In this document: in pieces, positions 1 to 64,000 of the stretch | How the letters are laid out: every line of letters starts with the position of its first letter | Numbering within the stretch: position 1 is the stretch's first letter | Made by a program: the position numbers and the translations under genes | Notes under the pieces: generated by a model | Told to the model about the DNA's origin: nothing | Database searches by the model: none | What the model saw: only the letters and a program-made list of their open reading frames with translations | NCBI GenBank assembly: GCA_947498595.1 | Contig: CANMKX010000001.1 | Coordinates: forward strand, 248,001-312,000 | DNA length: 64,000 nt | Reading direction: 5' to 3' | Source: an uncultured Aquimarina sp. | GTDB lineage: Bacteria > Bacteroidota > Bacteroidia > Flavobacteriales > Flavobacteriaceae

Positions 1-540
1 ATAAATGCATCGCATCCCTTTGCAACTGTTTTACATCACACATTGGCAACAATGCCAATAACTATAGAACTGATACGATTTGAGCGCGAAATGCTTGAAC
101 ATACCGTACATCCTCTAGTGCAGTATACCAAAGATTTTGATACAGCATTAGAGTATTTAAAAAATAAAAAACACACCTCATTACTCGCATTATCAGGAGT
201 ACAAACTATTAAAAAACTAAAACCTTTCTGGGAAGAACACCAAGCATGGTTTCGAATATTAGATAGGGATAGTTCTAGGCAAATAGCAAAAGAAGCAGGA
301 TTCCCGCAATCTCAATTGTTATACGGATATCCACAATCAATGATTGCCGAAGTAGATCTTATAGAAAAAATAAACCCCTCAATACTCATAACCAAAGAGA
401 GTGGCGTCAATGGTAAATTAGAACAAAAAATAACAGCAGCAATAGCTACAAAAACGCCGATATTGATCGTTAAAAAACCAATAATACCCAATCGGTATAT
501 CACTCTTATAACAAAAGAAGAATTGATCAAACGCATCTAA
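1..540 (+). CDS. cbiJ: precorrin-6A/cobalt-precorrin-6A reductase, C-terminal part (cut by window edge)
   Basis: The reading frame is open from base 1, so the gene starts outside the window. The first visible residues, NASHPFATVLHHTLA, match the DA(T/S)HP(Y/F)A motif of the CbiJ/CobK family, which reduces the corrin macrocycle at the precorrin-6 stage of B12 synthesis. A TTG at 43 could be mistaken for a start, but the motif lies upstream of it. The last 31 codons end in KTPILIVKKP and a stop at 538-540. The same 3' end recurs at 5775-5869. Further B12 genes (cbiD, permease, chelatase) follow at 8256-11739, which supports the assignment. Confidence 0.85.
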   Translation: MNASHPFATVLHHTLATMPITIELIRFEREMLEHTVHPLVQYTKDFDTALEYLKNKKHTSLLALSGVQTIKKLKPFWEEHQAWFRILDRDSSRQIAKEAGFPQSQLLYGYPQSMIAEVDLIEKINPSILITKESGVNGKLEQKITAAIATKTPILIVKKPIIPNRYITLITKEELIKRI

Positions 541-554
541 ACCTGTTGTTTTTT
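446..554 (+). repeat. direct repeat, left copy (3' end of cbiJ)
   Basis: These 109 bases, covering the last 31 codons of cbiJ, its stop codon and the following ACCTGTTGTTTTTT, recur at 5775-5883 with seven mismatches. The two copies bracket the whole type VI-B island. This resembles the attL/attR pattern of elements that insert at a gene 3' end and restore it, but no integrase gene is visible between the copies. Confidence 0.85.
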
Positions 555-689
555 GATGTTTGTTGGGGATAAAACATTCTGTAATCTGCTTGTGTAAATA
601 ATGACATTAATTAAGATATTCATTAAAAAAATAGGTTCTAGGATTGAAAAAAGGTAATTTTATACCTATGAAAGTGCAGCGAATGAACT

Positions 690-761
690 GTTTTTTTAAT
701 CCTATTTGTTATCAAAAACATAGGATTTATAAGGGTTTATCCCTTATAAAAACGGCTTTAG
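690..761 (+). promoter_or_regulatory. leader of type VI-B array 1
   Basis: These 72 bases abut the first repeat and are identical, apart from one base, to 5352-5423 before array 2. They contain an inverted pair AATCCTA...TAGGATT and a perfect palindrome with arms TTTATAAGGG and CCCTTATAAA. The conservation at both arrays, on the same side, marks this as the functional leader (insertion site and/or promoter). Confidence 0.75.
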
Positions 762-1127
762 GTTGGGAATGACCTCATTTTGGAAGGTATTCACAACTCC
801 AACATTTGTATTAAATATACTATCGTTGTTGGGAATGACCTCATTTTGGAAGGTATTCACAACTATTTAAGTATTAAGTAGTAATTATTTTTGTTGGGAA
901 TGACCTCATTTTGGAAGGTATTCACAACGACAAGACATTAACGATAATGAGATAACCAAGTTGGGAGTGACCTCATTTTGGAAGGTATTCACAACTTTTT
1001 TGCGAGATTAGCATAATGAGAGTAAGTTGGGAATGACCTCATTTTGGAAGGTATTCACAACTACAGAAGCGACGTAAGCAGTTTTATTGTAGTTGGGAAT
1101 GACCTCATTTTGGAAGGTATTCACAAC
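762..1127 (+). CRISPR. type VI-B CRISPR array 1 (6 repeats, 5 spacers)
   Basis: The 36-base repeats start at 762, 828, 893, 960, 1026 and 1092. They begin GTTGGGAATGACCTC and end GGTATTCACAAC; the fourth reads GGGAGTGACC instead of GGGAATGACC. Spacers are 29-31 bases. The repeat can fold: GTTGgGAATgACCT pairs with AGGTATTCACAAC across a 9-base loop containing the UUUU run typical of Cas13b repeats, which supports transcription along the + strand. In Cas13b crRNAs the repeat lies 3' of the spacer. Confidence 0.97.
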
Positions 1128-1279
1128 AACAAGTAAAGATGTAGTAGGAGAAAAATTGTAATTTTAACTACTTATAATGCTATAAATACCATTGAGTACT
1201 CAGGCATATTTGTATTGTATTTTACCTGTACATTATCATAAAGATTAGGTTTTATTTTGTAGCTTTAGTTTTCTAATCA

Positions 1280-4200
1280 ATGACCTACATAATGATCAAA
1301 TCTACCTCTAATCGTTGTCTCAATGACGATCCACAATACTTTGCTTATTACCTAAATAAAGCGACTTCTAATCTTTATAGTATTCTTAACGAAATAGGAA
1401 GTATTCTTAATTCTAGATTAGATATTCCTAAAAAATTAACAATAGATAGAGATGGTAGTATAGAGGGACATCCAGTATTGAGTAGAATTAGTAGTTTTTC
1501 ATCAAATACAAATGAACGAGCAAAGATCTCGGGACTGCGTTGGGCTTTGTTAAACAAACACTTACCTTTTTTGAAAACATATGCGTATGAAACAGTTTGT
1601 TTTGTTGGTAAGATGAATGAAAAAGAGGCGCAAAAATTTAAACAGAGGAACCCTGCAAATACGATGCGTATTAAAGATATTATAGCAACGATTCCTAAAC
1701 TAAAAGATACAGTCCAGTTTACTCAAAAAGAGTTGGATAAAGATGTTTGTATCACTAACGAAGTTAAGATTGTTATTCAATTATTAAGGCATTTACGCAA
1801 TACTTACTCGCACAGTTATCCAGTACAAAAAGAACAAGCATACCTAACTTTTATTCAAAAATTAAAGCATAATACTATAGAATTTGATGTAGAAAAAGAT
1901 ATACGAAAAATATGGAATGCAGGTATTTTACATAGCAGCGATCGGGTTGGATATATCAAATTGCGTAGATACCGTCATATGATCAAAGGTTTACCCAAAA
2001 ACTATTATCATAATTTCCGCACTCCAGAAAACATACTTAAGCAAAATGGTATCGCATATTTGATTTGCCTGTTTTTAGAAAAAAAAGATGCCTATCAATT
2101 TCTTAAAAAACTACAAGGGTTTAAACAAGGAGGAGCAAAAAGTAAATCATTTGATGCTTATACAGATGATAAAGAAAAACAACAAAGCGAACGTTTTCAA
2201 GCTACTTTGCACACATACACTGCTTTTTGTTGTCAATTGCCCAAACCTGTGATCGAATTTAAGCCTGGACATGCAGCGGCCAAAATCGATTTAATGACCA
2301 ATATGCTCAACGAATTGCATAAATGTCCTCAGGAACTTTTTGAAATGCTCCAGACCAAAGATCAAGAACAATTTGCTTATAGCATTCGGCAGGATCGATT
2401 AGGACATATAGAGGATAATCTAGCAGCTCAAAAAACAGATACAACAACAATCGCTACAGATGATTTAATTACCCATGCTTATTTGATACGGTATCGAGAT
2501 CGTTTTCCATATTTTGCATTGCGATTTATAGAAGAAATACAATTGTTTCCAGCTATTAAATTTCATATTGATTACGGAAAAATGACTTTGAGTCATACGT
2601 TTGAAGATTCTCAAGGAAATAGCACCTATGATCATTCTTGGACAAAAGACGTTCATGATTTTGGACTTTTATCCCATGCGCAAGAACACCGATTGAACTA
2701 TCAATTAGGGATACAAAAAGGCATTCACCCTCAAAAATACATAGCAAGCCAGTACGAATATTTTTCGCCTCATTACCATATTGATAACAATCAAATTCAA
2801 TTTGTACTAACTCCTGTAGCTGCAAGAATTCCGAGTAGAAAAGCAAACGATTCTAAAAAAGATACAGCCGATCAAAAATTTATAGGTAAATCATTAGTTA
2901 AAAACAACTACAAAGAGCGAAAATATATAGTAAGTACATTTGATTTAGCAGCCTTAATTCAATTAAAACTCACGACTCCTGATTTTGATTTACAACAACA
3001 TTTAGAAACGCTAGAAACAAATTACCTTCGGTTTTTAAAAGATGCTGCAGAAGGAAATTTTGAAGCGAGTGATTATACTCAATTTGGAATAAAACTACAA
3101 GCATATCAATTAAAACGCCATTGGATTCCTAAAGAAATAAAACGTTGCTTGGCTAAGCATACAGTAGACTACCAAAAACATCTAACAAATAAAATTGAAG
3201 CAGAAAAAGAAGATACCAAAGCACGTCTGGATGTATTAAACAATAATAACAAATTAAACCCCAAGATAGGGACAATGGCTGATTTTTTGGCACAAGATAG
3301 TATCAAACGAATGCTGCCCAAATCAGATTTTAAAGCAAAAATCACTCCTGAACAGTACCAACAATTACAGCGCAATTTTGCCCTGTTTACTACCCAACAA
3401 ATAGACGCGTTTCACTTATTAAAAGAGGAATTAAAAATTGTAACAGGAAAAAAACAAAACAGACATCCTTTTTTATATAAAATAATAGATAATTCAAACA
3501 TTAAATATACTAAACTGTTGGATTTTTATAAAATTTACCTCGAAACCAAGGGTAATTTTTTAAACACTTTACAGCATCCCAAACCAGTACAATTTTCTGT
3601 AAGCAATATTGATAAATACCCTTTTTTACAATTCCCATATGAAACTATAGAGGATAAACGTCAACAAAAAACATATACTGTAGAACGATTACAACGTATT
3701 TATAAAACAACCATAAACGAACAAGAGAAAAATGAGCTTCCTTTTGTGATCCCTAAAGGATTTCTGAATGAGCTTATTGATGCGCAATTTTCTGTACAAA
3801 ATGATAAAACCACCTCAGTAACAACAGAAAATAATTTTGTATACACCATGCTACAAACACATACCGATTACCAAGTATTTTATGATTATAAACGCGCCAT
3901 TCGTATTGATAAAAGCACAATTCACAACCCTTTGATTGGTACTTCAAAGGAATTAGAAACGAAATATAAAAAACGTTTTAAACATTTATTAGGAGGAAAA
4001 GATTCTCAAGGAAACCGTATAAAAGGGAAAGAAATTACAGACCCCAAAAGTCCTGATTGGAATAAAAAAGTATGGGTAAAACGAGTGATACAACCCGAAA
4101 AGAAAATACGTCTTTACAAAGCTCAAGATATGGTTCTTTTTACCATGGCTAAATATTTAGCAGAAAAATTGGAGGAAAACATAGCAATTGATAGTAGTAA

Positions 4201-4807
4201 CTGGAAACTGAGTGAAATTAGATACCAAGATACAAAAAAAGATGAGCTACATACACCATCTATTTATGAGAAAAATATTCTTGATAAAGAATGTATAGAA
4301 GTTTCTTTTGAACAAGAAGGACAACCTAAAATCAAAACACTAACAAATCTTAAAAAATATGGAAAGATAAAAACATACCTGCGTAACAAGCGCGTACAAG
4401 AATTGCTCAGCTGGCTCAAAGATGATAGTATACAATTAGAAGATTTACAAGAAGCTATTGAAGGATTAGATAAATTAGGAGAAAAGGCCTTTTCTGCGTT
4501 CTTGGGGTATGAGCACCGTTGTCATGAGTTAGGAATAGAACACAGTAAAAGACATATGTTGTATTTAGAAGCTTTGAAAGAAAAAAAACTTCTTACAACA
4601 CAAGAAGTTATATTAATGAATGCTTTACGCAATATGTTCTGCCACTCAGGGTTTATTGATAAAAAAAAGCATGAAAACTATTTTGAATTGATCAAAGTAC
4701 AGTATGGTATTGAGTTTAATTATAAACTAGATACAGTAGTTGAGGTCACAACACAATTGATAGAAAAATTATACGCTATTGAAAAATTAAACTTGGTGAA
4801 CGCATGA
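1280..4807 (+). CDS. cas13b: CRISPR-associated RNA-guided RNase Cas13b (type VI-B)
   Basis: This 1175-residue protein has the two R-x4-H HEPN RNase motifs at opposite ends: RNTYSH at about residues 173-178 and RNMFCH at about 1117-1122. That placement, with motifs near both termini, is the Cas13b pattern. It is a crRNA-guided RNase that cleaves target RNA and then acts collaterally. It sits between two arrays of the 36-base Cas13b-type repeat. No cas1 or cas2 is present in the locus, as is usual for type VI-B. The ATG at 1280 is used here; an in-frame ATG at 1292 is an alternative start. Its stop overlaps the start of the next gene by 4 bases (ATGA), indicating translational coupling. Confidence 0.96.
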   Translation: MTYIMIKSTSNRCLNDDPQYFAYYLNKATSNLYSILNEIGSILNSRLDIPKKLTIDRDGSIEGHPVLSRISSFSSNTNERAKISGLRWALLNKHLPFLKTYAYETVCFVGKMNEKEAQKFKQRNPANTMRIKDIIATIPKLKDTVQFTQKELDKDVCITNEVKIVIQLLRHLRNTYSHSYPVQKEQAYLTFIQKLKHNTIEFDVEKDIRKIWNAGILHSSDRVGYIKLRRYRHMIKGLPKNYYHNFRTPENILKQNGIAYLICLFLEKKDAYQFLKKLQGFKQGGAKSKSFDAYTDDKEKQQSERFQATLHTYTAFCCQLPKPVIEFKPGHAAAKIDLMTNMLNELHKCPQELFEMLQTKDQEQFAYSIRQDRLGHIEDNLAAQKTDTTTIATDDLITHAYLIRYRDRFPYFALRFIEEIQLFPAIKFHIDYGKMTLSHTFEDSQGNSTYDHSWTKDVHDFGLLSHAQEHRLNYQLGIQKGIHPQKYIASQYEYFSPHYHIDNNQIQFVLTPVAARIPSRKANDSKKDTADQKFIGKSLVKNNYKERKYIVSTFDLAALIQLKLTTPDFDLQQHLETLETNYLRFLKDAAEGNFEASDYTQFGIKLQAYQLKRHWIPKEIKRCLAKHTVDYQKHLTNKIEAEKEDTKARLDVLNNNNKLNPKIGTMADFLAQDSIKRMLPKSDFKAKITPEQYQQLQRNFALFTTQQIDAFHLLKEELKIVTGKKQNRHPFLYKIIDNSNIKYTKLLDFYKIYLETKGNFLNTLQHPKPVQFSVSNIDKYPFLQFPYETIEDKRQQKTYTVERLQRIYKTTINEQEKNELPFVIPKGFLNELIDAQFSVQNDKTTSVTTENNFVYTMLQTHTDYQVFYDYKRAIRIDKSTIHNPLIGTSKELETKYKKRFKHLLGGKDSQGNRIKGKEITDPKSPDWNKKVWVKRVIQPEKKIRLYKAQDMVLFTMAKYLAEKLEENIAIDSSNWKLSEIRYQDTKKDELHTPSIYEKNILDKECIEVSFEQEGQPKIKTLTNLKKYGKIKTYLRNKRVQELLSWLKDDSIQLEDLQEAIEGLDKLGEKAFSAFLGYEHRCHELGIEHSKRHMLYLEALKEKKLLTTQEVILMNALRNMFCHSGFIDKKKHENYFELIKVQYGIEFNYKLDTVVEVTTQLIEKLYAIEKLNLVNA

Positions 4808-5304
4808 AAAATAATGAACTAGAAATCTTAAAACTTTGCATTCCTATAGCTTTAGGATTAATCGTATGGTATGTCCAAAAAGCAAAAGAATTACGAATGC
4901 AACGTTCTCAGTATAACCGGCAAAAAAATATAGATGCCCTAATGGCTATTTGGGGACTTTTACGTTTTATGGCACAAAATGAAAATGTAGATACTGTTTA
5001 TATCAAAAAAGAAATGCAATGTTTGTTAAGAGTAAAACAGGCCAATGCTTTTTTGAATGCTTTTAAAGAAGTGTATTATACGCAAGGACACGGTTTATAT
5101 CTCAATGCAGCCTTAAAGAAAGAATTGTTTTATTGGAGAGGAGCTACCTATACTATTCTTAAAGCAGAAAATAAATTTGGTATAGAAGGAACTACAGAGG
5201 ATCATATCAAAATTAAAAACAAAACCTATCAAAAAGAATTGTTTGATACGCGATATCATATAATTAATGAATTACTGAAAAAAGAGTTAGAATCCATCCG
5301 GTAG
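4804..5304 (+). CDS. csx28: Csx28-like accessory membrane protein of type VI-B
   Basis: This 166-residue protein starts inside the last codons of cas13b (ATGA overlap). It has a single hydrophobic segment near the N-terminus (about residues 9-24, LCIPIALGLIVWYV) followed by a basic, helical domain. Size, single membrane segment and position directly after cas13b match Csx28 of subtype VI-B2, reported to form a membrane pore that enhances Cas13b antiphage activity; Csx27 of VI-B1 has more membrane segments. No R-x4-H motif of the HEPN type can be found in the sequence. The call rests on context and architecture, not on recognised sequence identity. Confidence 0.7.
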   Translation: MKNNELEILKLCIPIALGLIVWYVQKAKELRMQRSQYNRQKNIDALMAIWGLLRFMAQNENVDTVYIKKEMQCLLRVKQANAFLNAFKEVYYTQGHGLYLNAALKKELFYWRGATYTILKAENKFGIEGTTEDHIKIKNKTYQKELFDTRYHIINELLKKELESIR

Positions 5305-5351
5305 GATCTAAAAAAGAAGTGAATTGAGCTCAATTATGGTTAAAAACAGTT

Positions 5352-5423
5352 GTTTTTTTAATCCTATTTGTTATCAAGAACATAGGATTTATAAGGGTTT
5401 ATCCCTTATAAAAACGGCTTTAG
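5352..5423 (+). promoter_or_regulatory. leader of type VI-B array 2
   Basis: This is a near-identical copy of 690-761 (one mismatch), again directly left of the first repeat. It carries the motif TTTTTTTAATCCTA at 5353-5366 and the palindrome TTTATAAGGG/CCCTTATAAA at 5388-5412. Confidence 0.75.
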
Positions 5424-5657
5424 GTTGGGAGTGACCTCATTTTGGAAGGTATTCACAACTGAGTTTTTTGATTTTTAAATCTTGATACCGTTGGGAGTGA
5501 CCTCATTTTGGAAGGTATTCACAACAAAGTCCTTAAAATAAAAGCGTTTTTAAAAGTTGAGAGTGACCTCATTTTGGAAGGTATTCACAACATTTTTTAT
5601 TGACATATATTTTTCTTTAAGGTTGGGAATGACCTCATTTTGGAAGGTATTCACAAC
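5424..5657 (+). CRISPR. type VI-B CRISPR array 2 (4 repeats, 3 spacers)
   Basis: The 36-base repeats start at 5424, 5490, 5556 and 5622, with three 30-base spacers. The repeat is the same as in array 1, with small variants: the first two read GGGAGTGACC, the third GAGAGTGACC and the last GGGAATGACC. Array 2 lies directly downstream of the csx28-like gene, so cas13b and its partner sit between two arrays in the same orientation. Confidence 0.96.
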
Positions 5658-5681
5658 AAGACAAAGTGAAAGCGTAAAATG

Positions 5682-5716
5682 TACTATGATCGTTTTATAT
5701 CAATACGATCATAGTA
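5682..5716 (+). terminator. hairpin after VI-B array 2
   Basis: A perfect 12-bp stem (TACTATGATCGT with ACGATCATAGTA) and an 11-base loop are followed by TTAATTTT. It lies 24 bases after the last repeat and probably ends the pre-crRNA. Confidence 0.6.
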
Positions 5717-5774
5717 TTAATTTTAGAGAAGGTAGGTTACTACTGTTTCAGATAGAATTATAAAGCGCAATTTT

Positions 5775-5883
5775 CTACAAAAACACCAATATTGATCGTT
5801 AAAAAACCAATAATACCCAATCGATATATCACTCTTACAACAAAAGAACAATTGATCAAATACATCTAAACCTGTTGTTTTTT
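5775..5883 (+). repeat. direct repeat, right copy (orphan 3' end of cbiJ)
   Basis: This 109-base copy of 446-554 has seven mismatches. In frame it encodes the last 31 residues of CbiJ (28 of 31 identical, ending LIKYI) and a stop at 5867-5869, with no gene body upstream. It marks the right edge of the inserted island. Confidence 0.85.
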
Positions 5884-6234
5884 TGAGGAATAACAACAAT
5901 ATAACCTGTTTATTTATCAGTAGTTTAGTAGGAGGTCGTATTATAGCAGTATTATAATACCAAATGGGCATTAAAATAATCGACTCAATTTATTTCTAGA
6001 TCCTTTCTTTATATAAATTAAGATCTTGATTATGATTGCATTTTCTGTTTACACATAAAGAAATCATAATTTTAGTTTACAATCCAATCAATTAAAAATT
6101 TAGTTGGTATAAGAACTAAATCTAGTGAGTTTGCATTTTATCGAGAATTACCTCAAAGATATAGAGCGATCTATTGCTTTCAAGAATAAGAGACATAAGT
6201 TGTACACAAATAATCAATTATAAAATTAAATTTC
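5884..6234. other. non-coding stretch between the island edge and aqpZ
   Basis: No convincing gene or RNA is seen here. A short open stretch around 6118-6190 (KSSEFAFYRELPQRYRAIY) has no start codon and could be a remnant of a lost gene. The promoter of the aquaporin gene should lie in this stretch, but no clear TAnnTTTG box was found. Confidence 0.4.
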
Positions 6235-6921
6235 ATGAAAAAATTAATAGCAGAATTTATGGGTACACTCTGGTTAGTTTTAGGAGGATGTGGTAGCGCA
6301 GTATTAGCAGCCGCTTACCCAGAACTAGGAATTGGATTCACAGGAGTTGCATTAGCATTTGGATTAACTGTAGTAACGATGGCGTATGCAATTGGGCATA
6401 TATCGGGTTGTCACCTTAATCCTGCGGTTTCTATAGGATTATGGATGGGAGGACGTTTTGATAAAAAAGAAGTATTGCCATATATCATTTCGCAAGTATT
6501 AGGAGGAATAGCTGGAGCAGGAATACTATATATGATTGCAAGCGGTAAAAGCGGATTTGAGATAGGAGGTTTTGCAGCCAATGGATATGGAGAACATTCA
6601 CCAGATGGATATACGATGTTGGCAACATTAGTAACAGAAGTTGTCATGACTTTTATGTTTTTAATCATCATTCTAGGAGCTACACATGATAAAGCACCAA
6701 AAGGATTTGCTGGTTTAGCAATAGGATTAGGCTTAACATTGATTCATTTGATTAGTATACCAGTAACCAATACATCTGTAAATCCAGCAAGGAGTACAAG
6801 TCAAGCTTTATTTGCAGGAGGATGGGCTATAGATCAATTATGGTTATTTTGGGTAGCACCTATTGTAGGAGCAATTTTGGCCGGTATTGTATACAAATAT
6901 ATAGCATCTGATGCTTCATAA
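6235..6921 (+). CDS. aqpZ: aquaporin Z
   Basis: This 228-residue inner-membrane water channel of the MIP family has two NPA half-helices, at residues 62-64 (HLNPAVS) and 183-185 (SVNPARS). The likely selectivity filter residues are F42, H171, T180 and R186, matching the narrow water-selective filter of AqpZ rather than a glycerol facilitator. Six hydrophobic segments are visible and the length is normal. It stands alone, with an inverted-strand gene following. Confidence 0.95.
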
Positions 6922-6973
6922 ATAACATAAAAATGGGTTAAGAACTACAATGCTTAATCCATTTTTAATTATA

Positions 6974-7471
6974 TTATTCTAGCGTATGGCCTTTGCTTTC
7001 TAAAACTTTGGTAATATACCGAACCAGTTCTTGTTTTCTTTTCTCTACAGCTATAGATTGATTAGGATCTTTATGCAAATAGTAGGATGCAATTTCATCA
7101 ATACTTAACTGATCTATAGTGTGAAATTCAATGATTTGTCGCGAAAAATAATCAATAGCGATATTATGATCTTGAGCTCTAGATAAAGCGTTAGTATTTT
7201 TATTGATTAATTTTTTTCGTTCTTTCTTAGATAAATCAACCGTAAGATATCCTTCATCAGCTGCAATTTTGGTAACAAATGTTGAAGCAACTTTTTTAGC
7301 GCCATTACAATATGCACAAGGCCCCGGTAACCAATGCAATTCTTTTTGTAACCGTTTAATATCATGGATGTCAACATGCCCTTTACCAAGACATCTAGGA
7401 CAGTCAATCAATGATTGATGTGAATGTTTTCTTTTCTTTTTAAATAAATTAAACAAGGATTTGGTAAGCAT
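6974..7471 (-). CDS. small zinc-binding protein of unknown function
   Basis: This 165-residue protein has two CxxC pairs, CPRC (C24/C27) and CAYC (C52/C55), in a DnaJ-like CxxCxGxG setting, so a zinc knuckle is likely. The N-terminus is strongly basic (KKKRK), and the C-terminal half is helical and charged. The role is unknown. It is transcribed leftward together with the hydroxylase gene at 7508-8107, 36 bases upstream. Confidence 0.65.
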   Translation of the reverse strand: MLTKSLFNLFKKKRKHSHQSLIDCPRCLGKGHVDIHDIKRLQKELHWLPGPCAYCNGAKKVASTFVTKIAADEGYLTVDLSKKERKKLINKNTNALSRAQDHNIAIDYFSRQIIEFHTIDQLSIDEIASYYLHKDPNQSIAVEKRKQELVRYITKVLESKGHTLE

Positions 7472-7507
7472 GAATTTTGATTTTTTGAATTGATGTAATA
7501 AATACTA

Positions 7508-8107
7508 TTAGTATAGGTTTTTATTAATTAATTGTTTCACCCAATCATTAGGAATCATATCAATGGTAAGATTAACACGCTCGTTAGGACTGTGGTTAGT
7601 GATCTTATGAGGATCAGATAATTTGAGATACCAACATTCACCAGGGAGCATCGCTACAGGAGTTCCGTTAAGATAAAAAGTAACCTGATCGTCAACAAAA
7701 ATAGGAATCGTTAATCTAATTACAGATTTTTCTACCTCCAAAGCTAAGGTAGGATCTGTGTGTTCTTTTACAATTGCACCAGGAGCAAGACGTAACAAAC
7801 GAACTAATGTAACGGTAGTATGTGCTTTAAAACCATCAATGATACTCATGAGGTAAGGAGATTTTTTTAAAATAGGAGTGTCTAACCAATCCGTCCAAGA
7901 ACCATCTGCATAATCATCGGCAGGAGGAGGAAAAGGAAGCGACGTATCTACCATATGAGCAGGAGCACGTAATGATTGTACATCATAATACTCAAATGGT
8001 TGTAATTGAAGAGACATAAATTCTGAACGCAATTTTTCAACATCAAAAGACAGTGGTAATTTAATGCGATCAAACGATTGAATTGTTGCTTGAGTAGGTA
8101 ATGACAT
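7508..8107 (-). CDS. aspartyl/asparaginyl beta-hydroxylase family protein
   Basis: This 199-residue protein carries the double-stranded beta-helix core of the Asp_Arg_Hydrox family (2-oxoglutarate and Fe(II)-dependent). The H-x-D iron ligand pair is at H116/D118 (KEHTDPT), a distal histidine at H167 or H172 and a likely 2-oxoglutarate-binding arginine at R177 (SPNERVNL). The substrate cannot be inferred. It is likely co-transcribed with the zinc-knuckle gene downstream. Confidence 0.8.
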   Translation of the reverse strand: MSLPTQATIQSFDRIKLPLSFDVEKLRSEFMSLQLQPFEYYDVQSLRAPAHMVDTSLPFPPPADDYADGSWTDWLDTPILKKSPYLMSIIDGFKAHTTVTLVRLLRLAPGAIVKEHTDPTLALEVEKSVIRLTIPIFVDDQVTFYLNGTPVAMLPGECWYLKLSDPHKITNHSPNERVNLTIDMIPNDWVKQLINKNLY

Positions 8108-8213
8108 GATGTAATGTTTATTATGAAAAATGAATTATGAACTAAAATAAGAAATCTTAACTAGATTTATAATACTTTACAGATGCAATTTATAGGGATT
8201 AAGCACAAACAAG

Positions 8214-8221
8214 TATCTTTG
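8214..8221 (+). promoter_or_regulatory. Bacteroidota -7 box for the cbiD operon
   Basis: TATCTTTG fits the TAnnTTTG consensus and lies 35 bases before the TTG start of cbiD. No clear -33 TTTG partner is seen. Confidence 0.55.
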
Positions 8222-8255
8222 CAGGAAACAAAAAGAAATTTAGAAATATATTTTT

Positions 8256-9356
8256 TTGGGAGAATTACAAGAGATACCAAATAAACCATTACGTAGAGGA
8301 TATACAACAGGAGCATGCGCTACTGCATGTACCAAAGCTGCGCTTTTGCATTTAATTACCCAAAAAATAGCCGATAGCGTTACAATTACATTGCCTATAG
8401 GGGAACGTGTATCCTTTATAACAACATTAAAAGAATCCCATCAAAATCAAAGTAGTTTTGCAACGATTAAAGATGCAGGAGACGATCCCGATGTAACACA
8501 TCAAGCCGAAATTATAGCAACGGTATCATTAAATGCAACTGGAGAAATTATTTTTAAGAGAGGTGAAGGAGTAGGACTCGTTACTTTACCAGGACTTGAA
8601 ATTGCTGTTGGAGAACCAGCCATTAATCCAGTACCACGTAGTATGATGCGTGCAGTTTGCCAAAAAATATTAGCAAATTACCAATTAGAGAAACAAGGAG
8701 TAACAATTACTATCGCAGTAACCAACGGTGCACAATTAGCAAAAAGAACGCTTAATAGTAGGTTAGGCATCTTACACGGCATCTCTATACTGGGAACTTC
8801 TGGAATAGTAACACCGTTTTCTGCGGCATCCTATATAGCAAGTATTCAGCAAGGAATAGAAGTTGCAATAGCAAATGGAGCAACGCAGTTGTTAATTAAT
8901 TCTGGAGCAAGAAGTGAAAAAATGCTGCGAGGACTTTTTCCTACGATAGCAACAACAAGTTGTATCCATTACGGAAATTGGATACAGGAAACGTTTGAAA
9001 AAATAAAAGTGACTCCGCAAATAACCAATGTAACTATGGGGATTATGCTTGGTAAAGCAGCTAAATTAGCACAAGGACAATTAAACACACATAGTGGCAA
9101 AACTAGTTGGGATAAACAATTTATACATCAATTGGCATTAGAAGCAGGATACGAACCCGAAAAAATAGCGCCTATTTTATCTTTAAATATGGCAGGACGT
9201 TTGCGAGAAATTTTTACTTTTACTGACCAAGAATTATTCTATCAAAAATTATTAAAACAATGTTATGATCATTGTAAAAAGATAGCCCCTAAAATTACTT
9301 TAGAACTCTATCTGATTAGCAATGATGGAGTATACATACGATATCAAAATACATGA
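8256..9356 (+). CDS. cbiD: cobalt-precorrin-5B (C1)-methyltransferase CbiD
   Basis: This 366-residue enzyme of anaerobic cobalamin synthesis uses S-adenosylmethionine to methylate C1 of the corrin ring. The N-terminal signature PLRRGYTTGACATA is diagnostic of CbiD. The only possible start in frame is the TTG at 8256, because a TAG lies at 8241-8243. Its TGA overlaps the ATG of the permease gene (ATGA), so the two are translationally coupled. Together with cbiJ it shows that this strain makes or remodels B12 through the early-cobalt route. Confidence 0.95.
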   Translation: MGELQEIPNKPLRRGYTTGACATACTKAALLHLITQKIADSVTITLPIGERVSFITTLKESHQNQSSFATIKDAGDDPDVTHQAEIIATVSLNATGEIIFKRGEGVGLVTLPGLEIAVGEPAINPVPRSMMRAVCQKILANYQLEKQGVTITIAVTNGAQLAKRTLNSRLGILHGISILGTSGIVTPFSAASYIASIQQGIEVAIANGATQLLINSGARSEKMLRGLFPTIATTSCIHYGNWIQETFEKIKVTPQITNVTMGIMLGKAAKLAQGQLNTHSGKTSWDKQFIHQLALEAGYEPEKIAPILSLNMAGRLREIFTFTDQELFYQKLLKQCYDHCKKIAPKITLELYLISNDGVYIRYQNT

Positions 9357-10066
9357 ATCTACTTAATTTTACAAGACCATTAATAGCAGGAGTATTACAT
9401 TCATTTGAACCAGATCACATGTCTGCTGTATCCGTTTTAGCAGCAGAGAATGCGATACAAAAAAAGAAAGTAAGTTTTAAAACAGTATTTACAGCCTCAC
9501 AATGGGCATTAGGACACTCTGTAACCTTATTATTGTTTGGAGGAATAGCATTGTTGTTTAGAACCGCATTATTAGCTTTTGTAGAAAATATATCCTTTTG
9601 GGCAGAAGCCAGTGTAGGCCCTATAATGATATGGTTAGGAATCATGGCAATTCGACGCAATCATAAAATAAATAGTATGATGGCGGATCATAAAAAAATT
9701 GAAGCACATGAGCATGAGCTAAGCAACCCAATACATTTACACGGAAAAAGAGGAGAAGAAATAGCAATGAATCCTATCAATAGATCTTTTTGGATAGGAA
9801 TGTTACATGGATTAGCAGGTACCGGAGGAGCATTGACTTCAGCGTTGATTATTAGTGCAAGTACGGTATCCGAAGCAATATTGATTCTTATTATTGAATC
9901 TTTAGGAATTATTATATCTATGGCAATTTATAGCTATGTATTGATTTTTACGATGAGTAGATTTATAGAAAGAAACCTTTCCATTTTTAAATGGATGAAT
10001 GGAATCGTAGGAATCATATCAATTATAGTAGGTGGACTTTTATTACAAAGCGTCCTGTTTGAATAA
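9353..10066 (+). CDS. nickel/cobalt permease-type membrane protein
   Basis: This 237-residue protein has about six hydrophobic segments. The first contains HSFEPDH, matching the H-x4-D-H metal signature of the NiCoT/UreH-type permeases. A histidine-rich cytoplasmic loop (EAHEHELSNPIHLHG) follows the third segment. Its overlap with cbiD and the chelatase gene downstream suggest cobalt uptake for B12; nickel or another metal is possible. Confidence 0.75.
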   Translation: MNLLNFTRPLIAGVLHSFEPDHMSAVSVLAAENAIQKKKVSFKTVFTASQWALGHSVTLLLFGGIALLFRTALLAFVENISFWAEASVGPIMIWLGIMAIRRNHKINSMMADHKKIEAHEHELSNPIHLHGKRGEEIAMNPINRSFWIGMLHGLAGTGGALTSALIISASTVSEAILILIIESLGIIISMAIYSYVLIFTMSRFIERNLSIFKWMNGIVGIISIIVGGLLLQSVLFE

Positions 10067-10077
10067 AATAGCATAAG

Positions 10078-11739
10078 ATGAGTCACAAAATACATTTTCC
10101 GTTTACTGCAATTGTAGGTCAAGAAGATTTTAAATTATGTTTATTACTGAATTTAATCGATCCAACCATTGGAGGTGTTTTGGCAACAGGAGATAAAGGA
10201 ACAGGAAAAACAACATTAGTTCGAGCACTAAGTCAATTAATGGGAGAAACGTTTCCGTTTGTCAATTTACCTATAGGAGCAACAGAAGATCGTGTTTTGG
10301 GAAGTATAGATTTAGAACAACTCATCAATAATAAAAGAACAACGTTACACAAAGGGTTGTTAACACAAGCACATCATGGATTTTTATACATAGATGAGGT
10401 AAATTTATTAAATGATTACCTAATGGATGTATTGCTAGATGCATCTGCATCTGGAGGATATCACTTAGAACGCGAAGGAATTTCAGAATGGATGAATAGT
10501 CGTTTTTGTTTAGTAGGAACGATGAACCCAGAAGAAGGTGCTTTGCGACCACAATTGTTAGATAGATTTGGATTGAGTGTTCAGATTAAAACTTCTATAG
10601 AGATTGATGAACGTAAACAAATAGCTAAACAACGATTACTATTTGATACAGACCCAACAGTATTTATAAATAAGTACACCTCAGAAGAAATGAGTTTACA
10701 ACAACGAATCATAAATGCTAAAGAGAATGTAAAAAAGATTGCGATTCCTGAAGAAATTCAAGAAGCTGTAGCAACATTAACTATTGCGAATCAAGTAGAA
10801 GGAATGCGCGCCGATATTTTGTTGTTAAAAACAGTACGTGCATATGCAGCCTATATTGGAGTTACTGAGATTACACACGAAATGTTAGTTAAAATAGCTC
10901 CGTTTGTATTACTACATCGTAGTAAAGAATATACGCCACCTACAGATCCAAATCAAGAAGAACAAAATAATCAAGATACCACATCACAAGAATCTGAGGA
11001 GAAAGAGGAAACCCAACAACCATCTCCTCAAAGTAGTTTTCAGCTACCAACATCTGTACAAGAAGGATTAAAATTCTCCATTCAAGAAGCTAGTAAAAAA
11101 AAAGAAATCTCTCTAAACACACTTGATGAGCTAAAAATAGTACCATATCAGGCAGAAAAGAGTAGAGAGATAGCTATCATCGCTTCAGTAAAAAACTATT
11201 TGATAAAGGATAAGTTTACGCCTATACACAAGCAAGTTACCAAAAAATCAATGGCACATATTGTGTTTTTGATTGATACAAGCGCATCTATGGCAATCCA
11301 AAAGCAAATTGCATATGTAAAAGGAATGCTGCAAAAAACCATCACAAGTCATCCTTCGCAAAAAGTGCATTATGCGATTGTAGGATTAGCAGATAAAACA
11401 GCAACAGTATTACAAGAATTTACCACTAATATTGAAAAGGTATTAGATGAAAATTACAAATTAAAAGTAGGAGGTAAGACAAATTTAGGAAGTGCCTTTT
11501 TGAAGGTTTACGAATTGATACGATCTATAAATAGTAAAACATTGCAACTTTTTATTTTAACAGATGGTAAAGCAAATATAGGAGGACAAGATCCTTTTAA
11601 ATATGCTATCGAAATGTATAAAACATATTTGGGTAAGTTAAAGAATACAACTGTAATAGATACCGAGCAAGGGTTTGTACGATTAGGAAAAGCAAAAGAA
11701 CTAGCAAAACACTTACAACTAACCTATAGAACAATTTAG
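10078..11739 (+). CDS. fused ChlI/ChlD-type chelatase AAA+/VWA subunit, probable cobaltochelatase partner
   Basis: This 553-residue protein has an AAA+ module with Walker [10 protein letters not shown] (residues 38-46) and Walker B FLYIDE (102-107), an acidic glutamine-rich linker around 290-330, and a C-terminal VWA domain with the MIDAS motif DTSAS (400-404), GGKTNLGS and TDGKAN. This is the I+D fusion of magnesium-chelatase-like motors. No photosynthesis genes are seen and the neighbours make B12, so cobalt insertion with a CobN/ChlH-like large subunit encoded elsewhere is the likely role. It starts 11 bases after the permease gene, as the third gene of the operon. Confidence 0.8.
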
Positions 11740-12445
11740 AGATTGATAAATACTACGCTATAGCTTCTATAAATGTTTATAATCCTATAGACATCAAAAT
11801 AATCAGCCAAGCATATTTCTTTCCTATTTAAAAATAATAATATGCTTAGGCTTAAATTTTAATTTTCTGTTTTATCTAAAATGGAATTTAATTTTAGAAA
11901 ACAACAACTAAAATAATACACTATTTTAGACTACTAATGTTGCGTTTAATTATAACGTTTTATTTTTATAAAAATTCAAAAATAAGATCAAATAGCAGTG
12001 ATCAAAATAAATTGAAATCACATCTTAATCAGGGAATATTTTGAATTTTAAACACCGCATAAATTCCAAATTAATTTAAATAAATGTTTTGCCGTATGTA
12101 GTTTACGGTAATACCACGTATTTTCGCAATTACCTTAAAATCTTGTTATTAAAGACTAGTATTAATCTTTTTATGCCGTATTTTTATTCTAAAGAAAATG
12201 ACATTTTAGAATCTTTTTCCTTCTTATAAAATAAACTGTCGTAGTTATTAATGATACATTACAAATTTTTGTATGTTTTTTCATAACTTTTAGATAATTT
12301 CAATTATCTATTGTTTGTTTATTCTTTTTGATAGAAATCTTCTTCACTGTCATTTGATAGAATCACTTTATATTTTTTAATACTAGTCCTAAAAAATATA
12401 AAGACTATAAATCAATTAATTCATTACATAAAAAAATCAAAAATT
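11740..12445. other. 706-base non-coding stretch between the B12 operon and the T6SS island
   Basis: No gene is seen. At 11806-11851 a hairpin (AAGCATATT with AATATGCTT, plus three further pairs) precedes a T-rich run and may end the B12 operon. At 12092-12108 CCGTA and TACGG form a short inverted repeat, with another CCGTA half-site at 12176. The rest is AT-rich and may hold the tssD promoter. Confidence 0.45.
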
Positions 12446-12844
12446 ATGGGATCATTTAGAGCCTCTTTAGAAATCGGTGGAAAAGAATTTGACGTATTAT
12501 ATTCTGAATATGTTTTCAGTAGAGATACAGATAAAAAAGGAAAAGTTTCTTCAGGAGTATTTGGAGGTAGAATCACAGTAGAGATCGAGTCAACTGCGGA
12601 TACGTCTGTTATTGAAGCGATGTTAAACAGCCAGTTTAAATCTACTGAAGGGAAAGTTGTTTACAAGAAAACAGACGAAGATGCAAAAATGAAAGAAATC
12701 GAGTTCAAAAATGCATACATCGTATACTACAAAGAAATTTTAGACGTAAACAATGATGTGCCAATGAGAATTCGTTTCACATTATCAGCAGAAGAAATGT
12801 CTGTAGGAAATGCTGCAATCGATAACCGTTGGCCAGTAGCTTAA
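12446..12844 (+). CDS. tssD: type VI secretion system tube protein TssD (Hcp-like)
   Basis: This 132-residue protein begins MGSFRASLEIGG and has the compact all-beta pattern of the Bacteroidota T6SS subtype iii tube protein. Such proteins stack as hexamers inside the sheath and are shed with cargo. No sheath, baseplate or membrane-complex genes are in the window, so this is an orphan or auxiliary tube gene heading a cargo island. Its codon use (frequent ATC, GAG) appears more selective than that of its neighbours, consistent with high expression. A strong hairpin separates it from vgrG. Confidence 0.85.
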   Translation: MGSFRASLEIGGKEFDVLYSEYVFSRDTDKKGKVSSGVFGGRITVEIESTADTSVIEAMLNSQFKSTEGKVVYKKTDEDAKMKEIEFKNAYIVYYKEILDVNNDVPMRIRFTLSAEEMSVGNAAIDNRWPVA

Positions 12845-12901
12845 TTATTCTAGGTACTATTGCTTTTAATAAAGCTATTACCAATTGTAATTAAAAAGCT
12901 T

Positions 12902-12942
12902 CCGTATGCAATCCTTATATATTCAGTAAGGATTGCATACGG
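12902..12942 (+). terminator. strong hairpin between tssD and vgrG (terminator or attenuator)
   Basis: A perfect 16-bp stem (CCGTATGCAATCCTTA with its complement) and a 9-base loop are followed by the T-rich TACTATACTTTTATT. It lies 58 bases after the tssD stop and could limit read-through into the spike and effector genes. Confidence 0.75.
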
Positions 12943-12986
12943 TACTATACTTTTATTCTATCATCTAATCAATATCTATCATCATC

Positions 12987-14801
12987 ATGATAAATCCTAA
13001 AACTTCCATTAGTATCAATGGAGAATTTCTCTATACATTTGAGCAAATTACCTTAAACCAATCTATTAATGAGCATCATTTTTTTAGTGTTATTGTCGAT
13101 TATGACAGTATAGAAACACAAGGAGGACATACATTAGATGCCTCAAAAAAATGGTTGGGTAAATCAGTTGTCATTAATTTTAATGAGATGGAATTTGTTG
13201 GAGTGATCACCAGTATCAAACTCCGACACGATAACGGGTATGATGGTAAACTTGTGATAAGTGGATATTCTAAAACTATTTTGTTAGAAAGTAAACCACA
13301 TATGCATTCTTGGTTGCATACATCATTAAAGAGTATCGTTACAGATACAGTTAATGCAGCAGGTATTGAAGCACAAATAGCACCATTATTTACTTCCGAA
13401 ATTGAATACCAAGCACAATATCAAGAAAGCCATTTTAAGTTCATACAACGCATGGCAAAACAATATAATGAGTGGTTATATTATGATGGAGTAAAATTAA
13501 TATTTGGAAAACCAAGCTTAGAAGCTCCTATTACTGTAGAATATGGTGCAGATATGGATACGATTAATATCGCCATAGAAACAATTGCTAGCGGAATCAC
13601 TAATTTCACTTATAATTCACTGGATGATAGCATAAACGAATCAACAACCAAAGGAGAGGTCGTTGGGTTGAATGAATTAGGGAGCTATGCTTTCGAAACT
13701 TCAAAAGAATTGTACCCTATCAATACTACCGATCATAGCATCACAAGAACAAAAGATAAAAGTGAGATCGATAGGATTAACAAAAATAAGCAAGCCAGTA
13801 CACTTGCCAAAGCAAACGTACTCACAGGAACGAGTACCAAACAAGGACTTACTGTTGGTACAGTGATCAAAGTAACGTCGGCTCGATATACCGACAAAAG
13901 CTTTGATGTTAAAAATTATGGAGAATATATCATTACGAAAATCAAGCATGAAGCTACGGGTTTAAGTGAATATACCAATAGCTTTGAAGCCATTGCTTCA
14001 GGAATAGAAATCTTACCAGAACCTGAAGTAGTATTACCAGAATCTCATCCGCAAGTTGCTACGGTATTGTCTAATGATGATCCCAAACAAAAGGGACGAG
14101 TACAAGTACAGTTTCTATGGCAAGCCAAAGAAATGAGAAGTTCTTGGATACGAGTAATGACCAATGATGCAGGTAGCAGTCAATTACATGCACAAAATAG
14201 AGGAAGTGTTTTCATTCCCGAGGTTGGCGATCAAGTAATGGTAGGATTCCGTTACAATGACCCTAATCGACCTTTTGTGATGGGAAGTTTATTTAATGGA
14301 TCTACAGGTGCAGGAGGAAAGGATAAAAATAATTACAAAAGTATTATCACCCGTAGCGGACATACCATTGAATTTAATGATACCAATAATCACGAAAGTA
14401 TCACTATTAAAGATAAAAAAGGGAATCATTTTATAATTGATACCAAAGGAGAAACGATCACGATCAATGCTTTAAAAGATATTAATCTTATAGCAGGAGA
14501 AAACTTAAACATAACTGCAGGGAAAAATATAGTAGTAAATGCAGGTAGTAATATATCTGAGAGTGCAGGGAAAAATATCTCATCAAGAGCAGGAAAAGAC
14601 ATTCTCCAGAACGCGAGTGGAGATATTAAAGAAAAAAGTGATAATATCAAAGAGATAGCAGATGTAGATTATAGAAGAGAATCCATACTATCAGATGTCT
14701 ATGGTTCAAAAGTAACTATCAATAGTTCTAAAGAAGATATTGATATTTTAAGTGCGAAAACAGTGCATATTAATGCATCAGAAAAATCTAATCTTTTTTA
14801 A
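12987..14801 (+). CDS. vgrG: T6SS spike protein VgrG (TssI)
   Basis: This 604-residue protein has a gp27-like N-terminal hub, an OB-fold/gp5-like middle (around VATVLSNDDPKQKGRVQVQF, with DQVMVGFRYNDPNRPFVMGS) and a C-terminal needle made of short repeats (INLIAGENLNITAGKNIVVN and so on). It forms the tip of the T6SS tube and carries effectors. The needle repeats run almost to the C-terminus and continue in style in the 57-residue peptide encoded 2 bases downstream. Confidence 0.92.
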   Translation: MINPKTSISINGEFLYTFEQITLNQSINEHHFFSVIVDYDSIETQGGHTLDASKKWLGKSVVINFNEMEFVGVITSIKLRHDNGYDGKLVISGYSKTILLESKPHMHSWLHTSLKSIVTDTVNAAGIEAQIAPLFTSEIEYQAQYQESHFKFIQRMAKQYNEWLYYDGVKLIFGKPSLEAPITVEYGADMDTINIAIETIASGITNFTYNSLDDSINESTTKGEVVGLNELGSYAFETSKELYPINTTDHSITRTKDKSEIDRINKNKQASTLAKANVLTGTSTKQGLTVGTVIKVTSARYTDKSFDVKNYGEYIITKIKHEATGLSEYTNSFEAIASGIEILPEPEVVLPESHPQVATVLSNDDPKQKGRVQVQFLWQAKEMRSSWIRVMTNDAGSSQLHAQNRGSVFIPEVGDQVMVGFRYNDPNRPFVMGSLFNGSTGAGGKDKNNYKSIITRSGHTIEFNDTNNHESITIKDKKGNHFIIDTKGETITINALKDINLIAGENLNITAGKNIVVNAGSNISESAGKNISSRAGKDILQNASGDIKEKSDNIKEIADVDYRRESILSDVYGSKVTINSSKEDIDILSAKTVHINASEKSNLF

Positions 14802-14803
14802 AT

Positions 14804-14977
14804 ATGGCTATAATAAAAAGAGCACAAAATATTGAAAAAAGAGCCCGTAAAAATTATGCTCTAAAAGCAACCACGATTACAATTTTAGCAGAAAAAGCAA
14901 AAATCGAAGCAGGTGATGGAGAAGTAAAATTAAATAGCAAAGCTAATATAAATATAAAAGGAGATGGCGGGAGTTAA
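14804..14977 (+). CDS. 57-residue spike-like peptide
   Basis: This small gene, running from ATG at 14804 to TAA at 14975, begins MAIIKRAQNIEKRARKNYAL. Its second half reads ATTITILAEKAKIEAGDGEV and then KLNSKANINIKG, alternating polar and hydrophobic residues like the VgrG needle repeats. It starts 2 bases after vgrG and overlaps the lipase gene by 14 bases. It may be a detached needle end or an adaptor between VgrG and the lipase. The tight gene packing argues that it is translated. Confidence 0.6.
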   Translation: MAIIKRAQNIEKRARKNYALKATTITILAEKAKIEAGDGEVKLNSKANINIKGDGGS

Positions 14978-16439
14978 TTTTGGAACATACGAAGCTTCTA
15001 GAGATAAATTACAAGCTGATAAATCTATTATCATAAATATTTTTTTTGACGGTACGCTTAACAATCGAAGTAATACTAGAGCTAGAGTAGCTTTTGAAAG
15101 ACGTGCCAAAAAATTACCTTATAACGAAGCAGATAATCCAGATGGTTTTATCTCGTCTGAAAATGAAGATAACAGTTATTATAATGACGAATCAAATGTT
15201 TCTAGACTAGAGAATTACGTTGTACAAGATCAAAAAGAAGTGTTTTCGATCTATACAGAAGGAATCGGTACTTTGGATTATGGAGAAGATCAACAACATG
15301 GGTTTGCATATGGTTCACAAAACAGAGGAGCTTTTAGCAAGAATAGTAATACAGGTGTTTTAGGAAAAGTAGAAGAAGGATGCAATAAAATTTTAGAAAA
15401 GATTGAAGATGCAATTAGTAAATCAAATGATATAGATATTACTTTTAATGTATTTGGGTTTAGTCGTGGTGCTGCAGCAGCTCGTAATTTTGTGCATGAG
15501 GTAGGTTTTACCAATATGCGAGAAGATGCCAAAAATGAAGAACAACCTCACGGACATTTAGGAGTATTATTCTCTACTATAAAACAAAATATTAATAATG
15601 TTACAGTTAATTTTGTGGGTTTATACGATACCGTATCCTCTTATCATCCTCTAGCTTGGGGACAATCTATAGAGGTGTCTCCTAATTTTGAAAACGATGT
15701 AGAAGAATTGCATTTAAATAGCTTAGGAGCAGCGAAATACACCTTGCATTTAACTGCCGAAAATGAACTGCGTGAAAATTTTTCGCTTACAGACATTACG
15801 AGTGCTCGCAAAGGAAAAACCATCGCTTTGCCAGGGGTACATTCTGATATAGGTGGAGGTTATGTAGATGGTATGAACGAATGTGCTGTAGATGCAAATG
15901 GCAAAATTGATACCGAAACAGGGATTATTCTATACGATATATACCATTGGTCCAACAACCCTATCATTGCAGAACGACAGCGTTATATCGATGAGGGATG
16001 GTATCTAGAAGATGAAATCACTATAGATTATGATGCAGTCAATGAGATACTAGGACAACGCACCAATTTATCCAATAAATACAGTTTTATCCCATTGCGG
16101 TATATGTTGCAATTTGCGAAAAAAGAAGGCGCAGTTAAGTTTGGTGAATCAAAGTTTTTTATAAAATTTAAACTAGATAATTTTTTAACCACGGTAAAGA
16201 CACGACTAGACAGTTATATCGTGGGAGAAGGCAGTTTAACACTTACAACTAATAACGAATTTCGTTTACAAAAAGGGATTATTGATAAAGAGCGTTACCA
16301 GCAAAACCTACAAGATAATAGCATGTTGCGTAGCTTACGCAATCAATACTTACACATCTCTCACCATTACAAAAATGTTGCAGGAGTCGTAGAACCTATG
16401 GCTCCTAGAGCAGGAGGACGATTGATAATACCAGGATAA
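14964..16439 (+). CDS. T6SS phospholipase effector, Tle1-like (DUF2235)
   Basis: This 491-residue alpha/beta hydrolase opens with IINIFFDGTLNNRSNT, has the nucleophile motif GFSRG (S167), a probable acid in GLYDTVSS (D222) and the histidine motif LPGVHSDIGGGY (H293). That triad and the DUF2235 pattern are those of Tle1 antibacterial phospholipases delivered by VgrG to the periplasm of rivals. There is no signal peptide, as expected for T6SS cargo. The two downstream DUF2931 lipoproteins are the likely immunity proteins. Confidence 0.85.
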   Translation: MAGVNFGTYEASRDKLQADKSIIINIFFDGTLNNRSNTRARVAFERRAKKLPYNEADNPDGFISSENEDNSYYNDESNVSRLENYVVQDQKEVFSIYTEGIGTLDYGEDQQHGFAYGSQNRGAFSKNSNTGVLGKVEEGCNKILEKIEDAISKSNDIDITFNVFGFSRGAAAARNFVHEVGFTNMREDAKNEEQPHGHLGVLFSTIKQNINNVTVNFVGLYDTVSSYHPLAWGQSIEVSPNFENDVEELHLNSLGAAKYTLHLTAENELRENFSLTDITSARKGKTIALPGVHSDIGGGYVDGMNECAVDANGKIDTETGIILYDIYHWSNNPIIAERQRYIDEGWYLEDEITIDYDAVNEILGQRTNLSNKYSFIPLRYMLQFAKKEGAVKFGESKFFIKFKLDNFLTTVKTRLDSYIVGEGSLTLTTNNEFRLQKGIIDKERYQQNLQDNSMLRSLRNQYLHISHHYKNVAGVVEPMAPRAGGRLIIPG

Positions 16440-16445
16440 ATCATC

Positions 16446-17492
16446 ATGAATATAAAAGTTATAATAATAGCATTATGTATGTTCAGCTTGCTAAGTTGTA
16501 ATAACAAAAAGAATATGAAAGCATTAAAATTCTATAAATGGGATGTAGAAGGAGGAGCACCTAAAAATTACCCAGGAATATTTTATTATGTCGATTTTAT
16601 TTATGAAGGCGGGAGTAAATCTGCACTTGCGGGTGCTGCGGGCTTTCAAAACGGTTGGGGTTGGGGTGGTAGGTCCAAAACCGAACGACCTTCTCCCTTA
16701 CCACATCGAGTGATAGCCGTATGGGTGTCAACTACAGAAAAACAAGCTTATTTAGGAGATTTTGAATTGGATACGGTTAAAATTAAAGAGATTTTTGACG
16801 AAGGTGAAATAAATATCAATAGATATGATAGAGCAAAGAATCATAGATTTACTTTTAAAGTAAGTACTGCTCCTGGAGGGGTACTGGCTGTATGGCTTGA
16901 AGGAATTATGTCTCAAGTAGAGGTTGGCTATTATAAAGGAACAAAAACAGATAAAGTAACTTGGAAAGATTTAGCTCCTCAAGGGGCTGATATTACCTTA
17001 AAAGAGTATTGTCAAGATTATTTTATAAAAGAACTACCTATCGAAATTCAAGAACAATTGGCTACTACAGGGCCACCTTTTGGTTTATGGGATAGTTACA
17101 GAAAAAAATACACTTGGCATACTGCTGATTTACTAAGTCAAAATCTATTAGGTATAGAGTATTATTATTATAATGGTGAAAAAGAAACAACAAGATTAGA
17201 AGAGTTTGATAGCAATACTCCTAAACAACGTGCTATTCCTTATCAAGCTTGGTTACGCTGGAAAACGCCCGCTGAGAAAACATATGATGCGGATATCTTT
17301 TTTAACGAGGCTAGCATTTTTGAAGCCTTTAAAAAAGGGTATAAAGAAAAAGAAGATACCGCAGCTATATTTTATGAAATAAATACGGTCAATAATAAAA
17401 CAGATATCAAAGCCTATTTACAAAACAAAACTGAAAAAATAGCAATAAAAACAGATAGTATAAATGTATACCGTCGTCCAGAGCGCAAATAG
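16446..17492 (+). CDS. DUF2931 lipoprotein, probable immunity protein (copy 1)
   Basis: This 348-residue lipoprotein has a short signal peptide ending in LLSC. The conserved body starts YKWDVEGGAPKNYPG and contains a glycine/tryptophan-rich segment (GFQNGWGWGGRSK) typical of DUF2931. It starts 6 bases after the lipase gene. A membrane-anchored periplasmic location fits a protein that protects against a self-delivered phospholipase; this role is inferred from context. The neighbouring copy is nearly identical. Confidence 0.75.
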   Translation: MNIKVIIIALCMFSLLSCNNKKNMKALKFYKWDVEGGAPKNYPGIFYYVDFIYEGGSKSALAGAAGFQNGWGWGGRSKTERPSPLPHRVIAVWVSTTEKQAYLGDFELDTVKIKEIFDEGEININRYDRAKNHRFTFKVSTAPGGVLAVWLEGIMSQVEVGYYKGTKTDKVTWKDLAPQGADITLKEYCQDYFIKELPIEIQEQLATTGPPFGLWDSYRKKYTWHTADLLSQNLLGIEYYYYNGEKETTRLEEFDSNTPKQRAIPYQAWLRWKTPAEKTYDADIFFNEASIFEAFKKGYKEKEDTAAIFYEINTVNNKTDIKAYLQNKTEKIAIKTDSINVYRRPERK

Positions 17493-17593
17493 ATATTAAT
17501 ACCAAATGAATTTAATCGATCATTTTAATGTTTGTTTGATGTAATTCCTTTAGTAGAATGCCTCAAATAATTACTTATATCGAATAAACCATC

Positions 17594-18631
17594 ATGAATA
17601 TAAAAATAATAGTACTAACACTATGCATGTTTAGTCTAATAGGCTGTGATGATAAAAAGAAAGCATTAAAATCCTATAAATGGGATGTAGAAGGAGGAGC
17701 ACCTAAAAATTATCCTGGTACATTTTATTATGTCGATTTTATTTATGAAGGCGGGAGTAAATCTGCACTTGCAGGTACTGCGGGATTTCAAAACGGTTGG
17801 GGTTGGGGTGGTAGGTCCAAAACCGAGCGTCCTGCTCCCCTACCACATCGCGTGATAGCCGTATGGGTATCAATTACAGAAAAACAAGCTTATTTAGGAG
17901 ATTTTGAGTTGGATACGGTTAAGATTAAAGAGATTTTTGACAAAGGTGAAATAAATATCAATAGATATGATAGAGCAAAGAATCATAGATTTACTTTTAA
18001 AGTAAGTACTGCTCCTGGAGGTATATTGGCTGTATGGCTTGAAGGAATTATGTCTCAAGTAGAGGTTGGCTATTATAAAGGAACAAAAACAGATAAAGTA
18101 ACTTGGAAAGATTTAGCTCCACAAGGAGTTGACCAGACCCTAAAAGAATATTGTGAAAGTATTATTGAACGAAGATTACCACTTGAAATTCAAGAACAAT
18201 TGGCTACTACAGGGCCACCTTTTGGCTTATGGGATAGTTACAGAAAAAAATACACTTGGCATACTACTGATTTACTAAGTAAAAATCTATTAGGTATAGA
18301 GTATTACTATTATAATGGTGAAAAAGAGACAACAAAGTTAAAGGAATTTGATAGCAATACTCCTAAACAACGTACTATTCCTTATCAGGTTGGGTTACGC
18401 TGGAAAACACCCGCAGAGAAAACATATGATGCGGATATCTTTTTTAACGAGGCTAGCATTTTTGAAGCCTTTAAAAAAGGGTATAAAGAAAAAGAAGATA
18501 CCGCAACTATATTTTATGAGATAAATACGGTCAATAATAAAACAGATATCAAAGCCTATTTACAAAACAAAACTGAAAAAATAGCAATAAAAACAGATAG
18601 TATAAATGTATACCGTCATCCAGAGCGCTAA
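17594..18631 (+). CDS. DUF2931 lipoprotein, probable immunity protein (copy 2)
   Basis: This 345-residue tandem duplicate of the previous gene (signal ending LIGC) is nearly identical over most of its length. Differences cluster in the signal peptide and in a segment around residues 180-195 (VDQTLKEYCESIIERRLPLE here). Tandem immunity copies commonly accumulate when cells must resist variant effectors. Confidence 0.75.
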   Translation: MNIKIIVLTLCMFSLIGCDDKKKALKSYKWDVEGGAPKNYPGTFYYVDFIYEGGSKSALAGTAGFQNGWGWGGRSKTERPAPLPHRVIAVWVSITEKQAYLGDFELDTVKIKEIFDKGEININRYDRAKNHRFTFKVSTAPGGILAVWLEGIMSQVEVGYYKGTKTDKVTWKDLAPQGVDQTLKEYCESIIERRLPLEIQEQLATTGPPFGLWDSYRKKYTWHTTDLLSKNLLGIEYYYYNGEKETTKLKEFDSNTPKQRTIPYQVGLRWKTPAEKTYDADIFFNEASIFEAFKKGYKEKEDTATIFYEINTVNNKTDIKAYLQNKTEKIAIKTDSINVYRHPER

Positions 18632-18747
18632 TTACTTAAAAGAGTTTATTAAATGTAAAAAATAACAAAATTTTAAAAGCCATAAACTATACTATCAAGT
18701 AGTTAAACATAGTATATAACGACACAAAATAATTAAGCAAACCAGTA

Positions 18748-19716
18748 ATGCCAAAAAAGCGTTTTTCATTATTAATAGAAGAAGACACTCCTATAAAGGA
18801 GCAGCCAGGTACAATTTTAAAAGATAAAAAAGATACAAATGTCAAGCCTACTTTAAGTCTGTTTGATAAAAAAGAAGAGAAAAATATAGAAAGTATTCCA
18901 TTTAAAAGGAAGCTTAATTATTGGTTGATACAAAAAAAAACGCAGCTTCTACATCGTACCTATGGAGTTTTTATCAATTATAACGATCAAAAAAGTACAC
19001 AATATTTATTAGAAGTTAAATGCGAAGGTTTTAAAAAAGGGATTTTTAATTATGTACTCACTCGAAAACAATTTTTTAAAGACGGAAAACAATTAGAAGG
19101 CTTTATGGAACAATTAGCAGAACAAAGTGCTAATTGCTTATATCCTTTAAAGGTAGCTATAAATACTACTGGAGAAATAATAAATGTCTCAAATCAAAAA
19201 GAAATAGAATGTCGTTGGGAAGAGAAACAGAAAGAATTATTAAAACGATACAAAGGAAAACCTTTTTTGGATCATTGTAACAAAATTACCAAAGCAGTAA
19301 AGAGCTCAGATGCTATCTTAAAAAGTTTACGTAATGATGTGATCTATGATATTCTATTTTCAAAGTTATATTTTAATTATACCAATAAGTTTACACAACC
19401 TTTAGAGAGAGAATTTAAATGGTTTTCAGGAGTTCAAAAAATATATTTTGAAGGAAATCAATCCATAAATCCAATATTGAAAGAGAACGGTCGCATGCTT
19501 ATCAATTATAAAGGAGTTATGAAACCTGTCAATACCTTTGATCAAGGAAATATTTCTATAAAACATGAACTTCATGCAAAGGATCACACAGTATTACGTA
19601 TAGATGGGAAATTTAAATACACACGTCAGAAAATAAATAAAACAATAGATTTTAAGATAATCTGGCAAGAAGATATGGATAAAACAGCGGAACGCACGAT
19701 AGAATTTAATAGTTAA
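18748..19716 (+). CDS. T6SS-island protein of unknown function
   Basis: This 322-residue soluble protein has no signal peptide. The N-terminal 60 residues are charged and probably flexible (MPKKRFSLLIEEDTPIKEQ), followed by a mixed alpha/beta region. No known motif was recognised. Its position between an immunity gene and a PAAR-like gene suggests a chaperone or adaptor that loads cargo, but nothing in the sequence proves this. Confidence 0.6.
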   Translation: MPKKRFSLLIEEDTPIKEQPGTILKDKKDTNVKPTLSLFDKKEEKNIESIPFKRKLNYWLIQKKTQLLHRTYGVFINYNDQKSTQYLLEVKCEGFKKGIFNYVLTRKQFFKDGKQLEGFMEQLAEQSANCLYPLKVAINTTGEIINVSNQKEIECRWEEKQKELLKRYKGKPFLDHCNKITKAVKSSDAILKSLRNDVIYDILFSKLYFNYTNKFTQPLEREFKWFSGVQKIYFEGNQSINPILKENGRMLINYKGVMKPVNTFDQGNISIKHELHAKDHTVLRIDGKFKYTRQKINKTIDFKIIWQEDMDKTAERTIEFNS

Positions 19717-19776
19717 AGAAAACAAAACATTAAATACTATAATAAAACATAGTCATGTAATAAATAATAAACATCA

Positions 19777-20262
19777 ATGGGAAAAGCAATAGTATGTCAA
19801 GAAGCAGAATGCGAGTGCCAAAATGGTACTATGCCAGATAAAATTATATCGATAAGCCAGCATAAACAATATGTAAATGATGCTGAAGGTGAAAAAAAAA
19901 TGATTGTTTCTACTATGGATATAGGGCAACCTTTTCAGAAAAAAACTTTTGGACAATGTAAATTACAACCTACACCAAGCGGATATAAACCCTGTCAATC
20001 TATGGTTACAGAATGGCAAGATTTTTACGAAAAAGTTACATTAGACAATGGAGGGAATCCAATTTTAGAGAACAGTAAGGCTACCTGTCCCATTGCAGGA
20101 GCACCATGTATAAGTATTACATTTCATGGGCAAACAGCAGAAGCTACATCAGCTCATGAGGAAGCAGCAGATGAAGAGGTAATGGCGCAAATAAATCCAT
20201 TGGCATGTGAGGATACAAGTACTTTAGAAACAGTTAAACACGAATTAAGCTCAGTAGGATGA
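19777..20262 (+). CDS. PAAR-like protein (DUF4280)
   Basis: This 161-residue protein has cysteines spaced as in DUF4280 (CQEAECECQNG, GQCKL, KPCQSM, ATCPIAGAPC). These proteins act as PAAR-like tips that cap VgrG and recruit effectors. Its TGA overlaps the ATG of the 936-residue gene (position 20259), so the tip and that putative effector are made together. Confidence 0.8.
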   Translation: MGKAIVCQEAECECQNGTMPDKIISISQHKQYVNDAEGEKKMIVSTMDIGQPFQKKTFGQCKLQPTPSGYKPCQSMVTEWQDFYEKVTLDNGGNPILENSKATCPIAGAPCISITFHGQTAEATSAHEEAADEEVMAQINPLACEDTSTLETVKHELSSVG

Positions 20263-23069
20263 AAACAGATATAGTAAATGAATCAGGGGAGGAGTTAAAG
20301 AAAGAGAATGGATATGCTGATAAAGAGATTATAACTGATAACACATCAGTTAGACGAGAGATTTATAAAGGATATTATGTTTATTTAATTCCAAAAAATA
20401 AGGCAGTAAATTTTAAGATTTTAGCATTAAAAGCAATTAATACTGTTGCTACACAAAATAATGTATACTGGATAGCACAACCATATGATAGATTTAAAAC
20501 CAATACATGGTTAAACTTTAAAGTCGGAGGAGTTACAAAAATACACGCCAAAACACTGGCAGAACATCTTACAGATTTAAATAAAAAATCAAAAAAATAT
20601 AAAGATGTAGTATATTCTGAAGAAGACACAAGATTTATAGGGAAACATTACCTCACAGCGCCTTATAAAAAAGATATGGGTAAAGATACCTTTGGGACTA
20701 TTAATTATAAATCGAATAAACTAGGTGCTGGTATCTGGCTAGAAGGAGTTAATTATCGCCCAGGGTGGATGTCTCAAGGAGCATTTATAATAGCGGTTGA
20801 AGATCCTCAAATTATGTCTTTTTATGCAAAAAAAAGAATCAGTACAAAAGATGTAAATACGCAAGAGAAAAACCTGAAGTTTATAGAGAAAAATATCCAA
20901 TCACTAGAAAATGAACTTGAGTATGGTACTATTGTAGATTTACATATAAAATTACATAATGTACCCTATTATGATATACAATTAACGATAACTGCAGATA
21001 ATAAAGAATTAATAAAAGAGGTTATAACAGTAAACCGTAATAGCGATAATCCTATATTGGATTATAATATAGAACAACGTTATGAGCTCTACATAGATCC
21101 CCAATGGATAGAAACATTGAATCATAAAGAAGGAGAAAACAATGAAGATTCTATAAAAAGCGGAAAAATAAGTATAGCCTTAGTCCCTAATCGGGCTATA
21201 ATGCATGCACCATATACCGAGGAGCAAGTAAAGAAATTAAAAAAAGAAATTACTTTTAAAATAAACTATAAAGATGAGTGGGCGATTGATGAGGATGAAC
21301 AAGAATGGATTCCGCAAATAGCAGAGATACAAGAAGCTACATTAGTAAGTCAAAATTATGAGGAATGTGGATTTACAGCAATTAAAATAAAGGATGATTG
21401 TGGCGAATTTTATCTTTTAAAGCAAGCTGAAGGAGGTAGTTTAGAAATAAATAATACCACACCTATACTGGAGTATGTTGCAGGAAATAACACTACATCG
21501 CAAAACGTAACTATAGATTTAGAAGATGTAAAAACAACCGAATGTCAACAAGCAGGCTTTGATAATACTCAAGATGCAAGTAATTCTCACATTGATAATA
21601 CTTTTGATATTACGCACATAGCTACAGACACGGTACAAAGCAAATTATTTGGTAGTATAACCCCTGTAGAGGTAGTGAGCAAAGCAGAAAATAAGTTAGT
21701 ACTCAAGCTATCCTATCCATACCAAGCAGATACCTATCTAGAAGTATTTGCAAAATATATGTTTGGAGCAAAGCATATATCCTATCCAGTACTCATAAAA
21801 AGCTGTAGATATATACGTACACCTATTTTTAAGATCTATCCAGATTTGCAATGGGCAGTACATATAAATTATGCTGCGGCAAAAGTATTATTCTACAAAG
21901 AAGAAAAGGTTGAGCTGATAGAGTTTAACCAGAATCTATATGACTATCTTAAACCCGTAATTGAGTTTTTATATAATAAGGTGATGAAGCCTATAGAAGA
22001 ACTTATAGCAGCACATAAATATTTAGCAAGTAGCAAAAATGAAGACGAATTTAAGTTTTTAAGTGATGATTTAGCAGGCTTGGTTGATAAATTTATAGAA
22101 AGCGAGACCGAAACTATACAATTAGGATACCACCATAAAATTAATGGAGAAGTAATCAATTATGCAACCAAACCACCTCATAATTACTTCTTATACTACT
22201 ATGCTTTTCAATTATCACTAGCCACATTAGCTTTAGACTTAGTAGTCCTTTATTTTATAACGGGTAGAATGAAGCTTAAATCGCTTAAAAAAGCTAAAAA
22301 CTTAAAGCAAGCTATTAAAAAAATAAGCGATAATAATATTAGTTTTACCTATCCTAAAGTAAGCTGTAATTTTGGATATGAGTATGAGCAAATGGCAGAT
22401 GGTAACACAGCATTGATTATACGATTTACGTTACAAGCGAAACCTTTTTTAGGAGTAAGTATTGAAGAAGAATTCACACCAAAAGGAAAGTTAAAGGATA
22501 AATTAAAAGCTAAGTTTTCATTAAGTGTGAATGCCAGTGCCGATATCAATGTAAAATATAATTGCTTGACTAATACATGGAGTCTTAATGAAAATGCTGG
22601 AGATCAAACTAAGGCCTTACACGAAGTAAAACAAAACAAAACGCTTAAGTTTAAAGGTGGGTTAGGTTTTGGACCACCACCACCCGAAGTTAAAAATGGA
22701 GAAGCTTTTATAGAAGGAGATGTAATTCGTACCGATTTGAAAGTTGAAGGAATTGCTGAACTAGAAGGTGAATTAAAACAAGAATATCATTTGGTTGATT
22801 TTGAAGCTTCGTTGAAACTTTCAGGAAAACTAAAATCTTTTATAGGAATTGAACGTATTATAGGTTTTGACAATCAAAAAGGACCTTTTACACAGGAAAG
22901 AATTTATTTTTCAGGTTTACAATACGAATTAAAAGCTGAATATAAAGTTAGTGTTTTGGGATATACTCCTAAATGGCTAAATAATGATATTGATGATAAG
23001 GGAAACTTAATAAGCCCTTTTGATTATAAAACAGAGCGAATGCATATTATGCGATTTTTTAAAAAGTAG
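20259..23069 (+). CDS. large putative T6SS effector
   Basis: This 936-residue protein has no signal peptide and is translationally coupled to the PAAR-like gene. The N-terminal two thirds have no motif recognised here. One strong hydrophobic segment lies around residues 650-670 (FQLSLATLALDLVVLYFITG), followed by a beta-rich C-terminal region (SLSVNASADINVKYNC, FKGGLGFGPPPPEV). A membrane-active toxin is possible. Lipoprotein genes follow directly, and decayed copies of its last 70 codons recur at 24172 and 25383, which is how modular toxin tails with immunity genes behave. The toxic activity is unknown. Confidence 0.65.
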   Translation: MKTDIVNESGEELKKENGYADKEIITDNTSVRREIYKGYYVYLIPKNKAVNFKILALKAINTVATQNNVYWIAQPYDRFKTNTWLNFKVGGVTKIHAKTLAEHLTDLNKKSKKYKDVVYSEEDTRFIGKHYLTAPYKKDMGKDTFGTINYKSNKLGAGIWLEGVNYRPGWMSQGAFIIAVEDPQIMSFYAKKRISTKDVNTQEKNLKFIEKNIQSLENELEYGTIVDLHIKLHNVPYYDIQLTITADNKELIKEVITVNRNSDNPILDYNIEQRYELYIDPQWIETLNHKEGENNEDSIKSGKISIALVPNRAIMHAPYTEEQVKKLKKEITFKINYKDEWAIDEDEQEWIPQIAEIQEATLVSQNYEECGFTAIKIKDDCGEFYLLKQAEGGSLEINNTTPILEYVAGNNTTSQNVTIDLEDVKTTECQQAGFDNTQDASNSHIDNTFDITHIATDTVQSKLFGSITPVEVVSKAENKLVLKLSYPYQADTYLEVFAKYMFGAKHISYPVLIKSCRYIRTPIFKIYPDLQWAVHINYAAAKVLFYKEEKVELIEFNQNLYDYLKPVIEFLYNKVMKPIEELIAAHKYLASSKNEDEFKFLSDDLAGLVDKFIESETETIQLGYHHKINGEVINYATKPPHNYFLYYYAFQLSLATLALDLVVLYFITGRMKLKSLKKAKNLKQAIKKISDNNISFTYPKVSCNFGYEYEQMADGNTALIIRFTLQAKPFLGVSIEEEFTPKGKLKDKLKAKFSLSVNASADINVKYNCLTNTWSLNENAGDQTKALHEVKQNKTLKFKGGLGFGPPPPEVKNGEAFIEGDVIRTDLKVEGIAELEGELKQEYHLVDFEASLKLSGKLKSFIGIERIIGFDNQKGPFTQERIYFSGLQYELKAEYKVSVLGYTPKWLNNDIDDKGNLISPFDYKTERMHIMRFFKK

Positions 23070-23078
23070 AATAGGATA

Positions 23079-24098
23079 ATGAAAAAACTAGAGATAAAAA
23101 TACTCTTTTTGATAATATTTATTAGTATAACAGGATGTATGCAAAATAAGAAAAATAGAAATATGATGAATTTTATAGAAGAATTAAAAGAAACAAATAA
23201 TGCTATTTCTGATAGTCCTATTTATTTATATAATTTTACTTATAGCAATGTAAATATCGAAATATATATTAATGAGCAGCTTTTTCTTAAATCATATTAT
23301 AAAGGAAATGAAGTAGATGATAATCATTTAATAAATCATTATTTAAATAAAGAAGTCCATCAAAAACTAAAAGTAATTGTAAAACCTATTAATGACAAAT
23401 ACTTTAATCAACAATCATATTTTACAATTCATTTATCATCATTACCTGATAGAAAAACTTTTTTTAAGAAAGAATGGAAAGAGAGTAAGAAAATTATAGA
23501 ATATACAACCAATGAGTTTGCAAGAGATGCAAATGGTGCATTTACTAGAGATTCAACAGGAGCAGTAGTAGGATATATCAAAGAAAAAAAATTAGAAGGA
23601 AAATCCTATTTTGAAAAAGAATTTGAGTTTGAAGCAGAAATGCCTTTTGAAAACGAAGCGCTGAATAATAGTAAAGATTTACAAAAAATAGATAAAAAAG
23701 TATTAGAACAAAAAGTATTAGAACAATATCAAAGATTTGTAAATAGCGTTAAAAATAAGGATGAAAAGACTTATTGGGAATTGTATTATCATAAAATAGC
23801 TTATTTCGCTAAAGCTAATTTTTTAACAGAAAATGATATAGAAAATTTAAAGAAAGAAGGAAAGATGTATTATAAAATGATGTCTTACCAACCTATAGAA
23901 AATTACGAAATGGTTTTTTATGATGAAGGACGTTTGGTTTGTTTTGAGAGTAAAAGCAACGAATTGGAGTTTAAAGGTAAATCACCACTTATAGCCACGG
24001 CAGTAAACCCTAACGATCCTAATGATGTGTTTAGAAATCCAATACAATTCTACTTCTATATGCCAAAAGATAGTAATGAATTGAAAATAATGTATTAA
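23079..24098 (+). CDS. lipoprotein, probable immunity protein (family member 1)
   Basis: This 339-residue lipoprotein (signal ending SITGC) has a C-terminal half shared almost word for word with the genes at 24305 and 25594, including ENYEMVFYDEGRLVCFESKS and an identical C-terminus ending PKDSNELKIMY. The N-terminal half is divergent. A variable N-terminus, constant C-terminus and position right after a putative effector suggest immunity proteins tuned to different toxin tails. Confidence 0.65.
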   Translation: MKKLEIKILFLIIFISITGCMQNKKNRNMMNFIEELKETNNAISDSPIYLYNFTYSNVNIEIYINEQLFLKSYYKGNEVDDNHLINHYLNKEVHQKLKVIVKPINDKYFNQQSYFTIHLSSLPDRKTFFKKEWKESKKIIEYTTNEFARDANGAFTRDSTGAVVGYIKEKKLEGKSYFEKEFEFEAEMPFENEALNNSKDLQKIDKKVLEQKVLEQYQRFVNSVKNKDEKTYWELYYHKIAYFAKANFLTENDIENLKKEGKMYYKMMSYQPIENYEMVFYDEGRLVCFESKSNELEFKGKSPLIATAVNPNDPNDVFRNPIQFYFYMPKDSNELKIMY

Positions 24099-24120
24099 AA
24101 AGATAAATTTCAAAAAAGAT

Positions 24121-24150
24121 AAAGCATCTAGTTATACGCCTAGGTGCTTT
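24121..24150 (+). terminator. terminator after immunity copy 1
   Basis: The stem AAAGCATCTAG/CTAGGTGCTTT (11 pairs, one G-T) has an 8-base loop and is followed by TACTATTTTA. The same hairpin recurs at 25340, showing duplication of the whole unit. Confidence 0.65.
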
Positions 24151-24171
24151 TACTATTTTATATTAAAGAGC

Positions 24172-24240
24172 AATAGTTATAGGTTTTGACAATAATCATG
24201 GGGCATTTATATAAGAAAGAATATATCTTCATGATTACAA
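24172..24240 (+). pseudogene. degraded fragment of the effector tail
   Basis: Read in frame, the fragment gives IGFDNNHGAFI, a stop, then ERIYLHDYN. This corresponds to IGFDNQKGPFTQERIYFSG near the C-terminus of the 20259 gene. It is short, heavily mutated and ends before the signal of the next lipoprotein. Confidence 0.6.
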
Positions 24241-24304
24241 TTTAATATCTAAGTTTAATACAAACTAAAATGTAGCATACGTATATTATACAAATTTTCA
24301 AATC

Positions 24305-25315
24305 ATGATAAAACTAAAATTAATTCTATTAGCTTTAATCTTATTTCATGTAGGATGTAAACCACAAAGTAAAGAGAATAAGAATGATATGAATTATAAA
24401 GAACGACTTAGAGAAGTAAATAAAGACGTTGAAGATATAGATAATAAACCATTATATAATTTTCATTATTCATATTCAGGATGTCAAATCGAAATTTTGA
24501 TAAACAATAAGCTTATATTAAAAGAATTTGGGTATAATACTGGTGCTTATTATACTCCTATTAGTATTCATCATCTTTTTGTAAAAGAAAAAACACAAAA
24601 AATAAAAGTTATAGTAAAACCTTTAATTGATGAAGAATTAACTAACCAATCTAGTTTTCGTATAGGGGTTTCTTATTTTAAAAATAGAGCATTACGAAAT
24701 AATTACCATCAAAATGAGGATAGCTTTTTCCTTTTTCAATTCAATACAGATGAGACTATAAATTTTGAAAGTTTTGAAAGAAAAATAAATATTGAAGGAT
24801 TATCTTATTTTGAAAAAGAATTTCAGTTTAAAACTGATGATATCTTTATTAAGAATGATTTTTTGACAAATGCACAAGATTTACGTGAAGTAAATCAAGA
24901 TAGTCTTAAGCAAAAGGTTTTAAATCAGTATAATAAGTTTGCTAATAGTGTAAATAATAAGAAGGAAGAGATATTTTGGGAAAATTGGTATAATAAAACA
25001 AACTATCTGATAGAAGCGAATTATTTAGTTCCAATAAATGAATTAGGTATTATAGATATTGAAAGCATTATTAAAGAAGCGAAAACAATATATACTCAAG
25101 CAAATTTCCCTCTAATTGAAGATAATTATGAAATGATATTTTATGATAACGGTAAACTTGTATGTTTTGAGAGTAAAAAAGAGGATTTAAGGTTAAAAGG
25201 AAAATCACCCTTAATAGGTACGGCAGAACAGCATGATGGTAGTTTGTATAAAAAACCTTTTCAATTCTATTTCTATATGCCAAAAGACAGTAATGAATTG
25301 AAAATAATGTATTAA
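24305..25315 (+). CDS. lipoprotein, probable immunity protein (family member 2)
   Basis: This 336-residue lipoprotein (signal ending LFHVGC) is the most divergent of the three paralogues but has the same ending (PFQFYFYMPKDSNELKIMY) and the ENYEMIFYDNGKLVCFESK block. It is separated from copy 1 by a terminator and a remnant effector tail. Confidence 0.65.
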   Translation: MIKLKLILLALILFHVGCKPQSKENKNDMNYKERLREVNKDVEDIDNKPLYNFHYSYSGCQIEILINNKLILKEFGYNTGAYYTPISIHHLFVKEKTQKIKVIVKPLIDEELTNQSSFRIGVSYFKNRALRNNYHQNEDSFFLFQFNTDETINFESFERKINIEGLSYFEKEFQFKTDDIFIKNDFLTNAQDLREVNQDSLKQKVLNQYNKFANSVNNKKEEIFWENWYNKTNYLIEANYLVPINELGIIDIESIIKEAKTIYTQANFPLIEDNYEMIFYDNGKLVCFESKKEDLRLKGKSPLIGTAEQHDGSLYKKPFQFYFYMPKDSNELKIMY

Positions 25316-25339
25316 AAAAGATAAATTTCAAAAATGATA

Positions 25340-25369
25340 AAAGCATCTAGTTATATGTCTAGGTGCTTT
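25340..25369 (+). terminator. terminator after immunity copy 2
   Basis: The stem is the same as at 24121 (AAAGCATCTAG/CTAGGTGCTTT), with loop TTATATGT, followed by TACTATT. Confidence 0.65.
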
Positions 25370-25382
25370 TACTATTAAACAA

Positions 25383-25597
25383 CAATAGTTATTGGTGTTG
25401 ATAATCAAAAAGGATCTTTTACATAGGGAAGAATTTATTTTTCAGGTTTACAATACGAATTAAAAGCTGAATATAAAGTAGGAGTTTTTGGTTATTATCC
25501 AGAGTTTTTAAATAATGAACATGAAAGTAAAGGAAATCTATTAAAACCATTTGATTATAAAACTAAACGAATGCATATCATGCAATTTTTTAAATGA
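25383..25597 (+). pseudogene. orphan effector C-terminal module with one internal stop
   Basis: This is about 70 codons homologous to the 3' end of the 20259 gene: IGVDNQKGSFT, then an in-frame TAG, GRIYFSGLQYELKAEYK, a variable stretch (VGVFGYYPEFLNNEHES) and FDYKTKRMHIMQFFK with a TGA. That TGA overlaps the ATG of the next lipoprotein (25594), so the coupling of a tail with its downstream immunity gene is preserved although the toxin body is missing. Confidence 0.8.
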
Positions 25598-26586
25598 GAA
25601 AAATGAAAATAAGAATAGCACTAATTATAATTATAATTAGTACGATAAGTTGTGGATTGAATAAAAAAGAAAAAAAAATGAATAATATTGATTACAAAGA
25701 AAAGTTATATGATTTATCTACAAATGAAAGTTTTTTAAATGATTTTCCTTTTTATTTTATTAAAATAAACTCATCGTCAATAAGTTGTAAAACAACAATT
25801 AATAATGTTTTATTTAAAAAATATTATTCTTATTCTAAAGATTTACAAGGTATCCATTTTATTAATCATTATATTAAAAATAAAAATAAAATTAAATTGC
25901 ATATAGCCCCTGTTTATGATACAATTTTTGAAAAAACTAATGATTTTATAAATATAAAAGTATATAAATCTCCTTCAAAAAAAATATATACTGAAGATGA
26001 TTTTTTTACCTCTGCTGAAGAGGTTATAAACTTTGATACTTATGCCCCTAGTAATAAGAAAAAGATAATATATGAAAATATTGAAGGGTTGCCTTATTTT
26101 GAAAAAGAATTTGAATTTGAAGCAGAAATGCCTTTTGAAAATGAAGCGCTGATTAATAGTAAAAACTTACAAGAAATAGATAAAAAAGTTTTAGAGCAAA
26201 AAGTATTAAAGCAATATCAAAGATTTGTAAATAGTGTTAAAAATAAAGATGAAAATACTTATTGGGAATTGTATTATCACAAAGTAGCTTATTTTGCAAA
26301 AGCTAATTTTTTAACAGAAGAAGAAATAGAAGATTTAATTAAAGAAGGGGAGATATATTACGAGAAAATGTCTTATCAGCCTATAGAGAATTACGAAATG
26401 GTTTTTTATGATGAAGGACGTTTGGTTTGCTTTGAGAGTAAAAGCAACGAATTGGAGTTTAAAGGAAAATCACCACTTATAGCCACGGCAGTAAACCCTA
26501 ACGATCCTAATGATGTGTTTAGAAATCCAATACAATTCTATTTCTATATGCCAAAAGATAGTAATGAATTGAAAATAATGTATTAA
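25594..26586 (+). CDS. lipoprotein, probable immunity protein (family member 3)
   Basis: This 330-residue lipoprotein (signal ending TISC) has a C-terminal half nearly identical to that of the 23079 gene, while the first 150 residues differ. It overlaps the orphan effector tail by 4 bases. The sequence directly after its stop (AATAGTTATTGGTTTTTAC) is the start of a further tail remnant that is cut off by the CRISPR array at 26616. Confidence 0.65.
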   Translation: MRKMKIRIALIIIIISTISCGLNKKEKKMNNIDYKEKLYDLSTNESFLNDFPFYFIKINSSSISCKTTINNVLFKKYYSYSKDLQGIHFINHYIKNKNKIKLHIAPVYDTIFEKTNDFINIKVYKSPSKKIYTEDDFFTSAEEVINFDTYAPSNKKKIIYENIEGLPYFEKEFEFEAEMPFENEALINSKNLQEIDKKVLEQKVLKQYQRFVNSVKNKDENTYWELYYHKVAYFAKANFLTEEEIEDLIKEGEIYYEKMSYQPIENYEMVFYDEGRLVCFESKSNELEFKGKSPLIATAVNPNDPNDVFRNPIQFYFYMPKDSNELKIMY

Positions 26587-26615
26587 ACAATAATAGTTAT
26601 TGGTTTTTACAATCT

Positions 26616-27252
26616 AAATTCGTACTTATGTGATGAGTCACAGGTGATGTGCTTTTGAATAAGCAGGGATACAAGTTGTGAATTGCTTGCAAAATTCGTA
26701 CTTATGTGATGAGTCACAGGAATCTACTAGGGTTATCTACTAAGGCTATTGTTGTGAATTGCTTGCAAAATTCGTACTTATGTGATGAGTCACAGGTTTT
26801 TAAACGAAGCCACTATATTTGAGTTAGTTGTGAATTGCTTGCAAAATTCGTACTTATATGATGAGTCACAGGAATTTTGATAATACAGGCGGTTTTCCTT
26901 TGGTTGTGAATTGCTTGCAAAATTCGTACTTATATGATGAGTCACAGGTTAGATCCAGAAAAGCTATTTAATAACGTGGTTGTGAATTGCTTGCAAAATT
27001 CGTACTTATATGATGAGTCACAGGCAAATTTAAGTTTGAAATTTACTAAAATGAGTTGTGAATTGCTTGCAAAATTCGTACTTATATGATGAGTCACAGG
27101 TTTACATCAAGCATATGAGGTTCCCTGTAAGTTGTGAATTGCTTGCAAAATTCGTACTTATATGATGAGTCACAGGTTAACTACTGGGTACGACGAATGG
27201 ACGATCGTTGTGAATTGCTTGCAAAATTCGTACTTATATGATGAGTCACAGG
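26616..27252 (+). CRISPR. type II-C CRISPR array A (1 partial + 8 full repeats, 8 spacers)
   Basis: The 46-base repeats (beginning GTTGTGAATTGCTTGCAAAA, ending GATGAGTCACAGG) start at 26675, 26751, 26827, 26903, 26979, 27055, 27131 and 27207. The leftmost copy (26616-26644) lacks its 5' third. All spacers are 30 bases. Repeats 0-2 read CTTATGTG, repeats 3-8 CTTATATG. The anti-repeat of the tracrRNA at 32808 matches this strand, so crRNAs are read left to right (spacer, then the repeat start). Confidence 0.97.
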
Positions 27253-27312
27253 GTAAATCGCAAAATTCTTAGTATTTATAAGGGTTTTGCGATTTTTTTA
27301 GGATTAAAAAAA
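27253..27312 (+). promoter_or_regulatory. conserved flank (leader side) of II-C array A
   Basis: The 60 bases after the last repeat are identical to those after array B (33706-33765). They contain TTTATAAGGG (27275-27284) and TAGGATTAAAAAAA (27299-27312), both also found in the VI-B leaders. The repeat polymorphisms show that new repeats are added on this side, so it acts as the leader for spacer insertion. Confidence 0.7.
27255..27299 (+). terminator. intrinsic terminator at the end of II-C array A
   Basis: AAATCGCAAAA (27255-27265) pairs perfectly with TTTTGCGATTT (27285-27295) and is followed by T residues. It ends rightward pre-crRNA transcripts before the opposing cas2 gene. Confidence 0.8.
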
Positions 27313-27360
27313 CGCTCTTATTGTATTCAAAAACCTTTTGAAAGTCTCATTTTTTTAATC

Positions 27361-28583
<1,223 letters not shown>

Positions 28584-31500
28584 CTTTTTTAGATTTGATT
28601 ATTTGTTGATTTACAGCAACAATACATCCCAAATGGTTTAGTCGCACTTTTACAATACCTTCTAGTCCTTTTAACCCTAATCGTTTGTAGGTTATATCCT
28701 TTAATTCTTTAGTGGTTTCTGTGGTAGTTTCTAAGTGATGTTTAAATACATAATCTTTGGTAGTAAATTTTTGTACTCGATATAAATATTTACTTATTAA
28801 AGCATAGTTCTTCTCTTCTGTAAAATCTATTGTTTCTACATCAAAATCATCATTAGGAAAAACAAACATTTCATTTTTCGCCATACTAAACTGAAATTCC
28901 CATCCTTCCTCTTTTTTATGATTTGTATCGATAATAGTAAGATCTTGAGCTACTCTTGTTACAGTTTCAAAGAGAGAGACCACCTGTTCTTGTAATGCTC
29001 CTTTTTTATCTTTATATATTGCTATATGATGATTATTTCCTGTACTAACATAGTCTACAGCTTGTTCTTTACCATCTATAAGTATGGGGACACCTAAATG
29101 ATCTTTTTTACTATGTATAGCTTGCGCATTTTCTACGCCAGTAATTGTTGTTCTTTTTATTTTTATACCAGCAGCTTTATTGAGCCAGATAGGATTTTTA
29201 TCTAGATCAGAAAAGGCTTTTTTTGCATTTCCATTAGATGTTTGTAAGCGTTTTAGTAATAATTCTTTAACTTTAAGATCAACTACTTTTTGTATGTCTT
29301 TTTCGGTTTTAAAATTATCAGATGTTATAGGTTTTCTAATCGTGTATTGAGTTTGATATGTTCCGACAGTGATTTTTTCTGGAAGCTGTTCTTTTTGTGC
29401 TGTATCTATATAAATAGGATTTTTACTCAAACTATTTTTACCAGTAAAGGCTTTTTTGGGATCGTTATTATGTGTTTCTAACCTTGATAATAGTACGTTT
29501 CGATATTTTTTATTGTGTACTTTTAGGATCATCTCGCGATCAAATGCGCTTCCTATTTTTTTATCTTTTAAGACTAATTTGTTATAAGATCCATAGACAG
29601 TATCTTTATGCAACCTTCCTCTAGGAGTTAATTGTACTTTGGTTAGAGAACCTTCTTTTACTTTTATGATATTGGTATTCTTGGTAGTTACTTTATTTTT
29701 TGCTTTAAAAGAAATAAGAATACTTTCTATATGTTTTTTGGTTTCTTTTCTAAAAAATGCCATTGGAGGTTTAAACTTTCGTTTGCCATCATGATCTACA
29801 AAAGTTTCATTTTGTTCTATTCCATAAATAGCACTGTTTTTGTTTTTACGCTCTTGTAATGTGTTGAGGTATTGCACATGAGCAGGCTTGGTAAATGCTA
29901 CGGTCAAGGCATCTATGGCATGGTGTCTATGATCATTACGCTTTGTCCAATCTTTGATTTGTTCTATTTTTTTACCCGTTCTGCGTGTTTCTACATAAGT
30001 AAGTCCTAAAGCCCTGTATTTGGGTAAATTTATTTCTTTTAACACATTAATAATCCCCCAATCTTCTCGTAGTTTTTGAGTGATTTTACCTGTGGTAGTA
30101 TGTACATGCCTTATCGCTTCTAGTAGTTTTGTTCGAGCACTTTTAGTAATATACTGTGTATTGCGTAAATCCCTTTCTATAAAATCATTAGGTAAATCAA
30201 CTTCGCTCATTAAGAGTTTTTTATATTTAGCCGTTGAGATTGCATTTGCTTTATACAAAGCAGTTACATTTTCTTTATAAGTAACCAATGAACTTGCATG
30301 AATGTTAGTGATATAATCCAAAGCAGTTTGATCTGCTTTTTCGAGATTGTAAGATCTGTATGCTAATGTTTTATTCGAGAAAGAATCATCAAATATTTTG
30401 GCCTTAGGCAATATATGTTCTATCTCAATATCTTTACTAAAAAGCTTTTCTTTAGGAATATATTTATTGGCGTATAAAGATCGATATCCGTTTGTAGCCA
30501 GTTCTTTATAAAGTTTAAGACGTATACGATCATTACGACTTGGATTTTTGATATGAAATGGTGCTGCATGAAGTTCTTTGACTAGCGCATCATTTATTTT
30601 TTTTGAAGCATTAATTTGCTTGGTTACTCGATCTCTTTCTTTTAAAGATTGTTTAAGTTCTCTTGCCAATTCAATTCTGATCTCATCAGGTTTTCCATAA
30701 GTATCAATAATTTGATTGACCAGATTTACCATTTGATTCAAGATTTTTTCTACCGTAGGATTACGCAAGCTGTTTTTAGGAATCAAGGTTAGATGCGAAG
30801 CTAATTGCCGTTGCATATTTTCTTCTTTCGTAAAAACCATTTGATCTTTGTATCCCGCTAAGGCCTTTGCCTCGCTGTATAGATGTCCTTCTCTTAAAAA
30901 AGGTAACATTTTACGTATTGCTTTAGGACTTAAACTACCATAATCCTTTACCAAAGCAATATTAATTAGAAACGTAGCATATACTGGAGCAAAGCCATAA
31001 GTACGATGCAAGACTTTTTTTAGGCCAACATTGGTATCTCCATATGTGTTTTTATCAGCCTCGCTAATCATATTATCATCCTCGGCAGCATATAATAAAT
31101 GCCATAACTGATAACTTTTTTGTTGATCTATGGTTGTATCTTTCGGTAAAGCTTCAAAATCTAATATGGCAGTATTGATTGTAAGAGTTTTAAATACTTG
31201 ACGTATTTCATCCTTCTTAGTTGTTACCGCTTTCTTTTTCCAATCAAGACCATAACCTTCTTGTTCAAGAATCTTATGGTATGCATCAAAAAATCTTGCT
31301 TGTGTACTATTTCCTTCTAACCCTTCGGTATAATTGAGTTTGTATTTTCTGCTGCTATACCCTAATGTTTTTAAAACTTCTGTTGCGGATAATTTTTCTT
31401 TGTATGATAGTTTTTCAAATAATAAAGCACGTTGTTCATCATTCAAACTAAATATATTTCCTGTATCTTGATCTTGGATTTGTACAGCATTGATTTGCTG

Positions 31501-32756
31501 CCATACTTTAAACTCTTGGAATAGGGGAGAAGATTTAGGAATCGCTTTATGAAATTTTTCATACTCGCAATTGCTCACTAGGTGTTTTTGTGATTTAAGC
31601 TTGCGCTGATAAAAAATAACCACATCTCGTATCTCGTTTTTAAGAGACGTAGTTAATTGGGGATGAAATTTTGCTTGTGTCTCCCATAAGCATTCAAATT
31701 CATCAAGATAATCTTGTCTATAAAAAACTTGATTTTTAAGAGAGGTATGTTTATCCTTTTTTAGTTGAGAAAATAAATATGCTCCTACAGTGATTTTATT
31801 TATATACAACTCTTTACTGCGATCACTAATAGCCCCTAGATAACCACTGGTTTGTTGTATAGCAGTATTGATACGTATTAAAATATAAGCTACTTCTTCT
31901 GGAGTAATTGGCTCTTTTATAGCTTGTACTCTCCATAGGTATTCTTGTTTGCGTTTGTCTGCTGCTTTTCCTTTAATTTCAACACTAGTAAGCTGTTTTT
32001 CTATTTTTAGTAGCGACTCGGTATTTCTTTTATTTTGTTTATAAAGCTTGCTATACAACTCATCTGTAAATATAGTTGGATATGCTTTTTGCTGTACTGC
32101 CCATATACGGTTAAACTCCTCTTGTAAATCCGAAGCATAAAAGTCAGGAAGTTGCTTCTTTCCTTTTTCTAGTAATTGAAGAGAAAATTCTCCAGGTGTT
32201 AGCGCCTCTTCGTATAGTTTTTTAGCAATACGAATACCATCAATACTAGTTCCATCTACATCTAACTGAGTTTTTCGATTGCTTTTATAGCCTCTTTTTT
32301 TATTAATTTGTAATAATACTCTGGCAAACTCCTCTAATGTGATGGCAGAATTTGCTGCTTTGGCTCGTAAGTTTAATGTTTGATGTGTTGTATTTTTACC
32401 TATTTCTGTTAGCGGAGTATCGTTTTGTATCCACTGTTCTTTTTGGAGTAAGTTGATTAAATATTTTCGACGAAGTTTAAAACGTTGTAAAGTACGTCTA
32501 GCACTTCGCATCTTAGTTCTTTCAGCATTAATAGAGTACGGTTTACCGGCATTAAAATTTAGCTTTTCATCTGCTGTTAGAGGAATTATTCTTGCTCCTA
32601 ATTTTATAATTTTTGATACTTCCTGGTCATGTTCTGCCTCTGCTACCAAAGACCATCCAATGGATGTTGTGCCTATATCCAAACCTACTATGTTACGCAT
32701 ATTTGTACTAATGTTTTGTTATTGATTTTAAAATTAGGTAAAAATTACTTTAGAAT

Positions 32757-32772
32757 TTTACGGAAAACCGTA
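32757..32772. promoter_or_regulatory. palindrome TTTACGG-AAAA-CCGTA between cas9 and tracrRNA
   Basis: This inverted repeat, TACGG/CCGTA with a 4-base spacer and preceded by TTT, lies 57-72 bases upstream of the cas9 start and ends about 36 bases before the tracrRNA start. The same pattern at the same distance precedes the QueC cassette (35714-35731). It is a likely operator. Confidence 0.5.
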
Positions 32773-32773
32773 G

Positions 32774-32802
32774 TTGTGGTTGTTTTATTTTTTATATATT
32801 TA
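32774..32802 (+). promoter_or_regulatory. tracrRNA promoter
   Basis: TTG at 32774 and TATATTTA at 32795-32802 (one mismatch to TAnnTTTG) are separated by 18 bases. The expected start about 6 bases downstream falls at the beginning of the anti-repeat. Confidence 0.55.
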
Positions 32803-32807
32803 CATAA

Positions 32808-32891
32808 CGAATTTGCAAGCAATTCACAATAAGGATTTTTCCGTTGTGAAAACTAATATTACGGCACTATTATATAGTGTCGTTCTTTTTT
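32808..32891 (+). ncRNA. tracrRNA of the type II-C system
   Basis: The 5' part, ACGAATTTGCAAGCAATTCA followed by CAA, is complementary to the first 24 bases of the II-C repeat with a single missing base. It is followed by a small GGATTTTTCC element, GTTGTGAAAAC, and a terminator hairpin (CGGCACTAT/ATAGTGTCG at 32862-32882) with a TTCTTTTTT tail. This is the usual order anti-repeat, nexus, terminal hairpin. It is transcribed divergently from cas9 and pairs with crRNA for processing and Cas9 loading. Confidence 0.88.
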
Positions 32892-32921
32892 ATAAGTGTA
32901 TTAAAGATACTTCTTTTTTTA

Positions 32922-32936
32922 CCGTAAAATTTACGG
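32922..32936. repeat. inverted repeat CCGTAAA-A-TTTACGG before II-C array B
   Basis: This is a perfect 7-bp inverted repeat around one base, between the tracrRNA terminator and array B. It uses the same CCGTAAA/TTTACGG half-sites as the palindromes at 32757 and 35714 but in the inverse arrangement. It may be a protein site affecting array B. Confidence 0.5.
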
Positions 32937-32996
32937 GGATTCAAAAATCATTAGTTCTAATTAGTTAGATCTATTTAGAAATTGATGGAATGTATT

Positions 32997-33705
32997 TTCG
33001 TACTTATGTGATGAGTCACAGGTTTTTTAAACCAAGATATAGTTGGAATAACGTTGTGAATTGCTTGCAAAATTCGTACTTATGTGATGAGTCACAGGAA
33101 AACCCACAATTTAATTGCAAAAATTGCAGTTGTGAATTGCTTGCAAAATTCGTACTTATGTGATGAGTCACAGGACCTTTTTATCTAAATACCTTAAGAA
33201 ATATGTTGTGAATTGCTTGCAAAATTCGTAATTATGTGATGAGTCACAGGTTAATCCTGTTTCGAACTCAGTAACTGAGTGTTGTGAATTGCTTGCAAAA
33301 TTCGTAATTATGTGATGAGTCACAGGTTCTCCATCTCTAGGAGATAATTCAGATTTGTTGTGAATTGCTTGCAAAATTCGTAATTATGTGATGAGTCACA
33401 GGAGTTATAGATAACATATCTCCTTTGCTAGGTTGTGAATTGCTTGCAAAATTCGTAATTATGTGATGAGTCACAGGCAAGCGCGTTTTCAGGGGTTTCC
33501 TAAATGCGTTGTGAATTGCTTGCAAAATTCGTAATTATGTGATGAGTCACAGGACAAAGTGGTGTTATTCTTTTGCGCGTTTAGTTGTGAATTGCTTGCA
33601 AAATTCGTAATTATGTGATGAGTCACAGGGTAGCGTTAATTCTTGTTGATTCTCCTAGTGTTGTGAATTGCTTGCAAAATTCGTAATTATGTGATGAGTC
33701 ACAGG
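32997..33705 (+). CRISPR. type II-C CRISPR array B (1 partial + 9 full repeats, 9 spacers)
   Basis: Full 46-base repeats start at 33053, 33129, 33205, 33281, 33357, 33432, 33508, 33584 and 33660; a truncated copy (from TTCGTACTTATG) ends at 33022. Spacers are 30 bases, one of 29. Repeats 0-2 read GTACTTATG, repeats 3-9 GTAATTATG. Orientation is the same as array A. Arrays A and B flank the cas operon. Confidence 0.97.
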
Positions 33706-33765
33706 GTAAATCGCAAAATTCTTAGTATTTATAAGGGTTTTGCGATTTTTTTAGGATTAAAAAAA
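33706..33765 (+). promoter_or_regulatory. conserved flank of II-C array B with terminator
   Basis: These 60 bases are identical to those after array A. AAATCGCAAAA (33708-33718) pairs with TTTTGCGATTT (33738-33748) before a T run, so it is an intrinsic terminator for the array transcript and at the same time the leader-side flank with TTTATAAGGG and TAGGATTAAAAAAA. Confidence 0.75.
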
Positions 33766-33909
33766 TGAACACATTAGCTAATAAATAACTTGTTAAACCT
33801 CATTTTTCCAATCCTAAAGACCAGCTTTTGATTATTAGGTATCTAAAAAAGTATATATTTACTAGTATTTTAAAGAAAGCTAACAATACAAGTTAATCAA
33901 TCATCAATT

Positions 33910-34785
33910 ATGTTTATATTTTTTGGAACCAGATCTACAAAATTACAATCACAACAAATTCTGGAACATACCCAATGCCCGTATTGCAGTACCCAAAATA
34001 ATTTTATAGTAACCACATTTGGGACATATTTTCATGTTTTTTGGATACCAATGTTTTCCATAGGAACCAAAAAAATAATCGAATGCACACATTGTAAAAA
34101 AACCTATAGCGAAAAAGAAGTACCAGAGGATATTAAAGAAGCGATGTATAAAAGCCTTTCAGAAAATCCTCCCAAAAAATCATACTGGCATTGTGCAGGT
34201 TGTTTTGTGATACTTGCAGCAATGGCCATGTTCTTTCTCCTATTGATATATGCACTTATTTTTAAAGCAGTAAAAGATACAGATAACACCAATGATAGCA
34301 CACCTATAGAAAATGTAGATAGGTATGAAGAAAATAAAGAAGAAGATCGTATTGAGAAAGAAAATAAAGTAGTTGAAAACTTTATACCAGAATGGGAGTA
34401 TCAGTTACTCAAAGATATGCGAAATACAGATTATTCACCAGCTATAGAAAGCAATATGTACTCTTATGCATTAAAACTATGTTTAGATGCACCATCACTA
34501 GGTTTAGAAGATGTTTCTACAGGTTATTTTGTAAAAAAATCAGAAGATAAAATGCTGATATTACTTGAATCCGAAATATTAAACAAACTATCAAAAGAGC
34601 AAAAAACAACATTGTACAAAAAGATAGATACGTGTATGGATAGTATTTTAGGAGGAAGCGTATACAAAAGATATATAGGAGTATTTACAGAAGGTGCATT
34701 TGCAATGGTAAGTAATTCTGAAGGTGTTTTTACGGAAGCAGCAGCTCAAAAAGATAAGTTGAAAAAATTCTATATAACTGAATGA
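33910..34785 (+). CDS. zinc-ribbon membrane protein of unknown function
   Basis: This 291-residue protein has an N-terminal zinc ribbon with CPYC (C23/C26) and CTHC (C59/C62), one transmembrane segment around residues 97-118, an acidic linker and a C-terminal domain of mixed structure. It is transcribed away from array B. The function is unknown. Confidence 0.7.
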   Translation: MFIFFGTRSTKLQSQQILEHTQCPYCSTQNNFIVTTFGTYFHVFWIPMFSIGTKKIIECTHCKKTYSEKEVPEDIKEAMYKSLSENPPKKSYWHCAGCFVILAAMAMFFLLLIYALIFKAVKDTDNTNDSTPIENVDRYEENKEEDRIEKENKVVENFIPEWEYQLLKDMRNTDYSPAIESNMYSYALKLCLDAPSLGLEDVSTGYFVKKSEDKMLILLESEILNKLSKEQKTTLYKKIDTCMDSILGGSVYKRYIGVFTEGAFAMVSNSEGVFTEAAAQKDKLKKFYITE

Positions 34786-34880
34786 AGACAACTAAAAAAA
34801 TACAATATAAAATAAACAAAAGTATTTATGGTGTTGAGTAATAAACATTTTTGTTTATTTCTAAAAAAGAAAAACATTAG

Positions 34881-35202
34881 TTGCAAGAAGAAATGAAAGC
34901 TTGTAACGAGTTTGTTGTTGGATTAAAAACGAAGACTATTCTAAATACTATAAAGAACATAAGCAAAAAGCAATAGGGGAAACCAAGTAAACTTTAAAAT
35001 GATTGCTTGTAAATTATAATTTCTTTAGATAATAAAATAAAAATGTAAGCATAGTCATAGCCACGATGCTATTTTATATGAAAACATAAAAGGAATAGAA
35101 ATAAAATCAATCGATTACTATGCTGCTTATTTAGTATCACATAAAGACAATTATAAATCATCAAAAACCTTTAAGATATCTTTCGAAATCTCTTCGGTAT
35201 AA
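34881..35202 (+). pseudogene. decayed gene remnant
   Basis: Translated pieces look protein-like but lack starts and change frame: LQEEMKACNEFVVGLK continues after a frameshift as NEDYSKYYKEHKQKAIGETK and a stop at 34988; a second piece reads DAILYENIKGIEIKSIDYYA and stops at 35200. The original gene could not be identified. Confidence 0.4.
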
Positions 35203-35378
35203 TGGGAATTTATCTGACTGTTTTCTGGGTTAAATGTTTTGATAAATAAACGTAGATAACACGAAATATATTCTTTCTGTTGTTGTTTATTGACGAACTC
35301 TTTACCATCAATAACTATAAAACTGATTAAGTCCTGTATAATTTTTTTTAAATCCGAAATGTCGAGTTGATTACTCAT
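35151..35378 (-). CDS. small hypothetical protein (75 residues)
   Basis: This is an acidic, helical 75-residue protein (MSNQLDISDLKKIIQDLISF). No motif was recognised and no close partner gene is seen. It overlaps the end of the decayed gene on the other strand. Codon pattern is plausible but the evidence for a real gene is modest. Confidence 0.4.
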   Translation of the reverse strand: MSNQLDISDLKKIIQDLISFIVIDGKEFVNKQQQKEYISCYLRLFIKTFNPENSQINSHYTEEISKDILKVFDDL

Positions 35379-35788
35379 AATAAGTGTGTTAAGATAGTGT
35401 GCTAGAGAATAAATATAAAATAGAGAAAACTTAGTAAAGAGAATTTTAGAACATTAAAAAGAAGAAAATCGACAAACGACCTCATTATTCTATATAGATA
35501 AAAAAAGAAGTAGGAGTTATGTTTTAATGTTGTTAAATCATAGCAATGTATACTTACAGCAGTACATGGTTATTATAAAATGAAATTCATAAAGTGCCCC
35601 TAATATTTATGTAAAAAATAAATTTCTGTAAAAAATGTACGTATTCTAATGAGTTCTATTCCAATAACTTTTAAAAAATAAACGAATCGTCATAAGAAAA
35701 ATATTTTTAATCGTTTTACGGATTACCGTAAGGAATAATGATAGGTATTACTTTCTTTTGTTAGGAATTAAATTTAAATATTAAAAAT
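35379..35788. promoter_or_regulatory. 410-base non-coding stretch with palindrome 35714-35731 before the QueC cassette
   Basis: It is mostly featureless AT-rich DNA. TTACGG-ATTA-CCGTAA, preceded by TT, at 35714-35731 is a 6-bp inverted repeat 58-75 bases before the first gene of the cassette, the same motif and distance as before cas9. TACTTTC at 35749 could be a weak -7 box downstream of it. Confidence 0.5.
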
Positions 35789-36106
35789 ATGAGTGGATCT
35801 GGTGGAGGTGGATATGTATCACCACAACGAAATGAATTTGATTGTGATAATGGTTTTATAGAGACTAATGTTTCTTCGATTAATATTGATGCTCTTAAAA
35901 AACGTAAAATTGCAGATATTTTAGATGTAGTTATAGGAGAGAATAATGAACTGCTTTTAGAGGATGGTGATGGTGAATTTCTTGGAGCTATACTTCATCC
36001 TAATACTTCGGATTTAATAAAGTGTATTAAAACAGGTGTTGGTTATAGTGCTAAAATTCAGAATATAAGTATTCCCGTTTGTGAAGTGAAAATATACCAA
36101 AAATAA
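35789..36106 (+). CDS. Gly-rich-N-terminus small protein of the QueC cassette
   Basis: This 105-residue protein begins MSGSGGGGYVSPQRNEFDCD: a flexible glycine run, then a conserved-looking F-D-C block, followed by a compact alpha/beta domain. It is not a known enzyme. It ends 1 base before the next gene and heads the cassette. A glycine-rich free N-terminus (after Met or Met-Ser removal) beside a QueC-like enzyme suggests a carrier or a target of modification. This is inference. Confidence 0.7.
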   Translation: MSGSGGGGYVSPQRNEFDCDNGFIETNVSSINIDALKKRKIADILDVVIGENNELLLEDGDGEFLGAILHPNTSDLIKCIKTGVGYSAKIQNISIPVCEVKIYQK

Positions 36107-36107
36107 T

Positions 36108-37298
36108 ATGATTGATTTAATAGGAGGTACATATCGTGAAATTAATTATGACGATATTACAATGGAAATATTCGGATCAGGTTTCAGATCAGCTAAATTC
36201 TTACTAGAAAATAATTGTTTTGTGAATTTTACTACAAGTGGTAATAATGAAACAAATTGTTTTCTAAAGGAAACTCAAAAAGTTTACAGAAATCTAAATT
36301 TTGAATGTAAAAAGCATAAAGAATTAATAACTTTTCAATATGATTTTGCTTTAGATGAACCAACTATTTATCCTAATCCTTTGAAAATTTCAACTAATGA
36401 AGAATGGAGTGTAATAGGTAATAATGTTATAGCATTCGGAATGTTAGAATCTAGTTATAAAGTTAAAGCAAAAAAGGTAATTTATGATCCTCAAACATCT
36501 ATAAATCCAAAAAAATTTAGTGATATAGGAACAGCGGATGAATTAGTTTATATTATAAATAAAAATGAGGTTTATTCTATTTCATCAAGTGATTGTTTAA
36601 ACGAAATAAAAGAATATTTTTTTAATAAAGAAAAAGCTAAAGCTTTTATTGTTAAAAATGGTCCATATGGCGCAACATTATACACAAAAAAATCTGAATA
36701 TAGTATTCCTTGTTATATAACTAATAATGTAAATAAAATTGGTTCAGGAGACATATTTACATCAAGTTTTGGATATTATTGGATGGTTAAAGAGCTTTCA
36801 CTTGAAGAATCAGCATTATTAGCTTCGAGGTCTACAGCATTATATTGTGAAAAAAAAGCATATGTAGATTGTTCAAATGATATAGAATTTGAATATCAGG
36901 AATTTAAAAATAATGATTTAAAGGGAAAACAAGTTTATCTTGCTTCTCCATTTTTTTCCTTATCAGAATTAATTCTTGTAGATAAAATACGTAATAGTTT
37001 ATTATCTTTTGGGGTAAAAGTTTTTTCTCCATTTCATGATATAGGAATAGGGAATGAAATGATAATAGCGAAAAAGGATATAGAAGGAATTAATAATTCT
37101 GATATTGTATTTGTAGTATTAGATAATTTAGATTCAGGAACACTTATAGAATCGGGGTTTTCAATGGCCAACAATAAGAGGATTATAGGATATCATCGTA
37201 GTTGTGAGGAAAATAAATTATTAATGTTAAAGCCAGGTAATGTGGATATATATAAGAATTTAACGACTGCATTATATCAAACTATTTGGAATATATGA
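36108..37298 (+). CDS. PfkB-like kinase / nucleoside 2-deoxyribosyltransferase fusion
   Basis: This 396-residue protein has an N-terminal ribokinase/PfkB-like domain with the anion-hole/base motif GSGD (D215). From about residue 270 there is a nucleoside 2-deoxyribosyltransferase domain: KQVYLASPFFSLSE, a central SPFHDIG, and the catalytic block DSGTLIESG with the probable nucleophile E348. PfkB enzymes phosphorylate sugars or nucleosides; deoxyribosyltransferases cleave or exchange the base of nucleosides or nucleotides. The fusion implies handling of a modified nucleoside. It overlaps the QueC-like gene by 13 bases. Confidence 0.8.
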   Translation: MIDLIGGTYREINYDDITMEIFGSGFRSAKFLLENNCFVNFTTSGNNETNCFLKETQKVYRNLNFECKKHKELITFQYDFALDEPTIYPNPLKISTNEEWSVIGNNVIAFGMLESSYKVKAKKVIYDPQTSINPKKFSDIGTADELVYIINKNEVYSISSSDCLNEIKEYFFNKEKAKAFIVKNGPYGATLYTKKSEYSIPCYITNNVNKIGSGDIFTSSFGYYWMVKELSLEESALLASRSTALYCEKKAYVDCSNDIEFEYQEFKNNDLKGKQVYLASPFFSLSELILVDKIRNSLLSFGVKVFSPFHDIGIGNEMIIAKKDIEGINNSDIVFVVLDNLDSGTLIESGFSMANNKRIIGYHRSCEENKLLMLKPGNVDIYKNLTTALYQTIWNI

Positions 37299-37885
37299 AG
37301 AAAGCAGTTTTATTATCAGGAGGTGTAGACTCAATATGTTTAACATATGGAATATTACCAGATATAGCATATACTGTAGACTATGGACAAACTGTAGCTG
37401 ATAGAGAAATTTATGTGTCAAAATATATCTGTAATGAATTGAATATTGAGCATAAAATCATAAAAGTTAATTGTAAAGAGTTAGGTTCAGGTACATTAGC
37501 GAATTGTGAGAAATCGAATATTTCTCCTTCAGAAGAATGGTGGCCATATAGAAATCAATTATTAATAACATTTGCTTCAATGCAATCAATAAAAGACTCT
37601 GTAACTGAAATTTATTTAGCATCTGTGAAATCTGATAATTTTCATAAAGATGGAACAGAAGTTTTTTATAAATTAATTAATAACCTTACAAATTATCAAG
37701 AAGGCAATGTTAATATAATTTGCCCAACTTTGAAATTCTTTAGTCATGAATTAATACATAAATATAGTGTTCCTTTAGAGTTAATATCAATGGCTCATTC
37801 TTGTCATATTTCTAATTTGGCATGCGGAAAATGTTCAGGATGTATAAAACAATTAAGAGTAAGACATGAACTAAAAATAAAATAA
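37286..37885 (+). CDS. QueC-like 7-cyano-7-deazaguanine synthase family protein
   Basis: This 199-residue protein has the PP-loop ATP pyrophosphatase motif LSGGVDS near the N-terminus, the QueC-type WWPYRNQLL segment, and a Cys4 zinc site (C-x6-CGKCSGC). QueC turns carboxy-deazaguanine into preQ0 in queuosine synthesis. No queD, queE or folE lies nearby, and the gene is part of a tight three-gene cassette. Relatives serve in defence (QatC of Qat, Cap9 of type IV CBASS), so a dedicated role is more likely than housekeeping queuosine synthesis. Confidence 0.85.
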   Translation: MEYMKKAVLLSGGVDSICLTYGILPDIAYTVDYGQTVADREIYVSKYICNELNIEHKIIKVNCKELGSGTLANCEKSNISPSEEWWPYRNQLLITFASMQSIKDSVTEIYLASVKSDNFHKDGTEVFYKLINNLTNYQEGNVNIICPTLKFFSHELIHKYSVPLELISMAHSCHISNLACGKCSGCIKQLRVRHELKIK

Positions 37886-37890
37886 AAATG

Positions 37891-37945
37891 TTTAAATCGT
37901 TAAGCCTTCAGAAATATATGTTTTTTGATGACTTAACGATTTAAA
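37891..37945. terminator. long inverted repeat after the QueC cassette
   Basis: TTTAAATCGTTAAG (37891-37904) pairs perfectly with CTTAACGATTTAAA (37932-37945) across 27 bases. No T run follows on the + strand, so termination is uncertain. It may be a transcript-end structure or a recombination site bounding the cassette. Confidence 0.45.
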
Positions 37946-38010
37946 AAAATAACATTAGAATAGTTTTATATTTATCAAACAATACTATAAAAGCAATCCA
38001 TCAAAAAAAC

Positions 38011-38484
38011 ATGATCAAAAAACTTCAAAACAACGATGCAGAAGTATCAAAAAAAATACATTCAGTTTTTCAAGTATCCTATGCAGTAGAAGCCAAACTA
38101 TTAAATGCTACAGACTTTCCACCATTAAAAAGATCGATTGCTAATTTTGTAGAAAGTAGAACTGCGTTTTATGGATATTTTGTAGCCGAAAAGTTAGCTG
38201 GAGTAATCGAAATTGAACACAATGCTAGCTTTACAAGTATCAATAGTTTGGTAGTAGCCCCCAATTTTTTTAGAAGAGGAATAGGAAGTCAATTAATCAA
38301 GTTCGTATTTAATACATACAATTCAGAACAATTTGTAGTCGAAACAGGGTTGGAAAACGGACCCGCTACAAAATTATATAAGAGTTTTGGATTTAAAGAA
38401 GTAAAGCAATGGGATACAGATTTTGGGATTCGAAAGATAAAATTTGAACGTAATAACACTAAGGAAGCACAAAATAATGGGTAA
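38011..38484 (+). CDS. GNAT-family N-acetyltransferase
   Basis: This 157-residue protein has the acetyl-CoA-binding motif A, LVVAPNFFRRGIGSQLI (R-x-x-G-x-G). The C-terminal LYKSFGFKEVKQW is the usual end of the fold. The substrate is unknown. Confidence 0.8.
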   Translation: MIKKLQNNDAEVSKKIHSVFQVSYAVEAKLLNATDFPPLKRSIANFVESRTAFYGYFVAEKLAGVIEIEHNASFTSINSLVVAPNFFRRGIGSQLIKFVFNTYNSEQFVVETGLENGPATKLYKSFGFKEVKQWDTDFGIRKIKFERNNTKEAQNNG

Positions 38485-38555
38485 AGTATAAATAAAGCCT
38501 CATTTTAGTACTGTTTAACATTGATTATATGTAGTTTTAATGGAAAAAGTAATAA

Positions 38556-39245
38556 ATGGGGATTTTAAACTTTTTAAAACCGAAACCTTCAGTAGAAAGA
38601 TTAACCAAAAATCTAGTAACTTATATTTATAAAAGCGTTGAAACCGATAAAGGTGTTCGTGTTGAAGATGCATTGTGTGTTATAGCAACAATTGTAGCAG
38701 AAAGATGTATCCAAGTTGCTAATGAATTTTCCATAGATGAGCACGACTTTGAACCAGGATCAGTTGTGTTTTCTGACAAAATGAATGAAATCCTTGTCGG
38801 ATCCATTGTAGTTGAAGATTGGAATCATTTACCACCAAACTCTATTTTTGCTAGAATTAAAAGAAAGATAGATTCGCATTTTGAAGAAACTTCTTTTCCT
38901 GAGCTGATAAAAATAGTTGAAAACTATGTAGCAAATGTAAATACATTAGCATGGGGAACTATACATCTCAATATTCCAGAAGAAAACAAACCTTTGATAC
39001 TACCTTTACAAGCTGGGTACGAAACTAGAGCATACGTTGATGAAAATATTAACACAGAAAGCAATGAAAAAATGCTACGCGTTATTATTAACGCTCTCTG
39101 TCGTATTTTAATAGAAACTAAAAATGTAATATCACCTACCATAGCTTTGACATTAACATTTGAAATGATAAACGGAATGTCGAAAACTGCTACTATGACA
39201 CACAAAAAGTGGCAAGTATTAGAACCTGAAATAGTAAAAAAATAA
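38556..39245 (+). CDS. conserved-looking protein of unknown function
   Basis: This is a 229-residue soluble protein without signal or membrane segment, starting MGILNFLKPKPSVERLTKNL. It is helical in the first 110 residues, with a second mixed domain. No motif was recognised. Confidence 0.6.
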   Translation: MGILNFLKPKPSVERLTKNLVTYIYKSVETDKGVRVEDALCVIATIVAERCIQVANEFSIDEHDFEPGSVVFSDKMNEILVGSIVVEDWNHLPPNSIFARIKRKIDSHFEETSFPELIKIVENYVANVNTLAWGTIHLNIPEENKPLILPLQAGYETRAYVDENINTESNEKMLRVIINALCRILIETKNVISPTIALTLTFEMINGMSKTATMTHKKWQVLEPEIVKK

Positions 39246-39307
39246 GCCTAATTCTCAACTATCAAAACAAGCTATTCCTACCGTAAAATCTCATCTAAGA
39301 TGTAATT

Positions 39308-40237
39308 ATGAATAAAATATCTATTTTAATCTTAAGTCTTTTTGTCTGCATTTCTTGTAAAAATAATGCAACTCACAAAGAAGTAAAGAATACAGCAAAA
39401 ACAGTAGTTTCTGAAATTATAAAAGAAGATTACGAACTTTACAAACCAACCAAAGAAATAAAAGCTGTTTTAATTCTATTTGGGGGGTATCCAGAAGTAG
39501 CAAAAGACATCAAAAGAGAATTTAAAATATTGGAACTTGCAAAGAAAAATAATATAGCAGTTGTCTTTTTAAACTACAACCAAAAACTATGGTTAGAAAC
39601 AACCGAAAAGCAACAATTAGCAGCAAAACTTCAAGGAATTATAGAAAAAAACAGCTTACCGTCTGATGCCATTTTTATAGGAGGATTCTCTAGTGGTGGA
39701 GTAATGAGTCTTTTAATAAGCGATTTCATCATAGGCATGAAACAATTCTATATCGATCCTAAAGGAGTTTTTATAGTTGATTCTCCAATTGATTTGGTAG
39801 CATTATATACAACTTCCGAAAAAAATATAGAACGTAACTTTTCAAGTGTATCAGTACAAGAAAGCAATTGGGTATTGAAAAACTTAGGAGACGCTTTGGG
39901 AAATCCAAAGGATAACATAAGCAATTACGAAAAGAAATCTGTTTATACCCATAGAACAAATAATACCTCAAATTTACAGAAATTAAAGAAGACTAAAATT
40001 AGACTCTATACAGAGCCGGATACCTTATGGTGGAAAAAACATAGAATGGTTGGTTATGAAGAAATGAATGCATTTTACATCAAAAAAATGTCAGAAAATT
40101 TAAAAGAACAAGGTTTTCAACATATAGAATATATCTCAACAAACAATAAAGGATATAGAGCAAATGGAGAAAGACACCCACACAGTTGGTCTATAGTTGA
40201 TAAAAAAGATTTAGTACGTTGGATACTAGAAAAATAA
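39308..40237 (+). CDS. lipoprotein alpha/beta hydrolase
   Basis: This 309-residue lipoprotein (signal ending CISC) has an alpha/beta-hydrolase core with the nucleophile elbow GGFSSGG and a late histidine in ERHPHSW. A serine hydrolase acting in the periplasm or at the cell surface is likely; the substrate is unknown. Confidence 0.65.
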   Translation: MNKISILILSLFVCISCKNNATHKEVKNTAKTVVSEIIKEDYELYKPTKEIKAVLILFGGYPEVAKDIKREFKILELAKKNNIAVVFLNYNQKLWLETTEKQQLAAKLQGIIEKNSLPSDAIFIGGFSSGGVMSLLISDFIIGMKQFYIDPKGVFIVDSPIDLVALYTTSEKNIERNFSSVSVQESNWVLKNLGDALGNPKDNISNYEKKSVYTHRTNNTSNLQKLKKTKIRLYTEPDTLWWKKHRMVGYEEMNAFYIKKMSENLKEQGFQHIEYISTNNKGYRANGERHPHSWSIVDKKDLVRWILEK

Positions 40238-40306
40238 ACAAGTTTAATTTGTTGTTTAATGAATTTAATAATTAACTATTTTGAATAACAGTAAAATATA
40301 AAAAAT

Positions 40307-40828
40307 ATGAGTTACATAATGGTAGATATCGAATCCGATGGTCACATACCAGGAGATTATTCAATGATTTCATTTGGCGCAGTAATAGTCGATGAAGCAT
40401 TGGATCGAACTTTTTATGGAAAACTAAAACCAATTTCAGAACAATGGATTCCAGAAGCTCTTGCAGTCTCAGGACACAGTAGAGAAGAAACGTTACAGTT
40501 TGACGATCCAAAAGAAGTAATGCAGCGATTTGCAAAGTGGATAAAAACCAATAGCAAAGGACGTCCAGTTTTTATAAGTGATAACAATGGTTTTGATTGG
40601 ATGTTTATATGTTGGTATTTTCATCATTTTATGAACGAAAATCCATTCGGACACAGTTCTCAAAACTTAGGAAGTCTCTACAAAGGATTGGTTAACGATA
40701 CTTTTAAGAATTTTAAACACTTAAGAGTTACAAAACATACACACCATCCAGTTGATGATGCCAAAGGAAATGCAGAAGCATTGTTAACAATGAAAAAAGA
40801 AATGAATTTAAGTATAAGCTTGAAATAA
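40307..40828 (+). CDS. DEDD-family 3'-5' exonuclease (RNase T-like)
   Basis: This 173-residue protein begins MSYIMVDIESDGHIPGDYSM, giving the first acidic pair D7/E9. A further aspartate lies in SDNNGFDWMF and the final H-x4-D motif is in HHPVDDAKGNAEAL. This is the DEDDh nuclease set that trims DNA or RNA 3' ends. It is a stand-alone single-domain protein. Confidence 0.8.
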   Translation: MSYIMVDIESDGHIPGDYSMISFGAVIVDEALDRTFYGKLKPISEQWIPEALAVSGHSREETLQFDDPKEVMQRFAKWIKTNSKGRPVFISDNNGFDWMFICWYFHHFMNENPFGHSSQNLGSLYKGLVNDTFKNFKHLRVTKHTHHPVDDAKGNAEALLTMKKEMNLSISLK

Positions 40829-40864
40829 AAAAGAAACATACTATTTAATAAACAACAATCAAAA

Positions 40865-41698
40865 ATGAGAATACGCATACTGCTAATATTATTAGTAACA
40901 ATAACATTTTCTTCATGCAATACGGAGAAGAAAAAAGAAAATACAACCGAAATTATTGTTATTGGAGCTCAACATAAACCTGTACCCAATTTTAATTCGG
41001 AAACTCTTTTTAATATTTTAGAAACGATAAAACCAGATTTTATACTACATGAGCAAGATTCTTCATCTTTTGACTCAGAATTTAGATTTATAAAAACTCC
41101 TACCGAAAATGAAGGAATAGCCTCTTCAAAATATATCAAGAAATACCCAAAAACTCAATTAAGACCTTACGAGTTTGAAAACAGAAATCAATATAGAAGA
41201 GATAAAGGAATGCGACCTACAGATGGTTTAACATTGAGGTTGGTAGATAGTTTATACAAAGCAAATCTATTGACTGTAGGAGAAGCAAAAATCTTTAAAA
41301 CATATAAAGACGCATTAGAACCATTAAAAACAATTGCAGCGCAAAGTCCTGAAGCTTGGAACAATGCTAAGGCTGATAGTTTATGCGAAAATCGTCAGTT
41401 TTATCAATACAAAATGGTTCCGAAAATAACAAATACACGAGCAGAATTTGTCAATCGATTTTTGGTTAAACCAAATGGTGAAAAAATAAGCTATCGAGAT
41501 GGGTATCAACTCTGGGCAGATTTTTGGGATGTAAGAAACCAAACAATGGCAAAAAATATAATGACGATTGCAGAAGAAAATAAAGGAAAGAGAATTGTGG
41601 TATTATGTGGTTTTATGCATCGATATTATATCTTGAAAGAACTAAAGGAAAAGATCAAAGGTAAAAATATTGTGTTAAAAGAGTTTTATGAAAAATAA
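40865..41698 (+). CDS. lipoprotein with TraB/TIKI-like features
   Basis: This 277-residue protein (signal ending FSSC) has an early histidine motif (GAQHKP), FILHEQD, and the late segment MAKNIMTIAEENKGKRIVVL followed by CGFMHRYY. That arrangement (conserved His/Glu early, arginine-histidine late) resembles the TraB/TIKI/EreA-type fold. The assignment is tentative. Confidence 0.5.
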   Translation: MRIRILLILLVTITFSSCNTEKKKENTTEIIVIGAQHKPVPNFNSETLFNILETIKPDFILHEQDSSSFDSEFRFIKTPTENEGIASSKYIKKYPKTQLRPYEFENRNQYRRDKGMRPTDGLTLRLVDSLYKANLLTVGEAKIFKTYKDALEPLKTIAAQSPEAWNNAKADSLCENRQFYQYKMVPKITNTRAEFVNRFLVKPNGEKISYRDGYQLWADFWDVRNQTMAKNIMTIAEENKGKRIVVLCGFMHRYYILKELKEKIKGKNIVLKEFYEK

Positions 41699-41735
41699 TA
41701 GCACTAGTTAAAATAATACCTAAAAATAGAACGAT

Positions 41736-42308
41736 ATGGATGTAAACTTGATAGCGTATATTAAAAGATATATTGTTATTTCGGAAACTGAGATCGATAC
41801 ATTTCAATCGTATCTTAAACTGAAAAAGATACGAAAAAAAGAATTTTTGCTTAAAGAAGGGCAACTTTGCAAATCGAGATACTTTATTCTAAAAGGATGC
41901 ATCCGTTTATTCTATATTGATAGTAAAGGAAATGAGCAAATAATACACTTCGGGATAGAAAATTGGTGGATAACCGACTATGAAAGTTTGATAAATAATA
42001 TCCCTTCAATTTTATATATACAAGCTATTGAAGATACCGAACTATTAGAATTGCCAGAAGAATCATTTGACAACCTTTGTAATGAAGTACCACAAACAGA
42101 GAGACTATTCAGAAAAATAATGGAAAAAACATACATCGCCATTCAAAAAAGAATAGAGTATATATACAGCCTTAAAGGAGAAGAACAATTTGATCTTTTT
42201 GTCTCAACAAGTCCTGATTTTGCTCAAAGAGTTCCTCAATATATGATTGCTTCATACCTAGGAATGTCTCCCGAATTTATAAGTAAAGTAAAAGCAAAAA
42301 AGAAATAA
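41736..42308 (+). CDS. Crp/Fnr-family transcriptional regulator
   Basis: This 190-residue protein has an N-terminal cyclic-nucleotide-binding-type beta barrel (LKGCIRLFYIDSKGNEQIIH) and a C-terminal helix-turn-helix (QYMIASYLGMSPEFISKVK). Its ligand is unknown. It is encoded just upstream of a DJ-1 family lipoprotein, which it may control. Confidence 0.8.
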   Translation: MDVNLIAYIKRYIVISETEIDTFQSYLKLKKIRKKEFLLKEGQLCKSRYFILKGCIRLFYIDSKGNEQIIHFGIENWWITDYESLINNIPSILYIQAIEDTELLELPEESFDNLCNEVPQTERLFRKIMEKTYIAIQKRIEYIYSLKGEEQFDLFVSTSPDFAQRVPQYMIASYLGMSPEFISKVKAKKK

Positions 42309-42353
42309 CTAAATTTCTTAATCATGATTAATTTTTTTCTTTTTACAAGCATA

Positions 42354-42361
42354 TAAATTTG
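42354..42361 (+). promoter_or_regulatory. -7 box before the DJ-1 lipoprotein gene
   Basis: TAAATTTG matches TAnnTTTG, 18 bases before the ATG. No clear -33 element is seen. Confidence 0.45.
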
Positions 42362-42379
42362 TAGAAAAACAGATTTAAT

Positions 42380-43129
42380 ATGAAAAAAATATTGATATTA
42401 GGTACTATATGCCTCTCAATTGTTAGTTGTAACTCCAATAAACCAGAGGATGATATAGCAACTCAAAAAAAGAATCAAATTAAAGAAAACACCGTAGTAT
42501 CAAACGAATATCAAAAACGAATTGATAATAGACTTCCTACGATAGGTCTTTTAATGTATGATGGAGTACTACAGAGTGAAGTTATAGCAACATCGGATGT
42601 ATTTTCTAAATCAGCTGAAGATGGAAAGCAAATTTTTAATGTTATTACTATAGCCGAAACCGAAAAACCAATCCTAACAGAAGAAGGAATTAGAATTTTA
42701 CCAGATTTTACTTTTGAGAATTCTCCAAGATTAACAGCTTTGTTCGTTCCTAGCGCTTATGATATGAACGCACAAGTTAACAACGAGAAAATTATAAACT
42801 TTATAAAAGAGAAAAATAATGAAACTCAATATGTAGTAAGTAATTGTGCTGGCGCTCATTTGATTGGTAAATCTGGAATTGCCGACGGGTATAAAATTGT
42901 TACATGGATTGGAGGCGGAGAAGAGTTACAAAAAGAATATCCTAATTTGAAAGTTCAAAACGATAGTTTAGTAAGATTTGTTGAAGATGGAAAATTTAGC
43001 TCTTCTAACGGTAACTTAGTAAGTTATGTTTCAGCATTAAATTTATTAGAAAAAATGACCAACTCTGAGCATAGAAGTTTTGTGGAAAGTAATTTGTATA
43101 TCAATGAATTACGAAACTGGAAAAAATAG
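42380..43129 (+). CDS. DJ-1/PfpI-family lipoprotein
   Basis: This 249-residue lipoprotein (cysteine at 17, VSC) has a class-I glutamine-amidotransferase-like DJ-1/PfpI domain from about residue 52 (TIGLLMYDGVLQSEV) with the nucleophile C156 in VSNCAGAHLIG. Relatives are chaperones, amidases or glyoxalases. Surface anchoring is unusual for the family, and the substrate is unknown. Confidence 0.75.
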   Translation: MKKILILGTICLSIVSCNSNKPEDDIATQKKNQIKENTVVSNEYQKRIDNRLPTIGLLMYDGVLQSEVIATSDVFSKSAEDGKQIFNVITIAETEKPILTEEGIRILPDFTFENSPRLTALFVPSAYDMNAQVNNEKIINFIKEKNNETQYVVSNCAGAHLIGKSGIADGYKIVTWIGGGEELQKEYPNLKVQNDSLVRFVEDGKFSSSNGNLVSYVSALNLLEKMTNSEHRSFVESNLYINELRNWKK

Positions 43130-43196
43130 AATCGTTGATAGCATGATAATTGGAATGCTTAATAACTAAGAATAACATTAAGTATATATACAAAAA

Positions 43197-43219
43197 ATCT
43201 CCGGTAATCAGCCGGAGAT
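43197..43219. terminator. terminator hairpin
   Basis: ATCTCCGG pairs with CCGGAGAT across a 7-base loop; on the minus strand it is followed by TTTTTTG. It could end the leftward beta-helix gene transcript and possibly act in both directions. Confidence 0.55.
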
Positions 43220-43670
43220 CCATTCATCAATCAAAAAACGAACAGTTATGTTATATAAACTGTTGCAATCGTCTGCTAAGAAACCAAATCCATTAGCAAT
43301 ATTTTAAAACATCTACAAAGATGTTGTTTTAAATCATTTGTACATCTATATAGTCACTATAAAGATTAAATCATTACAAAAAAATATAATTAATTTTAAG
43401 CACACTACATATCAATACTTTACAGAGTACTCTCTTTAACCTTATCGGTATATACCGTTACAGTTAATGTCCTCACACTCCAATATTGTTATCTCAGTAT
43501 GTATTCTCGTGTTACGTAACTACAGTGTAAATATACATGTTAATCATAGATGTTTCATTTATATAACGTTTAAAAGAATGATTTTATCGACGAAATACAT
43601 TTAACTGTCGATTAAATGTATTTATTGCCTTTAATTCAATAAAAATTACTTCATAGAGATACTACATAAT
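43220..43670. other. 450-base non-coding stretch
   Basis: No clear gene is seen. A 19-codon open frame at 43248-43307 (MLYKLLQSSAKKPNPLAIF) is too short to call. CGGTATATACCG near 43445 is a short palindrome. Confidence 0.35.
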
Positions 43671-45542
43671 TTAATTAAGAATGATTTTTTTTGTAATTAT
43701 TTGAGTACCATTATTTAATCTTAAAAAATAGACATCAGGCGTTAAATGTTTAAGATTTATAGGAATATTGGCAGTTGGCATAAGTGTAGTTGACCAAAGT
43801 TGATTTCCGTATATATCAATTAAAGAGATCGTAGTAAGTGTTTTTTTCCATTGCTCATTCATGTCTATAGTTATCATTCCTTTTGATGGAATAGGAGAAA
43901 CAGTAATATCTAAAAAAGTATTATCATTTTTGACAAAATCTGTAGGGATGAGCGAACACGTAGGAGAGATATTGATATCTGAACAAAAATTAATACAAAT
44001 AGGACTATTTGGAATATTTGTCAATGCTGAAGTTTGATGAGTAGAGAATATATCTGGAGTAGTATTGATCATACAATTATTGACTCCTACAAGAGTATTG
44101 ATTAACTCTGGAGTATAATTTTCGGAATTATTAAAATCAATTAAAGCAGGATCTTGTGTAGTAGCATCGTATAAGTTAACAGACGTAAAACCGTCGATTG
44201 TATTATCAGAGAAGGTAATATCTTTTGCAGTTTACAACTTGAGAATACTAGTTGCACTTCCTGTATTGGTAAATGTATTATTGAGTATTTTTACAGCATA
44301 ATGCCATTGAGATACGTCAGATTGATATTCTTGTATACCAGAAAGTCGAATGGTACCTTGTCTTACATTACCAACAAATTCATTATTACGAATAGTAATA
44401 TGATGCGAAGGTTTTCCATTTCGATTCGTGATCTGTAAGTTGGTTCTAGCAATAGTATTATTGTAAAACTCAGTATAAGCAAGTCCAGCTAAATATAGAT
44501 CACCATGTACATCTTTAAAAGTATTGTTTCGTACTATAAGAGATGGTGGATTGTTGAGATCTCCAGAGTCATTGGTGTGGATAGAAAAAGGATCATCCCC
44601 TGTACCTTCTATAGTACAGTTTTCCATAATACTATAACCATTTCCGTGAGTAAAGCTAAAACCACCTCCACCGCAAGTATAATATGAAACTTCCCCTAGA
44701 TGATTAACAGGATTTCCTCTTTTAACATGTACATTTCTTACCGTAAACTCTTTTTGACCAGAAGTAATACGAATAGCACTAGCACCAGTATTGATAATTG
44801 TAATATCTTCAATAGTTATGTTATCTGCACGAGAAGTTTTGATTGTACCATTACCATATTTAGCTTTCATGACAACTCTATCTCCAGGATTGAATATATT
44901 TTTCCAATTGTTACCCGAAAATGTAAATAAATCAGGATCATTAGGATCAGCTATTATTTTTTTGATTTTTTTCTTTTCTCTCATGTCTGGATGTGATTGA
45001 GGAAAAGCTAAAGAATTAGTGATTTTCCATAACGTATGTTGACTACCTGATTGGTCACTTAAAAAAATAGGATTTGCAAAACCTGTAGAGCGTTTAACAA
45101 CGACTTTATTAGCCCCCAATTTAGTCGTTATTGTCCCTTGAAAAAAGGGAGTGCCTAAACGTGTTAATGTCATACCTTTTATAGTAACGTTATTTGTTTT
45201 TACGACAGAAAAGAATTTACTCTCAAAACCTTCGGCAATAAGTTTTGTTACTTCCATTCCTTCACCTTCGATACTAATATTGTGAGGACCACTATCTATA
45301 TCAATTAAAGTAGAACTACCTAATTGTAAAGAATAATTTCCAGCAGGAATGTATACTTTTGTAGGTGCATTATTATGTTGTTCTGCGTATGTTTTAGCAT
45401 CATTATAAGCAGCTCTTATAGCTATTTGAGCATTGTTATGATCCAAATTATAACTAGGATCGCTGACATCAAATATTGGTACTTGTGCATGACTTACAGA
45501 TATAAAAATATGTAAAAACAGGAAGAGTAAAATACGTTTCAT
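43671..45542 (-). pseudogene. T9SS-exported right-handed beta-helix protein interrupted by one in-frame stop
   Basis: One frame runs from ATG at 45542 to a stop at 43671, broken only by TAA at 44232-44234. The first 436 residues have a Sec signal (ILLFLFLHIFISVSHAQ), a pectate-lyase-like N-terminal part (IDVDSGPHNISIEGEG style repeats) and parallel beta-helix repeats. After the stop the helix pattern continues (ITFSDNTIDGF), then a C-terminal type A sorting domain (SPIPSKGMITIDMN, NGTQIITKKIILN). As it stands the product lacks its T9SS sorting tail and cannot be exported by that route. A sugar-polymer lyase or adhesin is likely. A sequencing error or suppression cannot be excluded. Confidence 0.8.
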
Positions 45543-45673
45543 TTGTAGTTAAGGTTTTGATTTAAATGATTTTTATAATTTTATTTTTTATGATTAAAAA
45601 CAAGACAAATTATAGATGTGATATTTGAACTATGCGAATAGAAATTATGGGGGAAGAAAAAGGATTAGACAAG

Positions 45674-45844
45674 CTATTTTTTAATAATACGAACGTATTT
45701 ATGCCATATACGAAAAGCAACCCAAATCATGAATAAAAAAATAAAACAAGCAGAAATAATTGGTATACTAATAGTTACTAATTTCCAGAAAGAGAAAATG
45801 TTTTGAAATAAGAAAAAACCTAAAAAAATAGAATTAGTTATCAT
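45674..45844 (-). CDS. small membrane protein (56 residues)
   Basis: This short gene runs from ATG at 45844 to TAG at 45674. The product begins MITNSIFLGFFLFQNIFSFW, has a hydrophobic stretch (SIPIISACFIFLFMIWVAF) and a basic tail (RIWHKYVRIIKK), so one or two membrane segments with a cytoplasmic C-terminus. The function is unknown, and the evidence is its length, hydrophobic pattern and position upstream of the beta-helix gene. Confidence 0.45.
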   Translation of the reverse strand: MITNSIFLGFFLFQNIFSFWKLVTISIPIISACFIFLFMIWVAFRIWHKYVRIIKK

Positions 45845-46050
45845 GAGATTCTTTTTTAAAGATGGGATTTTAACTTTTCTTGAATGCTTTTACTATAATA
45901 ATTACTTGTAATGAAGCTTTTTGTAAAAAAGATACAATTAATGAAAATGAATCTTAACTTAGAAAAAAACATAGATATTATTTTTAATAGAAAGTGTTAT
46001 TTTAAAGATAAGAAATATAGTATAGTGATTTTAAAACTCGTAAAAAGTTT

Positions 46051-47025
46051 GTGGGAAAGCCATCCTTCAATATTAAAACAAAGAAAATATCGCTTATAAA
46101 AAGATCATTACTATTATCACATAAATACGATGTACATAGAATTCGTTTTAATAAATTATTATTCTTAATATATTTAAAAAAATTACATCACCTTGAAATT
46201 AAAAGCTCAGTGAATCCTAAAATATTTGAACCCAATAAAGATTTAGCAGGTTTTGTTAAATGTTATTGGACCTTAGAAAGTTTAAAAGAAAAAACACCTA
46301 AAAGAAATACGATTGTTCCAGATGGAACTATGAAAATGATTTTTCATTATGGGGATTTATATTGGCATCACCCTAAAAATGAAAAGAGTTTTTTGCAACC
46401 AAGGTGCTTTCTAATAGGGCAACTAACAAGACCATATATTGTAGAACCAGTTGGAGATACAAAAACATTTATAGTTCGTTTTCATCCCAATGGTTTTTTA
46501 CCATTTACATCCATACCAATAAAAGAGATGGAAAATAGACCCATCCCTTTAGAAGATTTATTTGGAAAAGAAGGAAAAGAATTGGAACAAAAAGTTTTAA
46601 ATGCAAAAGACACAGCCGAAAGAATACAGTATATAGAATTCTTCATGTTTAAGTTGCTTAAAAATAATACAGTAATCGATAGAATAGTTAAATCTGCGAT
46701 TGAGACCATTTCTATACATAAAGGACAATTATCAATAAATGAACTATCCAAACAAACAAACCAGCATCGCAGATTGTTGACACGTAAATTTTCATCGTCC
46801 ATAGGGTTAAGTCCAAAACAACTTTCAAAGATTGTGCGATTGCAAACAACATTGAAAACATTATCAAGCAACAAAGAGCTTAGTTTAACCGATTTGGCTC
46901 ATAGCAATGAATATTTTGATCAAGCACATTTTATTAAGGATTTTAAAGAGTTTACAGGACTAACTCCTAAAGAATTTTATGGAGAAAATTTAAAGATGTC
47001 ATTAATTTTTGATGCCAAAAACTAG
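46051..47025 (+). CDS. AraC-family transcriptional regulator (DUF6597-like sensor domain)
   Basis: The recognisable protein starts near EPNKDLAGFVKCYWTLESL, typical of the N-terminal sensor domain of such regulators, and ends with an AraC HTH (QHRRLLTRKFSSSIGLSPKQ, FDQAHFIKDFKEFTGLTPKEF). The ATG at 46051 would add about 53 unusual residues, so the true start may be the GTG at 46210 (271 residues). The VOC-family gene 73 bases downstream is a likely target. Confidence 0.8.
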   Translation: MGKPSFNIKTKKISLIKRSLLLSHKYDVHRIRFNKLLFLIYLKKLHHLEIKSSVNPKIFEPNKDLAGFVKCYWTLESLKEKTPKRNTIVPDGTMKMIFHYGDLYWHHPKNEKSFLQPRCFLIGQLTRPYIVEPVGDTKTFIVRFHPNGFLPFTSIPIKEMENRPIPLEDLFGKEGKELEQKVLNAKDTAERIQYIEFFMFKLLKNNTVIDRIVKSAIETISIHKGQLSINELSKQTNQHRRLLTRKFSSSIGLSPKQLSKIVRLQTTLKTLSSNKELSLTDLAHSNEYFDQAHFIKDFKEFTGLTPKEFYGENLKMSLIFDAKN

Positions 47026-47097
47026 TTCTGTCCCATTTTTACAATTTTGAAACTTAAATTCTGATCAATTTTGTACGGAATTTAAAACAAAATTAAA

Positions 47098-47472
47098 ATG
47101 AGTATTATAAATCCAGTTTGTTGGTTTGACATCAATGTATCAAATATAGAACGAGCTAAGAAATTTTATGAAACAGTTTTTGATATAAAACTTATTGATT
47201 TGCCAAATGAATGGGGAAAACAATGCGCTTTTCCTTTTGAAAATCAAGGAATAAATGCTACCGGAGCACTTGTAGAAAAAGATGACTATGTTGTAAGCAG
47301 TAATAATACCATAGTTTATTTTTCTACCAAAGATTGTATTACAGAAGAAAATAGAGTTGAGGAATCTGGTGGAAAAATAGTGAAACCTAAAACAGCTATA
47401 GGAGAATTTGGATTTATTTCTATTCTGTTAGATACAGAGGGAAATACGATAGGGCTTCATTCTGTAGAGTAG
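47098..47472 (+). CDS. VOC (glyoxalase/dioxygenase superfamily) protein
   Basis: This 124-residue protein has the beta-alpha-beta-beta-beta module of the VOC fold: CWFDINVSNIERAKKFYETV at the start and SILLDTEGNTIGLHS at the end. Proteins of this size often act on small toxic compounds or bind antibiotics; no substrate can be assigned. Confidence 0.8.
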   Translation: MSIINPVCWFDINVSNIERAKKFYETVFDIKLIDLPNEWGKQCAFPFENQGINATGALVEKDDYVVSSNNTIVYFSTKDCITEENRVEESGGKIVKPKTAIGEFGFISILLDTEGNTIGLHSVE

Positions 47473-47506
47473 TGTAAACTAACTTTTATGGAAGAAGAGT
47501 AACATG

Positions 47507-47540
47507 ACGGTTTTAAAGATAAATATAAAACCGTTTTTTA
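47507..47540 (+). terminator. intrinsic terminator after the VOC gene
   Basis: ACGGTTTTA pairs with TAAAACCGT across a 10-base loop, followed by TTTTT. Confidence 0.8.
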
Positions 47541-47746
47541 TTTGCTTTGATAATTAATGAAATGTATAAATTTTAAAATAGTACTGTACTTCTTAAGTAT
47601 TGTACTATTTTAATGCATTTTGTGAAATTATCTTTGTTGAAATTTAAAGGCATAGCAATTAGGTTTTTCATGCTATTATATGATGAACTTAATTAAAAAT
47701 CGCTTATTAAGAAAATGAATACTTACAAAAATTCTAAGATGGAATA

Positions 47747-48655
47747 ATGACGACAAAATATTTTTTAATGATCTTATTAGGTGTAACACTGTTAAGTTGC
47801 ACTAGAGATGAAAACCAAATTCAACCCAGAACCGAAACAGTCGAATCTATTTATACACTTCCTGTTGTAGTTCATATTGTACATACAGGAGAAAGTATAG
47901 GAACAGGATTTAATGTATCCAATGATCGCATTTTTAACCAAATTGAATCATTGAATAACGATTTCAGGAAAAAAGAAGGAACATTAGGATATAATACACA
48001 CGTTTTAGGAGCTGATGCTAAAATAGAATTTAAATTGGCAACAATAGATCCAGATGGTAATCCAACTAATGGGATTAGAAGAGTCAATTTTAATGATATA
48101 ACAATAGATGTAGAAAACGATTGGTTTTTTGACGATTTACCGTATTATGGATATTGGAATAAACAAGAATATATAAATATCTGGGTTTTTCCTTTAAATA
48201 ATGCTTTAGGTCAATCCTCTGTACCATATATTAATATTCCTGGACTAGATAATGCTAATCCAGACGGTTCTACAGGAGTTTTAGTTTCAACAAATCATTT
48301 TGGAGGAACAGATACAATAAACAACCTTAATCGAGGACGAACTCTTACGCATGAAATGGGACATTTTTTAGGTTTAGAACACCTATGGGGTAAAGTAGAA
48401 AATGCCAATTGTATGGAGTTTGACGATTATTGTGATGACACTCCTCAAGTTTCTAGAAGAACAGGAAATTGTGATGAAGAATTAAATATATCGTGTAATG
48501 AAGAAATAATACTTACTCAAAATTATATGGATTATACCAGTGATGTTTGCATGAATATGTTTACCAAAGATCAAGTAGCAAGAATGCGTTATGTATTAAA
48601 AAATAGCACAGTTAGGCAATCTTTAATTACATCTACTGCTATTGATCGAAATTAA
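47747..48655 (+). CDS. M43-family (pappalysin-like) metalloprotease lipoprotein
   Basis: This 302-residue lipoprotein (signal ending LLSC) has the metzincin zinc motif HEMGHFLGLEH at residues 202-212 and a later methionine-turn candidate (NYMDYTSDVCMNMF). Flanking cysteines suit an extracytoplasmic enzyme. M43 proteases of Bacteroidota digest extracellular protein. Confidence 0.85.
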   Translation: MTTKYFLMILLGVTLLSCTRDENQIQPRTETVESIYTLPVVVHIVHTGESIGTGFNVSNDRIFNQIESLNNDFRKKEGTLGYNTHVLGADAKIEFKLATIDPDGNPTNGIRRVNFNDITIDVENDWFFDDLPYYGYWNKQEYINIWVFPLNNALGQSSVPYINIPGLDNANPDGSTGVLVSTNHFGGTDTINNLNRGRTLTHEMGHFLGLEHLWGKVENANCMEFDDYCDDTPQVSRRTGNCDEELNISCNEEIILTQNYMDYTSDVCMNMFTKDQVARMRYVLKNSTVRQSLITSTAIDRN

Positions 48656-48812
48656 AAAAGGAGTACATATTTATTTTTAAACCTAATAATGAGTATTGTA
48701 TGCAATGCCATTGATGTAATTATGATAAAAAAATGGAACCTTTTTTGATAGTAATTGAATAGTGATTTCTCTAGAAGTTATAAACAAATCAATCTAATCA
48801 ATAACTAACAAA

Positions 48813-50075
48813 ATGATGCATACAACTAAAGTTTTATCAGTTATTCTCTTTCTTTTTTTTTATCAGCAAATAGGATATAGTCAAGTAAAATCCGAAAAAG
48901 AATTTTTGCAAAAAATCGGAATTAAAGACAGTGTTTATTCAAAAACATTAAAAGAATATAGAGAATTATACATCCAATTTCCAGCAAATTTCAATCCAGA
49001 GACACGATATCCAGTAACATATATTCTTGATGGAGAAGTGTTATTACCTACAGTAGCGAACGTACAAAGTTTTTATAGTGGAGGATTTACACCAGAAATG
49101 ATCCTTGTCGGAATTTCGAATAATGAAAATCGGACACGAGATTTAACTACTTCAAAAGTAAAAGAACGCTATGGAATGCCTTTTAACGAAAGAAATGGTG
49201 AAGCAGCAAATTTCAGTAAATTTATTGAAGAAGAATTAATTCCCTTTATAGAAAAAAAATACCCAGTAACAACTTATAGAGGCCTCATAGGACATTCATA
49301 CGGAGGTTTGTTTACAATACATACATTGATACATCATCCAGCATTATTTTCTAATTTTATAGCTATTGATCCTAGTTTGGATTGGGATGGACAGAAGTTA
49401 ATAAAGGAAGCTAAAGAGAAAATTAAGGAAAACAATTACCAAGAAAAAACATTATTTATGTCTTTGAGTGGACAGTTGCATATGCAAAACCCAGAAATAA
49501 CTATTGATAATGTAATGAACGATACTTCGGATTTTACCGTTTTTGCAAGATCAAATATTACGTTCTCTAAAATGCTAAAACAGCAGTATCAAAATAAGAT
49601 ATCATTTCAATGGAAATTTTATCCAAAAGACTTACACGGTACGGTTCTATTTCCATCAATTATGGATGGTATGATTGCTAATTTTAAATGGTATCAAATG
49701 GAAAAAACAAGTCTGATTAATGCTCCAGAAACACCCACAAGTGAGTTAAAAACATTGATTGATTACCGTACAGAAAAGTTAAAGAGACATTTTGGATATT
49801 CGATCGCACCTTACCCAGAAGATCTATTAAATGCATTAGGCTATATGAGTATGGATATGCAACAATTTGATAAAGCAAAAATGTATTTAAATTTTGCAAT
49901 AAAGTTTTATGCCAATAGTCCTAATCCGTATGATTCTATGGCTGATTATTACGAAAGAAAAAATGAAAACCTAGAGGCACTAAAATTTGTGAAAAAAGCT
50001 TTTGACATAAGTAAAAGCGACTACCACAAAAAAAGAATCGGATCTTTAGAAGAAAAAATAAAAAAAGGTAAATAG
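48813..50075 (+). CDS. secreted esterase-D/Fes-type alpha/beta hydrolase with TPR-like tail
   Basis: This 420-residue protein has a Sec signal (LSVILFLFFYQQIGYSQ), a putative-esterase domain (YPVTYILDGEVLLPTV, nucleophile in GLIGHSYGGLF, late histidine in PKDLHGTV), and a helical repeat-like tail from about residue 340 (ALGYMSMDMQQFDKAKMYLN). Relatives cleave siderophore or carbohydrate esters. Confidence 0.8.
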   Translation: MMHTTKVLSVILFLFFYQQIGYSQVKSEKEFLQKIGIKDSVYSKTLKEYRELYIQFPANFNPETRYPVTYILDGEVLLPTVANVQSFYSGGFTPEMILVGISNNENRTRDLTTSKVKERYGMPFNERNGEAANFSKFIEEELIPFIEKKYPVTTYRGLIGHSYGGLFTIHTLIHHPALFSNFIAIDPSLDWDGQKLIKEAKEKIKENNYQEKTLFMSLSGQLHMQNPEITIDNVMNDTSDFTVFARSNITFSKMLKQQYQNKISFQWKFYPKDLHGTVLFPSIMDGMIANFKWYQMEKTSLINAPETPTSELKTLIDYRTEKLKRHFGYSIAPYPEDLLNALGYMSMDMQQFDKAKMYLNFAIKFYANSPNPYDSMADYYERKNENLEALKFVKKAFDISKSDYHKKRIGSLEEKIKKGK

Positions 50076-50143
50076 AAAAGTATTATAATTTGATATTCAT
50101 TTTAATATAGTATTATTGAATAATAAAGAATAAAATTCTTAGA

Positions 50144-50365
50144 ATGATATCTATATTTATAGGAATAATAATAGTATTATTTGGAGCATTTTTATACTGG
50201 GCCTATTTACCAGATTATAAAAGAAATCCAACCGAATTTTGGAAAGTATTAATAGGAATGCCTATCGGAATATTATTAGGAGGAATAGGTTTTACTGAAA
50301 TAAATAAATGGATTAAAAAATGGGCTTTAAAAGAAACAAATAAAAAAAATAATACTAAAAAATAA
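50144..50365 (+). CDS. small two-segment membrane protein
   Basis: This 73-residue protein has two hydrophobic segments (FIGIIIVLFGAFLYWAYL and IGMPIGILLGGIGF) and a lysine-rich end. Unknown role; it precedes an AraC regulator by 20 bases. Confidence 0.55.
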   Translation: MISIFIGIIIVLFGAFLYWAYLPDYKRNPTEFWKVLIGMPIGILLGGIGFTEINKWIKKWALKETNKKNNTKK

Positions 50366-50384
50366 TTCATATATAAATAGAAGT

Positions 50385-51305
50385 ATGAAGCACTTTAAAA
50401 CGATATCAGAATATAATGAAGGGATTAACATATCCCCACCAAAACATCCGCATTTTGATATTAGAAGTTTTGAAGAGAACATGCTTACGGTTCGTTCTCA
50501 AATGCCAGTTTTTCGACACGAATTTTATGCAATAGCAATAAAAGCTGATGGAGATGGAAAAGCAATATCTGGGCAATTTTCAGATTTTCCTGATGGAACG
50601 ACTATATTTTTCAACACCCCTTTTCAGTTACTTTCATGGGATATTATCCCTAATTGGAAAGGGTTTTATTTATTGTTTAGCCAAGATTTTGTAGCTCAAT
50701 CTAATGTGCTATCACAAATACTGAAACTATTCCCTTTTCTTAAAATGGAAACATCAATTCCATTTGAAATCCCAACAGATCAATTAGAAAGAATATTATC
50801 GATATATAAAAATGTATGGAATGAATATAATGGGGGTGCAGCTGATAAATTTCAGATTATTGAAGCTCAAGTATATTTATTAGTATCAATAATAAAACGT
50901 CTTTTTGAACAACAAGTCAATAAAGATATTGCAGCAGCAAACCTAAAAGAGGCAGATCTAAAATTACTATCTCGTTATCAAACATTGCTACAAACAAGTT
51001 TCTATCCCAATGCAAAATTAGAAACTTATATCAACCTTCACTCTACAAGTTATTATGCACAAAAATTAAGTGTACACCCCAACCATTTAAATGCTATCGT
51101 AAAAGGCATAACAGGGATAACAGCACTTCACTATATTCATAACCATTTAGTAGTATTGTCAAAATCATACATAGCGCAAACCACATGGAGTATTAAAGAG
51201 ATTGCGTATACCTTGCATTTTGATAGTCCTAATAATTTCAGCTCATTTTTCAAAAAACATACTGGATATACACCTTTAGCTTATCGAAAAATGAAGAATC
51301 TTTGA
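50385..51305 (+). CDS. AraC-family transcriptional regulator
   Basis: This 306-residue protein has an N-terminal cupin-like sensor domain (about residues 15-160) and a C-terminal AraC HTH (YYAQKLSVHPNHLNAIVKGI and SIKEIAYTLHFDSPNNFSSF). It lies upstream of a set of SnoaL-like and hydrolase genes that run in the same direction, which it probably regulates. Confidence 0.85.
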   Translation: MKHFKTISEYNEGINISPPKHPHFDIRSFEENMLTVRSQMPVFRHEFYAIAIKADGDGKAISGQFSDFPDGTTIFFNTPFQLLSWDIIPNWKGFYLLFSQDFVAQSNVLSQILKLFPFLKMETSIPFEIPTDQLERILSIYKNVWNEYNGGAADKFQIIEAQVYLLVSIIKRLFEQQVNKDIAAANLKEADLKLLSRYQTLLQTSFYPNAKLETYINLHSTSYYAQKLSVHPNHLNAIVKGITGITALHYIHNHLVVLSKSYIAQTTWSIKEIAYTLHFDSPNNFSSFFKKHTGYTPLAYRKMKNL

Positions 51306-51385
51306 AATCAATACTTCTTCATTTGAAATCATAACTTATTCGCATTAGGTCTTTCAGAACTTTGTATCATTAAAATAACAAAGCA

Positions 51386-51898
51386 ATGAAAACTATCTTA
51401 TTAGGAGTATTTACTCTTATAATATCTAACCTAAATGCACAGTATATGAATAATCCAACAGAGGTTGTTACGAATTTATTTATAACAACAGATCAGAAAA
51501 ATTGGGAAGAAGTTGAGAAGAATTTTAGTACTACTGTACTACTTGATTACTCATCAATGACAAATAGTGCACCAACAACTTTAACACCCAATCAGGTAAT
51601 TGATGCATGGAAAGGAATTCTCCCTGGGTTTGAAGCTACACATCATCAATTAGGAAATTTTGTATCTCGTATTGAAGGGAACAAAGCCGTCGTTTTCTGT
51701 TATGGTACCGCAAGTCATTTTTTATCAAACAAAAAAGGTAATGTTTGGACAGTAATAGGAAGCTATGATTTTGAATTGGTTAAAAATGCTGAAGGAGCAT
51801 GGAAAATTACAACAATGAAATTCAATTTTAAATACCAAGACGGAAATACAGAATTAGCGGCACAAGCAATCGAAAATGTGAAAAATCAAAAAAAATAA
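51386..51898 (+). CDS. secreted SnoaL/NTF2-like protein
   Basis: This 170-residue protein has a Sec signal (LLGVFTLIISNLNAQ) followed by an NTF2-like cone fold (NPTEVVTNLFITTDQKNWEE, ...VVFCYGTASHFL). Such proteins bind or isomerise small molecules. It is the first of three NTF2-like genes in a row. Confidence 0.75.
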   Translation: MKTILLGVFTLIISNLNAQYMNNPTEVVTNLFITTDQKNWEEVEKNFSTTVLLDYSSMTNSAPTTLTPNQVIDAWKGILPGFEATHHQLGNFVSRIEGNKAVVFCYGTASHFLSNKKGNVWTVIGSYDFELVKNAEGAWKITTMKFNFKYQDGNTELAAQAIENVKNQKK

Positions 51899-51911
51899 TC
51901 GATGCATACCT

Positions 51912-52280
51912 ATGAAAAAAGATAGGAAGTATAGAAAGATAGATCAGTTATCAAAAGCATTAGATGCAAAAAACATTGATAAAGTACTTAATTATCTGGA
52001 TAAGGATTGCATATTTCAAGCTGGAAATCAAGAAATAATTCAAGGAAAAGAGCAAATACGATTACTATTAGAAGGTTTTTTTAAAAATGTTAACGCAACT
52101 AAACATAACATAAAAGACATTTTTGAAAGCGATACCTTTTTGGTACATCGAGGGACTGTTACTTATACCAGATTAGATCATTCGATACTAAGTGTACCAT
52201 TTTGTGATGTATTTAAAATGAAAGAAGAAAAAATCATTGAATATACTATTTACATTGATTGGTCTGAGTTGTTTAATTAA
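51912..52280 (+). CDS. cytoplasmic SnoaL/NTF2-like protein
   Basis: This 122-residue protein has no signal and an NTF2-like fold (LSKALDAKNIDKVLNYLDKD, IIQGKEQIRLLLEGFF). It starts 13 bases after the previous gene. Confidence 0.75.
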   Translation: MKKDRKYRKIDQLSKALDAKNIDKVLNYLDKDCIFQAGNQEIIQGKEQIRLLLEGFFKNVNATKHNIKDIFESDTFLVHRGTVTYTRLDHSILSVPFCDVFKMKEEKIIEYTIYIDWSELFN

Positions 52281-52291
52281 AAATTTAATAA

Positions 52292-52813
52292 ATGAAAAAA
52301 AAATTAATTCTAGGATTTGTAGGATTGTTTTTAATGAGTTGCCAGGGAAAAAAGCAACATGAAATTATATCAAAAAAAGAAATGAAAAACAAAATAGCTG
52401 AAAGAAATAAAAAGAATACTAAGGCTTTCTTTAAAGCATTAGAAAACGAAAACGTAGATAATCTAGTAGCATTATTTGAAAAAGATGCAGTGCATATTAA
52501 TCCATATGCATCAGGGATATTTCCAAAAGGAGCTACTGGTAAAGAAGAAATCAGAAACTATTGGACACCAGTATTCCCCAATTTTGACAGAATGAAATTT
52601 CCTATAGAAGAAATTTATGCAATGGAAGATCCTGCTATTGTATTTGTGAAATATAAAGGAGAAATAAAATTAAAAGAAAACGCAGGATATTATACGAGTG
52701 ATTATTACTCAACATTCAAATTTAATGAAGACGGTTTGATAGTAGAGTATGTTGAAATATTTAATCCTATAGTAGCTGCAAAAGCCTTTGGATTATTAGA
52801 AATGATAAAATAA
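52292..52813 (+). CDS. SnoaL-like lipoprotein
   Basis: This 173-residue lipoprotein (signal ending LMSC) has an NTF2-like domain (FFKALENENVDNLVALFEKD, ATGKEEIRNYW). It is the third of three; spacings of 11 and 5 bases to its neighbours indicate one operon with the hydrolase downstream. Confidence 0.75.
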   Translation: MKKKLILGFVGLFLMSCQGKKQHEIISKKEMKNKIAERNKKNTKAFFKALENENVDNLVALFEKDAVHINPYASGIFPKGATGKEEIRNYWTPVFPNFDRMKFPIEEIYAMEDPAIVFVKYKGEIKLKENAGYYTSDYYSTFKFNEDGLIVEYVEIFNPIVAAKAFGLLEMIK

Positions 52814-52818
52814 AAAAT

Positions 52819-53859
52819 ATGAGAAAGACGATTGTAGGATTAGCATGTTTTATAACATTACTAGGTTGTAACACAGCCTCAAATACAAATAAGAATATCG
52901 GTGATGTAGAAAAAAAAGAAGAATTAATACTATCAAAAAAAATACAAATGAAAAAAATAAAATTTAATAGTGAAGGAGCCGAATTAGTAGGGAATTTATA
53001 TTACCCTAAAAATTATGATGCTTCTAAAAAGTATACAGCATTAGTAGTTTCTGGAAGTTGGACAACTGTAAAAGAACAAATGTCAGGCTTGTATGCAGCT
53101 AAATTGGCCGAAGAAGGATTTATTACATTAGCTTTTGATTTTCGAAATTTTGGAGAAAGCGAAGGACAACCAAGATTTTATGAAAATCCATCTATGAAAA
53201 AAGTAGATATAAAAAATGCAATAACTTATCTTGAAAATTTACCAGAAGTAAATAATGAAAAAATTGGAGTTTTTGGAGTTTGTGCTGGGGCAATGTATAC
53301 ATTAATGGCAGCATCAGAAGATGATCGAGTTAAAGCAGTAGTAACTGCGGCTTCTTGGTTGCATGATGCAGAAGCTGTAAAACTTTTTTATGGAGGAGAA
53401 GAAGGAGTAAAAACAAAAATTGAAGCAGCTCAAATAGCTAAAAAACTATATGCAGAAAAAGGTATTGTAGAATACATACCTACAATTTCGACAGAAGATG
53501 ATACAGCTGCAATGTATGGACCATATGATTATTATCTAAACCCAGAAAGAGGAGCTGTGAAAGAATGGAGTGCAGATAAGTTTGCAGTGATGTCATGGGA
53601 AGATTGGTTAATTACAGACCCGATGCCAACAGCAACTGCTTTGAATGTTCCAACACTTATGATTCATTCTGATGGCGCAGTATTGCCACAATACACCAAA
53701 AACTATTTTAAAAAAATAGCAACAACGGATAAAAAACTACATTGGATGGAAACTACTTTAGAATCGCCATACCATCAGTTTAATTATTACGATCAAGAAG
53801 CAGAAATTAGCGAATCAGTTGCTGAAGCTACTAAGTGGTTTCAACAAAAAATTAAATAA
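52819..53859 (+). CDS. alpha/beta hydrolase lipoprotein with cysteine nucleophile motif
   Basis: This 346-residue lipoprotein (signal ending LLGC) has a hydrolase fold with the nucleophile elbow GVCAG instead of G-x-S-x-G, as in dienelactone hydrolases. An acid (LMIHSDGAVL) and a histidine (ESPYHQFNYY) follow. It ends the SnoaL operon; a shared small-molecule pathway or detoxification is possible. Confidence 0.75.
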   Translation: MRKTIVGLACFITLLGCNTASNTNKNIGDVEKKEELILSKKIQMKKIKFNSEGAELVGNLYYPKNYDASKKYTALVVSGSWTTVKEQMSGLYAAKLAEEGFITLAFDFRNFGESEGQPRFYENPSMKKVDIKNAITYLENLPEVNNEKIGVFGVCAGAMYTLMAASEDDRVKAVVTAASWLHDAEAVKLFYGGEEGVKTKIEAAQIAKKLYAEKGIVEYIPTISTEDDTAAMYGPYDYYLNPERGAVKEWSADKFAVMSWEDWLITDPMPTATALNVPTLMIHSDGAVLPQYTKNYFKKIATTDKKLHWMETTLESPYHQFNYYDQEAEISESVAEATKWFQQKIK

Positions 53860-53907
53860 TAACGAGGTAATTATTAAAAAGTAATCATAATTAGCAAAGT
53901 GCAGTTT

Positions 53908-53941
53908 AAAGTCAGAGGAATTAATTTCTCTGGCTTTTTTT
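53908..53941 (+). terminator. intrinsic terminator after the SnoaL/hydrolase operon
   Basis: AAAGTCAGAG pairs with CTCTGGCTTT across a 10-base loop and continues as TTTT. Confidence 0.8.
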
Positions 53942-54028
53942 AGGAACCAAGGCCAATTAAAATTTAAAAAGATCCAATTGATAAACGATCATAATGTTGT
54001 ATTTTGATAAATTATAAGCCATTATGAT

Positions 54029-54655
54029 ATGAAATATATATGTTTAATTATTTTATTGATTGTAATTCAATCTTGCGCATCGAAGAAGTTTATAGAAAAA
54101 CGATTTTTTCCAGAAGGAATAGAATCTATGACAGAAGAAACTTATAGTATAGAGAAAACTAAAAAAAGGTTACTAGAGAAAAAGCATTTTTTATTTACTA
54201 AAAATGGACGAGTTAAAGAATCTAAAACAGTAGATTCATTAGGGAATTTATTACAGCATACCGAAAAAAAATTATGGTTTATTAAAGAATCATATCCAGA
54301 AAAAGAACCTTATTATTGTAAAACAAGATGGAAAACAGGGCAACGTGAACGTATTAGCTGTTATTCTAGAAAACGATACAAACAGAATGAAGCGATTTAT
54401 TTTTACAATAAAAATGGAACCATCAAAAAAATAGTTGACAATTTCACAACTTTCAATACTCAGTATTTTTATTATACAGACAATCAAATTTCTAAAATAA
54501 TCATTAAAAATAAGGATAATAAAATATTGGATGAGGTTGAGATAGATTGTAAAGAAAAAGATGAAAAAGGAGCTTGTATACGACAAATTAAAAGCTCTTC
54601 AATAACTCAAAAATGTATCGAAATTATCACCGAAATACACTATAAAAATGAATAA
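54029..54655 (+). CDS. lipoprotein of unknown function
   Basis: This 208-residue lipoprotein (signal ending IQSC) has a basic body with strand-like repeats (YFYNKNGTIKKIVDNFTTFN, YFYYTDNQISKIIIKN) resembling MORN/YD-type antiparallel repeats. No function is assigned. Confidence 0.6.
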   Translation: MKYICLIILLIVIQSCASKKFIEKRFFPEGIESMTEETYSIEKTKKRLLEKKHFLFTKNGRVKESKTVDSLGNLLQHTEKKLWFIKESYPEKEPYYCKTRWKTGQRERISCYSRKRYKQNEAIYFYNKNGTIKKIVDNFTTFNTQYFYYTDNQISKIIIKNKDNKILDEVEIDCKEKDEKGACIRQIKSSSITQKCIEIITEIHYKNE

Positions 54656-54697
54656 TTAGCATGTAAATTGAATACCTGAAATTAAGTTGATCAATAT

Positions 54698-54705
54698 TAT
54701 ATTTG
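54698..54705 (+). promoter_or_regulatory. -7 box before the membrane AraC gene
   Basis: TATATTTG is a full match to TAnnTTTG, 25 bases before the ATG. Confidence 0.5.
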
Positions 54706-54730
54706 CATAGACATTTTCTTAAATATTAAA

Positions 54731-55774
54731 ATGAACGAAACTATTATAAGCGATATAGGAAAGATGATTGTTTTCTTACTTTTCTTATTTGCTATTTTTT
54801 TGATAACTAAAAAAACGAAACGAAAATTACCTAATTATCTGTTTTCAGCATTTCTTTTAGTAACAGCTATTGATCTCTCAGGGTTATTTTTGATTTCTAA
54901 AAAAAATGAAATTATAGAGAGTTTTATTATAGCCAGTGTTTTATTGCAAATGCCTTTATATTATTTATACGTAAAATCAGCATGCTATTATAATTTTAAA
55001 CTAAATAAGATGCATCTTATACACGGTGTCTTATTTGTCATTTTTTTAAGCTCATTTTTGCTTACGAATATTTCTGAAAACACATTAATAGCATTTAAAA
55101 TCATCACAACAATTCAATACTATTATTATATAATAGCAGTATTTATTTCGTTGATAAATTTTAAAAAATTATATCAGGAGAATTATTCAAGTAATCATTA
55201 TCTCATATATAAATGGCTTCGAGATACAACAGTTCTCTTTTTGGTAGGTAATAGTTTATCTAAAGCAAAAGACTTGATACCATTTGATACTACAATACTA
55301 GGCTATCTAAATATATTCACGAGTATCTTTGCACTTTTTGTGATTTGCTGGTTTGTTCTTAATGCATTATACAAGCCAACGCTATTTATAGGAATAGATA
55401 TAGGTTTAGATACAGTAAAGTTTACAGAAGATCAAAAAAGTGAACCAGAACAACTAAAAAAATTGCGGGATTATATGATAACTGAAAAACCATATTTGGA
55501 TGATAAATTATCATTAGCAAAGTTAGCAGGAGATATGGAAATTTCAGAAAAAGAATTATCAGTACTGATTAATAAATTTACTGAAAAACATTTCTTTGAT
55601 TTTATTAATAGTTATAGAATTGATTACGCAAGACAACTTTTAAAAGAAAATAAAGAACTAACAGTTTTAGAAATAGTATATCAAGTAGGATTTAATTCCA
55701 AATCATCATTTTATACCGCATTTAAAAAAGAAACTGACACAACACCAACAATGTACAGAAAGTCAGTAGTTTAA
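54731..55774 (+). CDS. membrane-anchored AraC-family regulator
   Basis: This 347-residue protein has about seven hydrophobic segments in the first 220 residues, then a cytoplasmic AraC HTH (KLSLAKLAGDMEISEKELSV, ELTVLEIVYQVGFNSKSSFY). It probably senses a membrane or periplasmic signal and controls the serine hydrolase gene 110 bases downstream. Confidence 0.85.
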   Translation: MNETIISDIGKMIVFLLFLFAIFLITKKTKRKLPNYLFSAFLLVTAIDLSGLFLISKKNEIIESFIIASVLLQMPLYYLYVKSACYYNFKLNKMHLIHGVLFVIFLSSFLLTNISENTLIAFKIITTIQYYYYIIAVFISLINFKKLYQENYSSNHYLIYKWLRDTTVLFLVGNSLSKAKDLIPFDTTILGYLNIFTSIFALFVICWFVLNALYKPTLFIGIDIGLDTVKFTEDQKSEPEQLKKLRDYMITEKPYLDDKLSLAKLAGDMEISEKELSVLINKFTEKHFFDFINSYRIDYARQLLKENKELTVLEIVYQVGFNSKSSFYTAFKKETDTTPTMYRKSVV

Positions 55775-55884
55775 TTGTAGTTCGACTTTAAGTCAGACTG
55801 ATTTTGTAGTTAAAAAACAGTCCGTTTTTCGAAAGTCAGACGTTTATAAGACTTTAATGTTTCAGATTTGTTTCAAATTAAAAA

Positions 55885-57546
55885 ATGAAAGAAATGAGAC
55901 AAAATCAACAAGTAGTATTAGGAATAATTATAGTATTATGTTCTTTTTTATGTACGGGACAAATAAGTTATAAAAAGGCAGATAGTTTATTCTATGCACA
56001 CAAACAAATTGACGGGCCAGGTACTTCTATTAGTGTAAGTCATAACAATCAATTGATTTATAAAAATCATCAAGGTTATTCTAATTTAGAACATCAAATT
56101 GCAATTACTGATTCAACAAGATTTTTAGTTGGATCTATTTCAAAACAATTTACTGCATTTTCAATCCTTTTATTAGAAGAAGAAGAGAAATTATCCTTAG
56201 AAGATGCAATAACAAAATACTTACCAGAACTTAAAGGGATAAATAAAGACATAACCATTAGGATGCTTGCAAACCATACAAGCGGATTAAGAAATAACAC
56301 AGAGCTGATTGGTTTAAAAGGAAAATCATTGGAAGATATGATTGGTCAAGAAGAAATGGTAAATATCTTATTGAAGCAGAAAAAATTAAACTTTGAACCA
56401 GGAGAAAAATTTCAATATAATAATGCAGGATTTGTTTTATTAGCAGAAATAATACAAAGAGTATCAGGCATGACTTTTTCTCAATTTGTTAAGGAAAGAA
56501 TTTTTGAACCATTACAAATGAATAAGAGTCAATTTTTAGACAATCCAACAAATTTAATACCTCAAAAAGCAAACTCGTATTACAAAAAGAATCAAGAATA
56601 TCATTACTATCCTATGAATAGAAGTATCGTTGGCTCTACAGGTTTGTATACAACTACTGAAGATTTAATAAAATGGATTCAAAACTATCACCAACCAAAG
56701 ATTGGAACTAGAGCAATGTTTGAGAAAATGATACAACCAAGTACACTTACGTCTGGTAAAAAGATACCTTATGGATTAGGACAAGAAACAAAGATATATA
56801 AAGGACTTAAAGTCATTTTTCATGGTGGAGGAGATGCAGGATTTAGAGCTTATTTGTTACACGTTCCAAAGCACAACCTATCAATAGTAATTACAGGAAA
56901 TTACGAGTCTTTTAATCCATTGACAATGGCTTATGGAATGATTGATATATTTTTAGCAGATAAACTAGTAAAGACTACACAGTTTAATAAACCAACACGA
57001 GACAAATTAGATGAAATAGCAGGAACATATCAGATTTTCCCTGGATTATATGCTACTATTATTAAAAGGAATGATTCTTTGTTTTTTCAAAGTTATCAGG
57101 CCAAAGAAGAACTCTATTTGCCTGCTTTAACTGAAAATGAATTCAAATTCACTCCTATACAACACAGTAAAATTGTTTTTACAAAGAATAGATTGAAGTG
57201 GCATTTTTCAGATTTTTATTACGAAGGAAAGAAAGTATCGTTAGATCCACCTATGTACACAGCAATAGATAAAGAGATGTACCTAGGAAACTTTTATAGC
57301 AACGAACTAGAGACCAGCTATACATTTATAAAAAAAGCAGGAAAAATTATAGCGACACACCCATTCAACCCAGATTATACGTTAACGCCTATAGCAGTAG
57401 ATTCTTTTATAGTTTTGGATAGCGGGATATTCAGTAGAGTTGATTTTATTAGGAATACTAAAAATGAAATTATAAAATGTCATATTAGCGGACAATCTGC
57501 CTATGATATAGTTTTTATAAAGCAAGACAATAAAAAAATAAACTAA
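55885..57546 (+). CDS. class C beta-lactamase-like serine hydrolase
   Basis: This 553-residue protein has a signal segment (VLGIIIVLCSFLCTG), the S-x-x-K motif SISK (S84, K87), Y-x-N in FQYNNAG, and HGGGDAG in place of K-T-G. The C-terminal 180 residues form a beta-rich accessory domain. It is a D-aminopeptidase/esterase type enzyme; true beta-lactam hydrolysis is not implied. Confidence 0.85.
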   Translation: MKEMRQNQQVVLGIIIVLCSFLCTGQISYKKADSLFYAHKQIDGPGTSISVSHNNQLIYKNHQGYSNLEHQIAITDSTRFLVGSISKQFTAFSILLLEEEEKLSLEDAITKYLPELKGINKDITIRMLANHTSGLRNNTELIGLKGKSLEDMIGQEEMVNILLKQKKLNFEPGEKFQYNNAGFVLLAEIIQRVSGMTFSQFVKERIFEPLQMNKSQFLDNPTNLIPQKANSYYKKNQEYHYYPMNRSIVGSTGLYTTTEDLIKWIQNYHQPKIGTRAMFEKMIQPSTLTSGKKIPYGLGQETKIYKGLKVIFHGGGDAGFRAYLLHVPKHNLSIVITGNYESFNPLTMAYGMIDIFLADKLVKTTQFNKPTRDKLDEIAGTYQIFPGLYATIIKRNDSLFFQSYQAKEELYLPALTENEFKFTPIQHSKIVFTKNRLKWHFSDFYYEGKKVSLDPPMYTAIDKEMYLGNFYSNELETSYTFIKKAGKIIATHPFNPDYTLTPIAVDSFIVLDSGIFSRVDFIRNTKNEIIKCHISGQSAYDIVFIKQDNKKIN

Positions 57547-57604
57547 AACTAGTAATGAATCTAGTTGGATGGATGTTTCAAAAGTATAGCTATATTAGAT
57601 AAAG

Positions 57605-57654
57605 AAGTGCTCTATTTTAGCTATTATTAATAGCTGAAATAGAGCACTTGTTTT
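57605..57654. terminator. strong bidirectional terminator between convergent genes
   Basis: A long near-perfect stem (AAGTGCTCTATTT and AGCTATT pair with AATAGCT and AAATAGAGCACTT, with one mismatch) is followed by GTTTT. It separates the serine hydrolase gene from the leftward Panoptes pair. Confidence 0.8.
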
Positions 57655-57676
57655 AAAATTAATTAAAAATGTTTAG

Positions 57677-58066
57677 TTACAATTTATCAATATTAATTGC
57701 AGTTTCTACAATTTTATCTTTACCTGATATTTTTGCTATTCTTAAGTTTAGCATAGCTTCATTTACAGAAAAACCAACGCCCATACTTAAAGAAAATCCA
57801 GATTTTGATTTAAATTCGTCTTTTAATTTTCTTAAAAAATTTAAGTCATAATTCTTTTTTTCAATTGAAAACAATATATCATCACATCCCTTCATTAGAA
57901 TTGTAGTAGAATGATTAAATTTAATTTTTTCTAAAATAAAATTAATATTATTCTGAATGTGATCATGAAAATCTTGAGCCTTTTTATAATTCGATTTTAA
58001 TAAGGATAATTCAATTTTATCTCCTGCATTATCAACATCTAAACGTATATATATATTATCCTCCAT
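57677..58066 (-). CDS. optS: minimal CRISPR polymerase (mCpol), Panoptes OptS
   Basis: Using the ATG at 58066, the 129-residue product starts MEDNIYIRLDVDNAGDKIEL. It has the two metal-binding motifs of a Cas10/GGDEF-like palm: LDVDNAGD near the N-terminus and KGCDDILF in the middle, then FSLSMGVGFSVNEAM. This is a stand-alone minimal palm domain, the hallmark of mCpol proteins. In Panoptes such an enzyme constantly makes a cyclic dinucleotide that holds the partner effector inactive. The gene overlaps the effector gene by 11 bases; an in-frame ATG at 58102 is a less likely start. Confidence 0.8.
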   Translation of the reverse strand: MEDNIYIRLDVDNAGDKIELSLLKSNYKKAQDFHDHIQNNINFILEKIKFNHSTTILMKGCDDILFSIEKKNYDLNFLRKLKDEFKSKSGFSLSMGVGFSVNEAMLNLRIAKISGKDKIVETAINIDKL

Positions 58067-58688
58067 TGTTTTCAAGTAATTTTGCATCGTTAAAGGAATC
58101 AACTATATTTTCTGAAATAAAAGTAACATTTATTTTTCCTTTAGTTTTTTGGTTACTCCAATATTTACCTTCTAATTTTCTTGGCTCAGAATTTATTAAT
58201 CTAAGTTCAGTTGCACCTTCTTGAAGTATTTCATTATCATCTTGACTAGATTCTTTTCTATATAAATATGCTACGTTTTTGAGTCCAGTTTCTTTTTTCA
58301 ACGATAGAGTTTCAGAATAAGAAGTTCCAATGAATGATTTAGTGAATGTTGTAAAATGAATTCTTAAAAAACTTTGTCTTATGACAATATAGAATTCTAT
58401 ATCACCAATTTTCTCACCGTTTTTATTTTTCCAATCAGATTTCAATACTCCTGACCAAGTACCATTTAAATTAGGGCGATAAAATATTCTATTAAGTAAA
58501 AAAAGTTTCCATCCGTATGAAAAATAAAATGTCCAAAAGAAAGTAGTAATAGTGATACCAAAACTAATTGCTCTTATTATATTAAATAGATCGAGTTTTT
58601 TATTTAAAATAATAATATAAATACATCCAATTACAACAGCCATAGTAATTGAAATAGTCATAATAAGTTTTAACTCGTCTTTTTTCAT
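58056..58688 (-). CDS. optE: 2TM beta-barrel effector, Panoptes OptE (Cap15-like)
   Basis: This 210-residue protein has two N-terminal membrane segments (IMTISITMAVVIGCIYIIIL and IIRAISFGITITTFFWTFYF) followed by a beta-rich domain opening with RPNLNGTWSGVLKSDW, the pattern of SMODS-associated 2TM-beta effectors such as Cap15. With the mCpol gene in the same operon this matches the Panoptes design, where loss of the inhibitory nucleotide (for example when a phage sponge binds it) releases the membrane-disrupting effector. It lies 22 bases after the esterase gene. Confidence 0.8.
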   Translation of the reverse strand: MKKDELKLIMTISITMAVVIGCIYIIILNKKLDLFNIIRAISFGITITTFFWTFYFSYGWKLFLLNRIFYRPNLNGTWSGVLKSDWKNKNGEKIGDIEFYIVIRQSFLRIHFTTFTKSFIGTSYSETLSLKKETGLKNVAYLYRKESSQDDNEILQEGATELRLINSEPRKLEGKYWSNQKTKGKINVTFISENIVDSFNDAKLLENNGG

Positions 58689-58710
58689 TAGTTTTATAAT
58701 AAATTGTTAT

Positions 58711-59370
58711 TTATAAAAGCTGTATTAACCACTCTTTAAATTGATAAAAATTTTGAGGAGCAACACCATGACCTACAGGAAATTCGTTTAAGGAAGAAGT
58801 AATACCTAAAGACTGTAAAAAGGCAGGAGTTTTTCGAGCCCAATCAACAGGGATTACTTGATCAACACTACCATGCGAACAATAAATATTTAAATTAGAA
58901 AAATCATTATTAGCATATTCTGTTGTGAAAATTTCTTCATTAATATAACCACTTAAAGCAATTACATTTTTTATTTTTTGAGGATAAGATAAAGCAACAG
59001 CATAACTTAAAATTGATCCTTGACTAAAACCAAGTAATGTAACATTGCTAGCATCTAGATTATAAGCTAGGACAGCTTCATCTATAAAAGAAGCAATGGC
59101 ATCTCTTGAAACAATTGCTTGAGGAATATCACTAAATTTTCCATCTTGAGCATCCCAATGGATGGCATACCAAGCGTTACCTTGCGGTTGCATTGGATGT
59201 GGTGCACGAACAGAAATAATACATAATTCTTCAGGTAGTTCTGAAGCGAATGAAAATAAATCATTCTCATCACTACCATATCCATGAAACATGAAAAGAA
59301 CAGGAGTTTTTTCTTTTTGTACAGTAGGTGCTTTTATCAAGTGATAGAGCGATAATGTTTTGGTTTGCAT
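58711..59370 (-). CDS. phospholipase/carboxylesterase family alpha/beta hydrolase
   Basis: This 219-residue cytoplasmic protein has VLFMFHGYGSDENDLFSFAS at the start, the nucleophile motif GFSQGS and a catalytic histidine in PVGHGVAP, as in YpfH/acyl-protein thioesterase-like enzymes. It belongs to a leftward run with the peptidase and DUF4870-like genes. Confidence 0.85.
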   Translation of the reverse strand: MQTKTLSLYHLIKAPTVQKEKTPVLFMFHGYGSDENDLFSFASELPEELCIISVRAPHPMQPQGNAWYAIHWDAQDGKFSDIPQAIVSRDAIASFIDEAVLAYNLDASNVTLLGFSQGSILSYAVALSYPQKIKNVIALSGYINEEIFTTEYANNDFSNLNIYCSHGSVDQVIPVDWARKTPAFLQSLGITSSLNEFPVGHGVAPQNFYQFKEWLIQLL

Positions 59371-59376
59371 AATATA

Positions 59377-60258
59377 TTAATGAATTTGTAAATGGATATG
59401 ATCGTCGTGTCGTACAGCATTACAGCCTTGAAAACGTACTTTACTACTTTTAATACCCAATCTATATTTTAAATGAGGTTCTATAAAGATTTTCTGAACC
59501 TCTTTCCGTTTTGTTAATTCTTGTAATAAAAATTTTGTAGCATCTTTCGAAAATAATAAATCAGGATATATAGTTCCCAAAGAAGCAAATTGCGTATAGT
59601 TATAACGCCAATGTCCATTGTCTTTACAAATAGCAGTTTGATTTTGTTCTCGTGCTTTTGGTTCTTCAAAAGCACCGTAACCACTAATAGACGGTTTTTT
59701 GTTTGTATACTGCCCATTAGGAGTTGTATACACAAAAGCTAAATCTACTTTTTTACCATCATTATGACTGTGATGAGGTAACAAAGGAAAGCGATCAATA
59801 AACGGGAAATTAGCATCTAAATAGGCTAGATAAATACCCTCATATTTGTGATGTAAAGCAACTCCTGCGATTTTTAAAGTCTGATTAAGTTCGTGAGTAA
59901 CATAATTACGATTCAGTAATTTGGTTATAAATGAATGAGGTTTAAGATATGGCGTATCATAAATAGCTTCTCTTCCTCCATATTTTGGAGCTAATTTAGG
60001 AACAGCAATATAAGTAGCTGCTAAATACAGAACTGAAAATAAAATTATTTTGATCCAACGATATTTACGAAACCTTCTTAATGGAATCAATTCTACAAAA
60101 AAGTAAATAACACCTCCAATTTGTGTAATAATAGTAAGTGCAATAATAATAAAGAGCTTTAGAAAAAAGCGAATGTATTTTACTGATTTACTTGCAGCTG
60201 TAGTTGCTACTGTTTTTGCTGCAAAAGCTGAAGATTTTAAAGCAGAAAATCGTTTCAT
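59377..60258 (-). CDS. membrane protein with LAS-type metallopeptidase motifs
   Basis: This 293-residue protein has two N-terminal membrane segments (about residues 32-56 and 70-90) and an outer domain with the zinc motifs of LAS (MepA/M15-type) peptidases: H165-x6-D172 in HSHNDGKKVDLAF, and H287-x-H289 in HDDHIHLQIH at the extreme C-terminus. A peptidoglycan-cutting role is plausible but inferred from these motifs alone. It starts 43 bases downstream of the DUF4870-like gene. Confidence 0.65.
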   Translation of the reverse strand: MKRFSALKSSAFAAKTVATTAASKSVKYIRFFLKLFIIIALTIITQIGGVIYFFVELIPLRRFRKYRWIKIILFSVLYLAATYIAVPKLAPKYGGREAIYDTPYLKPHSFITKLLNRNYVTHELNQTLKIAGVALHHKYEGIYLAYLDANFPFIDRFPLLPHHSHNDGKKVDLAFVYTTPNGQYTNKKPSISGYGAFEEPKAREQNQTAICKDNGHWRYNYTQFASLGTIYPDLLFSKDATKFLLQELTKRKEVQKIFIEPHLKYRLGIKSSKVRFQGCNAVRHDDHIHLQIH

Positions 60259-60301
60259 AAATGATCATTCATGTGAATTTACAATAGGATAAGATTATTT
60301 T

Positions 60302-60628
60302 TTAAATAAAATTAAACCATTTTTGAAATTGTTCTCCTATAAAAGGCACTGGTTTTTCTTCTTCACGAATGGCAGTAATAAATCCATATACTATTAGAAT
60401 AACAATAAATATATAAAAAGGAAAACTAATAAACCAACTGTCAAAAATACTAACTAAAGCGCCTAGTAAATAAAACGTAATCCAAACCCCTAGACTCTGT
60501 CTAATATGAAAATTAGCAAATGTGTTTTTTGCGTCATTGTTTAAAAAATAAGCAATAATAACGCCTATAATACTTAAATAAGCTACAATAGCAGCTGTTT
60601 TTCCTTCTTTGGCATAGTTAGAGTGCAT
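60302..60628 (-). CDS. DUF4870-like small membrane protein
   Basis: This 108-residue protein has three to four hydrophobic segments (IVAYLSIIGVIIAYFL, LGVWITFYLLGALVSIF, YIFIVILIVYGFITA) and the FANFHIRQSLGVW motif typical of this family. Function unknown. Confidence 0.75.
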   Translation of the reverse strand: MHSNYAKEGKTAAIVAYLSIIGVIIAYFLNNDAKNTFANFHIRQSLGVWITFYLLGALVSIFDSWFISFPFYIFIVILIVYGFITAIREEEKPVPFIGEQFQKWFNFI

Positions 60629-60649
60629 AATAGATATTTTGAGTGTTGA

Positions 60650-61903
60650 TTATTTTAATTTTAGTTGTTGATTGGCGTATATACCATAAACCGTCCCTCT
60701 AAGCGTGCGATTAATAAAAGCACTATTATCAGAAGAAGATTGAATATGATTTGTTGTAAAAACAGTATCTCCTGTTGGAGAAAACAATGTGACTTCAGCT
60801 TTATTACCTACGTTGATAGGAAAAGTAGGAATTCCAAAAATTGATTTACCACGCGTAAAACTATTAATAACAGTAGAAGTAGGTAACACAGTATTACAAG
60901 CTCCGAAACTAGACTCTAAACCAATAGTTCCATAAGATGCATTATCAAATTCTACTTTTTTATTTTCGGTATCCATAGGTCTATGATCACTAGTAATCAT
61001 ATCGATAGTATGATCCTCAACTCCTCTTATTAAGGCTATTACATCTTTTTTAGTACGTAGAGGAGGCTGTACCTTATAATTACTATCATAATCACTTAAC
61101 ACTTCATCAGTAAGTGTCAAATGATGCGTAGTAACACTACAAGTAACCTGTAAACCTTTTCTTTTTGCCTCTCGAATTAAAGAAACTGATTTCTCTGTAG
61201 AAATTGTAGGTATATGTAACTTACCTCCAGTATATTCCAAAACAAACAGGTCTCGTGCAATTTGTAATTCTTCTGCTAAAGCTGGAATAGCTTTAAGACC
61301 TAATAAAGTACTTTGTTCTCCTTCGTGAACCATTCCTTTTCCTGCAATTTGATTATCTTGAGGATATGATTGTACTAGCCCGTTGAAATTTTGAGTATAC
61401 AACAATGCTAATTTTAATAAATTAGGATTATTAATAGGTTTTTTATAATCTCCAAAGGCAATAGCTCCATGTTCTTGCATATCATATAACTCAGCAAGAT
61501 CAATTCCTTTAGATCCTGTAGTAAGCGATCCTATTGGATGAAGATTTGTAGCTTTACCAAAACTCTTTGCCTTTAGAAAACTTAAAGTTGCAGTATTATC
61601 AATTACGGGATTACTATTAGGATGGACGGCAATTGCTGTAAATCCATTTTGAGCAGCTACATCCAGTGCGTTTGTAATAGTTTCTCTTTCTTCAAAACCA
61701 GGTTCTCCTATACAAACACTAGAATCAAACCATCCTTGTGAAATATGTAAATTTTCTAAAGCAAGTTCTTCTGTATCAGTATTAGTAGAAATAGTATGAT
61801 CTATTTTAGAAATTATACCATTATCAATTAAAACATCAACAGTTTGATTGTTATAGGGTGAATCAGCATCTATAATTGTGGCAGCTTTAAGTAGCACTTT
61901 CAT
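60650..61903 (-). CDS. dihydroorotase-like protein lacking the HxH metal site
   Basis: This 417-residue amidohydrolase-fold protein of the PyrC type I group keeps GEPGFEERET and the late SDHRPMDTE. The motif that normally reads D-x-H-V-H before REPG is here GWFDSSVCIGEPG, without histidines. It is therefore probably inactive as a dihydroorotase and may be structural or regulatory, as known for pseudo-dihydroorotases paired with aspartate transcarbamoylase. Its ATG overlaps the BatA-like gene by 4 bases. Confidence 0.85.
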   Translation of the reverse strand: MKVLLKAATIIDADSPYNNQTVDVLIDNGIISKIDHTISTNTDTEELALENLHISQGWFDSSVCIGEPGFEERETITNALDVAAQNGFTAIAVHPNSNPVIDNTATLSFLKAKSFGKATNLHPIGSLTTGSKGIDLAELYDMQEHGAIAFGDYKKPINNPNLLKLALLYTQNFNGLVQSYPQDNQIAGKGMVHEGEQSTLLGLKAIPALAEELQIARDLFVLEYTGGKLHIPTISTEKSVSLIREAKRKGLQVTCSVTTHHLTLTDEVLSDYDSNYKVQPPLRTKKDVIALIRGVEDHTIDMITSDHRPMDTENKKVEFDNASYGTIGLESSFGACNTVLPTSTVINSFTRGKSIFGIPTFPINVGNKAEVTLFSPTGDTVFTTNHIQSSSDNSAFINRTLRGTVYGIYANQQLKLK

Positions 61904-63825
61904 TTTAAGTGTTTTAAAAGTAATATTTCAATAAATAAAAAGATTAAAGCAAAAATAACAAACCATTTCCAAAGTTCATCAATTGAGTTATCTTGCTTTA
62001 TCTGGTTAAATAATGTAGTTACATTTTCATTTACAGTATAATCATCGTTAGCTACAAGTAGCTGGTAATGTAAATTACTTTCTGATTGATCATAATTGTA
62101 ACTTACATATTGTATAATATTGTCCTTGTTTTGAACACTAAAAGTCCCAGCAACAGTTGGATTGTCTACTGTGGTAATTTTAACCTTAGTATTATAAGTC
62201 TGTTGAAGCGGAATGATTTGTTCTTGGTTAGAAACCAATGATAAAATTTCATCTTGTTGTAACTGAGTTGCAACATCGTACGTATTAGTGATACCAATAC
62301 GATATGAAATCTTAGGAAGAGTTAAACTTTGTTTAGCTATACGATATAATGTAGGAACGATTAATGGAGCGTTTTTAAAATTTGAATTTTCACTATTTAA
62401 TGCTGCAGTGAAAACAAATAAGTTTTGCTGTTGAAAAAGAAAAGCTGTAGCATCCTCATAGCCTAAAATTGTATTTGTAGCTGTATGCTCATAAAAACTA
62501 TTTACTTTAGGATACTGAAAATTTGATATTTTTTTATCAAAAACACCATCATATAATGGATGGTTGAAAGAAATTGATGTTATTTTCTTTTCTTGTTCAA
62601 GTTTCCCTAAAAAAGTAGCAGTGCTTACTGTTTGTAAAAATTGCCGATACGAATTTAAATTCCCATTATCTGAAGGAATAAAACAAACAATCCCACCATT
62701 AGACATAAAAGTCTTTAAAGTATTATTAAGAGAAGCAGGGATCTGTTTAATTTCATTGATTAAAACAAAATTAGCAGTATCAATATCATTATAATTAAGC
62801 GAACTAAAATTTGTTGAAGTTAAATCAAACTCATCTTCAGTAAAGACTTTACGTATAAATTGATCATCGGCTTCATTAATAGCAAGAACTTTGATACGCT
62901 TGGGAGGATTAATACTAAAATAACGAGTATTATCAAATGAAATAGCAGGATCTTCTATTACTAAAGAACCTAAAATAGTTTTGTTTTTTGGTAATAAAAA
63001 AGTTGCACTTACATTTTTATTAGGTGTAATATCAACTCCTGTTTTTGCAATTAAGTTCTCACGATCATATAAAGCTACAGAAATATTGTCAATGGTTTCA
63101 TCATTTGTAGCTATTTCGGCATTTAATAGTAATTCATCTGATTTATTACTAGAAATGTAAATACTATCTATAGCTATATTTTGAGATGTTTCAGGCTTTA
63201 CTTGTACTAGATTAAGAAAGATTTCAGAATCTTTTTCAGGTGTAAAGACTTTTTCTTGTTGTTGAAAATCTGAAATAAGAATCATTCTTTTTACAGAATT
63301 TACAGTATTTGAAAACAAGCGTTTAGCTTTCAGGTATACAGCAGGATATGCTAATTGAGTAGGGCTATAAGATAATCCTAATAAATCGTTTTGAATATCT
63401 TTTATCGTGATGTTTCGATAAGTTGTATTATTGGTGAAAAGTGAAAAAGTTTGTTGTTCAGGAATATGACTAATTAATTCTTGTATGCTTCGCTGTAATA
63501 ACGGACCACGTGATCCTTTTGCTTGCATGCTAAAAGAATTATCAAGATAAACAACAATTTCTTGTGACTTAGTGGCATTTTCTTTTGAAGCGAAAAAAGG
63601 CTGAGTAAAAGCTATAATTAAAAAAGAAAGAAGTAAGATACGGGTAAAAAGCGTAAGCCATTTTTTTATCTGAGAACTTTTTCTTGATTGAATATCAATC
63701 TTTTTTAGAAACTGAACATTACTAAATAAAACTTTTTTAAATCGACGTAATTGAAATAAATGAATGAGAATAGGAATAATTAGTACAAATAAAGCGTAAA
63801 GAAATTCTGGGTGTTTAAATTGCAT
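61900..63825 (-). CDS. BatA-type membrane protein with VWA domain
   Basis: Starting at the ATG at 63825 the product begins MQFKHPEFLYALFVLIIPIL, the aerotolerance N-terminal domain, giving 641 residues; a start at 63912 would add 29 atypical residues. A second membrane segment (LFTRILLLSFLIIAF) precedes a VWA domain with MIDAS-like DNSFSM, and a C-terminal membrane anchor (WFVIFALIFLFIEILLLKHL) follows. Relatives are of unclear function, linked to stress tolerance or membrane protein complexes in Bacteroidota. Confidence 0.8.
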   Translation of the reverse strand: MQFKHPEFLYALFVLIIPILIHLFQLRRFKKVLFSNVQFLKKIDIQSRKSSQIKKWLTLFTRILLLSFLIIAFTQPFFASKENATKSQEIVVYLDNSFSMQAKGSRGPLLQRSIQELISHIPEQQTFSLFTNNTTYRNITIKDIQNDLLGLSYSPTQLAYPAVYLKAKRLFSNTVNSVKRMILISDFQQQEKVFTPEKDSEIFLNLVQVKPETSQNIAIDSIYISSNKSDELLLNAEIATNDETIDNISVALYDRENLIAKTGVDITPNKNVSATFLLPKNKTILGSLVIEDPAISFDNTRYFSINPPKRIKVLAINEADDQFIRKVFTEDEFDLTSTNFSSLNYNDIDTANFVLINEIKQIPASLNNTLKTFMSNGGIVCFIPSDNGNLNSYRQFLQTVSTATFLGKLEQEKKITSISFNHPLYDGVFDKKISNFQYPKVNSFYEHTATNTILGYEDATAFLFQQQNLFVFTAALNSENSNFKNAPLIVPTLYRIAKQSLTLPKISYRIGITNTYDVATQLQQDEILSLVSNQEQIIPLQQTYNTKVKITTVDNPTVAGTFSVQNKDNIIQYVSYNYDQSESNLHYQLLVANDDYTVNENVTTLFNQIKQDNSIDELWKWFVIFALIFLFIEILLLKHLK

Positions 63826-64000
63826 TCCTATAATATTGTTTGTCAAAGATACATAAGATTTGTGATTGTTATAGAGCATAAAAAGAATTTTTATGTAAGA
63901 ACTTTTACTCAATTTTGAAAATCAATTAAATAAGATTTAATAAATAGAAATATATATAAGCAGTGGAAAATAAAGAAAGGAACTATATAGTTGATAAAAA

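Follow-up and report, generated by a model that had tools for sequence, protein, structure and literature searches.

The window analysed here is a stretch of 64,000 nucleotides from a contig of an uncultured Aquimarina sp., in which three tightly packed genes on the same (+) strand occupy positions 35789–37885 and encode a small protein of 105 aa, a fusion of a PfkB-type kinase with a nucleoside deoxyribosyltransferase (PfkB-NDT) and a QueC-like enzyme. The small protein (35789–36106, +), which we propose as the carrier for the QueC-like enzyme or its substrate, combines a Gly/Ser N-terminal tail with a HIRAN-like domain, and homologue comparison places the conserved tail MSGSGGGGY at 35789–35815 (+). 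After a gap of 1 base, the PfkB-NDT gene follows (36108–37298, +; 396 aa; PF00294 with E 2.7e-9, PF05014 with E 4.4e-14), composed of the PfkB half with its ribokinase/nucleoside kinase fold (approximately residues 1–263; 36108–36896, +) and the NDT half (36924–37298, +). For the QueC-like gene (PF06508, E 3.4e-19), the initial annotation had given a 13-base overlap with the PfkB-NDT gene, which depends on a TTG start at 37286. Homologues begin at the position matching the in-frame ATG at 37295, which is most likely the true start; the gene then spans 37295–37885 (+) and the overlap is reduced to the 4 bases ATGA, while packing, coordinates and the 1-base gap could be confirmed. The CRISPR neighbourhood was likewise recovered, with a cas9-like ORF, named by eye, at 28528–32700 (−) and an unstranded array of 8 copies with a 76-bp period at 32997–33712. 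As had been stated, queuosine genes are missing among the seven proteins scanned at the locus, the three of the cassette included, the neighbours scanned with Pfam being a Zn-ribbon protein, a short ORF, a GNAT protein and an unknown protein. PADLOC matched its QueC model to the third cassette protein and no model to the first two. Of 36 genomes, 2 contain the gene at 38556, its own included; the flanks in the other one differ, so that no clean empty site was obtained.

A putative operator, TTTTACGGATTACCGTA, is located at 35714–35730 (+), 58 bp upstream of the small-protein gene. Allowing up to 2 mismatches, TTTTACGGANNACCGTA occurs twice in the window, both times exactly and against 0.05 occurrences expected by chance, the second copy at 32756–32772 (+) lying 55 bp upstream of the cas9-like ORF; the operator common to cas9 and the cassette is thus present as first described. 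Throughout the organism's own genome we found 8 sites with at most 1 mismatch (4 of these exact). Four of them are situated ahead of cas9, of the cassette and of genes for an OLD-like ATPase and a KAP NTPase; the other four precede genes without a PADLOC match. Six genus mates contain 7 exact sites, of which five lie approximately 150 bp before a BLUF-photoreceptor-like gene (named by eye) and two have no gene start nearby. Given these BLUF-like genes downstream, the operator shared with cas9 is not defence-specific. As the mark of a defence regulon it can be retained only in part, its sites being used elsewhere as well.

The QueC-like protein has 196 aa, lacks N- and C-terminal extensions and keeps the motifs SGGxDS, YGQ and RN as well as the four zinc cysteines. 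The Asp reading the base in QueC and Cap9 corresponds to D117, which is kept in 22 of 22 QueC-like proteins (the 22-sequence alignments comprise the window and 21 of 22 plasmid loci). A His is found where Cap9 has its base-stacking Tyr, and the substrate may therefore differ from that of Cap9. Canonical queuosine biosynthesis is ruled out: the YPDC motif of canonical QueC is absent, with HxDG at the same place, neither queD nor queE is adjacent and the protein reaches 57.4 bits against TIGR00364 with its cut-off of 150.3 bits. The C-terminus, C168-H169-x5-C175-xx-C178-x-G-C181-x-K183, fits the signature CH(x)5CxxCxGCxK of Cluster 4 of PF06508; all 16 of 16 sequences compared retain YGQ and Glu36, with five residues between Q30 and E36 as compared to YGQ(x)6E in Cluster 4. 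In the PfkB half, the NxxE residues N151 and E154 and, from the GSGD motif, G212, G214 and D215 are kept in 22/22 sequences, three TIR variants included. Glu348 in the NDT half is invariant in 71/71 aligned homologues, an alignment of the window with 70 of 97 homologues that does not contain the TIR variants. Judged from these alignments, the active-site motifs of the cassette are intact.

A likely source of a deazaguanine substrate is encoded elsewhere in the genome. A QueE-like gene (TIGR04322, E 2.6e-37, 128 bits at a cut-off of 200) resides on contig 23 and two PTPS (QueD-like) genes on contigs 12 and 14, while the cassette is on contig 1; the only TGT match of the genome also lies on another contig than the cassette. 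The sole other PF06508 match in the genome is a partial one of 22 bits in an argininosuccinate-synthase-like gene (named by eye). Across 36 close genomes PF06508 matched at E 1e-3 in 24 and passed the Pfam cut-off in 16. Two of these matches are strong, namely the cassette (68.9 bits) and a variant in the genus mate G002 (127.1 bits), and all others, at 27.5 bits or less, we take for other PP-loop enzymes. QueE was detected in 32 of 34 close genomes (own included). It is therefore probable from gene content that 7-carboxy-7-deazaguanine (CDG) is made in cells without canonical QueC, and, with QueE retained in close genomes that carry no cassette, CDG would not be made for the cassette alone.

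Conservation of the small protein is most pronounced at its N-terminus. A single rule, namely [SGTC]G[SGATN] directly after an ATG that lies within the initial 60 codons of the open frame, captures 92 of 102 small proteins vs 10 of 1052 neighbour genes of at least 150 aa. Among the ten misses there are three near forms (L013 with MSGP, L011 with MSSG and L101 with MSGR), three proteins with a fitting start further in (L060, L071 and L116) and L114 with MSGG just beyond codon 60; the N-terminus of L051 is missing, the Gly run of L108 lacks an ATG, and L024, whose sole likely start is a TTG, has no Gly tail from there. When translation is started at the ATG nearest upstream of the conserved Cys, which was possible for 97 proteins as 5 of the 102 had no ATG there, 60/97 begin with MSGS and 89/97 with M[SGTC]G, and 6 of the 8 remaining proteins have an upstream MSG start. 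It should be noted that L088, counted among the 89, represents an inner ATG. An alignment of 78 sequences, for which starts fitting M[SGTC][GS] were selected, shows S at the second position in 72, G in 3 and T in 3, and a G at the third position in 77 of 78. Besides the window, this alignment comprises 77 of the 92 references left after exclusion of L024, L051 and L108 (no fitting ATG), of duplicates and of proteins above 180 aa; it hence lacks the haloarchaeal forms, in which the domain is doubled and the start reads MGGG or MCGG. The second residues seen in the tails all permit removal of the initiator Met, as would be anticipated were a free N-terminus of importance. The AlphaFold2 model gives the first ten residues an average of 57 and the domain more than 90. 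The predicted fold of this domain resembles HIRAN in the fold test, with a Foldseek match at E above 1e-3. At the sequence level, the window's protein gave no HIRAN profile match at E up to 1 (and one unrelated weak match), HIRAN did not appear among the 25 listed of 40 families matched by the 78 members, and the best match of the small-protein profile to solved structures had an E of 0.06. We therefore describe the predicted domain as HIRAN-like by fold match only, not by sequence.

The three genes were followed across a set of 110 loci, in which the window is counted and which was assembled from 22 plasmid loci retrieved after a tblastn search of plasmids, 80 of 262 relatives from a QueC-profile scan of GTDB genomes and 7 IMG/VR viral contigs with QueC-like relatives. 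A PfkB homologue is present in 109 of the 110 loci and the small protein in 102, and the order small protein, PfkB-NDT, QueC, on one strand and within at most 2.1 kb, is kept in 100 of the 100 loci where detection of all three was clear. The conditions named as refuting the first interpretation were not encountered here, as neither queD nor queE lies next door and the distribution is patchy rather than vertical. Two loci with a small protein (L051, L087) fall outside the order count due to shortened PfkB frames. Of the eight loci lacking the small protein, three are TIR variants (L025–L027), three (L032, L070, L113) begin approximately 1 kb or less from a contig end and two (L033, L104) have a broken-up PfkB frame. 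Pairwise identities correlate with rho of 0.77 for QueC–PfkB, 0.66 for QueC–small protein and 0.62 for PfkB–small protein, the permutation control for QueC–small protein reaching at most 0.09. In the reverse direction, the small-protein profile matched in 7 of 395 Bacteroidota genomes (own genome counted), in all 7 with PfkB and QueC downstream. Among plasmids, tblastn returned PfkB-NDT in 39 records, 36 of them covered to at least 80% and 19 conjugative. For the QueC-like gene it returned 30, mostly the records with PfkB-NDT, which the gene adjoins there. Six of the 7 IMG/VR contigs hold PfkB and small protein, and the seventh starts at the QueC gene. A phage collection yielded 35 records, all below 60% identity and thus no close QueC of the cassette type; the 15 matches listed show 25–28% identity and are mostly annotated as QueC. 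At E 1e-3, a PfkB-NDT match over both halves was found in none of 55 other close genomes, two of which give partial PfkB matches. G002, one of these 55, holds a divergent set that this search missed. Carriers were seen in several classes of Proteobacteria, in one cyanobacterium, in haloarchaea, in many Bacteroidota and in a few other phyla, with the genes on plasmids in many of them. By comparison of loci, the three genes behave as one unit, which is patchy and evidently mobile because its carriers span such distant taxa.

Around this core, gene content varies. Optional genes among the 110 loci encode an Ogg-HhH glycosylase (65), a SagB/nitroreductase-like protein (64), a Dam-like methylase (30) and an HD dGTPase-like protein (20), with a Mrr-type nuclease at some loci. 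The 26 Bacteroidota loci of the window's kind (L031–L053, L058, L059 and L082) carry the HD gene within the stretch in 8 cases and the glycosylase in 1, most of them being without glycosylase and gene 4, and some other Bacteroidota loci carry a larger gene set. No other recurrent gene was seen beside the three-gene cassettes. The divergent set of G002 consists of four genes. Its small protein of 123 aa starts with MGSSGSG and is recognised by the small-protein profile (probability 81, E 1.2e-5); the set is completed by PfkB-NDT, QueC and a glycosylase-like protein, the last with a weak match to an N-glycosylase/DNA lyase model (E 2e-4). On the rhizobial plasmids L025–L027, the NDT is degenerate and the small protein was not found; a TIR protein downstream of QueC starts with MGGGSSGSW (L025) or MGGGGGGDGNW (L026), while in a second TIR protein 78 residues find their best match among solved structures in Cap10 (E 2.2e-8), followed by archaeosine TGT (0.0014). 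Further TIR genes surround these loci. The Cap10-like domain and the MGGG starts stem from this divergent rhizobial variant, not from the window's type. The proposal that the QueC-like enzyme has the small protein, with MSGSGGGG exposed at its start, as carrier or target gains strong support from these comparisons: the tail is nearly invariant, the divergent variant has it on a TIR protein, and known partners of QueC-family enzymes have comparable tails, MGGS and MGTS.

Flanking genes were compared in 26 loci, 24 from Bacteroidota together with L061 (Sulfuricurvum) and L100 (Pantoea), from which 130 of 145 ORFs were scanned. PADLOC models matched 472 times in these 130 ORFs vs 71 times in 124 control ORFs, a contrast that is overstated, as promiscuous ATPase models multiply the matches and the random stretches stem from other genomes. 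For the control, 20 random stretches from Bacteroidota genomes other than these supplied 137 ORFs, of which 124 were scanned; two of the six omitted by choice were very long. The commonest PADLOC matches in the flanks were dGTPase (9 ORFs), RmrA (4) and AriA, PtuA, HEC-01A and others (3 each), and Pfam detected ResIII in 5 ORFs. Cassette flanks are richer in defence genes than random flanks. The defence role first suggested for the cassette is supported by its mobility and its defence-rich flanks, from which we infer a function against phages.

We propose that the cassette is an immune system built on N-terminal protein modification, a reading that we favour by a modest degree over its being wrong. 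Methionine aminopeptidase would bare Ser2 of the small protein (Gly2, Thr2 or Cys2 in some homologues), and the QueC-like enzyme, using ATP, would activate CDG or another carboxylate resembling guanine and would join it to the free N-terminus, like the Cap9 of type IV CBASS. With its HIRAN-like body the small protein may meet DNA in the form of phage-made ends or damage, and PfkB-NDT may act on, or be switched by, the tail-borne base, the most economical guess being that NDT puts a (deoxy)ribose on the base and PfkB then phosphorylates it. Optional Ogg-like glycosylase, SagB/nitroreductase-like, Dam-like and dGTPase-like proteins could widen the trigger or the effect. N-terminal modification appears to be the best reading because such tails sit on unrelated bodies, namely HIRAN-like, TIR, CD-NTase and QatB proteins, and because the TIR variant contains a Cap10-like domain. 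A more specific version, in which QueC, NDT and PfkB build a protein-borne nucleotide on the N-terminus of the HIRAN-like protein, marking or arming a protein that meets phage DNA, and in which the Cap10/TGT-like domain of the TIR variant replaces NDT, is speculative and on the whole unlikely to be correct. Several observations count against the modification reading: residue 2 is mostly Ser, whereas CD-NTase (MGGS) and QatB (MGTS) have Gly there, a His stands in for the stacking Tyr of Cap9, and L024, L108 and L011 are exceptions to the tail. To these we add that HIRAN is assigned by fold only, that loci of the window's kind are mostly without glycosylase and gene 4, that CDG does not serve the cassette alone and that the phage collection yielded no close QueC of the cassette type.

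As first rival to the addition of sugar and phosphate, NDT could be a nucleotide-destroying effector. PfkB-NDT would then be toxic, its NDT half destroying NAD+ or nucleotides, and the QueC-modified small protein would restrain or release it. The bare three-gene cassettes, beside which no further recurrent gene could take this part, are consistent with such an arrangement, as is the retron Eco1, which in the part of the source covered has an NDT-like effector with NAD+ hydrolysis (PMC12405507). The TIR variant, in which a degenerate NDT goes along with TIR proteins, looks as if effectors had been swapped; its Cap10-like domain could, however, equally be the replacement of NDT, and the conservation of the PfkB residues in all 22 sequences, including the three TIR variants, is left unexplained. 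We consider an effector role possible, with the odds clearly against it. A report of modified phage DNA, in which glycosylase and dGTPase free 7-deazaguanine, NDT strips the deoxyribose and QueC loads the small protein, would draw on the glycosylase cluster in 65/110 and the HD dGTPase-like cluster in 20/110 loci, on the fact that NDT and PfkB families handle (deoxy)nucleosides and on the existence of phages with 7-deazaguanine DNA, as described in the section covered of PMC6884629. However, neither a glycosylase nor a dGTPase-like gene adjoins the cassette in the window and the host probably makes CDG, which renders a phage source unneeded, so that we regard this scheme as quite improbable.

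Two further explanations leave the tail without a function. Purine or nucleoside salvage, the published guess for Cluster 4, treats the QueC-like protein and PfkB-NDT as metabolic enzymes and accounts for neither the conserved tail protein, nor the TIR variant with its tail and Cap10-like domain, nor the patchy distribution and the flank genes, and is therefore considered very unlikely. A DNA modification or restriction island, with Dam and glycosylase marking or cutting DNA and the cassette making an unusual DNA base, could be seen in the Dam cluster (30/110 loci), the glycosylase (65/110) and the Mrr-type nuclease of some loci. No TGT-type gene was recognised in the main cassette, though, Dam is present in under a third of loci and the conserved protein N-terminus would have no role, which makes such an island hardly credible.

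The initial annotation did not recognise the set as a named system. For the whole set, literature searches agree with this, while the pair of QueC and PfkB-NDT has been published: Libby and colleagues (July 2026) describe Cluster 4 of PF06508 with PF00294–PF05014 neighbours in approximately 89% of neighbourhoods and, in the part of the paper covered, interpret it as purine salvage (PMC13329287). The cassette resembles Cluster 4, as given in that part, in the C-terminal signature of its QueC and in the adjoining PF00294–PF05014 fusion (PMC13329287). A term search of the main text of PMC13329287 did not return 'HIRAN', 'small protein' or 'glycosylase', and the tail protein, the TIR variant, a glycosylase and a defence context were not found in this main text. 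Within a literature scope that excludes bioRxiv and most subscription papers, this article was the sole match for QueC, deoxyribosyltransferase and PfkB combined, and neither the tail protein nor a TIR–Cap10 fusion was described in any of the titles and abstracts listed; PfkB, nucleoside deoxyribosyltransferase and defense system combined gave no match. As far as these searches show, there is precedent for the QueC/PfkB-NDT pair but none for the tail protein, the TIR/Cap10 variant or the immune reading. If N-terminal modification holds true, deazaguanine chemistry would be a module common to at least three immune systems, for which the small protein (105 aa with a short tail) would offer a tractable substrate. 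It would additionally set right the purine-salvage reading in print, point to a mechanism for the TIR variant of rhizobia and give CDG a use in bacteria that seemingly make it without canonical QueC.

Among known systems, type IV CBASS joins a deazaguanine to the N-terminus of its CD-NTase by means of Cap9, as reported in the covered parts of PMC11996544 as well as PMC13279940 and PMC13329287. The cassette shares with it a QueC-family enzyme of approximately 190 aa that keeps YGQ, RN and the Asp of YPDC, a GSG[DE]LxG stretch aligned with Cap9, a partner with a small-residue/Gly N-terminus and, in the rhizobial variant, a Cap10-like domain. In contrast to type IV CBASS, the partner is HIRAN-like and not a CD-NTase, mostly with Ser2, a His replaces the stacking Tyr, PfkB-NDT takes the place of Cap10 and no cyclic-nucleotide effector was recognised. 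Neither Pfam nor PADLOC matched a CD-NTase to the three cassette proteins, and a Cap10 (TGT-family) gene is not present at the cassette, the Cap10-like domain being seen only in the TIR variant. The retron Eco1, likewise in the part covered, offers an NDT-family protein in defence (PMC12405507), whereas the NDT of the cassette is fused to PfkB and no reverse transcriptase was seen beside it. For Qat, the covered part of PMC13279940 states that the QatB tail and the QatC active site are both needed and that QatB is probably modified, while the chemistry is unsolved in the literature covered. With qatABCD the cassette has in common a QueC-family enzyme and a tail-bearing partner of unrelated fold, QatB starting with MGTS (PMC13279940, in the same part). 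It differs in that its QueC is without N- and C-terminal extensions and keeps the Asp that QatC, according to this part, changed to Thr, and in that PfkB-NDT is present. Neither a QatA NTPase nor a QatD TatD nuclease was found among the window neighbours scanned or by PADLOC. Type IV CBASS or Qat proper is ruled out by the lack of CD-NTase and of QatA/QatD. By analogy, we read the cassette as a candidate for a third, unnamed QueC-based protein-modification immunity beside type IV CBASS and Qat.

A putative 17-base operator occurs twice in the window, ahead of cas9 (32756-32772) and ahead of the cassette (35714-35730), and elsewhere in the same genome copies with one mismatch precede the gene for an OLD-like ATPase and that for a KAP NTPase. 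In genus mates it mostly lies upstream of a BLUF-like gene. Besides the window, the comparison covered loci L178-L185 and L190-L196. A minus-strand ORF of 75 aa at 35151-35378, without a domain match above any cut-off, is possibly the decayed gene that the initial annotation had placed beside the cassette.

QueE, QueD-like and TGT genes are kept in the own genome (loci L136, L028, L029 and L030) and in relatives, and no canonical QueC was seen in either. On two Rhodobacterales plasmids, the cassette is adjoined by a VUT-family transporter gene annotated as queuosine-salvage (L008:8504-9043 and L016:8468-9043). Multiubiquitin and ThiF-family genes were observed near the cassette in the flanks of L012 and L023, where they perhaps form, together with it, a common island of protein-conjugation genes.

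The cassette also occurs in altered forms. G002, of the window's genus, holds a divergent four-gene version (L175:6736-9702) comprising a small protein with MGSSGSG, PfkB-NDT, QueC and a glycosylase-like protein. On the haloarchaeal plasmids L009, L017 and L020, the small protein carries two domain copies, joined in L020 by a long, acidic, Gly-rich linker. Plasmids of Rhizobium, Agrobacterium and Neorhizobium (L025-L027) bear a variant operon encoding PfkB with a degenerate NDT, an Ogg-HhH glycosylase, QueC and two TIR proteins, one bearing a Cap10/TGT-like stretch and the other an MGGG tail. This operon is a candidate deazaguanine-gated TIR system.
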